Under the pieces are notes generated by a model. It was given only the letters and a program-made list of their open reading frames with translations. It was not told where the DNA came from and ran no database searches. From Planctomycetota bacterium (GTDB taxonomy: Bacteria > Planctomycetota > Planctomycetia > JALXBF01), in the NCBI GenBank assembly GCA_026991575.1, contig JALXBF010000110.1:1-54244 (forward strand): 54,244 bases of DNA, written 5' to 3'. A program made the position numbers and the translations under genes. Below are positions 1 to 54,244 of this stretch, one piece after another. Each line of letters begins with the position of its first letter. Position 1 is the stretch's first letter.

Positions 1-2068
1 CGATGGATGCAATGGCGAAGGTTCGCTTCTGGTCTTCCAGCAACCGGCCCACCAGGTGATAGAGCAGCACGTAATGGCCGGTGACGATCGGGTTGCCACG
101 CAGACGATAGTACTGCTGCGTGTCGCGTAGCGGGTCAACGCTCACCGGCAGTCCTCCCTCAGCATTGGCAAGCAGTGAGCCGTCCTGCCCGCCGGCGCCC
201 TCGCCCGCGCGGGCAGCAGGTCTTGGCGGTTGTTGCAGGTGTCGGCGCGCAATCGCGTACACGGTCTCGATCACGCGCTGCTTCTCCGCGGCCGATGCCC
301 GCTCCCGGGCACGAAGCACGACCCTCATGCGCGCGAGCTCTTCGTTCCAGAACGAGTGCACGAGCTCTGGCTGACGGCTGCGCAGCAGCGACAGCTTCAT
401 GGACAGTGGCATGAGCCGACCGAGGGCACCGAGCAGCCCCTTCCTGGCGGCCGTCCGATCGGCAAAGTCCAGAACATCGACCAGCGAGAGAACTTTTGTG
501 ACTCCGTCCACCGTGCGCAGCTCTTCGGCCATCGCGCGCACGCGGTTGGCCAGCTCGCCGGTCAGCCCCTCGGGGGCGGCAAAGTTGACCTCAAGCACCC
601 CAGTTCCTCCCAGCCGCTCCTCAATGAACCGGGACGCCACGGCAACGGGGGCGCTCTGGCGAAAATTCTTCGTGAAGTCGGTCTCGACGCGCAGATGCAT
701 CCATCCCACCGCCAGAAACAGGAACAACGCGGCGCCGCCTGCCACCACGGCCCACGGGCGTAGCCGAACGAGCTGCAGGATGCGGCCCAGCTCACGAACG
801 ACGCGATCCTCACCGGGCGCCTTCTGCGGGTCCCTACCCAGGCCCGGGAAAAGCGCAATGCCCGGGATGACCAGTGCGGCAGACAGCCAGATGAGCATCG
901 AGCCAGTGGCCATGAGCGTGCCGAAGGTACGCACGGGCGCGATGTCGCAGATGATCAGTGAGGCGAAGCCGACGGCAGTGGTCGCGGCAGTCCAAAACGT
1001 GGGCACACCAACGTCACAAAGCGTGCGCAGCAGTGCCTCGGCCGCCGGCAGATCGGCGCGCAGCTCGCGGAACCGCACCGTCGCGTGCATCACGGTGGCC
1101 ACGCCGATGACGGTGATCATGGCGGTCAGCAGGGAGCTGATCATGGTCAGCGTAATCCCAGAGAGGTAGACGACGGCTTTGGTCCAGACCAGTCCGATAT
1201 GCACGACGATCAGCGGCATGACAATCCAGCGGGGGCTTCGGAAGAGAATGGTCAGGACAATGAGCAGCAGGGTGGTGGTGCCGTAGAGGAACGTGTAGCC
1301 GTCGAGTTCCAGGTAGCGAACGGCTTCGGCCACCAGTACCGGACCGCCGGCGATATGCAGCTGTAGGCCAAGCTCGTCGGCCGTGCGGCGCAGGTGGCGG
1401 TCAAGGGTTTCGACCACGAGCTTGCGCCGTTGTTTGCCTTTCCCGACGTCGGGCTTGAGCACGATAAGCAGCGCGGCCGTTCGCCCGTCAGCTCCGATAA
1501 CGACGTCGCGGTGCAGCTCGGACTCCAGGAGAGCGGCGCGGAGCGTGCGCCAGGTTTCCGCCGTGGTTGCCGGACTCTTGCCCGCAAGCTGCTGTCGAAG
1601 CTGCTCGATGAGGGGAGCTGGGTTGATCGGGTTTAGTGGGTTCGGGCTGGTCGCCAGACAGGTAACGGAGCGCAGCGGGGATTGGGCGGCGATGCCGTGC
1701 CGGGTCATGTACTCGGCGGCCTGCTGAACGGCTCGAACCAGACGAAGCTGGCGGCGAAGGCCTTCTAGGGTGAGTAGCTCGGGGTCTTCGTAGGCGACGA
1801 CGACGAGTTCATCACCGCCAAAGGTCGCCAGCGACGCAAGGTAGTCCTGGAGCAAGCGATCGTTGCGTGAAAAGAGGGTCTCGATCCGTGCGTCGAAGTC
1901 GACCCGGGTAGCCAACGGAATGGTGAGGGCCAAGAGCAACGCAGTCAGTGCAAGGACTGCCAAGCGGTAACGCACCAGGGCAGCGGCCACGGCCCGGATG
2001 GCCCGGTCCGCCAGGCCCCCCTTGCCACCGCCGACTTCGAAACAGCTTCCGGAGTGCTCCGCATCCAT
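1..2068 (-). CDS. MMPL/RND-superfamily exporter, 3' end beyond the window
   Basis: This is an inner-membrane RND-type transporter of the MMPL/HAE3 kind, predicted to move hydrophobic compounds such as lipids or drugs using the proton gradient. The frame is open from an ATG at 2068 to the window edge, about 689 codons, so the C-terminus is missing. A hydrophobic segment lies at about residues 28-45, followed by a periplasmic-type loop, then a block of closely packed hydrophobic helices encoded at about 800-1300. A second periplasmic domain begins after a further hydrophobic helix encoded near 700-760. This half-repeat layout is typical of the superfamily. A purine-rich AGGTG lies about 10 bases before the ATG. 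It is the last gene of a leftward run and lies downstream of rpsT. The substrate cannot be read from the sequence. Confidence 0.85.
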   Translation of the reverse strand, partial: MDAEHSGSCFEVGGGKGGLADRAIRAVAAALVRYRLAVLALTALLLALTIPLATRVDFDARIETLFSRNDRLLQDYLASLATFGGDELVVVAYEDPELLTLEGLRRQLRLVRAVQQAAEYMTRHGIAAQSPLRSVTCLATSPNPLNPINPAPLIEQLRQQLAGKSPATTAETWRTLRAALLESELHRDVVIGADGRTAALLIVLKPDVGKGKQRRKLVVETLDRHLRRTADELGLQLHIAGGPVLVAEAVRYLELDGYTFLYGTTTLLLIVLTILFRSPRWIVMPLIVVHIGLVWTKAVVYLSGITLTMISSLLTAMITVIGVATVMHATVRFRELRADLPAAEALLRTLCDVGVPTFWTAATTAVGFASLIICDIAPVRTFGTLMATGSMLIWLSAALVIPGIALFPGLGRDPQKAPGEDRVVRELGRILQLVRLRPWAVVAGGAALFLFLAVGWMHLRVETDFTKNFRQSAPVAVASRFIEERLGGTGVLEVNFAAPEGLTGELANRVRAMAEELRTVDGVTKVLSLVDVLDFADRTAARKGLLGALGRLMPLSMKLSLLRSRQPELVHSFWNEELARMRVVLRARERASAAEKQRVIETVYAIARRHLQQPPRPAARAGEGAGGQDGSLLANAEGGLPVSVDPLRDTQQYYRLRGNPIVTGHYVLLYHLVGRLLEDQKRTFAIASI

Positions 2069-2539
2069 CGCCCACGGCACCTGACCATGGCCCTCACCCA
2101 CCCTGCACCAACCTATCCTAGGCCACCACACCCCGCAAGACAGCCCCGACCAAGGGGCCGATCCGACGGCTCCTCGCCCGGATCGAAGCCCCGCTGACGG
2201 TGCGGCCTCGTGGCCGCGTTTGGCTGGTCGCGGACTGCTGCGGCCGTAGCTGGTGGCCGGCTTGCTTGAATGGCTTCTGTCCCAAGGGCGGATCGCAGGC
2301 CCTGTGCCTCAAAGTCATTCGTCAGAGCGCAGTGCCGGCGAGCGGCTCCTCCAGGCATGCTCGCGAGCTACCCTCCGCGGATCACGCCCGATGTTCGCGT
2401 ATCGGACCAAAGGGGCCTATCCGCTCCCGTGCACCGCGCAGACCAATACCCGGACATGCCAGCGATGAGCCGAGGTCGCGGCAGGCCCTGTGATTTGCCG
2501 GTGCAATTGGGGAACAAGGAGCCTGGGGCGAGGCTGCGA
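2069..2539. other. Intergenic region between rpsT and the RND exporter
   Basis: I find no convincing gene in these 471 bases. The open frames on both strands are short, low in complexity and lack a recognisable product. Two small dyads are visible. One is a 5-bp stem with a 6-base loop at 2520-2535, just after the rpsT stop, which could weakly help end that transcript. The other is a 6-bp GC stem with a TCGT loop at 2202-2217. Neither has a following T-run. The stretch probably also holds the exporter promoter, but no clear -35/-10 pair stands out. Confidence 0.4.
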
Positions 2540-2830
2540 TTAGACGCTGGAACCGGCGGCGAGCTCTTTCTCCAGCGCGGCTAGTCGCACGCTCAGGCGA
2601 CGCTTCAGGCGGTTGCCCTTGTTCGGGTGAATGATGCGACGAGCAGACGCCTTGTCGATCTTCTTGACCGCGATCCGGTAAAAATGCCGCGCTCCGTCCA
2701 GATCCTTCTGCTCTACGGCTGCCAGTACCTTCTTCATGAACGTCTTGATCGTGTGCTTCACAGACCGATTGCGCAGGTAGCGTTTCTTGTTTTGACGCAG
2801 CCGTTTCTTGGCCGAGCGCGTGTGCGGCAT
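2540..2830 (-). CDS. rpsT: 30S ribosomal protein S20
   Basis: This is S20, a primary 16S rRNA-binding protein of the small ribosomal subunit. The 96-residue product opens with the family hallmark MPHTRSAKKRLRQ and is strongly basic. It has the expected helical-hairpin pattern and the KGNRLKRRLS segment near residues 70-79. The length is normal for bacterial S20 (about 85-100). The gene stands alone on the minus strand, with gaps of about 470-510 bases on both sides, which suggests its own promoter. A TTGACT hexamer read on the minus strand at 2922-2917, about 90 bases upstream, could be its -35 box, but the matching -10 is poor. Confidence 0.96.
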   Translation of the reverse strand: MPHTRSAKKRLRQNKKRYLRNRSVKHTIKTFMKKVLAAVEQKDLDGARHFYRIAVKKIDKASARRIIHPNKGNRLKRRLSVRLAALEKELAAGSSV

Positions 2831-3340
2831 CGCGTCCTCTCGTGACGTTCCGTTTCGTAGCCGTCGTCAAACCTATTGCGGGAAGGTCCCTTAATCCTTT
2901 TTGGCCACCGACCGAAAGTCAAGCTCGGCCGGCAGCCACTAGGTCGGTGGGGCTGCAAACCGTGCGGCCAACCGCCGTCTTGCGCTTCGCCTCCTCAGCA
3001 CGTCTGCTTGTCCCACCGCCGGAACAGCCGAGCCAACCTGTGTCCGTGCCCGCCTCGGCCTTGGCAATCACCCGCCCATCCCGCAGGACTGCGCGACCGC
3101 GCGCGATCGTCCCCGACCGCGCCTCGTTGCCCGGGCAAGGGTGGGATCCGGACTCAGGGGAAGCCTTGCTTCTGACCAGGAGCGGTGGACATGGGCAGTT
3201 GGAGGAATCAGACCGACTTGGTGAACCAAACGACGCGCCGACACACCAGTCCCGTCGGAGACCGCTCTGCCGCCAGTCTCACTCCGGCCCCCTCACCATC
3301 ATCGATAGCCTAGACAGCCGGTCCCCAGCCCCCGCGTGCG
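2831..3340. other. Intergenic region upstream of rpsT
   Basis: These 510 bases lie between the stop of the 94-residue unknown gene and the start of rpsT. I see no gene I can support. A plus-strand open frame crosses the region, but it continues antisense through the neighbouring gene and is Arg/Pro/Ser-rich, as expected of a GC-rich shadow. On the minus strand a possible -35 (TTGACT, 2922-2917) with an AT-richer patch at 2891-2902 may mark the rpsT promoter. A short dyad (TTGGT/ACCAA, 3218-3229) has no evident role. Confidence 0.35.
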
Positions 3341-3625
3341 TTACCACTCGAACGCCTCCCCACCGCGAAACTGCTCGATCAGCCGGTCGAACCGGCTCTC
3401 GTAGATTCGCTCGTAGACATCCACCCGTTCCGGGCAAAACCGCTCAACCTCCTCTCGCAGATTTGCCCGCTCAATCTGGATGTCCACCAGCGGATAGTCC
3501 GTCGAAACGATGAGCACGCATAGCCGCTGGACCTTCATCAGGAACCGCCTCAGCCACGCCTCGAGGTCCAGCTCCTCCTCTCCCTCCGACTCCCACAGCT
3601 CAGGACCGAAGTCAGCACACGACAT
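3341..3625 (-). CDS. Small conserved-looking hypothetical protein (94 aa)
   Basis: I do not recognise this protein. It is acidic at its N-terminus (a Glu-rich stretch at residues 12-19). A central hydrophobic strand-like segment (LCVLIVST, about residues 35-42) precedes a charged, helix-prone half rich in Glu and Arg, ending with Phe-Glu-Trp. There is no signal peptide, Cys pair or membrane helix. Support for a real gene is a well-placed GGAG about 8 bases before the ATG, non-repetitive composition, and a position 77 bases after pyrK in the same direction, which fits the tail of that operon. The function is unknown. Confidence 0.55.
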   Translation of the reverse strand: MSCADFGPELWESEGEEELDLEAWLRRFLMKVQRLCVLIVSTDYPLVDIQIERANLREEVERFCPERVDVYERIYESRFDRLIEQFRGGEAFEW

Positions 3626-3702
3626 GGCAATGCTCCAGAGTGGGCTTCGTTCATCTCCATTCTAATCTACGTTGTCTGGCCCCGCCGCTCGATGACTGCC
3701 CG

Positions 3703-4557
3703 CTAAAACACGACCTCCGAAGCGTCAAAGACCGGTCCATCCAGGCAACAGCGGCGGTAATCGACGGCACCTCCCAGGCGCACGGGCACAGCGCAGCTGA
3801 AGCAAGCCCCGAAGCCGCATGCCATGGGCACTTCCAGCGACAGGTAGCATGGCACCCCGCGGCGCCCGCAGAGTTGTTGCAGTGCCCTGAGCATCGGCTC
3901 CGGACCACACCCGACGACGACCCAGTTTCCCGGGCGGTCCAGCCACTCGGCCGCCGCCTCCGTGACCAAGCCCCGCCTGCCGGCCGAGCCGTCGTCGGTG
4001 CAGAGCACCACTTCGATGGGCAGCCTACTGAAATCATCGACACAAGCCAGCAGGTCGCTGGAGCGCGCGCCGTAGCAGAGAACGACTGCCTCCGCCAGCT
4101 CGGTCCGCTGCTCTGCCCCGTAGTGCCGCACGCCGGTGCGTTCGGCTGCGAACGCGTAGAACGGCGTCTGACCGATGCCGCCGGCCACAAGGAGCAGATG
4201 ACGCGCCGGCGGTATGGCATCGAAGCCGTTGCCCAGCGGCCCCCAGACCACGGCAGTTTCGCCCGGCCGAAGTTCGGTCAGCAGTCGGGTTTGCTTGCCG
4301 ACGACCAGGTACACAATCTCGACGCCAATGGCGTCTCCGGTCGAACCGAGGCGTACGACGTCGTACAGGGCATACGGCCGTGCCAGGAGCGGGTCCGAGC
4401 GGCCGTTGGCCAGGCGGAGCATGAGGAACTGGCCCGGCCGGATCCGATCCGCCAGCCTCGGGGCCTGCAGCGCCATGCGCCACGTGTCCCGGGCCACGGG
4501 CCTGTTCCACAACACGGTGGCTTCTTCCACCGACCACGCTTGCATGCGGCGTCCCAC
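3703..4557 (-). CDS. pyrK: Dihydroorotate dehydrogenase electron-transfer subunit
   Basis: PyrK is the FAD/[2Fe-2S] subunit that passes electrons from class 1B dihydroorotate dehydrogenase (PyrD) to NAD+ in pyrimidine synthesis. Visible marks are the flavin-binding RPYALYD segment (about residues 60-66), the nucleotide-binding LLLVAGGIGQTP segment (121-132) and the C-terminal iron-sulfur cysteines C247, C252, C255 and C270 in the ACGFGACFSC...C arrangement. The 284-residue length is typical. Translation may start at the GTG at 4557, three bases after the upstream stop, or at an ATG at 4545 that has a GGGA about 9 bases before it. It directly follows the pseudouridine synthase gene. No pyrD is in the window, so its partner must lie elsewhere. 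Confidence 0.88.
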   Translation of the reverse strand: MGRRMQAWSVEEATVLWNRPVARDTWRMALQAPRLADRIRPGQFLMLRLANGRSDPLLARPYALYDVVRLGSTGDAIGVEIVYLVVGKQTRLLTELRPGETAVVWGPLGNGFDAIPPARHLLLVAGGIGQTPFYAFAAERTGVRHYGAEQRTELAEAVVLCYGARSSDLLACVDDFSRLPIEVVLCTDDGSAGRRGLVTEAAAEWLDRPGNWVVVGCGPEPMLRALQQLCGRRGVPCYLSLEVPMACGFGACFSCAVPVRLGGAVDYRRCCLDGPVFDASEVVF

Positions 4558-4560
4558 AGC

Positions 4561-5337
4561 TTATCGTCCGGCCCAAGCTTTCGCTCGCCGGCCACGGTCG
4601 CCGCCGCGGGGCTTGCCCGTGGCGGCTGCCTGACGCAAAGCCTGCAGTTCGTCCGGTCGCAGCGGCCGGAACTGCCCGGGTTTCAGCAACGGGTCGGAAA
4701 CAGGACCGATCTTGGTTCGCTTCAGTTTCATGACCTTGTGCCCAAGCCGGGCGAGCATCCGGCGGATCTGCCGGTTATGTCCTTGGGACAGTACGATCTC
4801 CAGCCACCGGCTCTTGCCCTGCCGCTTCAGCCGGCGGACTCGGTCTGCCCGCACTCGACCGTCACTGAGCCAGATGCCCTTGGTCAACTTCTTGAGGTCC
4901 TCGTCGCTCGGCTCACCGGCCACCTGCACCACATACGTCTTCGGCACGCCGTGCCGTGGATGGGTCAAGAGGTTGGCCAGCTCGCCGTCGTTGGTCACGA
5001 TCATCAATCCTTCGCTTGCCCGATCCAGTCTTCCCACCGGGTAGACGCGCTGGGCGACGCGGGCAAAGAAGTCGATCACACGCAGCCGCCCGGACGGGTC
5101 GTAGTTCGTGCACAGCACCCCCTTGGGCTTGTAGAAGAGGAAATACACAAGCTTCTCGGGCCGCACACGCTCGCCATCGACGCGGATCTCTTGCTTCTCC
5201 GGGTCGGCTTTCGCGCCCAGCTGGCGCACAACCTGATCGTCGACCGTGACACGGCCCTGAAGAATCAGCTCCTCACATTCCCTTCTTGACCCCAGTCCTG
5301 CGCGGGCCAGGATCTTCTGCAACCGTTCCAGTGCCAT
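4561..5337 (-). CDS. rluB: 23S rRNA pseudouridine synthase, RsuA/RluB family
   Basis: This is a cytoplasmic enzyme that isomerises a specific uridine of rRNA to pseudouridine. An N-terminal S4 RNA-binding domain (about residues 3-60, opening with RLQKILARAG) is followed by the catalytic domain. The active-site motif GRLDRASEGL lies at residues 102-111, with the catalytic Asp at 105. The later GHNRQIRRML motif is also present. The basic C-terminal tail is common in RluB. RluB (23S U2605) is the likeliest member, although RsuA-type proteins share these motifs. A GAGGG lies about 8 bases before the ATG. The start sits 65 bases inside the end of the upstream membrane glycosyltransferase gene, and pyrK begins only 3 bases after its stop, so the three are probably co-transcribed. 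Confidence 0.88.
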   Translation of the reverse strand: MALERLQKILARAGLGSRRECEELILQGRVTVDDQVVRQLGAKADPEKQEIRVDGERVRPEKLVYFLFYKPKGVLCTNYDPSGRLRVIDFFARVAQRVYPVGRLDRASEGLMIVTNDGELANLLTHPRHGVPKTYVVQVAGEPSDEDLKKLTKGIWLSDGRVRADRVRRLKRQGKSRWLEIVLSQGHNRQIRRMLARLGHKVMKLKRTKIGPVSDPLLKPGQFRPLRPDELQALRQAAATGKPRGGDRGRRAKAWAGR

Positions 5338-6628
5338 GGTGTTTTCCCTCGTAAGTGTCCTTTTGCGCAGCCCCGAGCCCGACAGGTCGTAATCCCGGGC
5401 AGCAGCCAGCCGCCAGCACGGCCAGCGCCGGAATCAGCGGGCTGCGCATCCTCATATCACACCAATACAGGACATGCACACCCGTAATCGTAGCAGCCAA
5501 TAGAGCCGCGGCGAGAAGCCAGCGTCGAACATGGCGGGCACCCGTCCGCGACAGCCTGACAGTGCCAACGGCGACCGCGACGTAGAGCGCGACGTACCAG
5601 ATCCCGCAGGCGACCCTGGCCGCGACCGCGTACCGATCACTTGGCATCGGTTTCCACAAGGCCCACAGCCGCTGGAACACGGCGCGGAGGAAGCCCCGTG
5701 AGTCGCTGAGGATCGTCTCAAACGCTCGGCTGTAGCAGTAACGGTCGTAGTAGACCTCGCGCTCCAGCCGGCTCCGGGGCTGGTGCCGCCGCTGCTGGAG
5801 CCAACCGACAAACTGCTGCCGCAGCTGCCGTTGCCAGCTGCGGAGCTCTTCGTCGCGGTAGTATGCATTCACCCCACACTTCTGTAGGATGCTATACCAT
5901 TGCGGATTGTTCCCCAACAGCGCCGTGTAGCCGCCGTGAGTCGTAAGGGGTACGAAGTGGCCGCTGAGCCGGGCGTTGCGCAGCGTCCACGGGCTCAACA
6001 CCGAGGCCATCCCGAAGAGAACCAGCCCCACGGCCCGTCCTCGCCGCGAAGCCGGCTCGGTAAACGCGTACCAGCCGCTGGCCACCGCGAGTCCCGCCCC
6101 CAGCTCGGGCCGGCACAGTGCTGCCACGCCCGCCGCGGCACCGGCCACTGCTGGCATCGCGCCTTTGCCGCCGGCAAGCGCAAGCCAGGCCATCGCCAGG
6201 CTCGCCAATGCGGTGGCCGCCGTTTCACTCATCGCCTTCCCTGACCAGTACAGCAGCAACGGATCTAAGGCAACGACCGTCCCCGTCAGCCAGGCCGCTC
6301 GAGGGCATGCGGTCAGGCGGCCCGACAGGGCTGCAGCGGCGCCGGCGGCTACGGCCCCGAGTATCGCATGGAGCACGGCAGCGCCAAGCCAGCGGTACGG
6401 GCCGAATGCCCAGCACGGCGCTAGCAAGGCTGGGTACAGTGGTGGCCGGAACGCACTGCCGCCGTAGGAGGCTTGGAACCAGAGCTGACGAGCATATCGC
6501 CAATACGCGTCCGGGTCGTCCAGAAGCGCTTCAGGCTCGTGCAAGGCCACCGACAGTCGCAGTCCCGCAGCAATCAAGGCAGTGACGACGACGGCCGTCA
6601 TCGGCACGCGGCCAGCCCCGTGGTTCAC
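5273..6628 (-). CDS. Membrane glycosyltransferase, ArnT/GT39-like
   Basis: This is a multi-pass membrane protein (451 aa) resembling the PMT/ArnT/GT39 family, which transfers sugars from polyprenyl-phosphate donors at the outer face of the inner membrane. A first membrane helix (about residues 9-28) leads into a loop with DDPDAYWRYA near residues 37-46. That is where this fold carries its acidic catalytic residue and an aromatic pattern. About eight to ten hydrophobic segments follow, with a large soluble loop at about 245-320. The acceptor is unknown; glycan or lipid A decoration is plausible. The listed start is GTG; an in-frame ATG at 6601 is an alternative. The last 65 bases overlap the rluB start, and the gene begins 61 bases after the TPR gene. 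Confidence 0.7.
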   Translation of the reverse strand: MNHGAGRVPMTAVVVTALIAAGLRLSVALHEPEALLDDPDAYWRYARQLWFQASYGGSAFRPPLYPALLAPCWAFGPYRWLGAAVLHAILGAVAAGAAAALSGRLTACPRAAWLTGTVVALDPLLLYWSGKAMSETAATALASLAMAWLALAGGKGAMPAVAGAAAGVAALCRPELGAGLAVASGWYAFTEPASRRGRAVGLVLFGMASVLSPWTLRNARLSGHFVPLTTHGGYTALLGNNPQWYSILQKCGVNAYYRDEELRSWQRQLRQQFVGWLQQRRHQPRSRLEREVYYDRYCYSRAFETILSDSRGFLRAVFQRLWALWKPMPSDRYAVAARVACGIWYVALYVAVAVGTVRLSRTGARHVRRWLLAAALLAATITGVHVLYWCDMRMRSPLIPALAVLAAGCCPGLRPVGLGAAQKDTYEGKHHGTGTVAEDPGPRRTGVKKGM

Positions 6629-6689
6629 CCGATTCGCCGTGGCCGTGTTGGGCTCAGCGGGTACAGCGCTCGTCAGGTTGGCCCTCCGG

Positions 6690-8075
6690 CTAGTTGGTCA
6701 GTTGCTCGAGTCGCCTGGCTACGTCGCGATAGCCGTAGTCCATAGCGGCGGTCTCCTCGTAATGGGTCTGCGCCTGCTGCAGCTCGCCCAACTCCTCGTA
6801 CGTCCGCCCCAGCAGGTAGTGCACCTCTTTGAGCTGGTCGGTGTGCGGGTTGGCCGCAGCCTTCAACAACTCCAGTGCTTCGCGGTAGTGCCGTTCGGCC
6901 AGGCGGTAAATTCTCTTGGCAAAGAAGCAATGACCCAGCCACATGAGGGCTCGGAACCGCTGGCGCGGATCGTTGCGTGCGCGCTGAAGCTCACTGATGG
7001 CCTGGTCGTACAGCCCAGCGCGCGCCAGCCGGATCCCGAACTCGCAGCGGAGCCGGGCATCGGTTGGCTGGCGTTCGACGCGGCGACGGTACTCGCGGAG
7101 CTCGTACTCGTTCAGTCGTCGCTCGGCGACTTTGAGCCGTTCGCGCAGGGCCGGGTCGTCGGGCGTGCGTTCCAGTGCCGAGCGAGCAGCCTCAACGTCG
7201 TAGCGGAGCCGATCCAGCTCGATCTCGGCCAGTTCCGTCTGCGCGTCCGGGTGCCCGCCCGTCGCGTGCAATGCCCGCTGCATGAGCTTGCTCGCCTCGT
7301 CCCAGCGGCGTCGCGCGCGCAGCAGCCGCGACAGCTCAATGTGCGCAGCCAGGTCGGCAGGATCCGCTTCGACACGCTGTTTCAGCTCCTCAAGGCGCTG
7401 CTCCGGCCGCGTCCGTGTCGCATCGGCGTGCGGGTGACTCTGCGCCAGTTGCGTGATGGCCTCGTGCGCTTGATCCGCCTCTTCATATTTGCCCCTTTCG
7501 ATCGTTTCCGCTGCCGCCAGGTCTTTGATCCGCGCACCGGCCTCCTTGTCTTCCGGGCAGGCCTTCTGCACGCGCTGCCAGCAGGCAATGGCCCGAGAGT
7601 ACTCGCCTCGCTTCTCGTAGAGTACGGCCAGCAGCCGGTTCGCAGCGACATCGTCCGGATCCGTCTGGACCGCGATCTCGGCGGTCCAGACCGCCGCGTC
7701 CAGATGCCCCATACGGTCCAGGATCTCGGCCTGCTGAACCAGGACGCCGACGTCCCAGGGGTTACTGGTCAGGATGTCCTCACACGCTTCGAGTGCCTTG
7801 GCCAGGTCACCGCGTGCCAGGTGCGTCCGTAGCCGGGCGCGTGCGCCGAGTGTGGCAACGGCCTTGAGTCGCCCGGGGGGTTTGTTCCCGTAGCGCTGTC
7901 GCTGGGTAGCTCGCAGCGCACGGCGGTAGATGAGCGAGTCGGGGCAGGCGCTGCATGCTTCGCGCAGCAGCTGGATTGCGTACTCGAAGTTTCCCTTCCT
8001 TGCAGCCTCCAGCCCGTGGACGTAGAATCGCTGAGCTTTGTCGCGCGTTGTCTCACTGCCGCCTGCCGACGCCAT
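6690..8075 (-). CDS. Tetratricopeptide-repeat protein
   Basis: This 461-residue protein is made largely of TPR-like helix pairs. Clear units are near residues 13-45, 85-155 and 330-455, with the typical A/G...Y/F...A spacing. A more charged coiled-coil-prone stretch (about 200-330) sits between them. There is no signal peptide or membrane helix, so a cytoplasmic scaffold or assembly role is likely. TPRs bind other proteins and do not indicate a reaction. The ATG at 8075 has an AGGG about 7 bases upstream. It is divergent from thrC and heads the leftward run that continues with the membrane glycosyltransferase. Confidence 0.8.
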   Translation of the reverse strand: MASAGGSETTRDKAQRFYVHGLEAARKGNFEYAIQLLREACSACPDSLIYRRALRATQRQRYGNKPPGRLKAVATLGARARLRTHLARGDLAKALEACEDILTSNPWDVGVLVQQAEILDRMGHLDAAVWTAEIAVQTDPDDVAANRLLAVLYEKRGEYSRAIACWQRVQKACPEDKEAGARIKDLAAAETIERGKYEEADQAHEAITQLAQSHPHADATRTRPEQRLEELKQRVEADPADLAAHIELSRLLRARRRWDEASKLMQRALHATGGHPDAQTELAEIELDRLRYDVEAARSALERTPDDPALRERLKVAERRLNEYELREYRRRVERQPTDARLRCEFGIRLARAGLYDQAISELQRARNDPRQRFRALMWLGHCFFAKRIYRLAERHYREALELLKAAANPHTDQLKEVHYLLGRTYEELGELQQAQTHYEETAAMDYGYRDVARRLEQLTN

Positions 8076-8279
8076 AAGCTACCCTGGAACGAACGGTCCG
8101 TACTGTATCCATGGTACCCTGTGCCCGGGCCCTTGCAGGAGCGCGCTCTGCCGGAAAAGCTTGGACACCGGCCGCAGAGTGGCTGATGCACAGCCCGGGC
8201 ACGAGCTGCCCGAGAAGCTTACTGCACCGCATGGACGCAGCAATCGGTCCGAGCGCACCGAGCCGGAGTGCCACAGGCG

Positions 8280-9683
8280 ATGGCTGAGGAGATTGCCTAT
8301 CAGCGCTGCATCAACCCGGACTGCGCCGCCACGTACGCAGTCTCTGAGATTCTCTTCGGTTGTGCCCGCTGCGGTGACCTGCTGGATGTCGTCTACGACT
8401 GGGACCGCGCCGCGCTGCCCCGTCGGCTGGAGGAGTTCGAGGCGGCCTGGACGCGGCGGCACGATCCGCTGGCGTTCAGCGGCGTGTGGCGCTTTCGGGC
8501 TCTGTTGCCGTTCGTCGACCCGAAGCACGTCGTGACGATCGGCGAAGGGCAGACGCTGTTACGACCGTCGGAACGGGTAGCCCGCTACGTAGGCCTGAAG
8601 CCCGGGAGGCTTTTCCTGCAGTACGAAGGGCTGAACCCGTCGGGTAGCTTCAAGGACAACGGCATGACGGCATGTCTGTCGCACGCCAACATGGTCGGTG
8701 CCATCCGGGCTGCCTGTGCGTCGACGGGCAACACATCCGCCAGCCTGGCACTGTTCTGTGCGGCGGCCGGCTGGCCCAGCCCCATTGTCTTTGTCGGCTC
8801 CGGCAAGATCGCCTATGGCAAGCTGTCCCAGGCGCTGGAGTACGGCGCGCTGACGCTTCAGATCGTCGGCGACTTCGACGACGCGATGCGGCAGGTGCAG
8901 GCGGCCGCCAAACGGCTCAAACTCTACCTGGCCAACAGTCTGAACCCTTTCCGACTCGAAGGCCAGAAGGCAATCATGTACCGCGTGCTTGAGGCGCTGC
9001 GTTGGGAAGTCCCCGACTGGATCGTCGTGCCCGGGGGCAATCTGGGCAATGCCAGCGCGTTCGGCAAGGCGTGGCACGAACTGCGTGAACTGGGCCTGGT
9101 GGACCGCGTGCCGCGTCTGGCCATCATCAACGCAGCCGGAGCCAACACGCTCTACGCGCTCTACGAGCAACACGGACTCCGCTGGAACGGCGGTCGACCC
9201 GACATGGCGCTGGTGCAACGCTATTACGAGCAACTCGATCGCGAACGCAGGCGCGCCAACACGGTGGCCAGTGCGATCGAGATCAACCGGCCAGTCAACT
9301 TGAAGAAAGCCCTGCGCGCGCTGGACGTCTGCGACGGTGTCGTGCGCGAGGTCACCGATCAGGCTATTCTGGATGCGAAAGCACAGGTCGGCGCGGGCGG
9401 GCTCGGTTGTGAACCGGCGAGTGCTGCCGCCGTCGCCGGCGTCAAGAAGCTTGTCAGCGAACAGGTCATCGAACCTGACGATCGCGTCGTGTGCATCCTG
9501 ACCGGCCACCTGCTAAAGGACCCGATTGCCACGGTCGCCTACCACGGAACGGACCAGAAGCAGTTCGACGCCGTCTTGGGCAAACGTGGGGTCAGGCGGG
9601 CGACGTTTGCGAACCGACCGGTCGTTGTAGCCAACGACCTGGACGAGATCTTACGGGCGATCCAGCTATACGCCTTGCGCTAG
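8280..9683 (+). CDS. thrC: Threonine synthase
   Basis: This PLP enzyme converts O-phosphohomoserine to threonine, the last step of threonine synthesis. The PLP lysine is K125 in SGSFKDNGM, and the phosphate-binding [10 protein letters not shown] and [10 protein letters not shown] loops are present. The N-terminus carries a small zinc-ribbon-like set of cysteines (C10, C15, C28, C31), a known addition in many threonine synthases. The 467-residue length is on the long side but normal for that class. I prefer the ATG at 8280; a GTG at 8268 is in frame and is the alternative. dapB follows after 62 bases, placing two aspartate-family genes together. Confidence 0.93.
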
Positions 9684-9745
9684 TCGATGCCAAGGACCGT
9701 CCCCTACCCCATTAGGTTGGCGAACGCTTCAGCGAGGATACAACG

Positions 9746-10543
9746 ATGGCAGCACTCCGCATCGCAGTTCATGGTGCCTGCGGCCGCATGGGTCAACGAG
9801 TGGTCGACCTGGTTCGTCAGGCAGAAGACCTGCAGCTCGTAGCTGCTCTGGAGCATCCGACGCATGCTTGCATCGGCCGCGACATCGGCGAGGTGTGCGG
9901 TGTTGGTCCAGTTGGGGTTGTGGTCAGCAGTGAGCTTCCTGCCGGCGCGGGCCCTGAGGTGGTCGTTGACTTTTCGGTCCCGGAAGCTTCCGTGGCTCTG
10001 GCTCAACGCTGTGCCGAACTGCGTATCCCGCTGGTGGTCGCAACGACCGGGTTTAGTGCCGAGCAGCGTGAGCAGATCACCGCAGCTGCCCGGCAGATTC
10101 CCCTGTTGCTAAGCCCGAATATGAGCCTGGCGGTCAACTTGCTGATGGCCCTTGTTGAGCAGGCTGCCCGCCACCTGAAGGATGCCGACGCGGACGTGGA
10201 GATCATCGAGCGGCACCACCGCTTCAAGAAGGACGCGCCCAGTGGAACCGCCCTGGAGTTCGGCCGGCTGATTGCCGAGGCGATGGGCGGCAAGCGGTTT
10301 GTGCACGGCCGCTCGGGCTTGACCGGCGAACGGCCGCGCGATGAGATCGGATTCCACGCGCTTCGCGTGGGCGACAACGTCGGCGAACACACGATCGTGT
10401 TCGGTCTGATGGGCGAATGTCTGGAGTTCACCCATCGGGCCGGTAGCCGCGACTGTTACGCGCGCGGGGCACTGTACGCCGCCAGGTTGCTGGTCAAGCA
10501 ACCTCCCGGGCTGTACTCGATGCGCCAGCTGCTCGGCCTGTAG
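9746..10543 (+). CDS. dapB: 4-hydroxy-tetrahydrodipicolinate reductase
   Basis: DapB reduces (hydroxy)tetrahydrodipicolinate with NAD(P)H on the route to diaminopimelate and lysine. The N-terminal nucleotide-binding loop GACGRMGQR spans residues 10-18. The VVATTGF strand, the SPNMSLAVN motif and the catalytic/substrate block HHRFKKDAPSGTA (about 156-168, with the His pair and Lys) are all intact. The 265-residue length is standard. A GAGG lies about 8 bases before the ATG. It follows thrC by 62 bases and is probably co-transcribed with it. The gene is convergent with the DUF11 protein gene, whose stop is 40 bases away. Confidence 0.95.
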   Translation: MAALRIAVHGACGRMGQRVVDLVRQAEDLQLVAALEHPTHACIGRDIGEVCGVGPVGVVVSSELPAGAGPEVVVDFSVPEASVALAQRCAELRIPLVVATTGFSAEQREQITAAARQIPLLLSPNMSLAVNLLMALVEQAARHLKDADADVEIIERHHRFKKDAPSGTALEFGRLIAEAMGGKRFVHGRSGLTGERPRDEIGFHALRVGDNVGEHTIVFGLMGECLEFTHRAGSRDCYARGALYAARLLVKQPPGLYSMRQLLGL

Positions 10544-10583
10544 TGGACCAGCGTCCCGCCAGCCGCCGCAGAGCGCCCGCCGC

Positions 10584-12347
10584 TTACCGCACGCGTGCCT
10601 TGAACCACACCGCCCCCTGCTCGCCCGGCTTGATCTCGCCAGGAATGTCCCAGCGGAGCACGGTGGAGCCAGCCTTGTTGGGGCCGACCGTGAAGACGGC
10701 ATTCCGCGTGCTGCCGGAGCTCTTTTCGATGTACTCCAACCGTGGCACCAGGCTGTCCATGATCGACAGCGAGTGGACGGGTTGTTCGCCGACGTTCTTG
10801 TAGTAGATGGCAAACTCGACGATGTCCCCCGGATGGGCCACGGCCTTGTCAGCTACTTTCCACATTACGATTTCGCCCGGGCTACGTGGCGGCTCGTCGA
10901 CTTTGACCGCCATCTCGGGGCGAGCGTAGCCCTGCAGGATTCCGTTCTGGGCGGTCAGGGCCGTGTAGGCGGGCCGCCGTTCGAACTGCCACACGCGTGC
11001 CGCCTGGATCCGAGCGGTCAGCCACGCCTCTTGGCCAGCGACCAGCTCTCCGGAGGCGATGTCCAGCACGATGCGGGCGATTCCGTGAGCGGTACGGGTT
11101 GCATGCAGGAAGTCGACACGGCTGATCGCCGAGGTCACATACCGCTGGCGAGCGATGGCGGGCCGTTTCTCGCCGCGTTCCAGCGCCACGTCGCTGCGGC
11201 GCCGCGCCACGGCGGCCAGCTTGCGCGATTCAAGCTGGCGACGACCTTCCGTGCGGAGCACCGTCGCGGTGGCCAGGCTCAGACGGCCCACGGCTCGCCG
11301 GGTGGCCCCGCGGATGGCGATATAGCGGGGGGCATAGACGCACACGGGCGCCGCAGGCACGGATCGCAGTCGGTTCTCTGTCGAGTAGAACCCCACGGTT
11401 TCGCTGGGCTCAAGCCCGTGCGTGACGCCGGCAGCGTCACGGCCAGCACGCGGTGCGCGGTCGTCCCCGTCGCAAACGTAGCTGTAGTCCAGCTTGAGCG
11501 GCCGGAACACGGAAGGGTCCACCCCCCGAGCAGGGGCCGACGCCCACGGATGGGGTACCGGGAATGCCGATGGCATGCTCAGCCGTTCCACCGCATCGAA
11601 CGAGGCCTGTTTCAGGCCGCTTGGTGGGCGCAACGACCGTTGCTCCGGGGCGCGCGTCGGTCGGACGTGGCCTCGGTGGACAACGGGGGGCTTGGGAAGC
11701 CAGTCAGCGTCCTGCCGCTCGTAGACGCGCGTGCCCACCCTCATGATCAGCACGGGCATCCCCATCGTTTCGGCCAGCAGCAGCGGGTCAACCCCTACAC
11801 GGGCATCGATCTCAGGCATCTCGTCCGGAGGATAAGCGATCGGAATCGCCTGGTCCGGTCGCTCGAGTGTGACCACCTTGGTCACCAGCATCTCCTCGCG
11901 TACCAGGGCGAGGTCGGCATCCGACAACGCGACCGTGACTGGAAACTCCCACGGATCTACCTCCGGGGGTACGTGGACCGGTCGAAGCACCTGGATCGTC
12001 GGGCATACCACGGTCGGCTCGCCAGCAACCGTGACGTGGCAACGGAATACATACGTCTGGCCAACTTGAAGCCCGATCTGAAATGGGACGGTCTCTTCCA
12101 CCCAACCGGACGGCGTTAGCAGCTCCACGCGGGTTCCGACGGGCGCAAGCCAGCGGACCACGACCACGGCATCTTCGGGGGCTGTTGCTGGTGTCGTGGT
12201 CGCAACGTCTGGCCCGGCTGCGACGGCGGCTACGACGGTGCCGAACAGAGCGGCCAGGAGGAGAAGCGGCCTGGTGATCAAGGGGGGGTGTGGGACCATC
12301 CCGATCGGTCCTGGTTGCTCAGCGGGCACATGCTGCCGTACGCTCAT
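10584..12347 (-). CDS. Exported DUF11-domain protein with an N-terminal domain shared with the next lipoprotein
   Basis: This is a predicted secreted or surface protein of 587 aa. A hydrophobic signal segment lies at about residues 26-44 (long if translation starts at 12347; an ATG at 12299 gives a more usual signal peptide). Residues about 60-210 match, by eye, the lipoprotein encoded just upstream: both show an AP-x-G-x-x-V strand, a Q/G-x-x-Y strand, P-T-(L/I)-(E/Q)-V, then VTKV(V/I) and a (V/I)GVDP-like/I(V/M)RVG ending. The middle is Arg-rich, with a CDGDDR motif. The C-terminus (about 492-587) is a DUF11-type beta-sandwich with PGDIVEFAIYYKNVG and the MDSLVPRLEYI strand. DUF11 repeats occur in large surface proteins, notably in planctomycetes. 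A GAGGG precedes the ATG at 12347. The role is unknown; it is likely structural in the envelope. Confidence 0.75.
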   Translation of the reverse strand: MSVRQHVPAEQPGPIGMVPHPPLITRPLLLLAALFGTVVAAVAAGPDVATTTPATAPEDAVVVVRWLAPVGTRVELLTPSGWVEETVPFQIGLQVGQTYVFRCHVTVAGEPTVVCPTIQVLRPVHVPPEVDPWEFPVTVALSDADLALVREEMLVTKVVTLERPDQAIPIAYPPDEMPEIDARVGVDPLLLAETMGMPVLIMRVGTRVYERQDADWLPKPPVVHRGHVRPTRAPEQRSLRPPSGLKQASFDAVERLSMPSAFPVPHPWASAPARGVDPSVFRPLKLDYSYVCDGDDRAPRAGRDAAGVTHGLEPSETVGFYSTENRLRSVPAAPVCVYAPRYIAIRGATRRAVGRLSLATATVLRTEGRRQLESRKLAAVARRRSDVALERGEKRPAIARQRYVTSAISRVDFLHATRTAHGIARIVLDIASGELVAGQEAWLTARIQAARVWQFERRPAYTALTAQNGILQGYARPEMAVKVDEPPRSPGEIVMWKVADKAVAHPGDIVEFAIYYKNVGEQPVHSLSIMDSLVPRLEYIEKSSGSTRNAVFTVGPNKAGSTVLRWDIPGEIKPGEQGAVWFKARVR

Positions 12348-12420
12348 AACCGCACCCTCATTGCTCTGTGAGCTGTCACCGGCATGAAGACGGCGCGCGG
12401 TGGCAGACGAGTAAAACAGT

Positions 12421-12460
12421 GTGAGAAAAAGAGGGAGCAGGAGCCACCGTGCTTCCTGCC
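12421..12460 (-). terminator. Possible rho-independent terminator after the lipoprotein gene
   Basis: Read on the minus strand, a GCAGGA/TCCTGC stem (12459-12454 with 12442-12437) is extended inward by a further GC pair with one bulged base. It is followed, after a short CCCTC, by five consecutive T residues (12430-12426 region). It sits about 130 bases after the lipoprotein stop and about 75 bases before the DUF11 gene start. That placement would separate or attenuate transcription between the two genes. The T-run starts about 6 bases after the stem, which is slightly far. Confidence 0.4.
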
Positions 12461-12584
12461 CCCCCCTCTCGGCATCCCTCCTGGGCTGGTCGACCTTCGC
12501 TCGGCGTGCTAGCTACTCCGTTGGGGCACTTCGGAGTCGTCGACCCAGCAAGAGGAGACGGGCCCTCCGTGGCCCACGACGACG

Positions 12585-13349
12585 TCATTGCTTCCGTGTC
12601 GTCGCCGTTGCTGCGTTGACCTTGCCCTTCGGCTGAGCGTCCTTGCCTTCGGCCGAGATGGGCAGGATCAAGCCATGTGCGTCGTTGTCGGCCTGGTCGC
12701 CATAGACCGGAGCGGCGTGCGGAAGCTCCAGGTCGATGCTGCCCATGCGCACGATGACCAGGATCGTACCGCGGCGGTCAGCTTCGGCAATCGGGTCAAC
12801 ACCCGGGGCGAGTCGGGTTGAGACCAGCGTTTCGACGCCGGCAATCGCCAGTTCCTGATACTCCGGGTCGGGCAGGTAGATGACCTTGGTCACGTAGTTC
12901 CCGGCCCGTACCTGGTCAAAATCCTCATCCGTGAACTCGATCGGAACCGCATTGTGCGCCAGGTACGCAGCACTGGAAGGCGCCGCCGGCGCCACCTCGA
13001 GCGTCGGGTACAGCTCCAGCCCCTCGTGGCCGGGGATATCGGTCAGCTTCAGCCGGTAGACCGCCCCCTGCTCGAAGTTGAACCGGCCAGGCACCGTAAT
13101 CTGGCCTTCGGCAAAGGCCTTTGTCTGGCCGTCGCCGACCTGCCAGCCCACCTTCATCCCCTCGGGTGCGACGAAATAGACCTGAGTCCGCTCAACGGGG
13201 AAACGGCGCTGTTGGCCTGCCGTGCCGTGGAAGGCGGTCTGAATAACGCCACTGATCGGATGGTGGCCAACTGTGGCCTGCTTCTGCGTCAGGCAGCCCA
13301 GGCTGAAAAGCAGCGGGGCTGCGGCCAACAAGGGTACGACCCGTCTCAT
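12585..13349 (-). CDS. Lipoprotein of unknown function, paralogous to the DUF11 protein N-terminus
   Basis: This 254-residue protein opens with a textbook lipoprotein signal: MRR, a hydrophobic core, then a lipobox LFSLGC with the acylated Cys near residue 19. The start at 13349 is chosen because GAGGAGGAG lies just upstream and the signal peptide then begins at residue 1. A longer frame upstream has no such support. After a short linker comes the same domain as in residues about 60-210 of the DUF11 protein: APEGMKV, a VYRLKL strand, [25 protein letters not shown], and a GVDP...ILVIVRMG ending. The fold is probably mostly beta. I do not recognise the family. It is divergent from a secreted LolA-like gene. 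Confidence 0.75.
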
Positions 13350-13504
13350 CGCTCCTCCTCGGTCCCCCAATGGACCGTTGCCTTGAGTGCTGCCGAACCA
13401 AGTGTGTGTCCCAGCCTGCCGATGCGGCCCTGGCTCATGGCTACGCAGCGACGCGGCAGTCGCGCAAGCCACCGCCGAACCTCCCGGGCCGGCCTGCGTA
13501 TCGA

Positions 13505-13565
13505 CTGGTGATCGCGGCCACGTATGGCCGCGACCAGCCTGACTTGTGTTTCCAGCGGTTTTTTT
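13505..13565 (+). promoter_or_regulatory. Hairpin and T-run in the divergent promoter region
   Basis: A perfect 9-bp stem (13512-13520 with 13525-13533, loop CGTA) is extended by four more pairs (13505-13508 with 13534-13537) across a 3-base bulge. Twenty-one bases later there is a run of seven T (13559-13565). It lies upstream of both the leftward lipoprotein gene and the rightward LolA-like gene, so it is not an ordinary end-of-gene terminator. It could be an operator-like dyad or a leader hairpin. The function is inferred from position only. Confidence 0.35.
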
Positions 13566-13633
13566 CGGCAACTGAACTAGCGGACTTTCGAAGAATCCGT
13601 CAGAATCTTCAGCCCCCGCGCAAGGGTTCCACC

Positions 13634-14926
13634 ATGCAGGCTCGCTGCAACCGTCCCAGCCGCGCCACCTGGCCTGCCCGTCGGCTCATGGTCGCCATCG
13701 CCACGCTCTGCCTGTGCACCTCCCCAAGCCACGCACAGACCACAAAAGAGACACCGACAGAACCAACGAAGAAGGCAGCGCAGCAAAAGGCGGAGAACCG
13801 ACCGACAACCACGCAACCAACCAATCGACCGGCACCAGATAGTCCAACCGCACAGGCGGGCCAAGCTGCTGCTGGCCGTCAGAGCGGCCTGCGATCGGAG
13901 GCAGAGATTCGCACGAACACGGAAGTTCAGAGGCTGCTGGACGAGATCGAAGCTCACCTGCGCAAGTTAGAGTGGCTGGCGACGGATATCCGCCAGGAGA
14001 TGACCCTCAGAGGGTTCACGTTCACCGCCCGGGGCCGCTACATTGTGGGTCCGAACAACCTGATGCGGCTCGAGTACAAGGTGAAGCTGTCCGACGTTGA
14101 GGGCGAGTTGCTGGAAGTCTGCGACGGACGCGACCAATGGCACGTCGAATCGATCCTCGACGTTACGAAAGTCGAACACCTGAACCTGGAGGAGTGCGGC
14201 CAGATCCTAAACGATCAGGACTTCGATGAGCAGCAACGTCAGGCTTTCATGGATGCTCGCGGCTTGAACGGCCTGGCGCCGTTTGTCGACGCGCTGGCAG
14301 AGTTCTTCGTGTTCAACCGAGTGGAAGAAAAGCAGTGGCAGGGCAAAAAGGTCCTGGTCGCACACGGAACCTGGAACGAAGCCCGGCTGGGTGGCAAGCG
14401 GGCCGAGCCTGAGGCCGGCGACGACCAGGACCAGCAACAGACATCAGCCATTCCGCAGGCTGAAGAGCGGGAACGGTACTCGCTGTTGAACCTGCCACCG
14501 GAGATGCCTACGGCCATCACAGTCTGGATCGATCCTGAGCTGAAGTGGATTCACCGCGTGGAAATGGTCGCCGAGCGCGCCCCGAAGAACCGCCCAAGCC
14601 GCCTGGTGTTGGAACTGTCCAATCCCCAGTTTGACAAGCCCTTTGAACGGACCCTCTTCAGCTACCGGCCCCCCGACGATGTCAAGCCGATCGATCGAAC
14701 GCCTGTCGTGGTCGAGACGCTTCAGGTAATCCTGCAACAGCTCAAGAACCAGAAGCAGCAGGCCGGCACGCGCCAGCCCGCTACGGCGTCGGGTGCAACG
14801 GGCAGCGGCCTGCTGGGACCGACATCGCCGTCTGCATCTGGCCCGGCCGGCGCTCAGGCTAAACCTTCCGCCGAGCAGAAGCGTTCCCCGGCAGCGAAGC
14901 AGGAGCAAGAAGCGCCTAAGCCCTAG
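13634..14926 (+). CDS. Secreted protein with LolA/LppX-like character
   Basis: This 430-residue exported protein has a signal peptide at residues 1-34, ending in a SHA-Q type cleavage site. A Thr/Gln/Pro/Ala-rich low-complexity linker follows (about 35-80). The central part (about 100-370) looks like a LolA/LppX-type half-barrel: an amphipathic helix, then alternating strands such as [11 protein letters not shown] and NLMRLEYKV, a WHVESI-type strand, and [19 protein letters not shown]. Proteins of this fold carry lipids or lipoproteins through the periplasm. The tail (about 385-430) is again low in complexity and rich in Gln, Ala, Pro and Lys. An AAGGG lies about 10 bases before the ATG. The fold assignment is by eye and moderate; planctomycetes carry many such proteins. 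Confidence 0.65.
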
Positions 14927-15278
14927 CATTCCCGCAGCAGCGACCGGCGGGGATGGATCATTCGCTGGCCACGTCCCGCGGCCCGATCGGCTGTGCACGC
15001 TTGCTTCGACCGCGCCGGGCACGGCACGTGTACGCGGATCACCCCCCTCTCCGGCCCGCAGGTCCGATCGGCGTCTGCAGCAACTCACACCGGCACTGAC
15101 GGCGCAAGAGGCCCGACGCGGCGCTGCGCACCGCAGTCCCGGCTCGGGTGCCGCCCGTCGGGTTCCGTGTGCTGTGACCTCGGCCATCTATGATTAATGA
15201 GTTCAACGGCGGCTGTGTCGCTCCCAAACTACGGTGCCACGGTGACGAGGTCCTCAGGAAAGCCTGCTGGGGCAAGAG
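14927..15278. other. Intergenic region upstream of ileS
   Basis: These 352 bases lack a supportable gene. A TATGAT hexamer at 15189-15194 inside the only AT-richer patch could be the -10 of the ileS promoter, but no -35 is seen at the usual spacing. I looked for a T-box leader because ileS follows. The conserved antiterminator core (GGTGG-ACCGCG type) is absent and there is no leader terminator with a T-run. Confidence 0.35.
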
Positions 15279-18200
15279 ATGTTCCACAAGGTGGATGCCT
15301 ATCCGAATCTGGTAGCGGGCGAACACAAAGTTCTCCAGTTCTGGGCGGACACGAAGGCGTTCGAAGTCCTGCGACAACGCAACGCCGGCAAACCGCGGTG
15401 GTCGTTTCTGGATGGGCCCATCACCGCCAACAACCCAATGGGCGTACACCACGCCTGGGGTAGAACGCTGAAGGACGCCTATCACCGCTACTTCGCCATG
15501 ACCGGCCATGAGTGCCGCTACCAGAACGGCTTCGACTGTCAGGGGCTGTGGGTGGAGGTCGAAGTCGAACGGGAACTGGGCTTTCGGTCCAAGCGGGACA
15601 TCGAGGCTTATGGCCTGGAACGGTTCATCCGCAAGTGCAAGGAGCGTGTCTGGAAGTATTCGAAGATCCAGACCGAGCAGTCCATCCGGCTGGGCTACTG
15701 GATGGACTGGGAGAACTCCTACTACACCATGTCCCCCGAGAACAACTACGCCATCTGGGCATTTCTGAAGAAATGCCACCAGCGTGGCAAGGTGTACAAG
15801 GGGGTGGATGCCATGCCCTGGTGCCCGCGGTGCGGCACGGGCATCTCTGAACAAGAACGCAAGGAAGGCTACAAGACCGTGGTCGACGACGCCGTCTTCG
15901 TACGGTTCCCCCTGGTTGACCGACCGGACGAGTACTTGCTGGTTTGGACCACGACGCCATGGACCCTGGCAGCCAACGTCGCCGCGGCGGTGCACCCGAA
16001 GCTGCCGTATGTACGCGTGAAACAGGGCAACGCCATCTATTACCTGATGCGTGCCCGCCTGTCGGTGTTAAGTTCCGCTGAACCGTACGAGGTGCTGGAC
16101 GAGTTCCCGGGGGCCGAGCTCGTGGGGCTTCGCTACCGCGGGCCGTTCGACGATCTGGAGGCGGCGGCTCCGGCCCGGGATCACCACCGGGTGATCGCAT
16201 GGGACGAGGTCACGGAGACGGAGGGAACGGGCATTGTGCACATCGCACCCGGCTGCGGCAAGGAAGACTTCGATCTTGCCCAACAACACGGCTTACCTGT
16301 CCTGGCTCCGATCGATGATGAGGGGCGGTACGTGTCGGGCTACGAACCGTTCACGGGCAAGTTTGCGGGGGATGTTACCGAGGAGGTCTTCGAATGGTTG
16401 AAAGCGCGGGGCTTGTTCTACCGAGCGGAAAAGTACCGCCACGACTACCCGCACTGCTGGCGGTGCGGCACGCCGCTGTTGTTCCGGGTCGTTGATGAGT
16501 GGTTCATCCGCATGGACTGGCGGGACGAAATCAAGCAGGTCGCCAAGCAGATCCGGTGGATCCCCGACTTCGGCCTCCAGCTGGAGCTGGACTGGTTGAC
16601 CAACATGGGCGACTGGATGATCTCCAAGAAACGCTACTGGGGACTGGCCCTACCAATTTTCGAGTGCAAGAAATGTGGCACCTTCGACGTGATCGGTAGC
16701 CGCGAGGAGTTGAAGGAACGCTGTGTGGCAGGATGGGAGGAATTCGAAGGCGACCCGCAGAACCCGAATTCCCCCCACCGACCGTGGATCGACCACGTCC
16801 GGATCGCTTGTCCGAACTGCGGTGAGCCGACTCCGCGGATCCCGGATGTAGGCAACCCGTGGCTCGATGCCGGGATCGTTGCGTATTCGACTGTTGGCTA
16901 CTTCACCGATCGCGAGTACTGGCGCCGGTGGATCCCGGCCGATCTGATCCTGGAATGCTTCCCTGGCCAGTTTCGCAACTGGTTCTACGCTTTGCTTGCG
17001 ATGAGCACGATGATGGAGAACATTCCGCCTACGCGCACCGTGCTCGGGCACGCGCTGGTGCGGGATGAAAAAGGCGAGGAGATGCACAAGTCCAAGGGCA
17101 ACGCGATCTGGTTCGATGACGCGGCCGAGCGGATGGGCGCCGACGTAATGCGGTGGATCTACTGTCGCCAGAATCCGGTCCAGAACTTGAATTTCGGCTA
17201 TTCGGTGGGGCGTGATGTGGAGCGATCCGTCTTTCGCGCCCTATGGAACACGTACCGCTTCTTCTGCGAGTACGCCCGGCTGGACGAGTTCGATCCGTCG
17301 TTACCCACGATCCCGGTGTCCGACCGGCCTGAGCTGGACCGCTGGATCCTTTCCGAACTTCAGGATCTCATTCGCTCCGCGCACGAATGTTGGGCCAACT
17401 ACGACCACCACCCATTCGTACGGCGCGCCGAGCAATTCATCCAGGATCAGCTTTCCAATTGGTACGTGCGCCGTAGCCGTCGCCGCTTCTGGGCCAAGCG
17501 CGGTGAGGACGACCGGTCCAAGTGGGCAGCCTACCAGACGCTCTACGAGGTACTGCTGACGTTGACCAAGCTGCTGGCACCGGTCATCCCGTTCCTGACG
17601 GAGCGGATGTACCAGAATCTGGTGCACGGGCGCGACCTGATGCAATGGGGCGAACCCGGTGGCATCGATCCAGCCTCGGTGCAGCCGGACCCTGCCGCCG
17701 AACCCCCAAACAGCGTCCACCACTGCACGTTCCCCGAAGTGAACGAGGCACTTGTCGATCGCCAGCTAAACGCGCAAATGGCCCTGATTCAAGAGATCGT
17801 TACCGCCGCCCACGCGCTGCGTGAAGCGGCCGGGCACCGGGTACGGCAGCCGCTAAGCACGCTAAAGGTAGCACCGGTCAGCGGTTGGCAGCAGTGGGCG
17901 CGCGAGGCGGTCCAACGCATGGCCGACGTGCTGCGCGAGGAATTGAACGTTAAGGAGATTGCCATAGAGGATGGCCCCGGGGTGGGTGCGCTGGCGGCGG
18001 TACCAAACCAGCGAGCGCTGAAGAAACGGTTCGGCCGACGCGCACCGGATGTCGCCGACCTCGTGGCCCGGCTCCAGCCGGAGGAGATCGAGCGACTGCT
18101 CCGAGGCGAAGAACTGCACGTCGAGGTTGGTGCGGAGACGGTGACGATCAGCCGGAGCGACATCCACGTGGTACTCGCCGACGCCACGCAGTGGCACGTC

Positions 18201-18512
18201 GACCAGGTCGGCGATGTGCTCATCGCACTGGACACCCACCTTACCCCGGCGCTCGAAGCCGAAGGCTGGATCCGCGACCTGGTGCGCCACGTGCAGCAGC
18301 TTCGTAAGGAGAGTGGTCTGAACGTCGAAGACCAGATCCGCCTGGCGGTACTGACGGAAGACCAGGCACTAGCCCAGGCAGTGCGCGACTGGGAGGACTA
18401 CTTGCGTCGCGAAACGCTCTGCGTCGAACTGAACGGCTCGGACTTCTCGGGCCACGAAAAACAGGTGAAAGTAGCCGGCAAACCGGTCACGATCCGGCTG
18501 CAAAAGTGCTAG
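15279..18512 (+). CDS. ileS: Isoleucine--tRNA ligase
   Basis: This class I synthetase charges tRNA-Ile. At 1077 aa it has the full set: catalytic Rossmann domain, CP1 editing domain (WTTTPWTLAAN, about residues 228-238), and the anticodon-binding C-terminus. The HIGH region reads NNPMGVHHAWG (about 51-61) instead of a PxIHxGH type. The KMSKS loop reads MHKSKGN (about 602-608). Both are consistent with a recognised IleRS subgroup rather than decay, since surrounding residues are intact. Several CxxC pairs (PWCPRCG, CWRCG, CKKCG, CPNCG) may bind zinc. Start: ATG at 15279 with GGGGC/AAGAG upstream. It appears to be transcribed alone; the next gene begins 106 bases downstream. Confidence 0.95.
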   Translation: MFHKVDAYPNLVAGEHKVLQFWADTKAFEVLRQRNAGKPRWSFLDGPITANNPMGVHHAWGRTLKDAYHRYFAMTGHECRYQNGFDCQGLWVEVEVERELGFRSKRDIEAYGLERFIRKCKERVWKYSKIQTEQSIRLGYWMDWENSYYTMSPENNYAIWAFLKKCHQRGKVYKGVDAMPWCPRCGTGISEQERKEGYKTVVDDAVFVRFPLVDRPDEYLLVWTTTPWTLAANVAAAVHPKLPYVRVKQGNAIYYLMRARLSVLSSAEPYEVLDEFPGAELVGLRYRGPFDDLEAAAPARDHHRVIAWDEVTETEGTGIVHIAPGCGKEDFDLAQQHGLPVLAPIDDEGRYVSGYEPFTGKFAGDVTEEVFEWLKARGLFYRAEKYRHDYPHCWRCGTPLLFRVVDEWFIRMDWRDEIKQVAKQIRWIPDFGLQLELDWLTNMGDWMISKKRYWGLALPIFECKKCGTFDVIGSREELKERCVAGWEEFEGDPQNPNSPHRPWIDHVRIACPNCGEPTPRIPDVGNPWLDAGIVAYSTVGYFTDREYWRRWIPADLILECFPGQFRNWFYALLAMSTMMENIPPTRTVLGHALVRDEKGEEMHKSKGNAIWFDDAAERMGADVMRWIYCRQNPVQNLNFGYSVGRDVERSVFRALWNTYRFFCEYARLDEFDPSLPTIPVSDRPELDRWILSELQDLIRSAHECWANYDHHPFVRRAEQFIQDQLSNWYVRRSRRRFWAKRGEDDRSKWAAYQTLYEVLLTLTKLLAPVIPFLTERMYQNLVHGRDLMQWGEPGGIDPASVQPDPAAEPPNSVHHCTFPEVNEALVDRQLNAQMALIQEIVTAAHALREAAGHRVRQPLSTLKVAPVSGWQQWAREAVQRMADVLREELNVKEIAIEDGPGVGALAAVPNQRALKKRFGRRAPDVADLVARLQPEEIERLLRGEELHVEVGAETVTISRSDIHVVLADATQWHVDQVGDVLIALDTHLTPALEAEGWIRDLVRHVQQLRKESGLNVEDQIRLAVLTEDQALAQAVRDWEDYLRRETLCVELNGSDFSGHEKQVKVAGKPVTIRLQKC

Positions 18513-18618
18513 CCCCCACGGCCTGCCCTACGCAAACTCCAGCGGCCACGGTCGGCGCTGAGCCGGGCGCGGCCACGGCACCCGCCGTCCACGGTTGCTC
18601 TGCTCTGGGAGCTCGGCT

Positions 18619-21411
18619 ATGAACCAAAGGCTCATCGCAGCAAGCGCTACCGCAGCTCTAGCCGCCTGCGTCCTGTTTGCAGCCGGTCCATCCGGAAAGG
18701 AACCCACCGAGAACGGGTCTGCCGGGCAATGGATCCACATCGTCTTTGGGCTCGATGGCAAAGCCGCCGACTGGAGTGGATCGATCACTGCCGAGCAGGC
18801 AACGCTCGTTGAGCTGTTGCCGTGGGGATTCGAGGCGCGGGACCGATTCAGCGCAGCGAACCGTAGCTGGCAGTGCACAACAGAGCTGCGCCGCGGTCGT
18901 AGCGCGAACAGCTTCGCCGAGCCTTACCGCGGACTGTTCGTAAGACTGGCCGACGTCCGGCCGACCAGTACCCTCCGGCTCAAGACCAAACAAGGCCAGT
19001 TCGTGGTGCCGGTGGCCGAATTGACCTACGAGACGCGCTGGTTGTTTGCCGATGGCCGGGCATTTGCTCAGAGGGTCCCCGCACCACGGGCCATCGCCGG
19101 GAAGACCGGCACCCATGATGACTTCCCTTCCGCCGTCACCGATCGGAACGGAAACACGTGGGTGGCCTGGATTCGTTTTGACGAGCAGAACCTGCGCGAC
19201 GAACTCCTTGTCGCAAACCTGGCTGCGCCGGGACAGGCACCGGAGGCCGTGCCTGCTGGCCGCTACGTGAGCAGCGCCCAGTTGACGGTTGATGAACGGG
19301 GGATCCTGACGTTGTTCTGGTGCGAATGGGATGGCGACGATTGGGACATCTACCGGAGTCGCCGACAAGACGGGCGCTGGAGCAAGCCGGAGGCAATCGT
19401 CAACGACAAGGGCAACGACATCTTCCTTCAGGTTGATCGCGGACCGGACGGGGCGAACTGGCTCGTTTGGCAGGCCTACCGCCCGGGCCGTCCCGAAAGC
19501 CAGATCTTCTGCTTGCGATTGCACGGCGGCGAATTGGCCGGACCGGTGGCCGTGACAGCGGGTCCGGGCAACAAGTGGGAGCCGGCCGTCGATGTTGCAC
19601 CAGATGGGACTGCCTGGATCGCGTACGACTCGTACGAGCGTGGAAACTACGACGTATTCCTTGTCGCGGTGCGGGCCGATGGGGGAAAGCTGGTGGTGGA
19701 CCAGCCGGTGCCGATTGCCACCACGGCCGACTTCGAAGCTCACGCCGCGGTGGATGCCCAGGACGAACGCTTCGTATGGGTGGCTTACGATGCAGCCGGC
19801 CCGAACTGGGGCAAGGATTACGCGCGGTACAGCACGCGGCGTAACGGCCGTTATGCCGAACCGCTGCATGCTAGTCGGCGGATCGAATTGAGGGCCTATG
19901 ATCCAAGGCGTGGTCAGCTGTGGCAACCGGCAGCTCCCCTGCCACAGCTCCGCAACCCGCGTATGCCGGCACGCATCGCGCACAGCTACCAAGAGGAGGT
20001 GATCCGCTTCTACGAACTGCCTCAGCTGGCGCGCGATTCGGCAGGGCGCCTCTGGGTCCTGTACCGCCTAAACCGGCAGGGGTACGCGGGGCATCCGCGG
20101 AAGGGTGCCGTGTGGGAGCTGTGCGCTGCCACCATGCTGGACGGCCGGTGGATCGCGCCGCTTATTTTTCCTCACAGTCGGGGCCGCCAGGAGCAGAAGG
20201 CAGCCATCGCGCGTTCTCCAGCGGGAACGGTCGTGGCCTGGGCCAGTGGGCATCACCACGTGGACCGGCCTTATCGGCTGTTCTGGACCACACTGCCGGA
20301 ACTCGCCGGCCAGCAGCATTGGACACTGCAGCCCGCTACCGCGGGGAACGCACCGTTGCAGGTGGAGACTCCGGTCAGGAGCTGGCACATAGAGCGCAAC
20401 GGGCAAAGGCTGGAAGTGGTTTTCGGCGACCTGCATCGGCATACGGAAATCAGCCTCTGCACCCCGACCGTCGACGGATCACTGACCGAAACGTATCGGT
20501 ACGCGATCGACGCGGCCAAGCTCGACTTCCTGGCCGTCACCGATCACACGCGTGATACGGACCCGTACCCCTGGTGGCTGACGCAGAAGGCAGCGGACTA
20601 CTTCTACCACCCGGGCTACTTCGTATCCATCTACGCGTACGAGCGGAGTAATGCGATCGTAAACGGAGGTCATCGGAACGTGTTTTTCCGAGACCGCAAC
20701 TGGCCTGTGCTGCGCAGTGACGCGCACTACGCATGGGCCAAGCTACCGCGGCCGGACACGCGGCCGAATGTGTCGCTCTACCCGCGGTTGCGGGGCCGAT
20801 GGGCGTTTACGATCGCACACACGCCGGGCTTCAATCGCCGCGAGCAGCGAGGCACGTGGACGTATCACGATCCCCAGGTGGAGCCGGTGGCAGAGATTTT
20901 CCAGGCTTACCGGCGCGACTACGAGCGACCGGGCCGCGGTGTTCCCGAGGAGGCCAGCCTTTGGTACGCGTTGGGCCGGGGCCACCGGTTGGGATTCATC
21001 GCTTCCAGCGATCATCATTCCACGCACCTGTCGTACGCTTGCGTCTGGGCAGCGGCCCGGACGCGAGAGGCAATCTTTGAGGGCATTCGCTCCAGGCATA
21101 CCTACGGTGCCATGGACAAGATCTTGCTAGAGGTGCGGCTGGGTGATGCCTTGATGGGGGACAAGCTGCGGGTCGGAGCTGTGGGGCAGATCCCGACGCT
21201 ACGGATCCGCGTCCGTGGCACGGCTCCGATCGAAGAGCTTCAGATCGTCCGCTCCTCGCGGGTCATCGCCACGCTGCAGCCCGGAACAACGGACGTCAGC
21301 GTGACGTACAAAGACGAGGACTACCCTGGTGGGAAGTGTTACTACTACGTGCGGGTGAGGCAGACCGATGGCAGTGTCGCGTGGGGGTCTGCGATCTGGC
21401 TGGCGCCGTAG
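18619..21411 (+). CDS. Secreted propeller-PHP fusion protein (DUF3604-like metal-dependent hydrolase)
   Basis: This exported protein of 930 aa has a signal peptide (residues 1-26, hydrophobic core AATAALAACVLFAAG type). The first two thirds (about 130-590) contain repeated strands of the kind seen in beta-propellers, such as AVTDRNGNTWVAWI, DERGILTLFW, DGANWLVWQ and DGTAWIAYD at roughly 45-60 residue steps. The last third carries a PHP-like metal site: GDLHRHTE (about 602-609), VTDHTRDTD (about 639-647), IAHTPG and SSDHHSTH (about 796-803). That pattern matches the DUF3604/PHP superfamily. The substrate is unknown; the metal ligands suggest a phosphoesterase or related hydrolase acting outside the cytoplasm. 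A GGGAG lies about 8 bases before the chosen ATG. Confidence 0.72.
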   Translation: MNQRLIAASATAALAACVLFAAGPSGKEPTENGSAGQWIHIVFGLDGKAADWSGSITAEQATLVELLPWGFEARDRFSAANRSWQCTTELRRGRSANSFAEPYRGLFVRLADVRPTSTLRLKTKQGQFVVPVAELTYETRWLFADGRAFAQRVPAPRAIAGKTGTHDDFPSAVTDRNGNTWVAWIRFDEQNLRDELLVANLAAPGQAPEAVPAGRYVSSAQLTVDERGILTLFWCEWDGDDWDIYRSRRQDGRWSKPEAIVNDKGNDIFLQVDRGPDGANWLVWQAYRPGRPESQIFCLRLHGGELAGPVAVTAGPGNKWEPAVDVAPDGTAWIAYDSYERGNYDVFLVAVRADGGKLVVDQPVPIATTADFEAHAAVDAQDERFVWVAYDAAGPNWGKDYARYSTRRNGRYAEPLHASRRIELRAYDPRRGQLWQPAAPLPQLRNPRMPARIAHSYQEEVIRFYELPQLARDSAGRLWVLYRLNRQGYAGHPRKGAVWELCAATMLDGRWIAPLIFPHSRGRQEQKAAIARSPAGTVVAWASGHHHVDRPYRLFWTTLPELAGQQHWTLQPATAGNAPLQVETPVRSWHIERNGQRLEVVFGDLHRHTEISLCTPTVDGSLTETYRYAIDAAKLDFLAVTDHTRDTDPYPWWLTQKAADYFYHPGYFVSIYAYERSNAIVNGGHRNVFFRDRNWPVLRSDAHYAWAKLPRPDTRPNVSLYPRLRGRWAFTIAHTPGFNRREQRGTWTYHDPQVEPVAEIFQAYRRDYERPGRGVPEEASLWYALGRGHRLGFIASSDHHSTHLSYACVWAAARTREAIFEGIRSRHTYGAMDKILLEVRLGDALMGDKLRVGAVGQIPTLRIRVRGTAPIEELQIVRSSRVIATLQPGTTDVSVTYKDEDYPGGKCYYYVRVRQTDGSVAWGSAIWLAP

Positions 21412-21750
21412 TCTCGCCATAAAGAAACCCTGCCGACCCCGACGAGGCGGGCTATCGGCAGGGCCGAAACAGAGTAGAGGCTATCGCACAGCATACCGAT
21501 CTTTGCGGATTTTTCAAGTCCTTTTTTCACCCATCCATGGCCGCTGAGCGGGCTAGCACGGTAGCGTCTCGGCCAGGTGCACGTGGTGTGGCCGGGGACT
21601 TCGAGAGCGACGTGTGCCAGCCAAAGGGTGGTCTCTGCACCGATTGCCCGGTTCACTCGGCCGTAGGGCGCACGCAACGGGCCGGGATGCCGGTAAACTA
21701 AGCGAACACCCACGGACGCCTGTTCCCGGGCCGGACACTGGAGCAGAAGC
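21412..21750. other. Intergenic region between the PHP gene and the cytidylate-kinase-like gene
   Basis: These 339 bases hold the 21429-21464 hairpin, a repeated GGCTATCG octamer (21451 and about 21480), and T-rich runs at 21510-21530. A possible weak -10 (TAAACT, near 21694) precedes the next gene. I see no gene. Confidence 0.35.
21429..21464 (+). terminator. Hairpin after the propeller-PHP gene
   Basis: A perfect 9-bp inverted repeat (CCCTGCCGA at 21429-21437, TCGGCAGGG at 21456-21464) starts 17 bases after the stop codon. It lacks an immediate T-run on the plus strand; T-rich bases appear only at 21510-21530. It may still act as a transcript end or 3' stabilising hairpin. On the other strand it is followed by TTTCTTTA, but no minus-strand gene ends there. 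Confidence 0.45.
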
Positions 21751-22452
21751 GTGAACGAAGAACGGAAGAGAGCAATCGCTGTTCTGGAACAGCAGGCGCC
21801 GTCGTTCTTCACGGCGTGCATCAGTCGCGAGACTGGTTCGCGCGGCCGCACGATCGGCAACGTCGTGGCGCGCAAGATGGGCTGGACGTTGTACGACCAG
21901 GAGCTGCTGGAGTACATCGCGCGCGTGGAGCATGCCCGCCAGGAGGTTTTCGAACAGTTGAGTCCGGACGCCCGCGACTGGATCATTGCCTGGCGCGATG
22001 CCATTCTGGCAGAGGATGCCGCGGGGGAGGATTACATCCGACGGCTCGTGCAGGTGGTGCTCAGTGTTGCCATGACGGGCAAGGCCGTGTTCGTCGGACG
22101 AGGTGCCTGCTTCATTGTGCCCCGTGTTCGGTGCGTCAGCGTGCGGGTCATCGGCAGCCTGGAAAACCGTGTCACGTACTTATGTCAGCGGGAGCGGATG
22201 TCGCCGGAAGCGGCCGAGGAGTACATCCGCAGGACCGACGGGCAGCGCACGGAGTTCGTGCGGCGTTACTTTGGCCGTGATCCGCAGGACCCCCACAACT
22301 ACGATCTCATCCTGGATGGTGGTGCCCTGGGCGAGGAGCTCTGTGGCGAACTGATCGTGACGGCCATCCACGGCAAGCAACTCTACCAGGAAGATCGGGC
22401 ACGCCGCCAGACCCGCCCCTCGCCCGTCCCAGGCACAACAGAAGGAGCCTGA
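21751..22452 (+). CDS. Cytidylate kinase-like family protein
   Basis: This 233-residue protein resembles the 'cytidylate kinase-like' (AAK-type, Cytidylate_kin2) family rather than housekeeping Cmk. The N-terminal strand and P-loop-like turn read ISRETGSRGRTIG (about residues 25-37), where this family has a GS-GG-x-I loop. It is followed by the KMGWTLYDQELL segment and, near 120-128, VGRGACFIV. A C-terminal YDLILDGGALG strand completes the fold. Real activity on CMP is unproven for the family. Translation starts at a GTG with GGAG 9 bases upstream. The stop is only two bases before the M20 peptidase ATG, so the two are very likely translated together. Confidence 0.75.
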   Translation: MNEERKRAIAVLEQQAPSFFTACISRETGSRGRTIGNVVARKMGWTLYDQELLEYIARVEHARQEVFEQLSPDARDWIIAWRDAILAEDAAGEDYIRRLVQVVLSVAMTGKAVFVGRGACFIVPRVRCVSVRVIGSLENRVTYLCQRERMSPEAAEEYIRRTDGQRTEFVRRYFGRDPQDPHNYDLILDGGALGEELCGELIVTAIHGKQLYQEDRARRQTRPSPVPGTTEGA

Positions 22453-22454
22453 GC

Positions 22455-23576
22455 ATGCCGCGGGTGTTGGACCCGGTTCAGCTTGCTTCTGAGCTGATCG
22501 AGCTGCCGTCGCCCAGCACGGAAAGCAATCGGGCGCTTGCCGAGCGCGTTGCCGGGTATTTGGAGGCGATCGGTTTTGACGCGGTGGAGTGGATTGACTA
22601 TGAGCTGCCCGCGGGCACGGAGAAATGCTGTCTCGTGGCGCGGCGAGGCACCGGCCACGGCGGCCTTGCTTTTGTGAGTCACCTGGACACGGTGCCGGCG
22701 CGGGAGTACCGCGCGCGGCTAGAAGGAGACCGACTGTACGGACGCGGTGCTTGTGACATGAAGGGGCCACTGGCAGCCCTGCTCGCGGCAGCTTCCCGCG
22801 TTGATCCGGCGCAGCAGCGTGCGGCTCTGTACGTGATCTGCACGGCGGACGAAGAGATCGGCTATCACGGTGCGCGTGCGGTGGTGCAGTCGTCGGAGCT
22901 GTTCCGTGCCCTGGTCGACTCAGGGACGGCCGCCATCATCACGGAACCCACCGAACTGGCGGTGGTCTATGGCCACAAGGGCACCGTGCTGTTCACGGCC
23001 ACCGCTCGAGGTACTGCGGCACACAGTTCGACGGCAGACGGCGACAGTGCTGTTCTGAAGGCGGTCCCATTTCTTGCCGAGATGAAGGCAATCCACGACG
23101 AATTCCGCTACGACCCCCGCTGGCATGACCGGCGATTCGATCCCCCCTGGCCTGGTTGGAACATCGTCGTGACCGACTACGATACTCCCGTGAATGTCAC
23201 CGCTCCCCGCTGCACGGTCCGTGTCGGCTGGCGTCCGATGCCAGGTCAGCCGATTGCGCCGGTTGTTTCCCGCGTGCGGCAAGCCGCCGAGAAGTACGGG
23301 CTAGAGCTCGAAGTGCTGGGCGAGGACCTGCAGGCACTGTTCGTCGAGCCGGACTCACCGCTGGTGCGCGACGTGGTTCGCGTGACGGGGGCGAGCGAAA
23401 TGCGCGTTGTCCCGTATGGCACCGATGGCTGCGTGTTTGGTAAGTACCTGCAGATGGTGGTCTTCGGACCGGGCAGCATCCAGCAGGCTCACCGCGACGA
23501 CGAGTACATCGAATTGGCTCAGCTCCGGGCAGGCGTCGCGGCTTACGAGGCGCTGTTACGCGCTTTTTGTTGTTAG
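22455..23576 (+). CDS. M20-family zinc peptidase/deacylase (ArgE/DapE/CPG2-like)
   Basis: This two-metal hydrolase of the M20 family (373 aa) removes acyl or amino-acid groups from small peptides or amino acids. Metal ligands and catalytic residues are visible: H77 and D79 in SHLDTVP, D101 in GRGACDMKG, E133-E134 in ADEE, E164 in TEPTE, and a C-terminal H near 346 in QQAHRDDEY. The dimerisation lid lies about 175-285. Substrates in this family range from acetylornithine to succinyl-DAP; none can be chosen here. A strong AAGGAG sits about 8 bases before the ATG inside the end of the kinase-like gene, with 2 bases between stop and start. Confidence 0.85.
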   Translation: MPRVLDPVQLASELIELPSPSTESNRALAERVAGYLEAIGFDAVEWIDYELPAGTEKCCLVARRGTGHGGLAFVSHLDTVPAREYRARLEGDRLYGRGACDMKGPLAALLAAASRVDPAQQRAALYVICTADEEIGYHGARAVVQSSELFRALVDSGTAAIITEPTELAVVYGHKGTVLFTATARGTAAHSSTADGDSAVLKAVPFLAEMKAIHDEFRYDPRWHDRRFDPPWPGWNIVVTDYDTPVNVTAPRCTVRVGWRPMPGQPIAPVVSRVRQAAEKYGLELEVLGEDLQALFVEPDSPLVRDVVRVTGASEMRVVPYGTDGCVFGKYLQMVVFGPGSIQQAHRDDEYIELAQLRAGVAAYEALLRAFCC

Positions 23577-24048
23577 CCCCGACGGCCTACCACGCCAGGC
23601 CGCGTGAGCCCATGCCCCCAGGCGAGTTTCCTGCCACATGGTAGCTACCTATCCCGGGCTTGTGGTCGAGCGGCAGGCTCCGTACCGTGACGTGGGGGGC
23701 TCTTGGCATCTCTGGCCGAGGCACGGGCAACCGCGTGTGGCTACGGAGATGCAAGTGGGAATGGACTGGTTTCGCGGGCCTGTCAACGCCGGCAGCTAGC
23801 GATCCTGCCGGTGCGATGGCCGGTCATCAGATTGACCTGTTGCCATCAAGTGGGGCCGGCACCGCTGCATAGCAACCGACAGTCCGGCCCCGGTACCGAT
23901 TCAAGCGTATCCCCCAAATCAAGCGATCGAAAGGGCGCCTTCGACGTCAGCTGACGTGCCCGCTTTGGGCGTCCAGGAGAAGGGGCGACGGGGCGGACAT
24001 TCAGGCGTGGCTGACCGCTTCCAGTCGGGCCTGCTTCAAGATGGTGCA
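23577..24048. other. Dyad-rich intergenic region of unknown function
   Basis: These 472 bases between two convergent genes hold no supportable ORF but several inverted repeats: CTCCGTA/TACGGAG (23678-23684 with 23742-23748) enclosing CCGTG/CACGG (23685-23689 with 23722-23726); a 9-bp stem with one wobble (23787-23795 with 23805-23813); GGTCA/TGACC (23822-23826 with 23833-23837); GGGGCCGG/CCGGCCCC (23852-23859 with 23884-23891); and a perfect 14-base palindrome at 23944-23957. Some may end the flanking transcripts, although no T-run follows. A structured RNA is possible but unproven; I see no match to tmRNA, RNase P RNA or SRP RNA landmarks. Confidence 0.35.
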
Positions 24049-25020
24049 TCAACTGCACGGTGCTGGGACGCATGAGAGTGGTTGCCCGGGATCGTCGATG
24101 GCCACGATGGTGATCCCGGCTTCGTCGGCCGCTGCGATAGTCCGTTCCGGCTCCAGCAAGATGGTTCGCCACGCTTCAATAGCCAGCGCGCTTGCTCCGG
24201 CCGCCTTCATGCTTTCGATCGTCTCGGGCCCGACCGTTGGCACATCGAACCGCGGGTCCTGCTGGGGCTTTGCGACTTTGACCACCACGAATTTCCGCAG
24301 CCCGCACAGTTCTCCGGCACGACGGATGCATCGGTCAGTACCTTCGATCGCTTCCACCGCTAGGGTGGCGCACTCTTTGACGGCTACGGTTTGCCCGACG
24401 TCCAGGCGGCCCATTTCGCGGGCAAGTTGCCAGCCGAAGCGGATATCGGCCCATTCCGCCTTTGTCGGTTCTCGTCGGGTGAGTACCCCGGGCCGCACCA
24501 ACAGCTCGGGGCAGATCTCCAACGCCGACCGCACGACGATGCCCTCCTGTTCGAACTCCTCGATCACGGCCTCTAGCATCCGGTCGTCCTTGCGATTGTC
24601 CCGGCAGCGCACCAGATAGAGTCGCACAGCGCGCCAATCGGGCCAGTAGCGCAGGACGCGCCAACGGCTGAGCAGTTCGTGCTTGTAAACTTTGCCGGCG
24701 AGCACCAGCTGGCGCACGCGATGTCGCCGCAGCAGTCGGATCATGCGGCCCAGCCGCGCGATGCCGACCTCGTAGAAAACGGTCGCCAACTGTTCGAGCC
24801 GCTCGTGGGCCAGACCACGCAGAGCGAGGCACACGAGCTCGTGTCCGCGTGCGCGGGCCGCTTCTGCGAAACGTACCGGGAACAGGCCTGCACCGGCGAT
24901 GAGACCTACCCGCCGCTCGAACGGCCTCTCACCCGTGCGGCTCACCAGCCACAGCCGTGTTGCAAGCGGTAGGTCACGGCACTCAACCGGCGCGGCGGCG
25001 TTGCTCGAGCTGTCCGTCAT
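24049..25020 (-). CDS. lpxI: UDP-2,3-diacylglucosamine pyrophosphatase LpxI
   Basis: LpxI hydrolyses UDP-2,3-diacylglucosamine to lipid X and UMP in lipid A synthesis; it replaces LpxH in many bacteria. Family blocks are clear: [11 protein letters not shown] near residues 38-48, a mid-protein LVLAGKVYK segment, [23 protein letters not shown], and [18 protein letters not shown] towards the C-terminus. At 323 aa it is somewhat longer than the usual 270-290, mainly from the N-terminal extension. The start is uncertain: the ATG at 25020 follows a GAGGAG placed very close, a TTG at 25053 is upstream, and later GTG codons exist. The 5' end overlaps the lpxD 3' end by 38 bases, so the two are co-translated. 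Confidence 0.88.
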
Positions 25021-26068
25021 CTCCTCTGCTTCGTACTCCGGTCGGTTTCTCAAGCGACTGCACCCGGCGTGTCAAGTCCCGGACCGACTCCCACAGCTGG
25101 GGCAGCTTGCGGAACACCGTGTAGGTTTTCCGCGCCTCGCGCTCCGGTTGAGCAGGAATACCAAGCACGGTGGTCCTGGAGTCGACGCTGGCGATCACGC
25201 CGGCCATCGCGCCAATGGTCACGTGATCGCCGATGGTCAGATGATCGCGCACGCCGGCCTGGCCACCGATCATCACGCAGCGGCCCGTGGTGGTGGACCC
25301 GGCAATGCCGACTTGAGCGGCGATCAGGTTGTTCGGGCCGATCCGGCAGTTGTGTGCAATCTGCACCAGATTGTCGATCTTGGTCCCGCGGCCAATTCGT
25401 GTCTCTTCGAAGGTGCCGCGATCGATCGTGGCATTGGCACCGATCTCCACATCGTCCTCAACGATCAGCTGCCCGAGGTGCTCCACGTGCACCAGCCCGC
25501 GGCTGGTTCTCCGATAACCGAAGCCATCGGCTCCCAGCACGGCCCCGGCGTGGACGATCACCCGGTTCCCCAAGACCGTGCGCGGGTACAGGACGACGCG
25601 GGGGTGCAACACGCAGTCGGCGCCGATCATACAACCGTCGCCGATCACCACGCCGGCTCCGATCACGGACCGCTCTCCAATCACAACCCCTTTGCCGATG
25701 TAAGCGTGGGCGCCAACTGCCACGCCTGGAGCCAGTTGCGCCGTGGGGTCGACGACTGCGGTTGGATGGATCCCTTCTGGGCGGTGGATCTCCAGCCCGC
25801 GGATCCGCTTCAGCACGAGGGCAAACGCCTCGATCGGGCATTCCACGCGAACGAGCGCCACCTGGTCCGGGGCCGGGGTCGGCCAGTCCCGCGCGACGAT
25901 CACGGCCGAAGCGGTACAGCGGCTGAGGTCTTCGTCCGTTCTGCCCTCCCAGAACGTGATGTCGCCCCGGCCGGCCTTCGCCCAGACCTTTGCGTCGCTG
26001 ATCAAGATCGTCTCATCGCCCTCGATCGTTCCATCGATCCAGGCAGCGATCGTTCTGAGCTCGATCAT
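24983..26068 (-). CDS. lpxD: UDP-3-O-acylglucosamine N-acyltransferase
   Basis: LpxD adds the second acyl chain to UDP-3-O-acylglucosamine in the lipid A pathway, using acyl-ACP. An N-terminal uridine-binding domain (residues 1-95) is followed by a left-handed beta-helix of hexapeptide repeats (about 98-305), for example [16 protein letters not shown]. The catalytic His is H239 in QIAHNC. The DGFGY motif lies at 181-185 and NATIDRG at 212-218. The C-terminal helix binds ACP. The 361-residue length is typical. A GAGG lies about 8 bases before the ATG. The 3' end overlaps lpxI. Together they indicate an outer membrane with lipid A, consistent with a Gram-negative envelope. Confidence 0.95.
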
Positions 26069-26248
26069 GGGTACCTCTTCCGTGCGTTCAGAGCACGAGC
26101 GGTTCCGTCCGTGCTGCTGCTTTCGTGCGGCCGATCCTACCGAAGCTATCGGTCGTGCACAAGGTGGAACGCGACCAAATCAGGTCGCGCATGCGGGCAG
26201 TGTTCCGGTTCTGCAGCCCTGGGGTCGACGTTGCCGACATGGGCCGGT

Positions 26249-26276
26249 TTGACCGGCATCGGGCCCAAGCTATGGT
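26249..26276 (+). promoter_or_regulatory. Candidate sigma-70 promoter for the HD-GYP/HDOD gene
   Basis: A TTGACC hexamer (26249-26254) is followed after 16 bases by TATGGT (26271-26276), close to the consensus -35/-10 arrangement. Transcription would begin near 26283, which falls after the first possible ATG (26280) and therefore favours the ATG at 26334 as the true start of the gene. Confidence 0.4.
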
Positions 26277-26333
26277 TGCATGGGTGATCGCGGCAAACGT
26301 GGAGAGCCACTCGCAGTATGGAGCGAGCTAGCG

Positions 26334-28157
26334 ATGGTCACGATGGTATGCGACGCGTTGAGGGCGCAGTACGCGCGACGTGGCGGTGATTCGCCGCCGC
26401 GGATCCTGCTGTTCAGCTCGCCGGAAGTGCGCGACGATTGGAACGAGGGATGCTTCGAAGACGGCTTCGAGGTGCGGGTCGCCACCGACTACGAGGGGCT
26501 CGGGCGCCTGGTTGCGCAGGAAGAATTCGACGTTCTGCTCTGTGTGGGCAGTTTCGACGAGAGGACGCTTGCAGGCATCCTGCGTTACTCCCAGCAGCTA
26601 GCCGATCAGTGCTTCACGCTGCTGGTCCCGAAGGGCCGCGATTGCTCTGCACTGATTCCATCCGGCTCAGCTAACGACGGTCTGCTGGTGTTGCCGGCCG
26701 ACACAGGAATCCCCGAGGCTCGTTTCCTGTGCCAGCAGCTTGCGCGCAAGGTGCAACGCTGCAAACGTGGCGAGCAACTGGCCGGGCTCCTAGACGGTCT
26801 GGTGGCCAGTCTGGTCCATGCCCTGGAAATCCGGCAGCCTGTCGAAGTTGGCCATTCGACGCGTGTGGCCCATTATGCCCTGGCGATTGCCCACGAGCTT
26901 GGCGTGCCTGAAGAGGACCGGATCACGCTTCGGCTCGGGGCGCTGCTACACGATGTCGGCAAACTCACGCTGCCTGGGCTCGTACTGGGCAAGCCCGCCG
27001 AATTAACCGAGGAAGAGTACGCCATCGCCCGTGCCCACACCACGAGAGGCTACCGGCTGCTGTCAGGGGTTGCTGGCCTGCGCGAAGTGCGCGACATCGT
27101 GCGCTGGCACCATGAAGCCTACGACGGGTCAGGTTACCCCGATGGTTTGCGCGGCGGCCAGATCCCGCTGCTGGCACGGATCGTCGCTGTAGCCGAGACC
27201 TATGACGCCATGACTTCGCCCCGGCCGTATCAGACGCCGGTCAGCCACGAAGAGGCGCTGGCGAAGCTGACCGAGGCTGCCGGCAAGCAGTTCGACCCGG
27301 AAGTCGTGGCAGCTCTGGAACGCCTCCGTGTCCATCAGAACATCTGGAAGACGCTCGAGCGCAGCGACAACCTGCCGGTCATCTCCGCCGTGCTCACCCG
27401 GGCGCTGGAGCTGCTGTGCACGCCGCAACCGGACTTCGAAGAGCTCGCGCAGGTACTTGGCTCTGACCCCGGCTTCGTCACCCGCATCCTGCGCTACGTC
27501 AACTCGGCCCGGTTCGGGCTGCTAACCCAGGTCACCGACATTCGCCGTGCCCTGGTCGTGCTCGGCATGAGGCAGATTTATCGCATCGTCGTAGCAGCGA
27601 GCACGCGCGACGTGCTCAGTACCGACGAACTCCGCGACCTCTGGGAGCATTCGCTCACCACAGCCTTCGCCGCCGAGACAATCGCGGTCAGTGCGCCGTC
27701 GGTCCTGCCGAACGAGGCGTTTCTTGCCGGGCTTCTACACGACCTGGGCAAGGTTGTTCTCTGCCGCGCGTTCCCGTCAGCCTATCGCAAGGTCCTGGCC
27801 CTTGAGGAACACGGCGTGATGTCCTACATCGCCGAGACACTCGTCTTCGGCGCGAATCACGCCGAGGTGGGTGCGTGGTTGGCCAAGCGGTGGGACTTGC
27901 CCGATTCGATCGTCACCGCCTTGGAAAAGCATCACAGCTTCGCCGTGGCTGCCGAGCCGCTCGTTGCCGTCGTGGCTTTGGCCGACCAGGCAGCACACAC
28001 GGTAGGCAATCCGTCGCTGGCTTGGATGCCCTTCGATGGCGGCCTGCTGGAACGCTGCGAGCAGACTCCAGAGAACCTGATCCAAATCGCGCGCGAAGCG
28101 AAAGAGAACGCAACCGAGACCATCAGGTCGCTGGAAGAAGCCGACAGCGACGTCTAA
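26334..28157 (+). CDS. HD-GYP plus HDOD signalling protein with a degenerate receiver
   Basis: This 607-residue cytoplasmic signalling protein has three parts. The N-terminus (about residues 20-140) looks like a receiver domain whose phospho-acceptor Asp position is Cys (DVLLCVG), so it is probably not phosphorylated. The middle (about 160-350) is an HD-GYP domain with LLHDVGK (near 203) and HHEAYDGSGYPDGLRGGQIP (near 258-277). Both motifs are complete, predicting c-di-GMP phosphodiesterase activity. The C-terminus (about 355-590) is an HDOD domain with GLLHDLGK and W-LP...HH. HDOD domains are regulatory. Start: the ATG at 26334 has GGAG 10 bases upstream and lies after the predicted promoter; an ATG at 26280 is also in frame. 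The stop codon overlaps the stop of convergent asd. Confidence 0.82.
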   Translation: MVTMVCDALRAQYARRGGDSPPRILLFSSPEVRDDWNEGCFEDGFEVRVATDYEGLGRLVAQEEFDVLLCVGSFDERTLAGILRYSQQLADQCFTLLVPKGRDCSALIPSGSANDGLLVLPADTGIPEARFLCQQLARKVQRCKRGEQLAGLLDGLVASLVHALEIRQPVEVGHSTRVAHYALAIAHELGVPEEDRITLRLGALLHDVGKLTLPGLVLGKPAELTEEEYAIARAHTTRGYRLLSGVAGLREVRDIVRWHHEAYDGSGYPDGLRGGQIPLLARIVAVAETYDAMTSPRPYQTPVSHEEALAKLTEAAGKQFDPEVVAALERLRVHQNIWKTLERSDNLPVISAVLTRALELLCTPQPDFEELAQVLGSDPGFVTRILRYVNSARFGLLTQVTDIRRALVVLGMRQIYRIVVAASTRDVLSTDELRDLWEHSLTTAFAAETIAVSAPSVLPNEAFLAGLLHDLGKVVLCRAFPSAYRKVLALEEHGVMSYIAETLVFGANHAEVGAWLAKRWDLPDSIVTALEKHHSFAVAAEPLVAVVALADQAAHTVGNPSLAWMPFDGGLLERCEQTPENLIQIAREAKENATETIRSLEEADSDV

Positions 28158-29170
28158 CCGGCCTGCACCAGCTTCCGCGCCACCAGCTCGGCAATCTGCA
28201 CCGCGTTCGTCGCTGCGCCCTTGCGGAGGTTGTCCGCGACGCACCAGAACGCCAGGCCGTGCGGATGCGTCGGGTCCTTGCGAATGCGCCCGACCCACAC
28301 CTCATCCGTGCCGCTAACCTGAATCGGCATCGGATACTGACCGGCCTCGACGTCGTCGAACAGCCGCACGCCCGGGGCCCGCTCAAACCACTGGCGTGCC
28401 TCCCCCACGCTCACCGGCCGCTCCGTCTCCACGAACACCGCCTCCGCGTGGGCGTTGGCCACCGGTACGCGGACGCAGGTGGCGCAGACTTGGATCGTGG
28501 GATCATCGAAGATCTTCTGGGTTTCGCGCATCATCTTCAGCTCTTCGGACGTGAAGCCGGCATCGCGGAAACTGCCGACCTGCGGAATCAGATTGAATGC
28601 TAACTGGTGGGGAAATTCCTCGGCTCGGACCGCTTCGCCCCGCAGCGCCTGGTGAGCTTGGGCGAACAGCTCCTCGGCAGCCCGTTTCCCGGCACCGCTG
28701 GCCGCTTGGTACGTCGCCACCAGCACGCGCTTAACCCGGGCCCGGTCGTGCAGCGGTTTCAGCGCCACGACAAGCTGAATCGTCGAGCAGTTCGGGCTGG
28801 CAATGATCCCCTGGTGCCGTTCAATCGCTTGCGGATTCACTTCGGGCACAACGAGCGGTACGGATGGATCCATTCGGAAATAGGCCGACTCGTCGACCAC
28901 GACGGCGCCGGCTTTGACGGCCAGCGGCAGGTACTGGCCCGCGACCTCATCGGGGGTTGACGACACAACCAGGTCGACGCCGTGAAAGCTGTCCGGCGTC
29001 AGCTCCTCGACCACGTGCTGCTCCCCCCTGAACGCGACGGTGCTCCCCGCGCTGCGGCGGGAAGCGAGGAACCGCACCCGCTCGGCGGGAAAGGCGCGCT
29101 GCTCTAACAGCTGAACCATGATTCGGCCCACCGCACCGGTGGCCCCGACCACTGCAAGCGTCAAACCCAT
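28154..29170 (-). CDS. asd: Aspartate-semialdehyde dehydrogenase
   Basis: Asd reduces aspartyl phosphate to aspartate semialdehyde, the branch point for lysine/DAP, threonine and methionine. The NADP-binding loop GATGAVG (residues 9-15), the catalytic C128 in SPNCSTIQ, the ATYQAASGAGKRA segment, and the later conserved RVPV-N-HAE block are intact. The 338-residue length is standard. A GAGG lies about 8 bases before the ATG. It supplies the pathway that thrC and dapB (8-10 kb) continue but is not in their operon. Its TAG stop and the TAA of the convergent signalling gene share bases within CTAA at 28154-28157. Confidence 0.95.
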   Translation of the reverse strand: MGLTLAVVGATGAVGRIMVQLLEQRAFPAERVRFLASRRSAGSTVAFRGEQHVVEELTPDSFHGVDLVVSSTPDEVAGQYLPLAVKAGAVVVDESAYFRMDPSVPLVVPEVNPQAIERHQGIIASPNCSTIQLVVALKPLHDRARVKRVLVATYQAASGAGKRAAEELFAQAHQALRGEAVRAEEFPHQLAFNLIPQVGSFRDAGFTSEELKMMRETQKIFDDPTIQVCATCVRVPVANAHAEAVFVETERPVSVGEARQWFERAPGVRLFDDVEAGQYPMPIQVSGTDEVWVGRIRKDPTHPHGLAFWCVADNLRKGAATNAVQIAELVARKLVQAG

Positions 29171-29330
29171 CGGCGTTCCTCTCCAGACAAGCGCGTCAGC
29201 CTGCCAGCCCGGTTTGTTTCATCCTATTGGGGCCGGACAGCCACACCGGCGCATGCACGGCTACCGCACTGGCGGGCTGTAAAATTGGTGAGTTTTGCCA
29301 CGGCGAGCGGACTCATCGAGGTATCTGGGG

Positions 29331-30758
29331 ATGGAGCTACCACGTACGGTCGGCGAACTGCGCGCCAGCGGCTATCGGGTTCTCAGCGTCAAAGATGAGC
29401 TGCGCAAGAACCTGATCCGCAAGATGCGCAGCGGGGAGGTGCTGTTCCCCGGGATTCTCGGCTACGACGAGACCGTCATCCCCCAGATCCAGAATGCGAT
29501 CCTCGCCCGCCACGACATGCTTTTCTTAGGCCTGCGGGGCCAGGCCAAGACGCGCATCATCCGCATGCTCGTGAACCTGCTCGACGAGCGGATCCCCATC
29601 GTGGCCGGTTCGGAAGTGAACGATAACCCGTTCGCCCCCATCTCCAAGTACGCCCGTGAGCGGCTTGAACGCGAAGGTGACCGCTGCCCGGTGGAGTGGA
29701 TCGGCCGAGAGCGCCGCTATGGCGAGAAGCTGGCCACGCCCGACGTAACCATTGCCGATCTGATCGGCGAGGTTGACCTGGTCAAACATGCCGAAGGCCG
29801 TTACCTGTCCGATGAGACCATCATGCACTTCGGGCTCATCCCCAGAACGAATCGCGGCATCTTCTGCATCAATGAACTGCCCGACCTCAGCCCGAAGATT
29901 CAGGTGGGATTGTTTAACGTGCTGGAAGAGCGCGACATTCAAATCCGGGGCTTCCCAGTCCGGCTGCCCCTGGACCTGCTCATGGTCTTCTCGGCCAACC
30001 CGGAAGACTACACGAACCGGGGGCGGATCGTGACGCCCCTGAAGGATCGCATCGGCTCGGTCATCCGCACCCATTACCCGCCTGATCGGGCCACCGCCAT
30101 CCAGATCACCGACCAGCAAGCCTGGAGTGATCGAGGTGAAGAGCTCCGGGTAGAAGTGCCCTACTTCATGAAGGAAGTCCTCGAAGAGGCCGTTGCGCTG
30201 GCCCGCCAGAGCAGTCACGTCAATCAGGCTTCGGGCGTTAGTGTCCGCATGTCGATCGCCAACCGAGAAATCGCCATCTCCAATGCTGAACGGCGCGCCA
30301 TCTTGCTTGGGATTCCGGTGACCGTGGTCCGCTGTTCGGACCTGAGCCATGTGATCGCTAGCTCGCGGGGCAAGATCGAGCTGACGCTCGGCGGCGAAGA
30401 AGGCCAAGAGGATCGGCTGCTGCAGCGGCTGTTCGCGGAGGCAGTCAAACGGGTGTTCGCCCAGTACTGGAAGCCCGATGACTGGAACCCGGTGGTGGCC
30501 TGGTTCAGCGGCCTGAACGTCTTCGAGACCGGGGATCTCCTGCCCGCATCCCGCTACCTGGAACAGGCGAGCCAGATACCGAGGTTCATTGCCAAGATCG
30601 ACGAAGCCGCCGAGAAACTGGCCGGCAATATGCTGGGCAGCGGTTATGATGCCGAGGTGTACGCAAGCCTGATCGAGTTCGTGCTCGAGGGGCTGCACGT
30701 GCATAATCGACTGAACAAGTCGATAGCAGGCAGTTCGGTCCGCTTCCGGGCAGCGTAA
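29331..30758 (+). CDS. MoxR/Mg-chelatase-like AAA+ ATPase
   Basis: This 475-residue AAA+ ATPase resembles the helix-2-insert clade that includes MoxR and magnesium-chelatase ChlI. Walker A is GLRGQAKT (67-74), with Ala where most P-loops have Gly, as in MoxR proteins. The Walker B strand reads GIFCINEL (about 176-183), so Asn181 replaces the usual Asp while Glu182 remains. Sensor 1 is SANPEDY (221-227) and an Arg lies in PLKDRIG (236-242). An insertion at about 95-160 separates Walker A and B. It is followed 22 bases later by a VWA-protein gene, the pairing expected of MoxR/VWA chaperone or metal-insertion systems; no chelatase large subunit is present. ATG at 29331 is preferred to a TTG at 29295. 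Confidence 0.8.
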   Translation: MELPRTVGELRASGYRVLSVKDELRKNLIRKMRSGEVLFPGILGYDETVIPQIQNAILARHDMLFLGLRGQAKTRIIRMLVNLLDERIPIVAGSEVNDNPFAPISKYARERLEREGDRCPVEWIGRERRYGEKLATPDVTIADLIGEVDLVKHAEGRYLSDETIMHFGLIPRTNRGIFCINELPDLSPKIQVGLFNVLEERDIQIRGFPVRLPLDLLMVFSANPEDYTNRGRIVTPLKDRIGSVIRTHYPPDRATAIQITDQQAWSDRGEELRVEVPYFMKEVLEEAVALARQSSHVNQASGVSVRMSIANREIAISNAERRAILLGIPVTVVRCSDLSHVIASSRGKIELTLGGEEGQEDRLLQRLFAEAVKRVFAQYWKPDDWNPVVAWFSGLNVFETGDLLPASRYLEQASQIPRFIAKIDEAAEKLAGNMLGSGYDAEVYASLIEFVLEGLHVHNRLNKSIAGSSVRFRAA

Positions 30759-30780
30759 CGGTCAACGGGACGGAAAGCTC

Positions 30781-31920
30781 ATGCCGCGGTTCTGCTATAG
30801 CGAGTGGGACGGCAGCCAGCAGTTCGAGGGGCTGGAGGCCGAGCGGCTCTACGACACGCTCAGCGACTTCATGCTCGAGTATGGCGAGCAAGTGCTGCGT
30901 CAGATCGACGAGCCCCAGGACGACGACCTCTCCGAGATGCTCCGACTCTTGCTGGACGAGGGGCTGCTGGAGCGTGACGAGCAGGGCCGGCTGGTGCCCA
31001 CGCCGAAGGGCCTGAAGCGCACGGAGCGCCGGGCATTGGAGCAGCTGTTCCAGCAAGCACAACGGGGTGCGGCCGGTCAGCACGCAACCGACCTGCGCGG
31101 CCCTGGCGAGGTCCTTCACGACGAAACCAGACCGTACCGGTACGGCGACCCGCTGGCCAACCTTAATCTGAGCGAAACGATCAGGAACGCCGTGCTCCGC
31201 CAGGGCACCGGCACTCCGATCCGCCTTCATCCTGACGACTTCGTCGTCTATGACACGGAGTACCGGGCGCGAAGCGCGACGGTGGTCCTGGTGGACATGT
31301 CCGGCTCAATGGGCCGGTTTGGGAAGTTCTTCCATGCAAAGAAGGTTGCGCTCGCGCTTCAGGCACTGGTGCGTGCGGCCTACCCCGGCGATACGATCGA
31401 ATTCGTCGGCTTCTACTCGTACGCCACCCGACTCGGTCCGCGTGAGCTTCTCCTCGCCACGCCCAAGCCGGTTTCGCTCTGGACCGACCGGGTCTTCCTG
31501 CGTATCGATCTGGACCGACCGCCCGGATTTGTCCCGGAACATTTCACCAACATCCAGGCCGGGCTGCGGATCGCCCGCGGCCTGCTGCGGCGCAGCGGTG
31601 CCCAGAACCGCCAGGTTATCCTGATCACCGACGGCGAACCAACCGCGCACCTTGAAGGCCGTGACTTGCTGCTGATCTACCCTCCGTCACGCCGCACGCT
31701 GCAACACACGCTGGCCGAGGCGCGTCGCTGCGTCGCGGAGGGTATCAAGATCTCGACCTTTGCCCTCGTCGACGACTACCTGTACTTCGAACTGGCCAAC
31801 TTTGTGCGTCAGCTTGCTCAGCTGACCCGCGGCGTGGCCGTGCACTGCTCAGCCCGTGAGTTGGGCAGGCTGGTCTTGGAAAGTTTCGAGCGCGGCCGCT
31901 ACCGCCGCCGCGCCCTGTGA
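30781..31920 (+). CDS. VWA-domain protein, partner of the AAA+ ATPase
   Basis: This cytoplasmic protein of 379 aa has no signal peptide. The N-terminal half (residues 1-150) is acidic and helical. The C-terminal von Willebrand factor A domain (about 163-375) has an intact metal site: DMSGS (172-176), a conserved Thr in the later HFTNIQAGL segment and an ITDGEPTAH motif. VWA proteins of this layout bind metal-bridged partners and are usually encoded beside a MoxR-type ATPase, as here (22-base gap). The two probably act together as an assembly or metal-insertion machine; the client is unknown. The 3' end overlaps the convergent glycosyltransferase gene by 22 bases. Confidence 0.8.
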   Translation: MPRFCYSEWDGSQQFEGLEAERLYDTLSDFMLEYGEQVLRQIDEPQDDDLSEMLRLLLDEGLLERDEQGRLVPTPKGLKRTERRALEQLFQQAQRGAAGQHATDLRGPGEVLHDETRPYRYGDPLANLNLSETIRNAVLRQGTGTPIRLHPDDFVVYDTEYRARSATVVLVDMSGSMGRFGKFFHAKKVALALQALVRAAYPGDTIEFVGFYSYATRLGPRELLLATPKPVSLWTDRVFLRIDLDRPPGFVPEHFTNIQAGLRIARGLLRRSGAQNRQVILITDGEPTAHLEGRDLLLIYPPSRRTLQHTLAEARRCVAEGIKISTFALVDDYLYFELANFVRQLAQLTRGVAVHCSARELGRLVLESFERGRYRRRAL

Positions 31921-33254
31921 ACCGACGGGCCGGCGGTCGTCGCCGCGGCCGCAGGGTTCCGGGTCCCCTCCTGTTCCAACAACCGCTCGTAGAACGCTCG
32001 GATCTGACTGGTCATCCGGTGATGATCGAAACGGGCCCTCAGAGCCTCTGCGTCAGCTGCTCCCATCCGCCGGCGCAACTCCGGCGCACGCGCCAGCCGA
32101 ATGAGGCGATCCGCTAGCTCGTCAGCGTCCCGCGGTCGCACCAGGAAGCCCGATCGACCGTCCTCGATCACTTCCCAGGCACCGTCGAGGCGGAAGCAGA
32201 CCACGGGCTTCCCGGCCAGCTTCGCCTGTGCCAGCACGCGGGCCAGCCCCTCACGGAGGCTGCAATGGACCACGATGTCCATGGCCTGCAGGTAGACGGG
32301 AATGTCCGCGGGGGGAACAAGACCGGCGAACACGAACCGGTCCGCCACGCCCAACTCTGCCACAGTCCGCCGCAACTGGTCGCGCAGGATGCCATCTCCG
32401 ACGAACAAGAACTTCACATTGGGCACTTCTGCTACCACGCGCGGGGCAGCCGCCAGCACAAACTCATGGCCCTTCAGGTGGAAGAGCCGTGCGACTTTGC
32501 CGATGACAACCTCGTCCGGTCGGATCCCCAGCCGCTCGCGCAGGGCCGCCGCCTCCGGGCGGTCACGCACGAACTCGTCCACCTCCATCCCGCTGTAGAT
32601 CACCTCGAATCGCTCCGGCACCCCGATGCCATGGCTGAGGTACAGGTCGCGCATGGCGTGTGAAACGGCAATCAACCCATCGCACCGGCGTGCTGCCATC
32701 CGTTCCGCCCATCGGTAGAACAAGTTGCGCCAAGGCCGCTCAAACGGATGAAACGGTGACCCATGCACCGTATGGACCACGGCCGGCACGCCGGCCGCGT
32801 CCGCCGCCAGGCGCCCAAGAATGCCCGCCTTTGAGCTATGCGTATGCACCACATCTGGCTGCCACTGGCGGATCAGCGCCAACAGTCGCCGGTACGCCAG
32901 CACGTCCCGGGCCGGGTGAATCGCGCGCTGAAGCTCATCAACGACAACACATGGTGTGCCGCGCTGCTGGACGCGGTCGAAAAGGTCCCCCTCTGGACCA
33001 GGTGCGGGACCGGTCACCAGCAGAACCGTGTCGCCGAAATCGCGGATCAGGTCCTCAACGGTTAGAAGCGTGTTCTCCTGAGCCCCGCCGATGATCAGCC
33101 GCGTGATGATGTGCATCACGCGTAGCGGCCGCGTCTGCCACGATCGGCCGCTGGTAGCCTTACGAGTCCCCGGACCACTTCGGACAGACGGCAGCTTGTC
33201 GTTCGGGCTAGCCGGGCACATCGGCGGCGAGCCAGCCGGTGGGAAGTCCTTCAT
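31899..33254 (-). CDS. GT4-family glycosyltransferase
   Basis: This GT-B fold glycosyltransferase likely builds cell-surface polysaccharide from a nucleotide sugar. The N-terminal Rossmann half starts at RVMHIITRLIIGGAQEN (about residues 46-62). The C-terminal donor-binding half has GKVARLFHLKGHEF, FVGDG and the EX7E region. There the pattern is EGLARVLAQ, so the second Glu is Gln. A Pro/Ser/Lys-rich N-terminal extension of about 45 residues may not be real: ATG codons at 33221 and 33116 are alternatives, and the latter removes it. The 5' end lies inside truA (47 bases) and the 3' end overlaps the convergent VWA gene by 22 bases. Acceptor and sugar are unknown. Confidence 0.85.
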   Translation of the reverse strand: MKDFPPAGSPPMCPASPNDKLPSVRSGPGTRKATSGRSWQTRPLRVMHIITRLIIGGAQENTLLTVEDLIRDFGDTVLLVTGPAPGPEGDLFDRVQQRGTPCVVVDELQRAIHPARDVLAYRRLLALIRQWQPDVVHTHSSKAGILGRLAADAAGVPAVVHTVHGSPFHPFERPWRNLFYRWAERMAARRCDGLIAVSHAMRDLYLSHGIGVPERFEVIYSGMEVDEFVRDRPEAAALRERLGIRPDEVVIGKVARLFHLKGHEFVLAAAPRVVAEVPNVKFLFVGDGILRDQLRRTVAELGVADRFVFAGLVPPADIPVYLQAMDIVVHCSLREGLARVLAQAKLAGKPVVCFRLDGAWEVIEDGRSGFLVRPRDADELADRLIRLARAPELRRRMGAADAEALRARFDHHRMTSQIRAFYERLLEQEGTRNPAAAATTAGPSVHRARRR

Positions 33255-34095
33255 ACCAGACCTTCACCAGGTACAACCCCTCCGCGGGCGCCGTCGGACC
33301 GGCGCGCGGCCGCTGGCGTGAGGCAAGGATCTCACCAACCCGCTCACTCGGCCAGAAGCCACGGCCCACGTTGTACAGCGTGCCCGCGATTGCTCGGACC
33401 ATGTTGTACAGGAACCCGTCGGCAGCAACCTCCACATAGACCAGATCGCCGCCGGCTGCATCGGCGTCTACCTCCAGGAGATCCCGATGCCAGAGCCAAC
33501 GGGCATCGGCCCGAGCGACGTGGCACCGATAGATGCTACGGACCGTGCTGGCCCGAGGCGCGCCGGCTGTCTGAAAGGCACGAAAATCGTGCCGACCGAC
33601 TAGCTGGCTCGCACCGGCCTGCATCGCGGCCACGTCCAGCCGATAGATGGATCGTGCCGTGTACCGTCGCAGGTGGGGCAGCGGCACCGGGGCATCGCAG
33701 AAGACGTATCGGTACAGCTTGGCGCGGGCATCGTAGGTCGCATGGAAGGCCAGAGGCGCCTCGCGAACGGAAAGCACGCGCAGGTCCGCCGGCAGTGTGG
33801 CGTTCAGTGCCCGCAAGAACGTCGTCACCGACCGACGGCTCGCCGTGCGGAAGTTTGCCACCTGGCCTAACGCGTGCACGCCCGCATCGGTCCGACCGCT
33901 TGCCAGAAGCGCTACACGGTGTCCCACCAACGGCTCCAGCGCCTGCTCCAGCACTTGCTGGACCGTACGCCGCCCTGGCTGGCGCTGCCAGCCGGCAAAC
34001 TCGCTGCCGTCGTAGGCAAGCTCAAGCACAATGTTCCGCAACTGCGCCACCGCAGCCGTCGCCTCCTCCCGGTTCGATTGATCCCCACCACGCAC
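33208..34095 (-). CDS. truA: tRNA pseudouridine(38-40) synthase
   Basis: TruA makes pseudouridine in the tRNA anticodon stem-loop. The catalytic motif GRTDAGVHA (about residues 67-75 from the first start, Asp70) is intact. So are LAYDGSEFAGWQRQP near the N-terminus, the FHATYDARAKLYRY segment and the C-terminal YNMVRAIAGTLYNVGRG motif. The 295-residue frame begins with GTG at 34095; a GTG at 34050, downstream of a GGAGGAGG, would give a more usual length near 280. The gene is divergent from leuC and its 3' end overlaps the glycosyltransferase start. Confidence 0.93.
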   Translation of the reverse strand: MRGGDQSNREEATAAVAQLRNIVLELAYDGSEFAGWQRQPGRRTVQQVLEQALEPLVGHRVALLASGRTDAGVHALGQVANFRTASRRSVTTFLRALNATLPADLRVLSVREAPLAFHATYDARAKLYRYVFCDAPVPLPHLRRYTARSIYRLDVAAMQAGASQLVGRHDFRAFQTAGAPRASTVRSIYRCHVARADARWLWHRDLLEVDADAAGGDLVYVEVAADGFLYNMVRAIAGTLYNVGRGFWPSERVGEILASRQRPRAGPTAPAEGLYLVKVWYEGLPTGWLAADVPG

Positions 34096-34159
34096 AGCCG
34101 CCGCCCGCGTGACTCATAAGATTACTCCGAACCCGGACCAGCAAACCGAGAATTCAGCC

Positions 34160-35536
34160 ATGGGCATGACGATCACGGAAAAGATTCTGGCGCGTGCGTC
34201 TGGAAAGCCGGCCGTGCAGCCCGGCGAGAACGTCTGGGTCAACGTCGATGTGCTCATGACCCATGACGTCTGTGGCCCGGGAACGATTGGCGTCTTCAAG
34301 CAACACTTCGGTCCGGATGCACGCGTCTGGGACCGCACGAAGGTCGTGATCATCCCGGATCACTACATCTTCACCCGGGATGAGAAGGCACGGCGCAACA
34401 TCGAGATTCTCCGTGAGTTCGTGCGCGAACAGCAACTGCCCTACTACTACGACGTCGGCACGGAACGGTACAAGGGCGTCTGCCACATCGCCCTGCCCGA
34501 AGAGGGCCACACGCGGCCTGGAGAGGTACTGCTCGGCACTGACAGTCACACGTGCACCGCCGGCGCCTTTGGCGAATTCGCCACGGGGATCGGAAACACA
34601 GACGCCGGCTTTGTGCTGGGCACCGGCAAGCTATGGCTGAAGGTGCCGCCCACACTACGGTTCATTTTCACGGGCGACCCGCCGGCCTGGCTGATGGCCA
34701 AGGACCTGATCCTGGCCGTCATTGGACGCATCGGTTGCGACGGTGCAACCTACATGGCAATGGAATTTACTGGTGAGGCCGTCTTCGGCCTCGGCAAGAT
34801 CGCCGCGGAATTCGCCGGCCAGCCGATCAGCGACCGTCCGGTAGGGTTCTCACCAGCCATTGAGGAACGGATGACGCTGTGCAACATGGTGATCGAGGCA
34901 GGCGGTAAGAACGGCGTCATTGCACCGGACGAGGTCACCGAGCAGTTTGTACGGGAGCGAACCCAGGCAGCCGGCACGCGCACCGATTTCGAACCGGTTC
35001 ACAACGATCCCGACGCACGCTTCGCAGCTGAGTACCGTTTCGATGTCCGCACCCTGGAGCCGATGGTCGCACGGCCTCACTCCCCGGAGCATGCCGTGCC
35101 CGTCTCGGACGCGGTCGGCGAACCGCTGGACCGAGCCTACATCGGCTCGTGCACGGGCGGTAAGGTGCTGGATCTGATAGCCGCGGCAAAGGTGCTGCGT
35201 GGACGATCCGTGGCGATTCCGACGTTCATCGTGCCGGCAACGACGGAAATCGAACGTGCTATGGACCGGATCCGTCTCAACGGCCAGACACTGCGTGAGA
35301 TCTTTGAGTCGTCTGGCTGCATCATCGGTCCTCCTTCATGCGGCGCCTGCCTGGGAGGGCCGCTGGATACGCTCGGGCGGCTGAACGAACCGCTGCGGTG
35401 TATCTCCAGTACGAACCGCAACTTCCCAGGGCGGATGGGACACAAGGAAGCCCAGGTCTTCCTGGCCAGCCCGCTGACGGTGGCCGCTTCGGCCGTTGCC
35501 GGTCGGATCGCCGATCCTCGCGACGTGCTGAACTAG
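34160..35536 (+). CDS. leuC: 3-isopropylmalate dehydratase large subunit
   Basis: This [4Fe-4S] hydro-lyase subunit interconverts 2- and 3-isopropylmalate in leucine synthesis. The 458-residue protein has the aconitase signatures: GTDSHTCTAGAFG, a cysteine in GSCTGGK, and the pair in PSCGACLGG that completes the cluster. It resembles the archaeal/thermophile-type LeuC/HacA branch more than the E. coli type; homoaconitase is a possible alternative, but the small subunit argues for LeuC. ATG at 34160 (followed by another ATG at 34166) is preferred to one at 34109. leuD follows after 104 bases, so the pair likely forms an operon. Confidence 0.88.
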   Translation: MGMTITEKILARASGKPAVQPGENVWVNVDVLMTHDVCGPGTIGVFKQHFGPDARVWDRTKVVIIPDHYIFTRDEKARRNIEILREFVREQQLPYYYDVGTERYKGVCHIALPEEGHTRPGEVLLGTDSHTCTAGAFGEFATGIGNTDAGFVLGTGKLWLKVPPTLRFIFTGDPPAWLMAKDLILAVIGRIGCDGATYMAMEFTGEAVFGLGKIAAEFAGQPISDRPVGFSPAIEERMTLCNMVIEAGGKNGVIAPDEVTEQFVRERTQAAGTRTDFEPVHNDPDARFAAEYRFDVRTLEPMVARPHSPEHAVPVSDAVGEPLDRAYIGSCTGGKVLDLIAAAKVLRGRSVAIPTFIVPATTEIERAMDRIRLNGQTLREIFESSGCIIGPPSCGACLGGPLDTLGRLNEPLRCISSTNRNFPGRMGHKEAQVFLASPLTVAASAVAGRIADPRDVLN

Positions 35537-35640
35537 GGCAGCAGCTCTGTCCGACTACTGCCGCCGAAGCAGCTGGCCGTGCCCATCGCCGAATGAGCTG
35601 AGCCGGTCAAAGCACGGGTGACGCAGCAGAGTGAGAGCTG

Positions 35641-36204
35641 ATGGAGACCAAATTCCGCGCCTTAGCCTATGTCCTGGGCGATAACATCGACACCGACCAG
35701 ATCATTCCTGCCCAGTATCTGGTGTACAACCCGGCCGTCCCAGAAGAGTACCGCATGTTCGGGCGCTATGCGCTCAGCGGTGTGCCGCGTGATCGTGCCG
35801 GTCTGCCCTCCGGTGGCGTGCCTTTTGTCCGTGATGGTGAGTACAGCACCGACTACCAGGTTGTCATTGCGGGCAAGAACTTCGGCTGCGGCTCGTCACG
35901 AGAACACGCACCGATCGCGCTCAATGCCGCAGGGGTTAAGGCGGTAATCGCGGAGAGTTATGCGCGGATCTTTTTCCGCAATGCGGTCAACGGCGGTTAT
36001 CTCGTACCGCTGGAAACCGACGAGCGGTTGATCGAGGCAGTCCGTACGGGCGACCTCGTGGAAGTCGACATCGACGGGTGCCGCTTAGTGAACCTGGCAA
36101 CCGGTCAGACTTTCCGTCTGAAGCCCCTGGGCGACGTGCGCCCGATCATCGAAGCGGGGGGGCTGTTCCGCTACGCCGAGCGAAGCGGTCTGCTGAAGCG
36201 GTAA
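35641..36204 (+). CDS. leuD: 3-isopropylmalate dehydratase small subunit
   Basis: This is the swivelling domain of isopropylmalate isomerase (187 aa), partner of LeuC. GDNIDTDQIIPAQYL near the N-terminus and FGCGSSREHAP (about residues 81-91) are hallmarks. The substrate-recognition loop reads YLVYN (26-30). From the literature as I recall it, isopropylmalate enzymes carry YLV-type loops while homoaconitases have YLRT, which supports leucine synthesis here. A GAGAG-type ribosome site lies just before the ATG. It is the last gene of the rightward leuCD unit; about 200 GC-rich bases without a gene separate it from the convergent RidA gene. Confidence 0.9.
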   Translation: METKFRALAYVLGDNIDTDQIIPAQYLVYNPAVPEEYRMFGRYALSGVPRDRAGLPSGGVPFVRDGEYSTDYQVVIAGKNFGCGSSREHAPIALNAAGVKAVIAESYARIFFRNAVNGGYLVPLETDERLIEAVRTGDLVEVDIDGCRLVNLATGQTFRLKPLGDVRPIIEAGGLFRYAERSGLLKR

Positions 36205-36408
36205 CGACTCTTGCACCGCTCGGCAGCGGCTGCCGCGTGACCGTCTTGATCCGATCGCGTGGGCACGTTTCCTGTCCGCGCGCAACGCCGTACCGATACG
36301 CGGGCAGGCGCGTGTGGCCGACGGTGGCGCGGTGCGCACGGTCGGCGGGCCGGTACGAGCGGGCGCTGTGCCGGCGGGGTCGTTCGGCGTCTGATGAGCC
36401 TGCGCCGG

Positions 36409-36870
36409 CTACTCGACCTCGAACACCGCCTCGATTTCCACCGGGATGTTGCGTGGCAGAGAGCCCATGCCGACGGCGGAGCGGGCGCCGATTCCGGCCT
36501 CCGGCCCGAACACCTGGGCCATCAGGTCCGAGTAGCCGTTGATCACCTCCGGATGATCCGTGAAATCGGGCGTGGCGTTCACCATACCGAAGGACTTCAC
36601 CAGCCGCTTGACCCGATCCAGTGACCCCAAGCTGGCGCGGACGCTGGCTAAGATGGCCAGCCCAACAAGCTTGGCGGCTTCCTGCGCCTCGGCCAGACTC
36701 AGGTCCTGGCCCACCCGCCCTTGCATCAGCGTACCGTCGGGCCGCAGCGGACCGTGGCCGGAGACGTACAGCAGGTTTCCAACGCGCACGGTGGGCACGT
36801 AGGTAGCAACCGGCTTGGGAGCCGGTGGCAACGTCAGTCCAAGCTCACGCAGTCTGTCTTCAGCGCCCAT
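36409..36870 (-). CDS. RidA/YjgF/YER057c family protein
   Basis: This small trimeric enamine/imine deaminase-type protein (153 aa) belongs to the family that detoxifies reactive 2-aminoacrylate from PLP enzymes. Signature features are LLYVSGHGPLRPDG near residues 34-47, the conserved Arg in GARSAVG (about 128-134), and the LPRNIPVEIEAVFEV ending. A GGAGG sits 6 bases before the ATG, inside the end of the phosphatase gene. The ATG overlaps that gene's 3' end by 11 bases, so translation is coupled. The subfamily is not the standard RidA (the PAR motif reads GAR), so the exact substrate is open. Confidence 0.85.
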   Translation of the reverse strand: MGAEDRLRELGLTLPPAPKPVATYVPTVRVGNLLYVSGHGPLRPDGTLMQGRVGQDLSLAEAQEAAKLVGLAILASVRASLGSLDRVKRLVKSFGMVNATPDFTDHPEVINGYSDLMAQVFGPEAGIGARSAVGMGSLPRNIPVEIEAVFEVE

Positions 36871-38092
36871 CGCTTCCTCCGTCCGACTCAGGGTGCGAAC
36901 CGTCGTAAGCGAGCACCAGAACGGTCACGTCGTCTTCGAATGGCCGACGGCCGCGGAACCGATTCACCTGCTCTCTGAGGCACGTCACCATCTGCTCGGC
37001 GGGGCCGTCGCCGCACTCGGCAAGCCAGCGACGAAGTCGTCCCAGCCCAAGAAGCTCACCGGACTCGCTCCACGTCTCCAGGAGCCCGTCGGTGTAATAG
37101 ACAAGCCGGTCGCCGGGCTCAAGCGTGATCTCAACCTCCTCGAAGTCGACCTTGTCGCTGACCCCCAGCAGCATACCCCGTGCATCGAGGGGCACGACGC
37201 GGCGCTGGTCTGCCCTGTACCACAGCGGCGGCGGATGGCCCGCCTTCGCGAAACGCAGCCTGGCTGACGTGATGTCGAAGACGCCGTAACAACCGGTGAT
37301 AAAACGTTCCTCTTCCAGGATCGTGCGCAGGTGTTCGTTCAGCTGGCTCAGCACCTCGGCAGGGCTCATCGAACCCGGTCGGCACGTGCGGAAGACCGTC
37401 TGTGCCATGACGGAAACAAAGGCGGCGGGGATGCCGTGGCCGCTGGCGTCACAAACCAACAAGCCGATGTGCCGCCCGGTCATTTGCCGCACGTCGTAGA
37501 AGTCGCCGGAGACCCGGTCTTTGGGCTCGTACCAGGTGGCAAACGAAATATTCGGCAGTTCCGGGAGTTCGTTCGGCAGGAGCTGGCGCTGGATCCGGCT
37601 GGCCATCCTCAGGTAGTAGTCCATGAGCTGGTCGCGTTTGGTCAACTCGACGTTCCGTTGTTCGAGCTCGCGGGTACGTTGCCGCACGGCCGACTCGAGC
37701 ACCTGCGTGCGATGGTGGAGCAGGTCGCGCGCGGTGACGATGCCCACCAGGCGCCCGTGCTCGACCACCGGCAAGTGTCGCACCTGAAGCAGATCCATCT
37801 GTTCCGCGACAACAGCCCAGGTATCGTGTGGTGTGACCGTGCAAACCGGCGAGGTCATCACGTCGCGTGCGGTCAGACTGCGCCACTGCTCGCACCGTTC
37901 GACCGCCCGGTACACAATATCCCGCTCGGTGACGATCCCAACCACCCGGTCGTCTTCGACGATGATGACCGACCCGATGCGTCGTTCCTTCATGAGCCGA
38001 GCGACACGAACCAGTGGCTCATCGGGCCCGACCGTGGCCGGGTTACGCGTCATGATTTGCCGCACTCGCAACTGTTCCGGCTGAGCCACCAT
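36860..38092 (-). CDS. CBS-domain SpoIIE/RsbU-type protein phosphatase
   Basis: This is a cytoplasmic PP2C-type serine phosphatase (410 aa) with a sensory front end. Two CBS repeats (about residues 11-60 and 75-127), which typically bind adenosyl ligands, lead through a coiled-coil (about 130-165) to a SpoIIE/RsbU catalytic domain. That domain keeps its metal ligands in SGDFYDV, CDASGHGIPAA, YTDGLLE and FEDDVTVLVL, plus AGHPPPL. Such proteins usually reverse phosphorylation of an anti-anti-sigma factor in a stress-response switch, but no anti-sigma or STAS gene is in the window. ATG at 38092 is preferred to an upstream start at 38125. It overlaps the downstream RidA-family gene by 11 bases. 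Confidence 0.88.
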   Translation of the reverse strand: MVAQPEQLRVRQIMTRNPATVGPDEPLVRVARLMKERRIGSVIIVEDDRVVGIVTERDIVYRAVERCEQWRSLTARDVMTSPVCTVTPHDTWAVVAEQMDLLQVRHLPVVEHGRLVGIVTARDLLHHRTQVLESAVRQRTRELEQRNVELTKRDQLMDYYLRMASRIQRQLLPNELPELPNISFATWYEPKDRVSGDFYDVRQMTGRHIGLLVCDASGHGIPAAFVSVMAQTVFRTCRPGSMSPAEVLSQLNEHLRTILEEERFITGCYGVFDITSARLRFAKAGHPPPLWYRADQRRVVPLDARGMLLGVSDKVDFEEVEITLEPGDRLVYYTDGLLETWSESGELLGLGRLRRWLAECGDGPAEQMVTCLREQVNRFRGRRPFEDDVTVLVLAYDGSHPESDGGSDGR

Positions 38093-38289
38093 GATCACTG
38101 CTGCCGCCCGGTGTAGCGCACACATCCGGTTATGCTTCCGGGCATTCTACCGCAGGGGTTGTCGGCACAACCGGATCGCGATACCCCCCGGGTGGGCGGC
38201 TCCGGCCCGTTCCGGTAGGATGTAACGGTCTGCGAATTGGGAACGAGAATCCGGAGCGGGCAGTCCGTGCGCCACCGGTTGGAGCGGTG

Positions 38290-38808
38290 ATGAGTGACCG
38301 TTATCGTGTTGGGCTTGGCGAGGACTCGCATCGGCTGGTCCGGGCGCGGCCGTTGATCCTTGGCGGTGTGCGCATTCCGTATGAGTACGGACTGGCCGGC
38401 CACAGCGATGCCGATGTCGTTTTGCACGCCGTGGCCGATGCCCTGCTAGGCGCCGCCGGCCTGGGTGACATCGGGGAGCTTTTCCCGGACCGCGACCCGA
38501 CGTACAAAGACGTCGAATCGACCGTCCTGCTGGCTGACGTCCTGGATCGGGTGCGACAGGCCGGCTGGCAGCCAGTCAACGTGGACCTGGTCATCCACGC
38601 TCAGCGACCGAGTCTCTCCGAGTACAAGCCTAAGATACAGCAGCGGATCGCGGAACTGTTGGGCATCCCGGCCAACGCAGTAGGGGTAAAGGCCAAGACG
38701 GGCGAAGGAGTCGGTCCGGTAGGGCGTGGCGAAGTGATTCGCTGTCACGCGGTGGTGCTGGTGCGAACCACCGACAACCAGGCAACTGATGCCGAGGCAA
38801 GTGGCTGA
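38290..38808 (+). CDS. ispF: 2-C-methyl-D-erythritol 2,4-cyclodiphosphate synthase
   Basis: IspF cyclises CDP-methylerythritol phosphate in the MEP isoprenoid pathway. The 172-residue trimeric enzyme shows its zinc site and motifs: EDSHRL (D12, H14), PLILGG, GHSDADVVLHA, GDIGELFPD and KTGEGVG. The ATG at 38290 follows a GTG at 38287 and has GGAG about 9 bases upstream. cysS begins 5 bases after its stop without its own ribosome site, so the pair is translationally coupled. dxr of the same pathway is at 48 kb. Confidence 0.95.
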   Translation: MSDRYRVGLGEDSHRLVRARPLILGGVRIPYEYGLAGHSDADVVLHAVADALLGAAGLGDIGELFPDRDPTYKDVESTVLLADVLDRVRQAGWQPVNVDLVIHAQRPSLSEYKPKIQQRIAELLGIPANAVGVKAKTGEGVGPVGRGEVIRCHAVVLVRTTDNQATDAEASG

Positions 38809-38813
38809 CCACC

Positions 38814-40367
<1,554 letters not shown>

Positions 40368-40391
40368 CCGGCCGCGGAGCGTCGCTAGCGG

Positions 40392-40955
40392 ATGACAACG
40401 GTGCCGCATCGGGAGCAGCAAGCGGTTGCCGGCATCCGTCGCGTTGTCGGTGTCGACCCAGGCCTGCGCGTCACCGGCTACGCGGCAGTGGGCCGGCGCC
40501 GTTCCGGCCACCTGCGCCAGCTTTGCTGGCAGGTCGAAGAGGCGGGCGTGATCCGTCCGACGCCGGATGAATCGCTCGAGAGCCGCCTCGAGCAACTGTT
40601 CCTCGCCCTGGGCAACGTCTTGGACCAGTATCGCCCCGACGCCGTGGCGCTCGAGGACTTGCACAGCAACTACCGACATCCCCGCACCGCGATCCTCATG
40701 GGGCATGCCCGCGGCGTGCTCTGCCTGGCCGCTGCGGTTCGAGGCATCCCCGTGCTGAGCTACCCGCCGGCCCGGGTTAAGCAAGCAATCACCGGCAGCG
40801 GTCGAGCCAGCAAGGCACAGGTGCGTCGCGCGTTGTGCCACCAATTGGCGCTTGCGGAAATCCCTGAGCAGCACGACCTCACAGACGCCCTAGCCGTCGC
40901 GGTCTGCTGCCTGTGCGATCAATCCGAGCGTTCTTCCTCCATAGGTCAGCGATGA
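40392..40955 (+). CDS. ruvC: Crossover junction endonuclease RuvC
   Basis: RuvC cuts Holliday junctions. The RNase H-fold active site is recognisable: D22 in VVGVDPGLRVTGY, Glu in VALEDLHSN, and the C-terminal Asp pair in QHDLTDALAVA. The 187-residue length is normal. The ATG at 40392 lacks a strong ribosome site; GGAG is 13 bases upstream. Its TGA overlaps the ruvA ATG as ATGA at 40952-40955, the classic sign of translational coupling. It follows cysS by 24 bases and probably shares its transcript. Confidence 0.92.
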   Translation: MTTVPHREQQAVAGIRRVVGVDPGLRVTGYAAVGRRRSGHLRQLCWQVEEAGVIRPTPDESLESRLEQLFLALGNVLDQYRPDAVALEDLHSNYRHPRTAILMGHARGVLCLAAAVRGIPVLSYPPARVKQAITGSGRASKAQVRRALCHQLALAEIPEQHDLTDALAVAVCCLCDQSERSSSIGQR

Positions 40956-41602
40956 TTGCAGCAATCCAGGGCAAGCTGGTGGCGCTGGACGACGAGGCAG
41001 CGCTGGTCCAGGTGGGTGGGTTCGAGTACGAGGTACTCGTCTGCGAGACGGTGCGGCGCAGGCTACAGAACCGGGTCGGTAGCACTGTGAAACTGCGTAC
41101 GGTCTACTACCTGGAAGGCAACGCAACGGGCGGTCGACTCGTGCCGCGTCTGGTCGGGTTTCTGGATCCGGTGGAGGTCAAGTTCTTTGAGCAGCTTTCC
41201 TCGGTTAGCGGCCTGGGACCACGGCGGGCACTGAACATGATGAGGTGGCCAGTGAGCCAACTGGCCACCGCGATACGCAACCGTGACGTTGACCTGCTCA
41301 GCAGTTTGCCCGGCGTGGGGAAAGCCACTGCCGAGAAGATCGTGGCCGCTTTGAGGCGTCACATGGAACCGTTCCTGACCGCGTTGGAGGGGGTCGAGGA
41401 ACCGGAAGTGGCGGGATTGCCGCGCAAGGACGTTGAGGCGGCGTTCCGGGCCCTGCTGCAGCTGGGGTTCAACGACTCAGAGGCGCGGGACACCATCCAA
41501 CGCGCGCTCTCCAGCGGCAAGACCTACACGTCGCTTGACGAACTGCTTCGCGACGCTCTTGCGCTTTACGGAAGCACGGGGACCGGTGGCGTGCGCCGCT
41601 AG
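40952..41602 (+). CDS. ruvA: Holliday junction branch migration protein RuvA
   Basis: RuvA binds four-way junctions and recruits the RuvB motor. The 216-residue protein has an N-terminal OB fold starting MIAAIQGKLV. Two helix-hairpin-helix motifs follow (SSVSGLGPRRAL and SSLPGVGKATAEKI, about residues 83-130). A short acidic linker leads to a C-terminal three-helix domain that contacts RuvB (LQLGFNDSEA). The start is at the ATGA overlap with ruvC. The TAG stop shares CTAG with the stop of the convergent VOC gene. Confidence 0.94.
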   Translation: MIAAIQGKLVALDDEAALVQVGGFEYEVLVCETVRRRLQNRVGSTVKLRTVYYLEGNATGGRLVPRLVGFLDPVEVKFFEQLSSVSGLGPRRALNMMRWPVSQLATAIRNRDVDLLSSLPGVGKATAEKIVAALRRHMEPFLTALEGVEEPEVAGLPRKDVEAAFRALLQLGFNDSEARDTIQRALSSGKTYTSLDELLRDALALYGSTGTGGVRR

Positions 41603-42036
41603 CAGCCGAAGCCATCCTCAGAGCCTTGCACGATCAGTTCGTTTCCGTCCGGATCAGTCATGACGGCCAGTGGACCGATGGGCGTTTGCGCCGCAAACTG
41701 CTTCACGCTAACGCCGTCTCTGACCAACTCACGGCGTAGTCTTACGAAGTTCGGAACCCACAGCACGGCCGCACCGGTATTGGTCCGGATCGGACACTCG
41801 TTGAAGAAATCAGCCGGTACCAGGGTGATCGTTGCGCCCCCTGGCTGCCCCCCCGGCAGCAATTCCACCATCCTCAGGTCATCCATCTCTATGTCACGGA
41901 CGATCGTGCAACCGAAGTTCTCAACGTAGAAATCGACGGCCTCTTCGAAGTCTTCAACTGGGATGAGCACCGTACGCAAGCGGGCAGTCTGCCGCGACTC
42001 GCCAGCCACGCACTCGTGCTGCAATGACCTGCCCAT
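41599..42036 (-). CDS. VOC-superfamily (glyoxalase-like) protein
   Basis: This 145-residue protein has the paired beta-alpha-beta-beta-beta modules of the vicinal-oxygen-chelate superfamily. The first module contains VEDFEEAVDFYVENFGC, and the second ends with the DPDGNELIVQ motif, whose Glu is a usual metal ligand. The superfamily includes glyoxalase I, dioxygenases and antibiotic-resistance proteins, so the activity cannot be assigned. GGAGGG lies about 9 bases before the ATG at 42036; a GTG three bases earlier is also possible. The gene overlaps the ruvA stop by 4 bases, convergently, and starts 131 bases after the sulfatase stop. Confidence 0.82.
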   Translation of the reverse strand: MGRSLQHECVAGESRQTARLRTVLIPVEDFEEAVDFYVENFGCTIVRDIEMDDLRMVELLPGGQPGGATITLVPADFFNECPIRTNTGAAVLWVPNFVRLRRELVRDGVSVKQFAAQTPIGPLAVMTDPDGNELIVQGSEDGFGC

Positions 42037-42166
42037 CACATCCCTCCTGTTCGAACCCGGAACTTCCCGTTACGCAACCAACAGCCTGACCATCCCCCCG
42101 GCCACCAGCGCCGACCCGGGGTCCCAGCGGCCGTCTCTGGCGCCCCCCCGCGGCTGCAGTGGCCAC

Positions 42167-43588
42167 CTACTTGTTGCTTTCACGAGCAGCCCCCTGCTCA
42201 CCAGGCACATCGCCCGTTTCGCGACGCAGCTCATCGATGCGCCGCAGCAGACGCTGCTTCAGGTCGGCGTACTGAGGGTCATAGGCCAGGTTGAACCGCT
42301 CTAGCGGATCGTTCTGCAGGTCGTACAGCTCGAACTGGTCGACCTCGTAATAGTGGATCAGCTTCCAGCGCTCGGTACGAATCCCCCGGTGCTTGCGGAC
42401 ACTGTGAGGGCCGGGATACTCGAAGTATTCGTACAGCCAGTCCTTGCGCCACTCGACCTGCTTGCCCGCCAGCAGCGGCACCAGACTGCGGCCATGCATA
42501 CGATCCGGCACGCTCAGGCCGGCCAGCTCCAAGACCGTGGGCGCAATGTCGACGTTCAGCACCATTTCGTCGCGGACCGTGCCCGGCTTGACAAGCCGTG
42601 GATAACGGATCAGCAACGGCACGCGAATGGACGGCTCGTGCATGAACCGTTTGTCAAACGCGCGCCATTCCCCAAGGAAGAAGCCGTTGTCCCCCGTGTG
42701 GATCACGCAAGTGTCCTGGTCAATCCCCTCCTCTTCCAGCACCCGCAGCAGCCGGCCGATGTTCTCATCCACTGCCACGATCGTGGCATAGTAGTCCTTG
42801 ACAAACTCCAGCGAGCGTACGTCAGGAAAGTCGCCGATCTTGTTGGTCGCCTCGACGAACGCAGCCGGTTTGCCAGGATAGCCCTTCAGGTCCTCGTCGT
42901 ACGTAACCGGCTTAGGAATCACCACCGTGCGGAACAGGTCGTGATGACGGCGCGCCCGGATCCAACTGCGGTGCGGCGCCTTGAACCACAGGAACAGGCA
43001 GAACGGCCTCGACTTGTCCCGCCCACGTTTGATCCATTCGATCGCCTTGCCCGTCACAATGTCGTCCATGTATCCCTGGTACTGGCGGTCCTGCCCGTTG
43101 ACCCCCTCTCGGATGATCGGGTTCAAGTACCGGCCCTGGCCCACGTAGCCGAAGTAGTAGTCCCACTGGCGGTCCCGCAAGGCGCCCCGCACGTGCGACT
43201 TGCCACAAAACACCACCTGGTACCCCGCAGCGCGGAGATAGTCCGAGAGGATGGGGATGGCAGGTGGCAACGGACGCCGCTTGTTGTCGATTACGCCATG
43301 GCTGTGCGAGTACAGGCCGGTTAGCAGTGTGGCGCGGCTGGGGGCACAGAGGGAGTTTGTGACGAACATGTTCAGGAATCTTGCTCCCTCCGCGGCAATC
43401 CGATCCATGTTAGGCGTCCGAAGGATGGGATTGCCTGCGCAACTCATGGCATCCCAGCGCTGGTCATCGGTCATGAGAATGACGAAGTTTGGCCGATCGG
43501 CCGCAGCCGCCGTCACCGATTGCCGCGTCACCAGGAGGGTAAGTGCTGGGACGATGAGGACGGCGGCCAGGCATCGGTGCACGCGCAC
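42167..43588 (-). CDS. Secreted sulfatase (formylglycine type)
   Basis: This type I sulfatase (473 aa) is exported by an N-terminal signal peptide (residues 1-30). The metal/substrate Asp pair lies in MTDDQRWD (39-46). The residue matured to formylglycine is C81 in CAPSRATLLTG. A second metal-binding HTGDNGFFLGEW motif occurs further on. Likely substrates are sulfated glycans or other sulfate esters; such enzymes are abundant in planctomycetes. The start is taken as GTG at 43588, which has GGAGG 8 bases upstream and places the signal peptide at the N-terminus; a longer frame runs to 43630. It is divergent from the zinc dehydrogenase gene 281 bases away. Confidence 0.9.
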   Translation of the reverse strand: MRVHRCLAAVLIVPALTLLVTRQSVTAAAADRPNFVILMTDDQRWDAMSCAGNPILRTPNMDRIAAEGARFLNMFVTNSLCAPSRATLLTGLYSHSHGVIDNKRRPLPPAIPILSDYLRAAGYQVVFCGKSHVRGALRDRQWDYYFGYVGQGRYLNPIIREGVNGQDRQYQGYMDDIVTGKAIEWIKRGRDKSRPFCLFLWFKAPHRSWIRARRHHDLFRTVVIPKPVTYDEDLKGYPGKPAAFVEATNKIGDFPDVRSLEFVKDYYATIVAVDENIGRLLRVLEEEGIDQDTCVIHTGDNGFFLGEWRAFDKRFMHEPSIRVPLLIRYPRLVKPGTVRDEMVLNVDIAPTVLELAGLSVPDRMHGRSLVPLLAGKQVEWRKDWLYEYFEYPGPHSVRKHRGIRTERWKLIHYYEVDQFELYDLQNDPLERFNLAYDPQYADLKQRLLRRIDELRRETGDVPGEQGAARESNK

Positions 43589-43869
43589 GTCAGATCCTCC
43601 ACCAGCTACTTGCGTAGCATCAAGCAACAAACTCCGGACTAGCCAACGGAGACGGTCGGCAGCACGCTACCGGCAGCGGGTCCGCGGTTCCCACCAGGTC
43701 CCGGTGAGGGCCGCGGCGAACGCCTCCAGCCGACGGCACAGCGCAAACGCGTACGATGACGCGATCCGGCAGCGCGGGCCGTGGCGAGACCACCATAATA
43801 CCGCGAGGAATGCCGGCGCCGATAGGGGCCGCCCGTTGCCGCGTTGACCGCGACGAGGAGGACCGGAGC

Positions 43870-44868
43870 ATGGCCAACGTGATGCGAGCCGTCGTCGTTC
43901 AGGGAGGCCAACTACGGGTCGAATCGAACTATCCCGTGCCCGAACCCGGCGACGGTGAGGTTCTGGTACGCGTGGTGCGTGCGGGAATCTGCGACACGGA
44001 CTTGCAGATCGTCCGCGGCTACATGCGCTTTGAGGGGGTGTTGGGCCATGAGTTTGTCGGAGTGGCCCACAGCGGCGAACATGCCGGCAAGCTTGTCGCC
44101 TGCGAGATCAATTGCTCGTGCGGACGGTGTGATTTCTGCAAGGGGGGCCTGAGGAATCACTGCCCGGAGCGAACCGTGCTGGGTATCGCCGGCCACGACG
44201 GCGCCTTTGCCGACTACATCGCTGTGCCCGAGATGAACCTGCACCCGATTCCGGAAGGATTGCATCCAGAGCATGCGGTGTTCGTCGAGCCGCTGGCAGC
44301 CGCGTTCCAAATCGTCAGGCAGACGGCCATCGGCCCCGGCACCAGGTGCCTGGTGCTGGGCGATGGAAAGCTGGCCTATCTGGTGGCTCAGGTGCTGAAG
44401 CTGCATCAGGCCAGCGTGCTGGTGCTGGGTAAGCATCCGGCGAAGCTGGCACTGTTTGAGCGACGGGGCATTCAAGCGGAACTGCTTTCCCAGCGCCGCC
44501 CCCGGCCCGAGTTCGACCTGGCCGTCGAATGCACCGGCTCGCCTGAGGGGCTGGCCACGGTGCTCCCGCTGCTTCGGCCACGCGGCACCATTGTGTTGAA
44601 AACGACGGTTGCCGATCCGATTAGCGTCGATCTGGCCCCTGTGGTCATCCATGAGCTCACCTTGATCGGCTCACGCTGTGGACCGTTCCCGCCGGCCATT
44701 GAGGCGCTTCGGTCCGGAGCGGTTGAAGTGGAGACGTTCATTGAAGCCGTGTATCGGTTGGACGCTGCCCGTGCGGCGTTTGAGCATGCCGCGCGACCCG
44801 GCACGCGCAAGATCCTCTTTGCCGTGGACGAATCGGTGCCCAGCCTGCTGAAAGTGCGCGGCAGCTGA
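43870..44868 (+). CDS. Zinc-dependent MDR-family alcohol dehydrogenase-like protein
   Basis: This medium-chain dehydrogenase/reductase (332 aa) has both zinc sites: catalytic C41 (GICDTD), H60-E61 (GHEFVG) and a later Glu in FVEPLAAA; structural C84, C87, C90 and C98. The NAD(P)-binding strand LVLGDGKLA has Ala where the third Gly is common. The substrate is unknown; candidates include sugar alcohols or threonine-like compounds. AGGAGG lies about 10 bases before the ATG at 43870; a longer in-frame start at 43756 has no such support. Confidence 0.85.
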   Translation: MANVMRAVVVQGGQLRVESNYPVPEPGDGEVLVRVVRAGICDTDLQIVRGYMRFEGVLGHEFVGVAHSGEHAGKLVACEINCSCGRCDFCKGGLRNHCPERTVLGIAGHDGAFADYIAVPEMNLHPIPEGLHPEHAVFVEPLAAAFQIVRQTAIGPGTRCLVLGDGKLAYLVAQVLKLHQASVLVLGKHPAKLALFERRGIQAELLSQRRPRPEFDLAVECTGSPEGLATVLPLLRPRGTIVLKTTVADPISVDLAPVVIHELTLIGSRCGPFPPAIEALRSGAVEVETFIEAVYRLDAARAAFEHAARPGTRKILFAVDESVPSLLKVRGS

Positions 44869-45010
44869 GCTGCTGGCGTGGACAAACGGGGGTGAAAGGG
44901 GCATGGTAGCCCTGGTTGGCTGCGTTGACCGGGTGTCTGGCCGTTGCTAGCATGCGTTAGGCTGGGCAGGCGAAGCAACTGGGACAGGCGACGGCCGTTA
45001 GGGAGTGTGT

Positions 45011-46057
45011 ATGCCGCGCGAAGCGCTCATCAGCGGAGGCGGTTACGAGCGGGAAGACGAGGCATTCTTTGACAGCCTGCGGCCGCGACGGCTGAGCGAG
45101 GTCATCGGGCAGCGCAAGGTAGTGGAACGGCTGCGCATTTGCCTGCGCGCCGCCGTCTCACGTCGCGAACCCTTCCCCCACTTACTGCTCGATGGTCCAC
45201 CGGGCATCGGCAAGACCACGCTGGCCACCGTCATCCCCAACGAACTGAACGTCGATCTGCAGATGACCAGCGGTGCTGCGCTGACGAGCCCGAAGGACAT
45301 CATCCCCTACTTGACCAACGCCTCGGAGTTCTCCGTTCTCTTCATCGACGAGGTGCATCGGCTACCCCGGGCTGTGGAAGAGTTCCTCTACCCGGCAATG
45401 GAGGACTTCCGAATCGATTTCGTGATCGGCGAGGGCATCGGGGCCCGAACCATCAATATGCCGCTGAAACCATTCACCGTGATCGCCGCCACAACACGCA
45501 GCGGCATGGTGTCCGGACCGCTCCGCGATCGCTTCCTTGTGCACGAGCACCTTGACTACTACAGCGTGGAGGAACTCGCAGAGATCGTGCGCGTCAACGC
45601 CAGGCGGCTTCAGTGCCCCCTCGACGAGGAGGCGGCTGTGGAGATCGCCCGGCGCAGTCGGGGCACGCCGCGCATCGCGAACGCGCGCTTACGCTGGGTC
45701 CGCGATTATGCTACCGCTCGTGCCGATGGACGGGTCACCGCGGCTCTGGCTGCCGAAGCGCTGGAGATGCTGGAGGTCGATGCTGAAGGCCTTGACGCGC
45801 GCGATCGTCAGTATCTGGAAACGCTCATTCGCGTTTACGGTGGCGGGCCTGCCGGGTTGGAGGCCCTGGCCGCCACGCTGAACGTTTCGGCCGATACGCT
45901 CGCAGACGACGTCGAGCCTTACCTGCTGCGCTGCGGCTACATCATCCGGACGCCCCGAGGACGGGTGGCAACGCCGCAAGCCTACAACCACCTCGGACTC
46001 GAGCCGGCAACGGGCAAGCCGGCCCGGACCCGCAGCAGGCAAAAGAAGCTGCTGTGA
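45011..46057 (+). CDS. ruvB: Holliday junction branch migration ATPase RuvB
   Basis: RuvB is the hexameric AAA+ motor that drives branch migration with RuvA. It has Walker A GPPGIGKTT (about residues 61-69), Walker B LFIDEVHRL, sensor 1 AATTRSG, the arginine finger region PLRDRF, and the winged-helix C-terminus with RTPRGRVAT. The 348-residue length is typical. GGGAG lies 6 bases before the ATG at 45011; a GTG at 45005 is also in frame. It is separated from ruvC-ruvA by about 3.4 kb of unrelated genes and is convergent with ftsH, 161 bases away. Confidence 0.95.
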   Translation: MPREALISGGGYEREDEAFFDSLRPRRLSEVIGQRKVVERLRICLRAAVSRREPFPHLLLDGPPGIGKTTLATVIPNELNVDLQMTSGAALTSPKDIIPYLTNASEFSVLFIDEVHRLPRAVEEFLYPAMEDFRIDFVIGEGIGARTINMPLKPFTVIAATTRSGMVSGPLRDRFLVHEHLDYYSVEELAEIVRVNARRLQCPLDEEAAVEIARRSRGTPRIANARLRWVRDYATARADGRVTAALAAEALEMLEVDAEGLDARDRQYLETLIRVYGGGPAGLEALAATLNVSADTLADDVEPYLLRCGYIIRTPRGRVATPQAYNHLGLEPATGKPARTRSRQKKLL

Positions 46058-46218
46058 GCCGCCGCCGGGCGCGCCGATGTCCCGGACGCAGCACTAGCGT
46101 GAATCGCTTTGGTTAAACGGCTCGTCGCTCGGGCGACCGCGCCGCTTGCCGAATGCATTCCGCCCGCTGCCATCTCGCGCAAAAGGCCCCTCCGGGCGGT
46201 GTAGGCCGTGCCGGGCCA

Positions 46219-48096
46219 TCACCCGGCCAGCGGCCGCTGATGGCCGGGTGCTTGCTCTAGGCCCGCCAGTGTGCGCAACTGGTCAGCTTCGATCACCTCA
46301 AGCTCATACAGAGCGTCCGCAACCCGCTCCAGCGCAGCGCGTCGCTGCTCGAGCAGCTCGCGTACGCTGCGGGCCGCATCTTCGATGAGTCGCTTGATCT
46401 CCTCGTCCACTTCCCGCGCAGTGGCTTCGCTGTACAGTCGTACGCCGGCCTCTTCCTCCTCGTGATTGGCCGGCAGGAACCGGCCGCTCGGCTTCCCGTA
46501 ACTGACCCGCCCCAGCCGCTCGCTCATCCCGAAGCTGGTTACCATGTGCCTGGCAATGCGCGTGGCACGTTCCAGGTCGTTCTGCGCCCCGCTGGATGCT
46601 TCGCCCAGAAGCAACTCTTCAGCCACCATGCCTGCCAGCAAGACGCGCAGCTCGGCAAGCAGCTGACTCTTGGTTGCCAGATAACGGTCGTGTTCGGGCA
46701 GCTGCAACGTGTAGCCCAACGCCGCAACGCCGCGGGGAATGATCGAAACCTTGTGCACCGGGTCGACGCCTTTGGTGAACAGCGCGGCCACCGCATGCCC
46801 GGCCTCGTGCACTGCGATCCGTCGCTTTTCCTCCGGCGTCAGAACCCGCCGCTTCTTTTCCAAGCCGGCAATCACTCGTTCGATCCCCTCCTCCAGCTCC
46901 GCACGGGTGATCTCGCTGCGGCCTGAGCGGGCCGCCAGCAGCGCCGCCTCGTTGATCAGATTCGCCAGGTCCGCCCCCACAAAGCCCGGCGTCATGGCCG
47001 CGATCTCACGCAGGCTGACGTCCGGTGCCATCTTCACATGCCGGGCATGGACACGCAGAATCGCCTCGCGACCGTTGATGTCGGGTCGGTCCACGACGAC
47101 GTGCCGGTCGAACCGCCCTGGCCGCAGTAGCGCGGGGTCGAGCGTTTCGGGGCGGTTGGTAGCCGCCATGACGATGATGCCATCGCTGGAGTCGAAGCCG
47201 TCCATTTCGACGAGCAACTGGTTCAAGGTCTGCTCCCGCTCGTCGTGACCGCCGATGGGGATGCCGCCACGCGTCTTGCCCAATGCGTCCAGCTCATCGA
47301 TGAACACGATGCACGGGGCATGCTGCTGAGCTTGCTTGAACAGATCCCGGACCCGCGCCGCCCCGACTCCCACGAACATCTCGACGAATTCCGAACCGGA
47401 CATGCTGAAGAACGGTACCCCTGCCTCACCGGCAACCGCCTTGGCCAGCAGCGTCTTGCCCGTGCCGGGTGGGCCGACCAAGAGCAAGCCTTTTGGCATC
47501 CGCCCGCCGAGGGCCTGGAACCGTTCTGGATTCTTCAGGAACTCGACGATCTCGCGTAGCTCATCCACCGCCTCATCGATACCGGCCACATCGTCGAACG
47601 TGACCTTCACCTCCTGCTGCTCGTACATGCGAGCCCGGCTGCGTGCGAACGCCATTGCTGAGCCACCACCGCCGACGCGGCGCATCATAAGCACGAACAG
47701 GCCGATCAGCAGCACGGTCGGCAGCAGGTAGAGCAGCAACGTGGGCAAGCCCGAGCCATCGCGCGTCCCGGTAAACGGCACACCGTGCTTGCGAAGAAGG
47801 CTGTATAGCTCGGTGTCGTTCTCCACGCCGCGACGGGCCGTGCGGAACGGAAACGTGATGCCGTCCAGCGCGATGCGACCGCGAATCTCCGAAGGGCTCA
47901 GCCTGGCATAGACCACCGAGCCGTCCTGGACATATTGCAGGAACTCCCAGTACTCCAGCTCGTGGACGCGGTGCTGGCCCGTGAAGGCATGAAAGAGCAG
48001 TGCTCCCAGAGCCGCTCCGGCAAGCGCCAGTAGAAACCAGCCCCAACGGGGGCCTTTGGCCGCAGGGCCTTTCCCTCCTTTTTGGGGAAAACTCAT
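46219..48096 (-). CDS. ftsH: ATP-dependent zinc metalloprotease FtsH
   Basis: This membrane-anchored AAA+ protease (625 aa) degrades misfolded membrane and short-lived regulatory proteins. Two N-terminal membrane helices (about residues 17-37 and 119-138) flank a short periplasmic domain. The ATPase has Walker A GPPGTGKT (208-215), the pore motif FVGVGA, Walker [10 protein letters not shown] and the SRH region [18 protein letters not shown]. The protease site HEAGH is near 430, with a later Asp in the coiled helix region. The gene is divergent from dxr; a TATATT on the minus strand at 48165-48160 could be its -10 box, without a good -35. Confidence 0.96.
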
Positions 48097-48237
48097 GCAG
48101 CCGTCCCTAAGAGTGCTTGTCGTGCCGATGCGAAGCGGTGCGTGTCATTTCACAATCTAAATATACCATGGGACAGGGCCGTGCCGGCCGTCATCGGCCG
48201 CAACCGATGGCGGTCTGCAAGCACGTGAGCATGCACC

Positions 48238-49407
48238 ATGGCGCGACGTATCGCAATCCTAGGCGCAACCGGTTCGATCGGGACAAACGCCCTAGAAGTC
48301 ATCGACCAGCTGAGCGATCGGCTTTGCGTCGATTCTCTCACGGCGCACCGCAGCTGGAGCCGTCTGGTCGAGCAAGCATGGCGTTTCCGTCCACGGTTCG
48401 TGACGCTCACGGACCTGGACGCACTCCGCAAGGCCAATCCTGCCCAGCTACCGCCCGAGACCCGCCTCGTGGACGGACCGGACCGGATCGAGCAACTTGT
48501 GACGGCTCCGGAAGTGGACATCGTGCTGGTCGCCGTCGTCGGCGCTGCCGGGCTGAAAGGCACTTGGGCGGCGGTCCAGCAGGGCAAGACAATTGCGATC
48601 GCCAACAAAGAAACACTCGTCCTCGCCGGGCCGCTGATCGTTGCCACGGCGCAACAGTGTGGGGCAACGTTGCTGCCGGTCGACAGCGAGCACAGTGCCA
48701 TCTTTCAGGCGCTTCAGGCCGGCACCCGGGAGCAAGTCCTGCGGGTCGTGCTAACCGCCAGCGGCGGGCCGTTCCGCACCTGGTCGACCGAGGAAATGGA
48801 GAACGCAACGTTGGAGCAGGCCCTTCAGCATCCCACGTGGCGTATGGGGCCGAAGATCACGGTGGATTCGGCCACCATGATGAATAAGGCGCTGGAAATC
48901 ATCGAGGCCCGCTGGCTGTTCGGATTCCGGCCCGACCAGATTCACGTCGTCATCCATCCTCAGTCGATCGTGCACTCGATGGTCGAGTTCACCGATGGTT
49001 CGGTCATCGCGCAGTTGTCGCCGCCCGACATGAAACTCCCGATCCAGTACGCACTTTGCTATCCAGAGCGGCTGCCCGGACCGGCCCGGCGTATGGACTG
49101 GAGCGTCAGCCACCGGTTGGAGTTCGAGCCGGCCGATCCGGATCGCTTCCCGGCGCTAGAGCTCGGTTATCGCGTGGCCGAGCTCGGGGGCACAAGCGGC
49201 GCCGTGCTGAACGCAGCCAACGAAGTAGCAGTCGATCGGTTTGCCCGCGGGGAGATCGGGTTCTTGGACATCGTACGATTATGCGAGGCGGTGCTGGAGG
49301 CGCACGAGGTCAGGCAACCTAACTCGCTGGAGGAGCTGCTTGAAGCCGATCGGTGGGCTCGTCAGCAGGCAACCCGCTGGCGTCGCCGCCCTCAGCTCCG
49401 ACGCTGA
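48238..49407 (+). CDS. dxr: 1-deoxy-D-xylulose-5-phosphate reductoisomerase
   Basis: Dxr (IspC) makes methylerythritol 4-phosphate, the committed step of the MEP isoprenoid pathway. It has the NADPH loop LGATGSIG (8-15), the NKE motif ANKETLVLAG, the metal/substrate block PVDSEHSAIFQAL, the flexible loop WRMGPKITVDSATMMNK and VIHPQSIVHSMVEF. The 389-residue length is standard. The ribosome site before the ATG is weak. rseP begins about 97 bases later in the same direction, the usual dxr-rseP order. Confidence 0.96.
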   Translation: MARRIAILGATGSIGTNALEVIDQLSDRLCVDSLTAHRSWSRLVEQAWRFRPRFVTLTDLDALRKANPAQLPPETRLVDGPDRIEQLVTAPEVDIVLVAVVGAAGLKGTWAAVQQGKTIAIANKETLVLAGPLIVATAQQCGATLLPVDSEHSAIFQALQAGTREQVLRVVLTASGGPFRTWSTEEMENATLEQALQHPTWRMGPKITVDSATMMNKALEIIEARWLFGFRPDQIHVVIHPQSIVHSMVEFTDGSVIAQLSPPDMKLPIQYALCYPERLPGPARRMDWSVSHRLEFEPADPDRFPALELGYRVAELGGTSGAVLNAANEVAVDRFARGEIGFLDIVRLCEAVLEAHEVRQPNSLEELLEADRWARQQATRWRRRPQLRR

Positions 49408-49504
49408 CGGGCCGCCGGCACCGTGTTTGCTAGCGGCTTGCCCCATACCCGGCGCTTCTGACACCGCAACCCAGTTCTGTGCACGCTAAGGAGCACGATC
49501 GATT

Positions 49505-51481
49505 ATGGATTTAGTAGTTGCCAATCTGATCGCCATCCTCAAAGTCGTCTTCGCCTTCGGATTGGTGGTCTTCGTCCACGAGCTGGGCCACTTCCTGGCA
49601 GCGCGCTGGTGCGGCGTGAAAGTCGAGCGATTCAGCATCGGTTTCGGACCGGCGATCGTGGCATGGGTCAGCCGCAAGAGCGGCACGGAGTACCGCATCG
49701 CCTGGTTCCCCTTCGGCGGCTACGTCAAGATGCACGGCCAGGATGACGTGAAGCCCGAGGAGATGACCGAGGAAAAACTCCGCCACGATCCGACCTCCTA
49801 CCCGGGTCGTCCCGTCTGGCAGCGGATGATCATCATCTCGGCCGGCGTCGTCATGAACATCCTGCTCGGGCTTGTATGCTTCGCCATCATGTACAACATC
49901 GGCCCGGTGTACACGCCTCCGGTCGTCGGCGCCTTGAAGCCGGGCGGTCCTGCGTGGCGGGCAGGACTAAGGCCGGGCGATGAGGTTCTAGCGATCGACG
50001 GCCAACCGTTGATGAAGTTCAAGGACCTTCAAATCGCGGTGCAGCTCAGCGATCCAGACGAAGGCCCGCTGCAGGTGCGGTATCGACGTGGCAAGGAGAT
50101 CAGGACGGCATTCGTCCGCCCAGAGAAGCAGGCACTGTGGCCACAAGTCGGCGTCCTGGGCCCGACTGCTCCCGTGCTGGCCGTCCAGTGGCCGATTCCG
50201 GAAGGGACTGCGGCGGCCCGGGCGGGCTTGAAACCGGGTGATCGCATTCTGGCCGTCGACGGTGTTCCGGTCGACAGCGGCGAACAGCTCCGCTACCGGC
50301 TAGCTCTTGCAGCGGACCGCCCAGTGTCGCTCGACGTGGAACGGTCGGCAGCAGCGGCCGGCGGCGCCGGTGGCGGCAAGACGCAGGAGACCGTAGAAAG
50401 CACGGTCATCCGCACCGAATTGCCGCCCGAGCCGATGAGGGCCCTGCCGGTTCGCTTCAAGATGGGCCCGATCGTCGCCATCTCTGCCGACCGGGCCAAG
50501 GAGCTGCCGCTTCGGGAAGGCGACGTCCTGCTGCGGGTCAACGGCAAGCCGATCGACCCGTTCCGCTTTCCCGATCAGATCCGCGATCTGGCAGGCACAC
50601 AGGTACAGATCGAACTGGTAAGGAAGGGCCCAGAAGGCAAGCCGGTATCGGTGACCGTCTCGGTTGTCCCTACGGACGATCCTACCTGGTTGAACGAACC
50701 GATTCTGCCGGACAGCCCGATCGAGTGTCCGGGCCTCGGTATCGCGTACCGCGTGGATCCGGTGATCGCCGAAGTGACCGATGCACAAGACGGTGGTGCC
50801 GCTCGCCTGAGGCCCGGTGACCGGATTGTGGCCTTGCTTCCGCTCGTGCCGGAGGAAGCAGAGGTGTATGGGAAGCCGGAGTGGGTCGAGGTTTCGCCCG
50901 AGAGCCCGCAACTTGCCTGGGCTTTCTGGTTCCTTCAGCAGGTGCCGGGCAGCCAGTTGCGGCTCAGAGTCGTGCGGGACTCCGAGCAGTTCGAGGTGAC
51001 GCTGACCCCGAAGGCGGCTGTTGACTGGTTCCTGCCCGCCCGCAACCTGTTGCTGGAACCGCTTCAGAAGCGGCTGCCCCCGCTCGGTATCGTCGGCTCC
51101 GTGGCGCGGGGCTGGCGCGATACGCTGGCCATGGTGAAGGTGATCTACGTGGGACTGGAGCGCATGCTGATCCGCGGCACGATCTCGGCCAAGAGCATGA
51201 GGGGACCGATCACGATCGCACGCGTCTTCTACTACCAGGCCAAGCGGAGTTGGACCGAGTACCTGTTCACGATCGCACTGTTCAGCATCAACCTGGCCGT
51301 GCTGAACTTCCTGCCCATTCCGGTGCTGGACGGCGGGCACATGGTGTTTCTGCTCTGGGAGCTGATCTTCCGGCGGCCACCCAGCCGCCGCGTGCAGATC
51401 GGCCTCAGCTACGTGGGGCTCGCCCTGCTCCTGACGCTGATGCTATGGGTAACGTTCCAGGACATCACTGACTTGTTCTGA
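49505..51481 (+). CDS. rseP: Site-2 (RIP) metalloprotease RseP with extra PDZ-like modules
   Basis: This intramembrane zinc protease cleaves membrane anchors such as anti-sigma factors and signal-peptide remnants. The HELGH zinc site is at residues 25-29 in the first membrane helix, and the second zinc motif LDGGHM is near residue 608. Between them the protein is long: 658 residues against about 450 in E. coli. I see four PDZ-like units, each with a (R)PGD.(I/V)..(V/I/L)(D/N)G or related core: about 138-206, 223-290, 318-385 and 404-520. The last is the most divergent. AAGGAG precedes the ATG by 11 bases. It follows dxr and precedes an ABC exporter pair. Confidence 0.9.
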   Translation: MDLVVANLIAILKVVFAFGLVVFVHELGHFLAARWCGVKVERFSIGFGPAIVAWVSRKSGTEYRIAWFPFGGYVKMHGQDDVKPEEMTEEKLRHDPTSYPGRPVWQRMIIISAGVVMNILLGLVCFAIMYNIGPVYTPPVVGALKPGGPAWRAGLRPGDEVLAIDGQPLMKFKDLQIAVQLSDPDEGPLQVRYRRGKEIRTAFVRPEKQALWPQVGVLGPTAPVLAVQWPIPEGTAAARAGLKPGDRILAVDGVPVDSGEQLRYRLALAADRPVSLDVERSAAAAGGAGGGKTQETVESTVIRTELPPEPMRALPVRFKMGPIVAISADRAKELPLREGDVLLRVNGKPIDPFRFPDQIRDLAGTQVQIELVRKGPEGKPVSVTVSVVPTDDPTWLNEPILPDSPIECPGLGIAYRVDPVIAEVTDAQDGGAARLRPGDRIVALLPLVPEEAEVYGKPEWVEVSPESPQLAWAFWFLQQVPGSQLRLRVVRDSEQFEVTLTPKAAVDWFLPARNLLLEPLQKRLPPLGIVGSVARGWRDTLAMVKVIYVGLERMLIRGTISAKSMRGPITIARVFYYQAKRSWTEYLFTIALFSINLAVLNFLPIPVLDGGHMVFLLWELIFRRPPSRRVQIGLSYVGLALLLTLMLWVTFQDITDLF

Positions 51482-51614
51482 ACGAGCCTGGTAGCAGTCG
51501 TGTAGCAGCCGACAGCGGTGCCGAACCAACGCCGTGGCAATGCCGTAGCGCATTGAGCAGGGTCCTGTTCGGGTCGATTCCTGGCGGGAACGTCTTTGAC
51601 GCGAGGCATGGTTC

Positions 51615-52559
51615 ATGCCGGATGTCATCGTAGAAACGCGCAATCTGACCAAGGTCTATCGTGACTTCTGGGGCCGGGCAAAGGTCCGGGCGCTGAATGC
51701 ACTGGATCTGGAGGTCTATCGTGGCGAAATCTTCGGACTGCTCGGTCCGAACGGTTCTGGCAAGACGACAACCATCAAGCTCATCCTCGGACTGCTTTTC
51801 CCCACCGAAGGCGAGGCACTGGTGTTCGGTAAGCCGGCAACCGACGTGGAGAAGAACGCCAAGATCGGATACTTGCCGGAGGAATCGTACCTGTATCGGT
51901 TCCTGAACGCCGAAGAAACGCTCGATTTCTACGGCCGGCTGTTCGGCATGCCGCGGAGCGAGCGGCGCAAGCGGGCCGACTTCCTGATCGAACTGGTCGG
52001 GCTGAACTGGGCCAGGAAGCGCCCGCTGAAGGAGTACTCCAAGGGGATGACGCGCCGTATCGGGCTGGCCCAGGCGCTGATCAACGACCCGCAGCTGGTT
52101 GTGCTGGACGAGCCGACAACAGGTCTTGACCCGATCGGCACGGCAGAAATGAAGCAACTCATCAAGAACCTCCGCGACGAGGGGAAGACGGTCATCATGT
52201 GCAGCCACCTGCTGGCCGACGTACAAGATGTATGCGATCGGGTAGCAATCTTGCATCAGGGTGAGCTGCAGGAACTTGGCGCTGTCAATGACCTGCTACG
52301 TGTCCGCGACGAGATCCAGATCCGGGCCCGCGGACTGAACGGGGAGGCGCTCGAGGAGATCAAGCGGGTGATCGAGAAGTACGGCGGTGAGCTGATTTCG
52401 GCCGAGAACCCGACCACCACGCTGGAAGAGCTGTTCCTGCGCATTGTGCGCGAAAGCGAACGACATCCAGGGCGTCGCTATATCCCGACGCGACAGGGGC
52501 AACAGCCCCGACAGGAAGCATCGGTGGCAAGCAAGAGCGGTTCGACACCTTCCCAGTAG
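51615..52559 (+). CDS. ABC transporter ATP-binding protein
   Basis: This is the ATPase subunit of an ABC-2-type exporter (314 aa). Walker [10 protein letters not shown] (44-52), signature YSKGMTRR (variant LSGGQ), Walker [13 protein letters not shown] and the H-loop CSHLL are all present. The C-terminal 80 residues form the regulatory extension seen in this subfamily, ending in a Gln/Ser-rich tail. GAGG lies about 8 bases before the ATG. The permease gene begins 74 bases after its stop, so the two form one transporter. The substrate is not apparent. Confidence 0.92.
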
Positions 52560-52633
52560 CAGCAATCCCGAATGTGACATTCCCCCTTATGCAACGGTTC
52601 CGCTGGAGTTTTCTGGGGTAGCCGACGTCAACA

Positions 52634-54244
52634 ATGAACAACGCCAACTGGTGGCAACAAGTACTCGGCGGCATCGTTCAGTGGTTTGCGATCGTCCTGC
52701 CCAGCGCCATCGCGGTCGTGATCTTGACGTTCCTGGTGGGCATGGTCCGTTTCCGCAGTGCGGTCCGCGCCCTGAACTGGACCGCCGACCTGATCGTCGG
52801 CTTTGTCACCGACGTTGCCCGCCTGTCCTGGACCCGCATCTGGGCGCTTGCCGTCCACTCGCTCAAAGAAGCCATACGCCGTCGCGTCCTGTTGGTGTTG
52901 ATCATCTTCGGGCTGGTATTCCTCTTTGCGGGCTGGTACTTCCGTGTACCACCGGCGGACCAGGTTAAGACCTATGTGAGCTTTATCTTCCGGACGATCG
53001 GCATCTTGCTGTTCCTGGTGGCATTGCTGCTGGCTTGCACCAGTCTGCCCGCCGACATCCAACGCAAGACCATTCACACTGTGGTCACCAAGCCGGTGCT
53101 CAGGCTCGAAATTGTTCTCGGCCGTTTCCTTGGCGTGGCCGTGCTCTGCACGATCATCCTCGCGCTGATGGCGTCGGTCAGTTACGTCTACCTGCTGCGG
53201 ATCACGGGACTGATCGGCAGCGCCGGCACGCTCGACGTCATGCAACGCGAGATCGAACGGTACGAGCGGGAGGGGAACACGCGCAAAGCTGAACAGCTGC
53301 GCCAGGCACTGGAGCAGATCAAAGCGGGCCTCCGCGCACGGGTGCCGCTATACGGCGAGCTGACCTTTGTGAACGAACGCGGTCAGGAGGATGAGAAAGG
53401 GGTCGATGTCGGATTCGAGGTGACACGGCGGAGCTTTATCCCCGGGGCAACCGCCGCTCACGCCCGGTGGCACTTTCGCAACATTCCGGTGGAGCTGTTC
53501 CTGCGCAAGGGCGCCATCCCGGTGGAGCTGAACTTCGAGGTGTTCCGCACGATCAAGGAAGACGTCGAGCGTGGTGTGAAGGCGGAGCTAACGTACCGCA
53601 ACCCGTACACCGGCGTCTACGTGCGCGACTACCCGTTCTACGTGCGTGAGAACTACGTCCAGCGGCAGGAACTGCGCGATCTGCCGCATACACCGGAGAA
53701 CGACGTGGAGGCCGTGTTGGAGGGCTGTCGTGGCGAGCTGATCATCGAAGCCCGCTGCTTGAGCCCGGCCCAATACATCGGCATGGCACAAGAGGACCTC
53801 TACCTGTTGATCCAGGAAAACGCCGGTCTGGGCGCGAACTTCTTCAAGGGCGTGCTCGGGGTCTGGTTCCAGGTCCTGCTGATCGCTGCGATCGCCATTG
53901 CGTTCAGCACGTTCCTGAGTACGCCGGTGGCCATCCTGGCAACGATCACGTGCTTGATCTGTGGCCAGTTCATGGACTTTGTCGCCGGTGTCGCGACGGC
54001 CAAGTTACCCGGTGGTGGCCTGCTGGAATCATTCATCCGGCTGGTCACCCACGAAAACCTGCTGCGGCCGTTGCCGGACACGCCCTGGGTCCGGGTGGCT
54101 CTCTTCCTGGACAAGTACTTCTTCAACCGAATCCTCCACGGAATGACGCTCATCCTCCCTGACCTCTCCGACTACAGCATCTGGGTCAACGTGGCTCGCG
54201 GCTTCTACATCGACCCGGGCCTGGTCCTGCTGCGCGGCCTGATC
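52634..54244 (+). CDS. ABC-2-type transporter permease with a large extracytoplasmic domain, 3' end beyond the window
   Basis: The frame is open from the ATG at 52634 to the window edge (537 codons), so the end is missing. Hydrophobic helices lie at about residues 14-36, 90-106, 116-133 and 153-170. A large soluble part (about residues 185-395), rich in charged residues and beta-prone strands, follows, then further helices at about 404-450. That topology fits ABC-2-type export permeases that carry a large domain between the first and later helices. It follows its ATPase by 74 bases. The ribosome site is weak, so translation may be coupled. The exported molecule is unknown. Confidence 0.78.
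   Translation, partial: MNNANWWQQVLGGIVQWFAIVLPSAIAVVILTFLVGMVRFRSAVRALNWTADLIVGFVTDVARLSWTRIWALAVHSLKEAIRRRVLLVLIIFGLVFLFAGWYFRVPPADQVKTYVSFIFRTIGILLFLVALLLACTSLPADIQRKTIHTVVTKPVLRLEIVLGRFLGVAVLCTIILALMASVSYVYLLRITGLIGSAGTLDVMQREIERYEREGNTRKAEQLRQALEQIKAGLRARVPLYGELTFVNERGQEDEKGVDVGFEVTRRSFIPGATAAHARWHFRNIPVELFLRKGAIPVELNFEVFRTIKEDVERGVKAELTYRNPYTGVYVRDYPFYVRENYVQRQELRDLPHTPENDVEAVLEGCRGELIIEARCLSPAQYIGMAQEDLYLLIQENAGLGANFFKGVLGVWFQVLLIAAIAIAFSTFLSTPVAILATITCLICGQFMDFVAGVATAKLPGGGLLESFIRLVTHENLLRPLPDTPWVRVALFLDKYFFNRILHGMTLILPDLSDYSIWVNVARGFYIDPGLVLLRGLI

Follow-up and report, generated by a model that had tools for sequence, protein, structure and literature searches.

The wall of the Planctomycetia is rich in protein and their mode of division is unusual, and many of the genes behind both traits are unidentified. 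In the Chlamydiae, a phylum related to the Planctomycetota and having an unusual envelope, a lipoprotein and a DUF11-bearing envelope protein, OmcA and OmcB, are encoded side by side. The DUF11 domain has been renamed CLIPPER, an isopeptide domain characterised by a Lys-Asn bond and a catalytic Asp, and is found mostly in the stalks of fibrillar adhesins (PMC12617251). Cysteine-rich wall proteins with a YTV motif are reported solely from the Planctomycetales (PMC8567305), and peptidoglycan and division genes are reported to be dispensable in Planctopirus limnophila, for which genome-wide transposon data and genetic tools are available (PMC10632474). The parts of these last two papers that are drawn upon here fit with a lineage that has rebuilt its envelope. 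The genes considered below are not discussed in those parts, and a literature search retrieved no study of them.

The DNA analysed, hereafter the window, is a stretch of 54,244 nucleotides from a member of the Planctomycetota (GenBank assembly GCA_026991575.1, contig JALXBF010000110.1), in which a lipoprotein gene (A) lies beside a gene encoding a larger exported protein with a DUF11 domain (B-C), and is divergent from a further gene (D) (Table 1). The positions of the first two genes were as given in a preliminary description of this DNA, and a lipobox was predicted in A, which that description calls lipid-anchored. The reading frame of gene A extends from an ATG at 13349 to a stop at 12585, with a purine-rich ribosome-binding site ahead of the ATG. 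A promoter and terminator scan performed no better than shuffles, and an Rfam search of positions 9500-15500 returned no match. A contig scan found relatives of gene A, with 46-76% identity over the matched stretch, in 32 contigs, almost all of which bear planctomycete titles, and copy A of the shared domain carries a near-invariant STRL.PG.DPIAEA..RG motif.

Table 1. Genes and domains of the A-B-C-D locus in the window.
Feature	Position (strand)	Details
Gene A, lipoprotein, copy A of shared domain	12585..13349 (-)	254 aa; lipobox LFSLGC, Cys19
Copy A of shared domain	12735..13196 (-)	residues 52-205; hhalign E 3e-31 to copy B
Fused gene B-C ('DUF11 protein')	10584..12347 (-)	587 aa; N-terminal hydrophobic export signal
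Copy B of shared domain	11730..12164 (-)	residues 62-206; long tree branch
N-terminal subdomain of C	11298..11495 (-)	residues 285-350; YVCDGDD ... PAAPVCVYAPRY; covarying Cys292/Cys336
DUF11/CLIPPER-like domain of C	10587..10886 (-)	residues 488-587; Lys497 and Asp531; without final Asn strand
Gene D, conserved neighbour divergent from A	13634..14926 (+)	signal peptide; start codon inferred; weak LolA-like profile match

From an alignment made by eye, the preliminary description had proposed that residues about 60-210 of the DUF11 protein correspond to most of the neighbouring lipoprotein, and had known no named family for the domain so shared. Both points held. In BLASTP, the stretch 64-206 of the DUF11 protein aligned with residues 57-204 of A (26% identity, E 2e-5 as a single comparison), and all of the motifs that had been listed, namely AP-x-G-x-x-V, a Y strand, PT(I/L)xV, D-x-D/DEDF, VTKV(V/I), GVDP and MRVG/VRMG, lie within this alignment. 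A profile of 25 A relatives was aligned by hhalign with a profile of 27 B relatives over 151 columns at a probability of 99.86% (E 3.2e-31), hence the likeness of A and B is far beyond chance. This comparison confirmed, at the level of sequence, that copies A and B are one homologous exported domain, for which there is no name. No model covering the shared domain was found when the window proteins were searched with Pfam and NCBIfam, or when Pfam was applied to 52 aligned A/B members, and no solved protein resembling it was retrieved by a sequence search of the PDB. Weak Pfam matches to an HCV NS3 protease, CoA_binding, an Apicomplexa microprotein and TraP, each confined to one or two members, were judged to be chance.

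The AlphaFold2 model of copy A (mean pLDDT 85.6) is beta-rich with three helices. In the model of the fused protein, copy B (pLDDT >90 over most of the domain), residues 285-350 of C and the DUF11 part (about 490-587) were predicted confidently, the stretches between them being low. Foldseek searches with the A-domain model gave nothing lower than an E of 0.07 (VHL), and VIA-align gave a best Z of 4.9 with none at Z >=5, the scattered matches being common beta-sandwiches; for the CnaB/transthyretin-like beta-sandwich fold, CnaB and pilin domains matched with Z scores of roughly 4.0-4.3 across ~80 residues. The fold search of the fused protein was effective only from about residue 325 on, so that copy B may yet have a known fold.

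In all, 93 loci were examined: besides the window's own, the contig scan supplied 32, and 60 more were fetched. In most relatives, A is followed on one strand by a separate B, which carries the second copy of the domain, and then by a separate C, which carries DUF11; the DUF11 protein of the window is a fusion of B and C. The fusion to DUF11 had been recognised in the preliminary description, but the notion of a duplicate that grew a DUF11 domain did not stand, since most relatives encode B and C separately. A adjoins B in 91 of the 93 loci (a contig end and a different fusion account for the remaining two), the gene pair being conserved together in other planctomycetes. Of the 86 loci that extend far enough, 85 have C after A-B on the same strand. 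The single departure, L032 (L032:1005-6842), encodes A and B without C within about 5 kb downstream, C having been either relocated or lost. B and C are fused in the window lineage, in families f2, f4, f5, f8 and f90, in one f3 genome and in L002/L023, and on a quick tree of C the split or fused state changed at least four times.

The history of the two copies was inferred from a quick maximum-likelihood tree of 180 domains, in which one branch (SH-aLRT 100) parted 91/91 A from 89/89 B. As A and B fall on two sides of a single branch, one duplication before the radiation of the sampled class is indicated, and on this phylogeny A and B are sister clades from one duplication older than the sampled Planctomycetia. 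The local tandem duplication previously suggested was therefore not borne out. The evolution of A is slow. In the window protein (10584-12347), the branch of copy B is among the longest in the family, at 2.65 changes per column, although the adjoining A is well conserved. A simple pattern scan, which many A copies failed to pass, predicted a lipobox in many others and in many C proteins that have a gene of their own. Predicted export signals were found for what had been termed a larger surface protein, whilst a location at the surface goes beyond these signals and the lipobox. In many lineages, such as L008 (L008:5701-7065) and others with separate B and C, A ends in a strongly conserved Pro/Gly-rich tail, YGMP..GTPIGLPGPPHIPLG..AGL..H...N.T, a tail that the window and families f2, f4, f5 and f8 lack. 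At L030 (L030:2929-7656), the A domain forms part of a 1576-aa protein that also carries an M56 (BlaR1) peptidase and a secretin domain, and two further genomes have A-domain matches within open frames 1634 and 1709 aa long (G052:C178:76933-77421 and G274:C1:5091318-5093399).

Within a phylum-wide draw of genomes, the A profile was detected in 37 of 37 Planctomycetia and in 0 of 255 genomes of other classes, and identical counts were obtained with the N-terminal subdomain of C; the first-look candidates scored per genome were limited in number, such that very distant copies outside the class could be missed. D was present in 36 of these 37 Planctomycetia, with weak matches in two further genomes. 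A class-wide draw returned A from 294 of 298 Planctomycetia, in nearly every case as a single A accompanied by a single B, and the four genomes without A were also missing C, one of them retaining D. The survey covered the Planctomycetota, other phyla being covered by the contig scan only. Nearly all of the sampled Planctomycetia carry A, B, C and D as one single-copy locus, with A and C confined to this class among the genomes of the phylum-wide draw, and the locus is a strong candidate for part of the unusual cell envelope of the Planctomycetia. The preliminary description had passed over this class-wide distribution, as well as C as a separate unit and the divergent gene D.

Against the window protein, PF01345 scored 19 bits (cut-off 24.6) and TIGR01451 scored 23 (cut-off 24). 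The relative in L008, from Lacipirellula limnantheis, was above both DUF11 cut-offs (31.5 bits for PF01345), and a DUF11 match was obtained in 21/21 aligned C regions at E values up to 1, the best being 6.7e-10; the DUF11 part of the window protein is real, though weak in the window copy. The DUF11 part of the fused model matched PDB 9IFR, an adhesin of Acinetobacter silvestris, with a Z of 8.6 over 91 residues (2.2 A), many Ig-like domains being about equal, and its fold matches include pilins. When the last ~100 residues of C were compared with canonical DUF11 domains of the same class, columns 1-84 of 100 aligned (E 1e-15) and the rest had no counterpart. It is the bonding-Asn strand that is missing: 81 of the 82 C proteins end before this strand, and the remaining one is only 7 residues longer; the C terminus almost always reads ...F-x-x-x-V-[RL]. 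The isopeptide Lys and Asp are nonetheless invariant (82/82), the Lys aligning with the bonding Lys of 9IFR and the Asp within one residue of the published numbering.

A comparison set of 108 distinct canonical DUF11 copies from Planctomycetia included 94 with a residue at each of the Lys, Asp and Asn positions. In these, Lys and Asn went together, both being present in 29, Lys only in 8, Asn only in 14 and neither in 43 (p 5e-7, a value that is merely indicative given that the copies are mutually related), and Asp was present in 36 of the 37 copies with Lys compared with 10 of the 57 without it. Other contigs of the window's genome encode two tandem canonical DUF11 proteins (G000:C36:52808-54070 and G000:C69:41818-43077), in which some domains have the Lys/Asn pair and some do not, and one of these proteins has a lipobox-like start.

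A possible substitute for the absent Asn is located in the N-terminal subdomain of C, where a strand reading P[ST]N-x-V-C-(I/V)-Y-A-P-R-F has Asn in 77 of 82 proteins. In the VIA-align matches a model range of about 315-325 to 587 was aligned on one target domain, which is compatible with this strand packing against the DUF11 part in the model. In the same column the window has Ala (Ala333), L084 and L087 have Thr, L085 has Ser and L110 has Pro, the Lys and Asp being kept. A permutation test with the N-terminal subdomain joined behind DUF11 did not extend the alignment (E 1.2e-15 vs 9.7e-16), and an isolated N-terminal segment aligned Asn to Asn at E 0.48, the strand being so short that this comparison has little power. 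Given these substitutions and the permutation test without significant extension, the sequences leave an isopeptide bond in C, with the sheet completed by something else, as a possible feature. That C is a CLIPPER domain minus its own bonding strand, completed either by the N-terminal subdomain of C (a circular permutation) or by another protein of the locus, seems rather improbable; if true, a covalent isopeptide link would close or cross-link a Planctomycetia-wide envelope complex, as a natural counterpart of the split 'catcher'. The tail of A, with its AGL..H...N.T module, was also considered as a donor strand in trans, and was rejected as a general mechanism because it is missing in the window and in the four families named above, whose C proteins keep the Lys and Asp. 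A pair of cysteines in C (Cys292/Cys336 in the window) was found with both residues in 60 proteins, neither in 18 and one in 4, being concordant in 78 of 82, although only 4 independent pairs were available on supported branches, too few for a formal tree-based test. The joint presence or absence of these cysteines suggests a disulfide between them and an oxidising location.

Gene D is divergent from and next to A in 27 relatives as well as in the window. No Pfam or NCBIfam model matched D, those of LolA included. When the D profile was compared with solved structures, the two best matches were LolA proteins (E 0.0023 and 0.0046), with a best-matched stretch of only about 30 positions near the end. 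On this evidence the product of D is best called LolA-like rather than LolA.

The co-occurrence in a class-restricted locus of an exported, often lipid-anchored and slowly evolving A, its paralogue B, an Ig-like C and a LolA-like D points to a structural part of the envelope. We therefore propose, tentatively and at somewhat less than even confidence, that the four products constitute an uncharacterised lipid-anchored envelope complex, serving as a structural or anchoring element of the Planctomycetia. In such a complex, A would be fixed in a membrane through its lipid, B would be exported, and the paralogous A and B domains would probably pair together, as judged from their paralogy. C would supply its Ig-like domain as a rigid post or linker, stiffened by the disulfide and possibly by an isopeptide bond, whilst the LolA-like D may act as a chaperone or delivery factor for those members that carry a lipid anchor. 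The complex as a whole would sit between the outer membrane and the protein-rich wall of the cell.

The same proteins could instead build an adhesive or surface structure of the Planctomycetia, such as a fibre, a holdfast or the crateriform structure, rather than contribute to the wall itself. The association of CLIPPER domains with fibrillar-adhesin stalks (PMC12617251), the pilins and 9IFR among the fold matches of the DUF11 part, the Pro/Gly-rich conserved tail on A in many lineages and the class-restricted distribution all agree with this explanation. We nevertheless consider it unlikely, as there is a single DUF11 domain at the extreme C-terminus and no tandem stalk, no adhesion or sorting domain was found, and near-invariant single-copy presence with slow evolution of A is unlike variable adhesins.

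It may also be that the locus is a lipoprotein-handling system of the periplasm and outer membrane, in which D would act in the manner of LolA and A, B and C would serve as a receptor or in client capture. This is in keeping with the LolA proteins at the head of D's solved-structure matches, with the lipoboxes on A and often on C, and with the conserved junction at which D diverges from A. However, D went unrecognised as LolA by Pfam and NCBIfam, A and B have no sequence resemblance to LolB, and no role in Lol transport is known for DUF11, making this a doubtful explanation. A secretin-linked export or sensing system that includes the A-B-C locus, to which the joined domains of L030 and the two long frames might point, is very improbable, as such fusion is rare and limited to few genomes whereas A-B-C is near universal, and there is no secretin or M56 gene in the conserved A-B-C neighbourhood.

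The proposed structural complex has consequences for the search for Planctomycetia wall and division genes, for which a single-copy, all-or-none, class-wide locus whose genes A, B and D contain no named domain offers a direct candidate, and the hypothesis is testable in Planctopirus limnophila. The locus additionally provides a new domain family for Pfam and a conserved CLIPPER variant without the last strand.

Among the described systems, OmcA/OmcB was considered because a lipoprotein gene adjoins a DUF11 gene, and the window likewise pairs a small lipoprotein gene with an adjoining gene for an exported DUF11 protein. OmcB, however, is cysteine-rich and has several DUF11 domains, as opposed to 4 Cys in 587 residues and one DUF11 in the window protein, for which Pfam at E values up to 10 returned no OmcB model and only DUF11 with one spurious match; on these grounds membership of an OmcA/OmcB-like pair was rejected. 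To our knowledge, the shared A/B domain has no counterpart in OmcA. The YTV proteins have, as reported, a phyletic pattern similar to that of the A-B-C locus, but they are cysteine-rich, unlike A, B and C. Gene D resembles LolA in being exported and in its two best structure matches, differing in that it falls below Pfam and NCBIfam recognition, is nearly class-restricted and matches over a short stretch. C differs from CLIPPER as represented by PF01345 and 9IFR, in that it ends without the final bonding-Asn strand, comprises one domain instead of a tandem series and is preceded by a class-specific subdomain, yet it shares with CLIPPER the fold match, the bonding Lys and the catalytic Asp.
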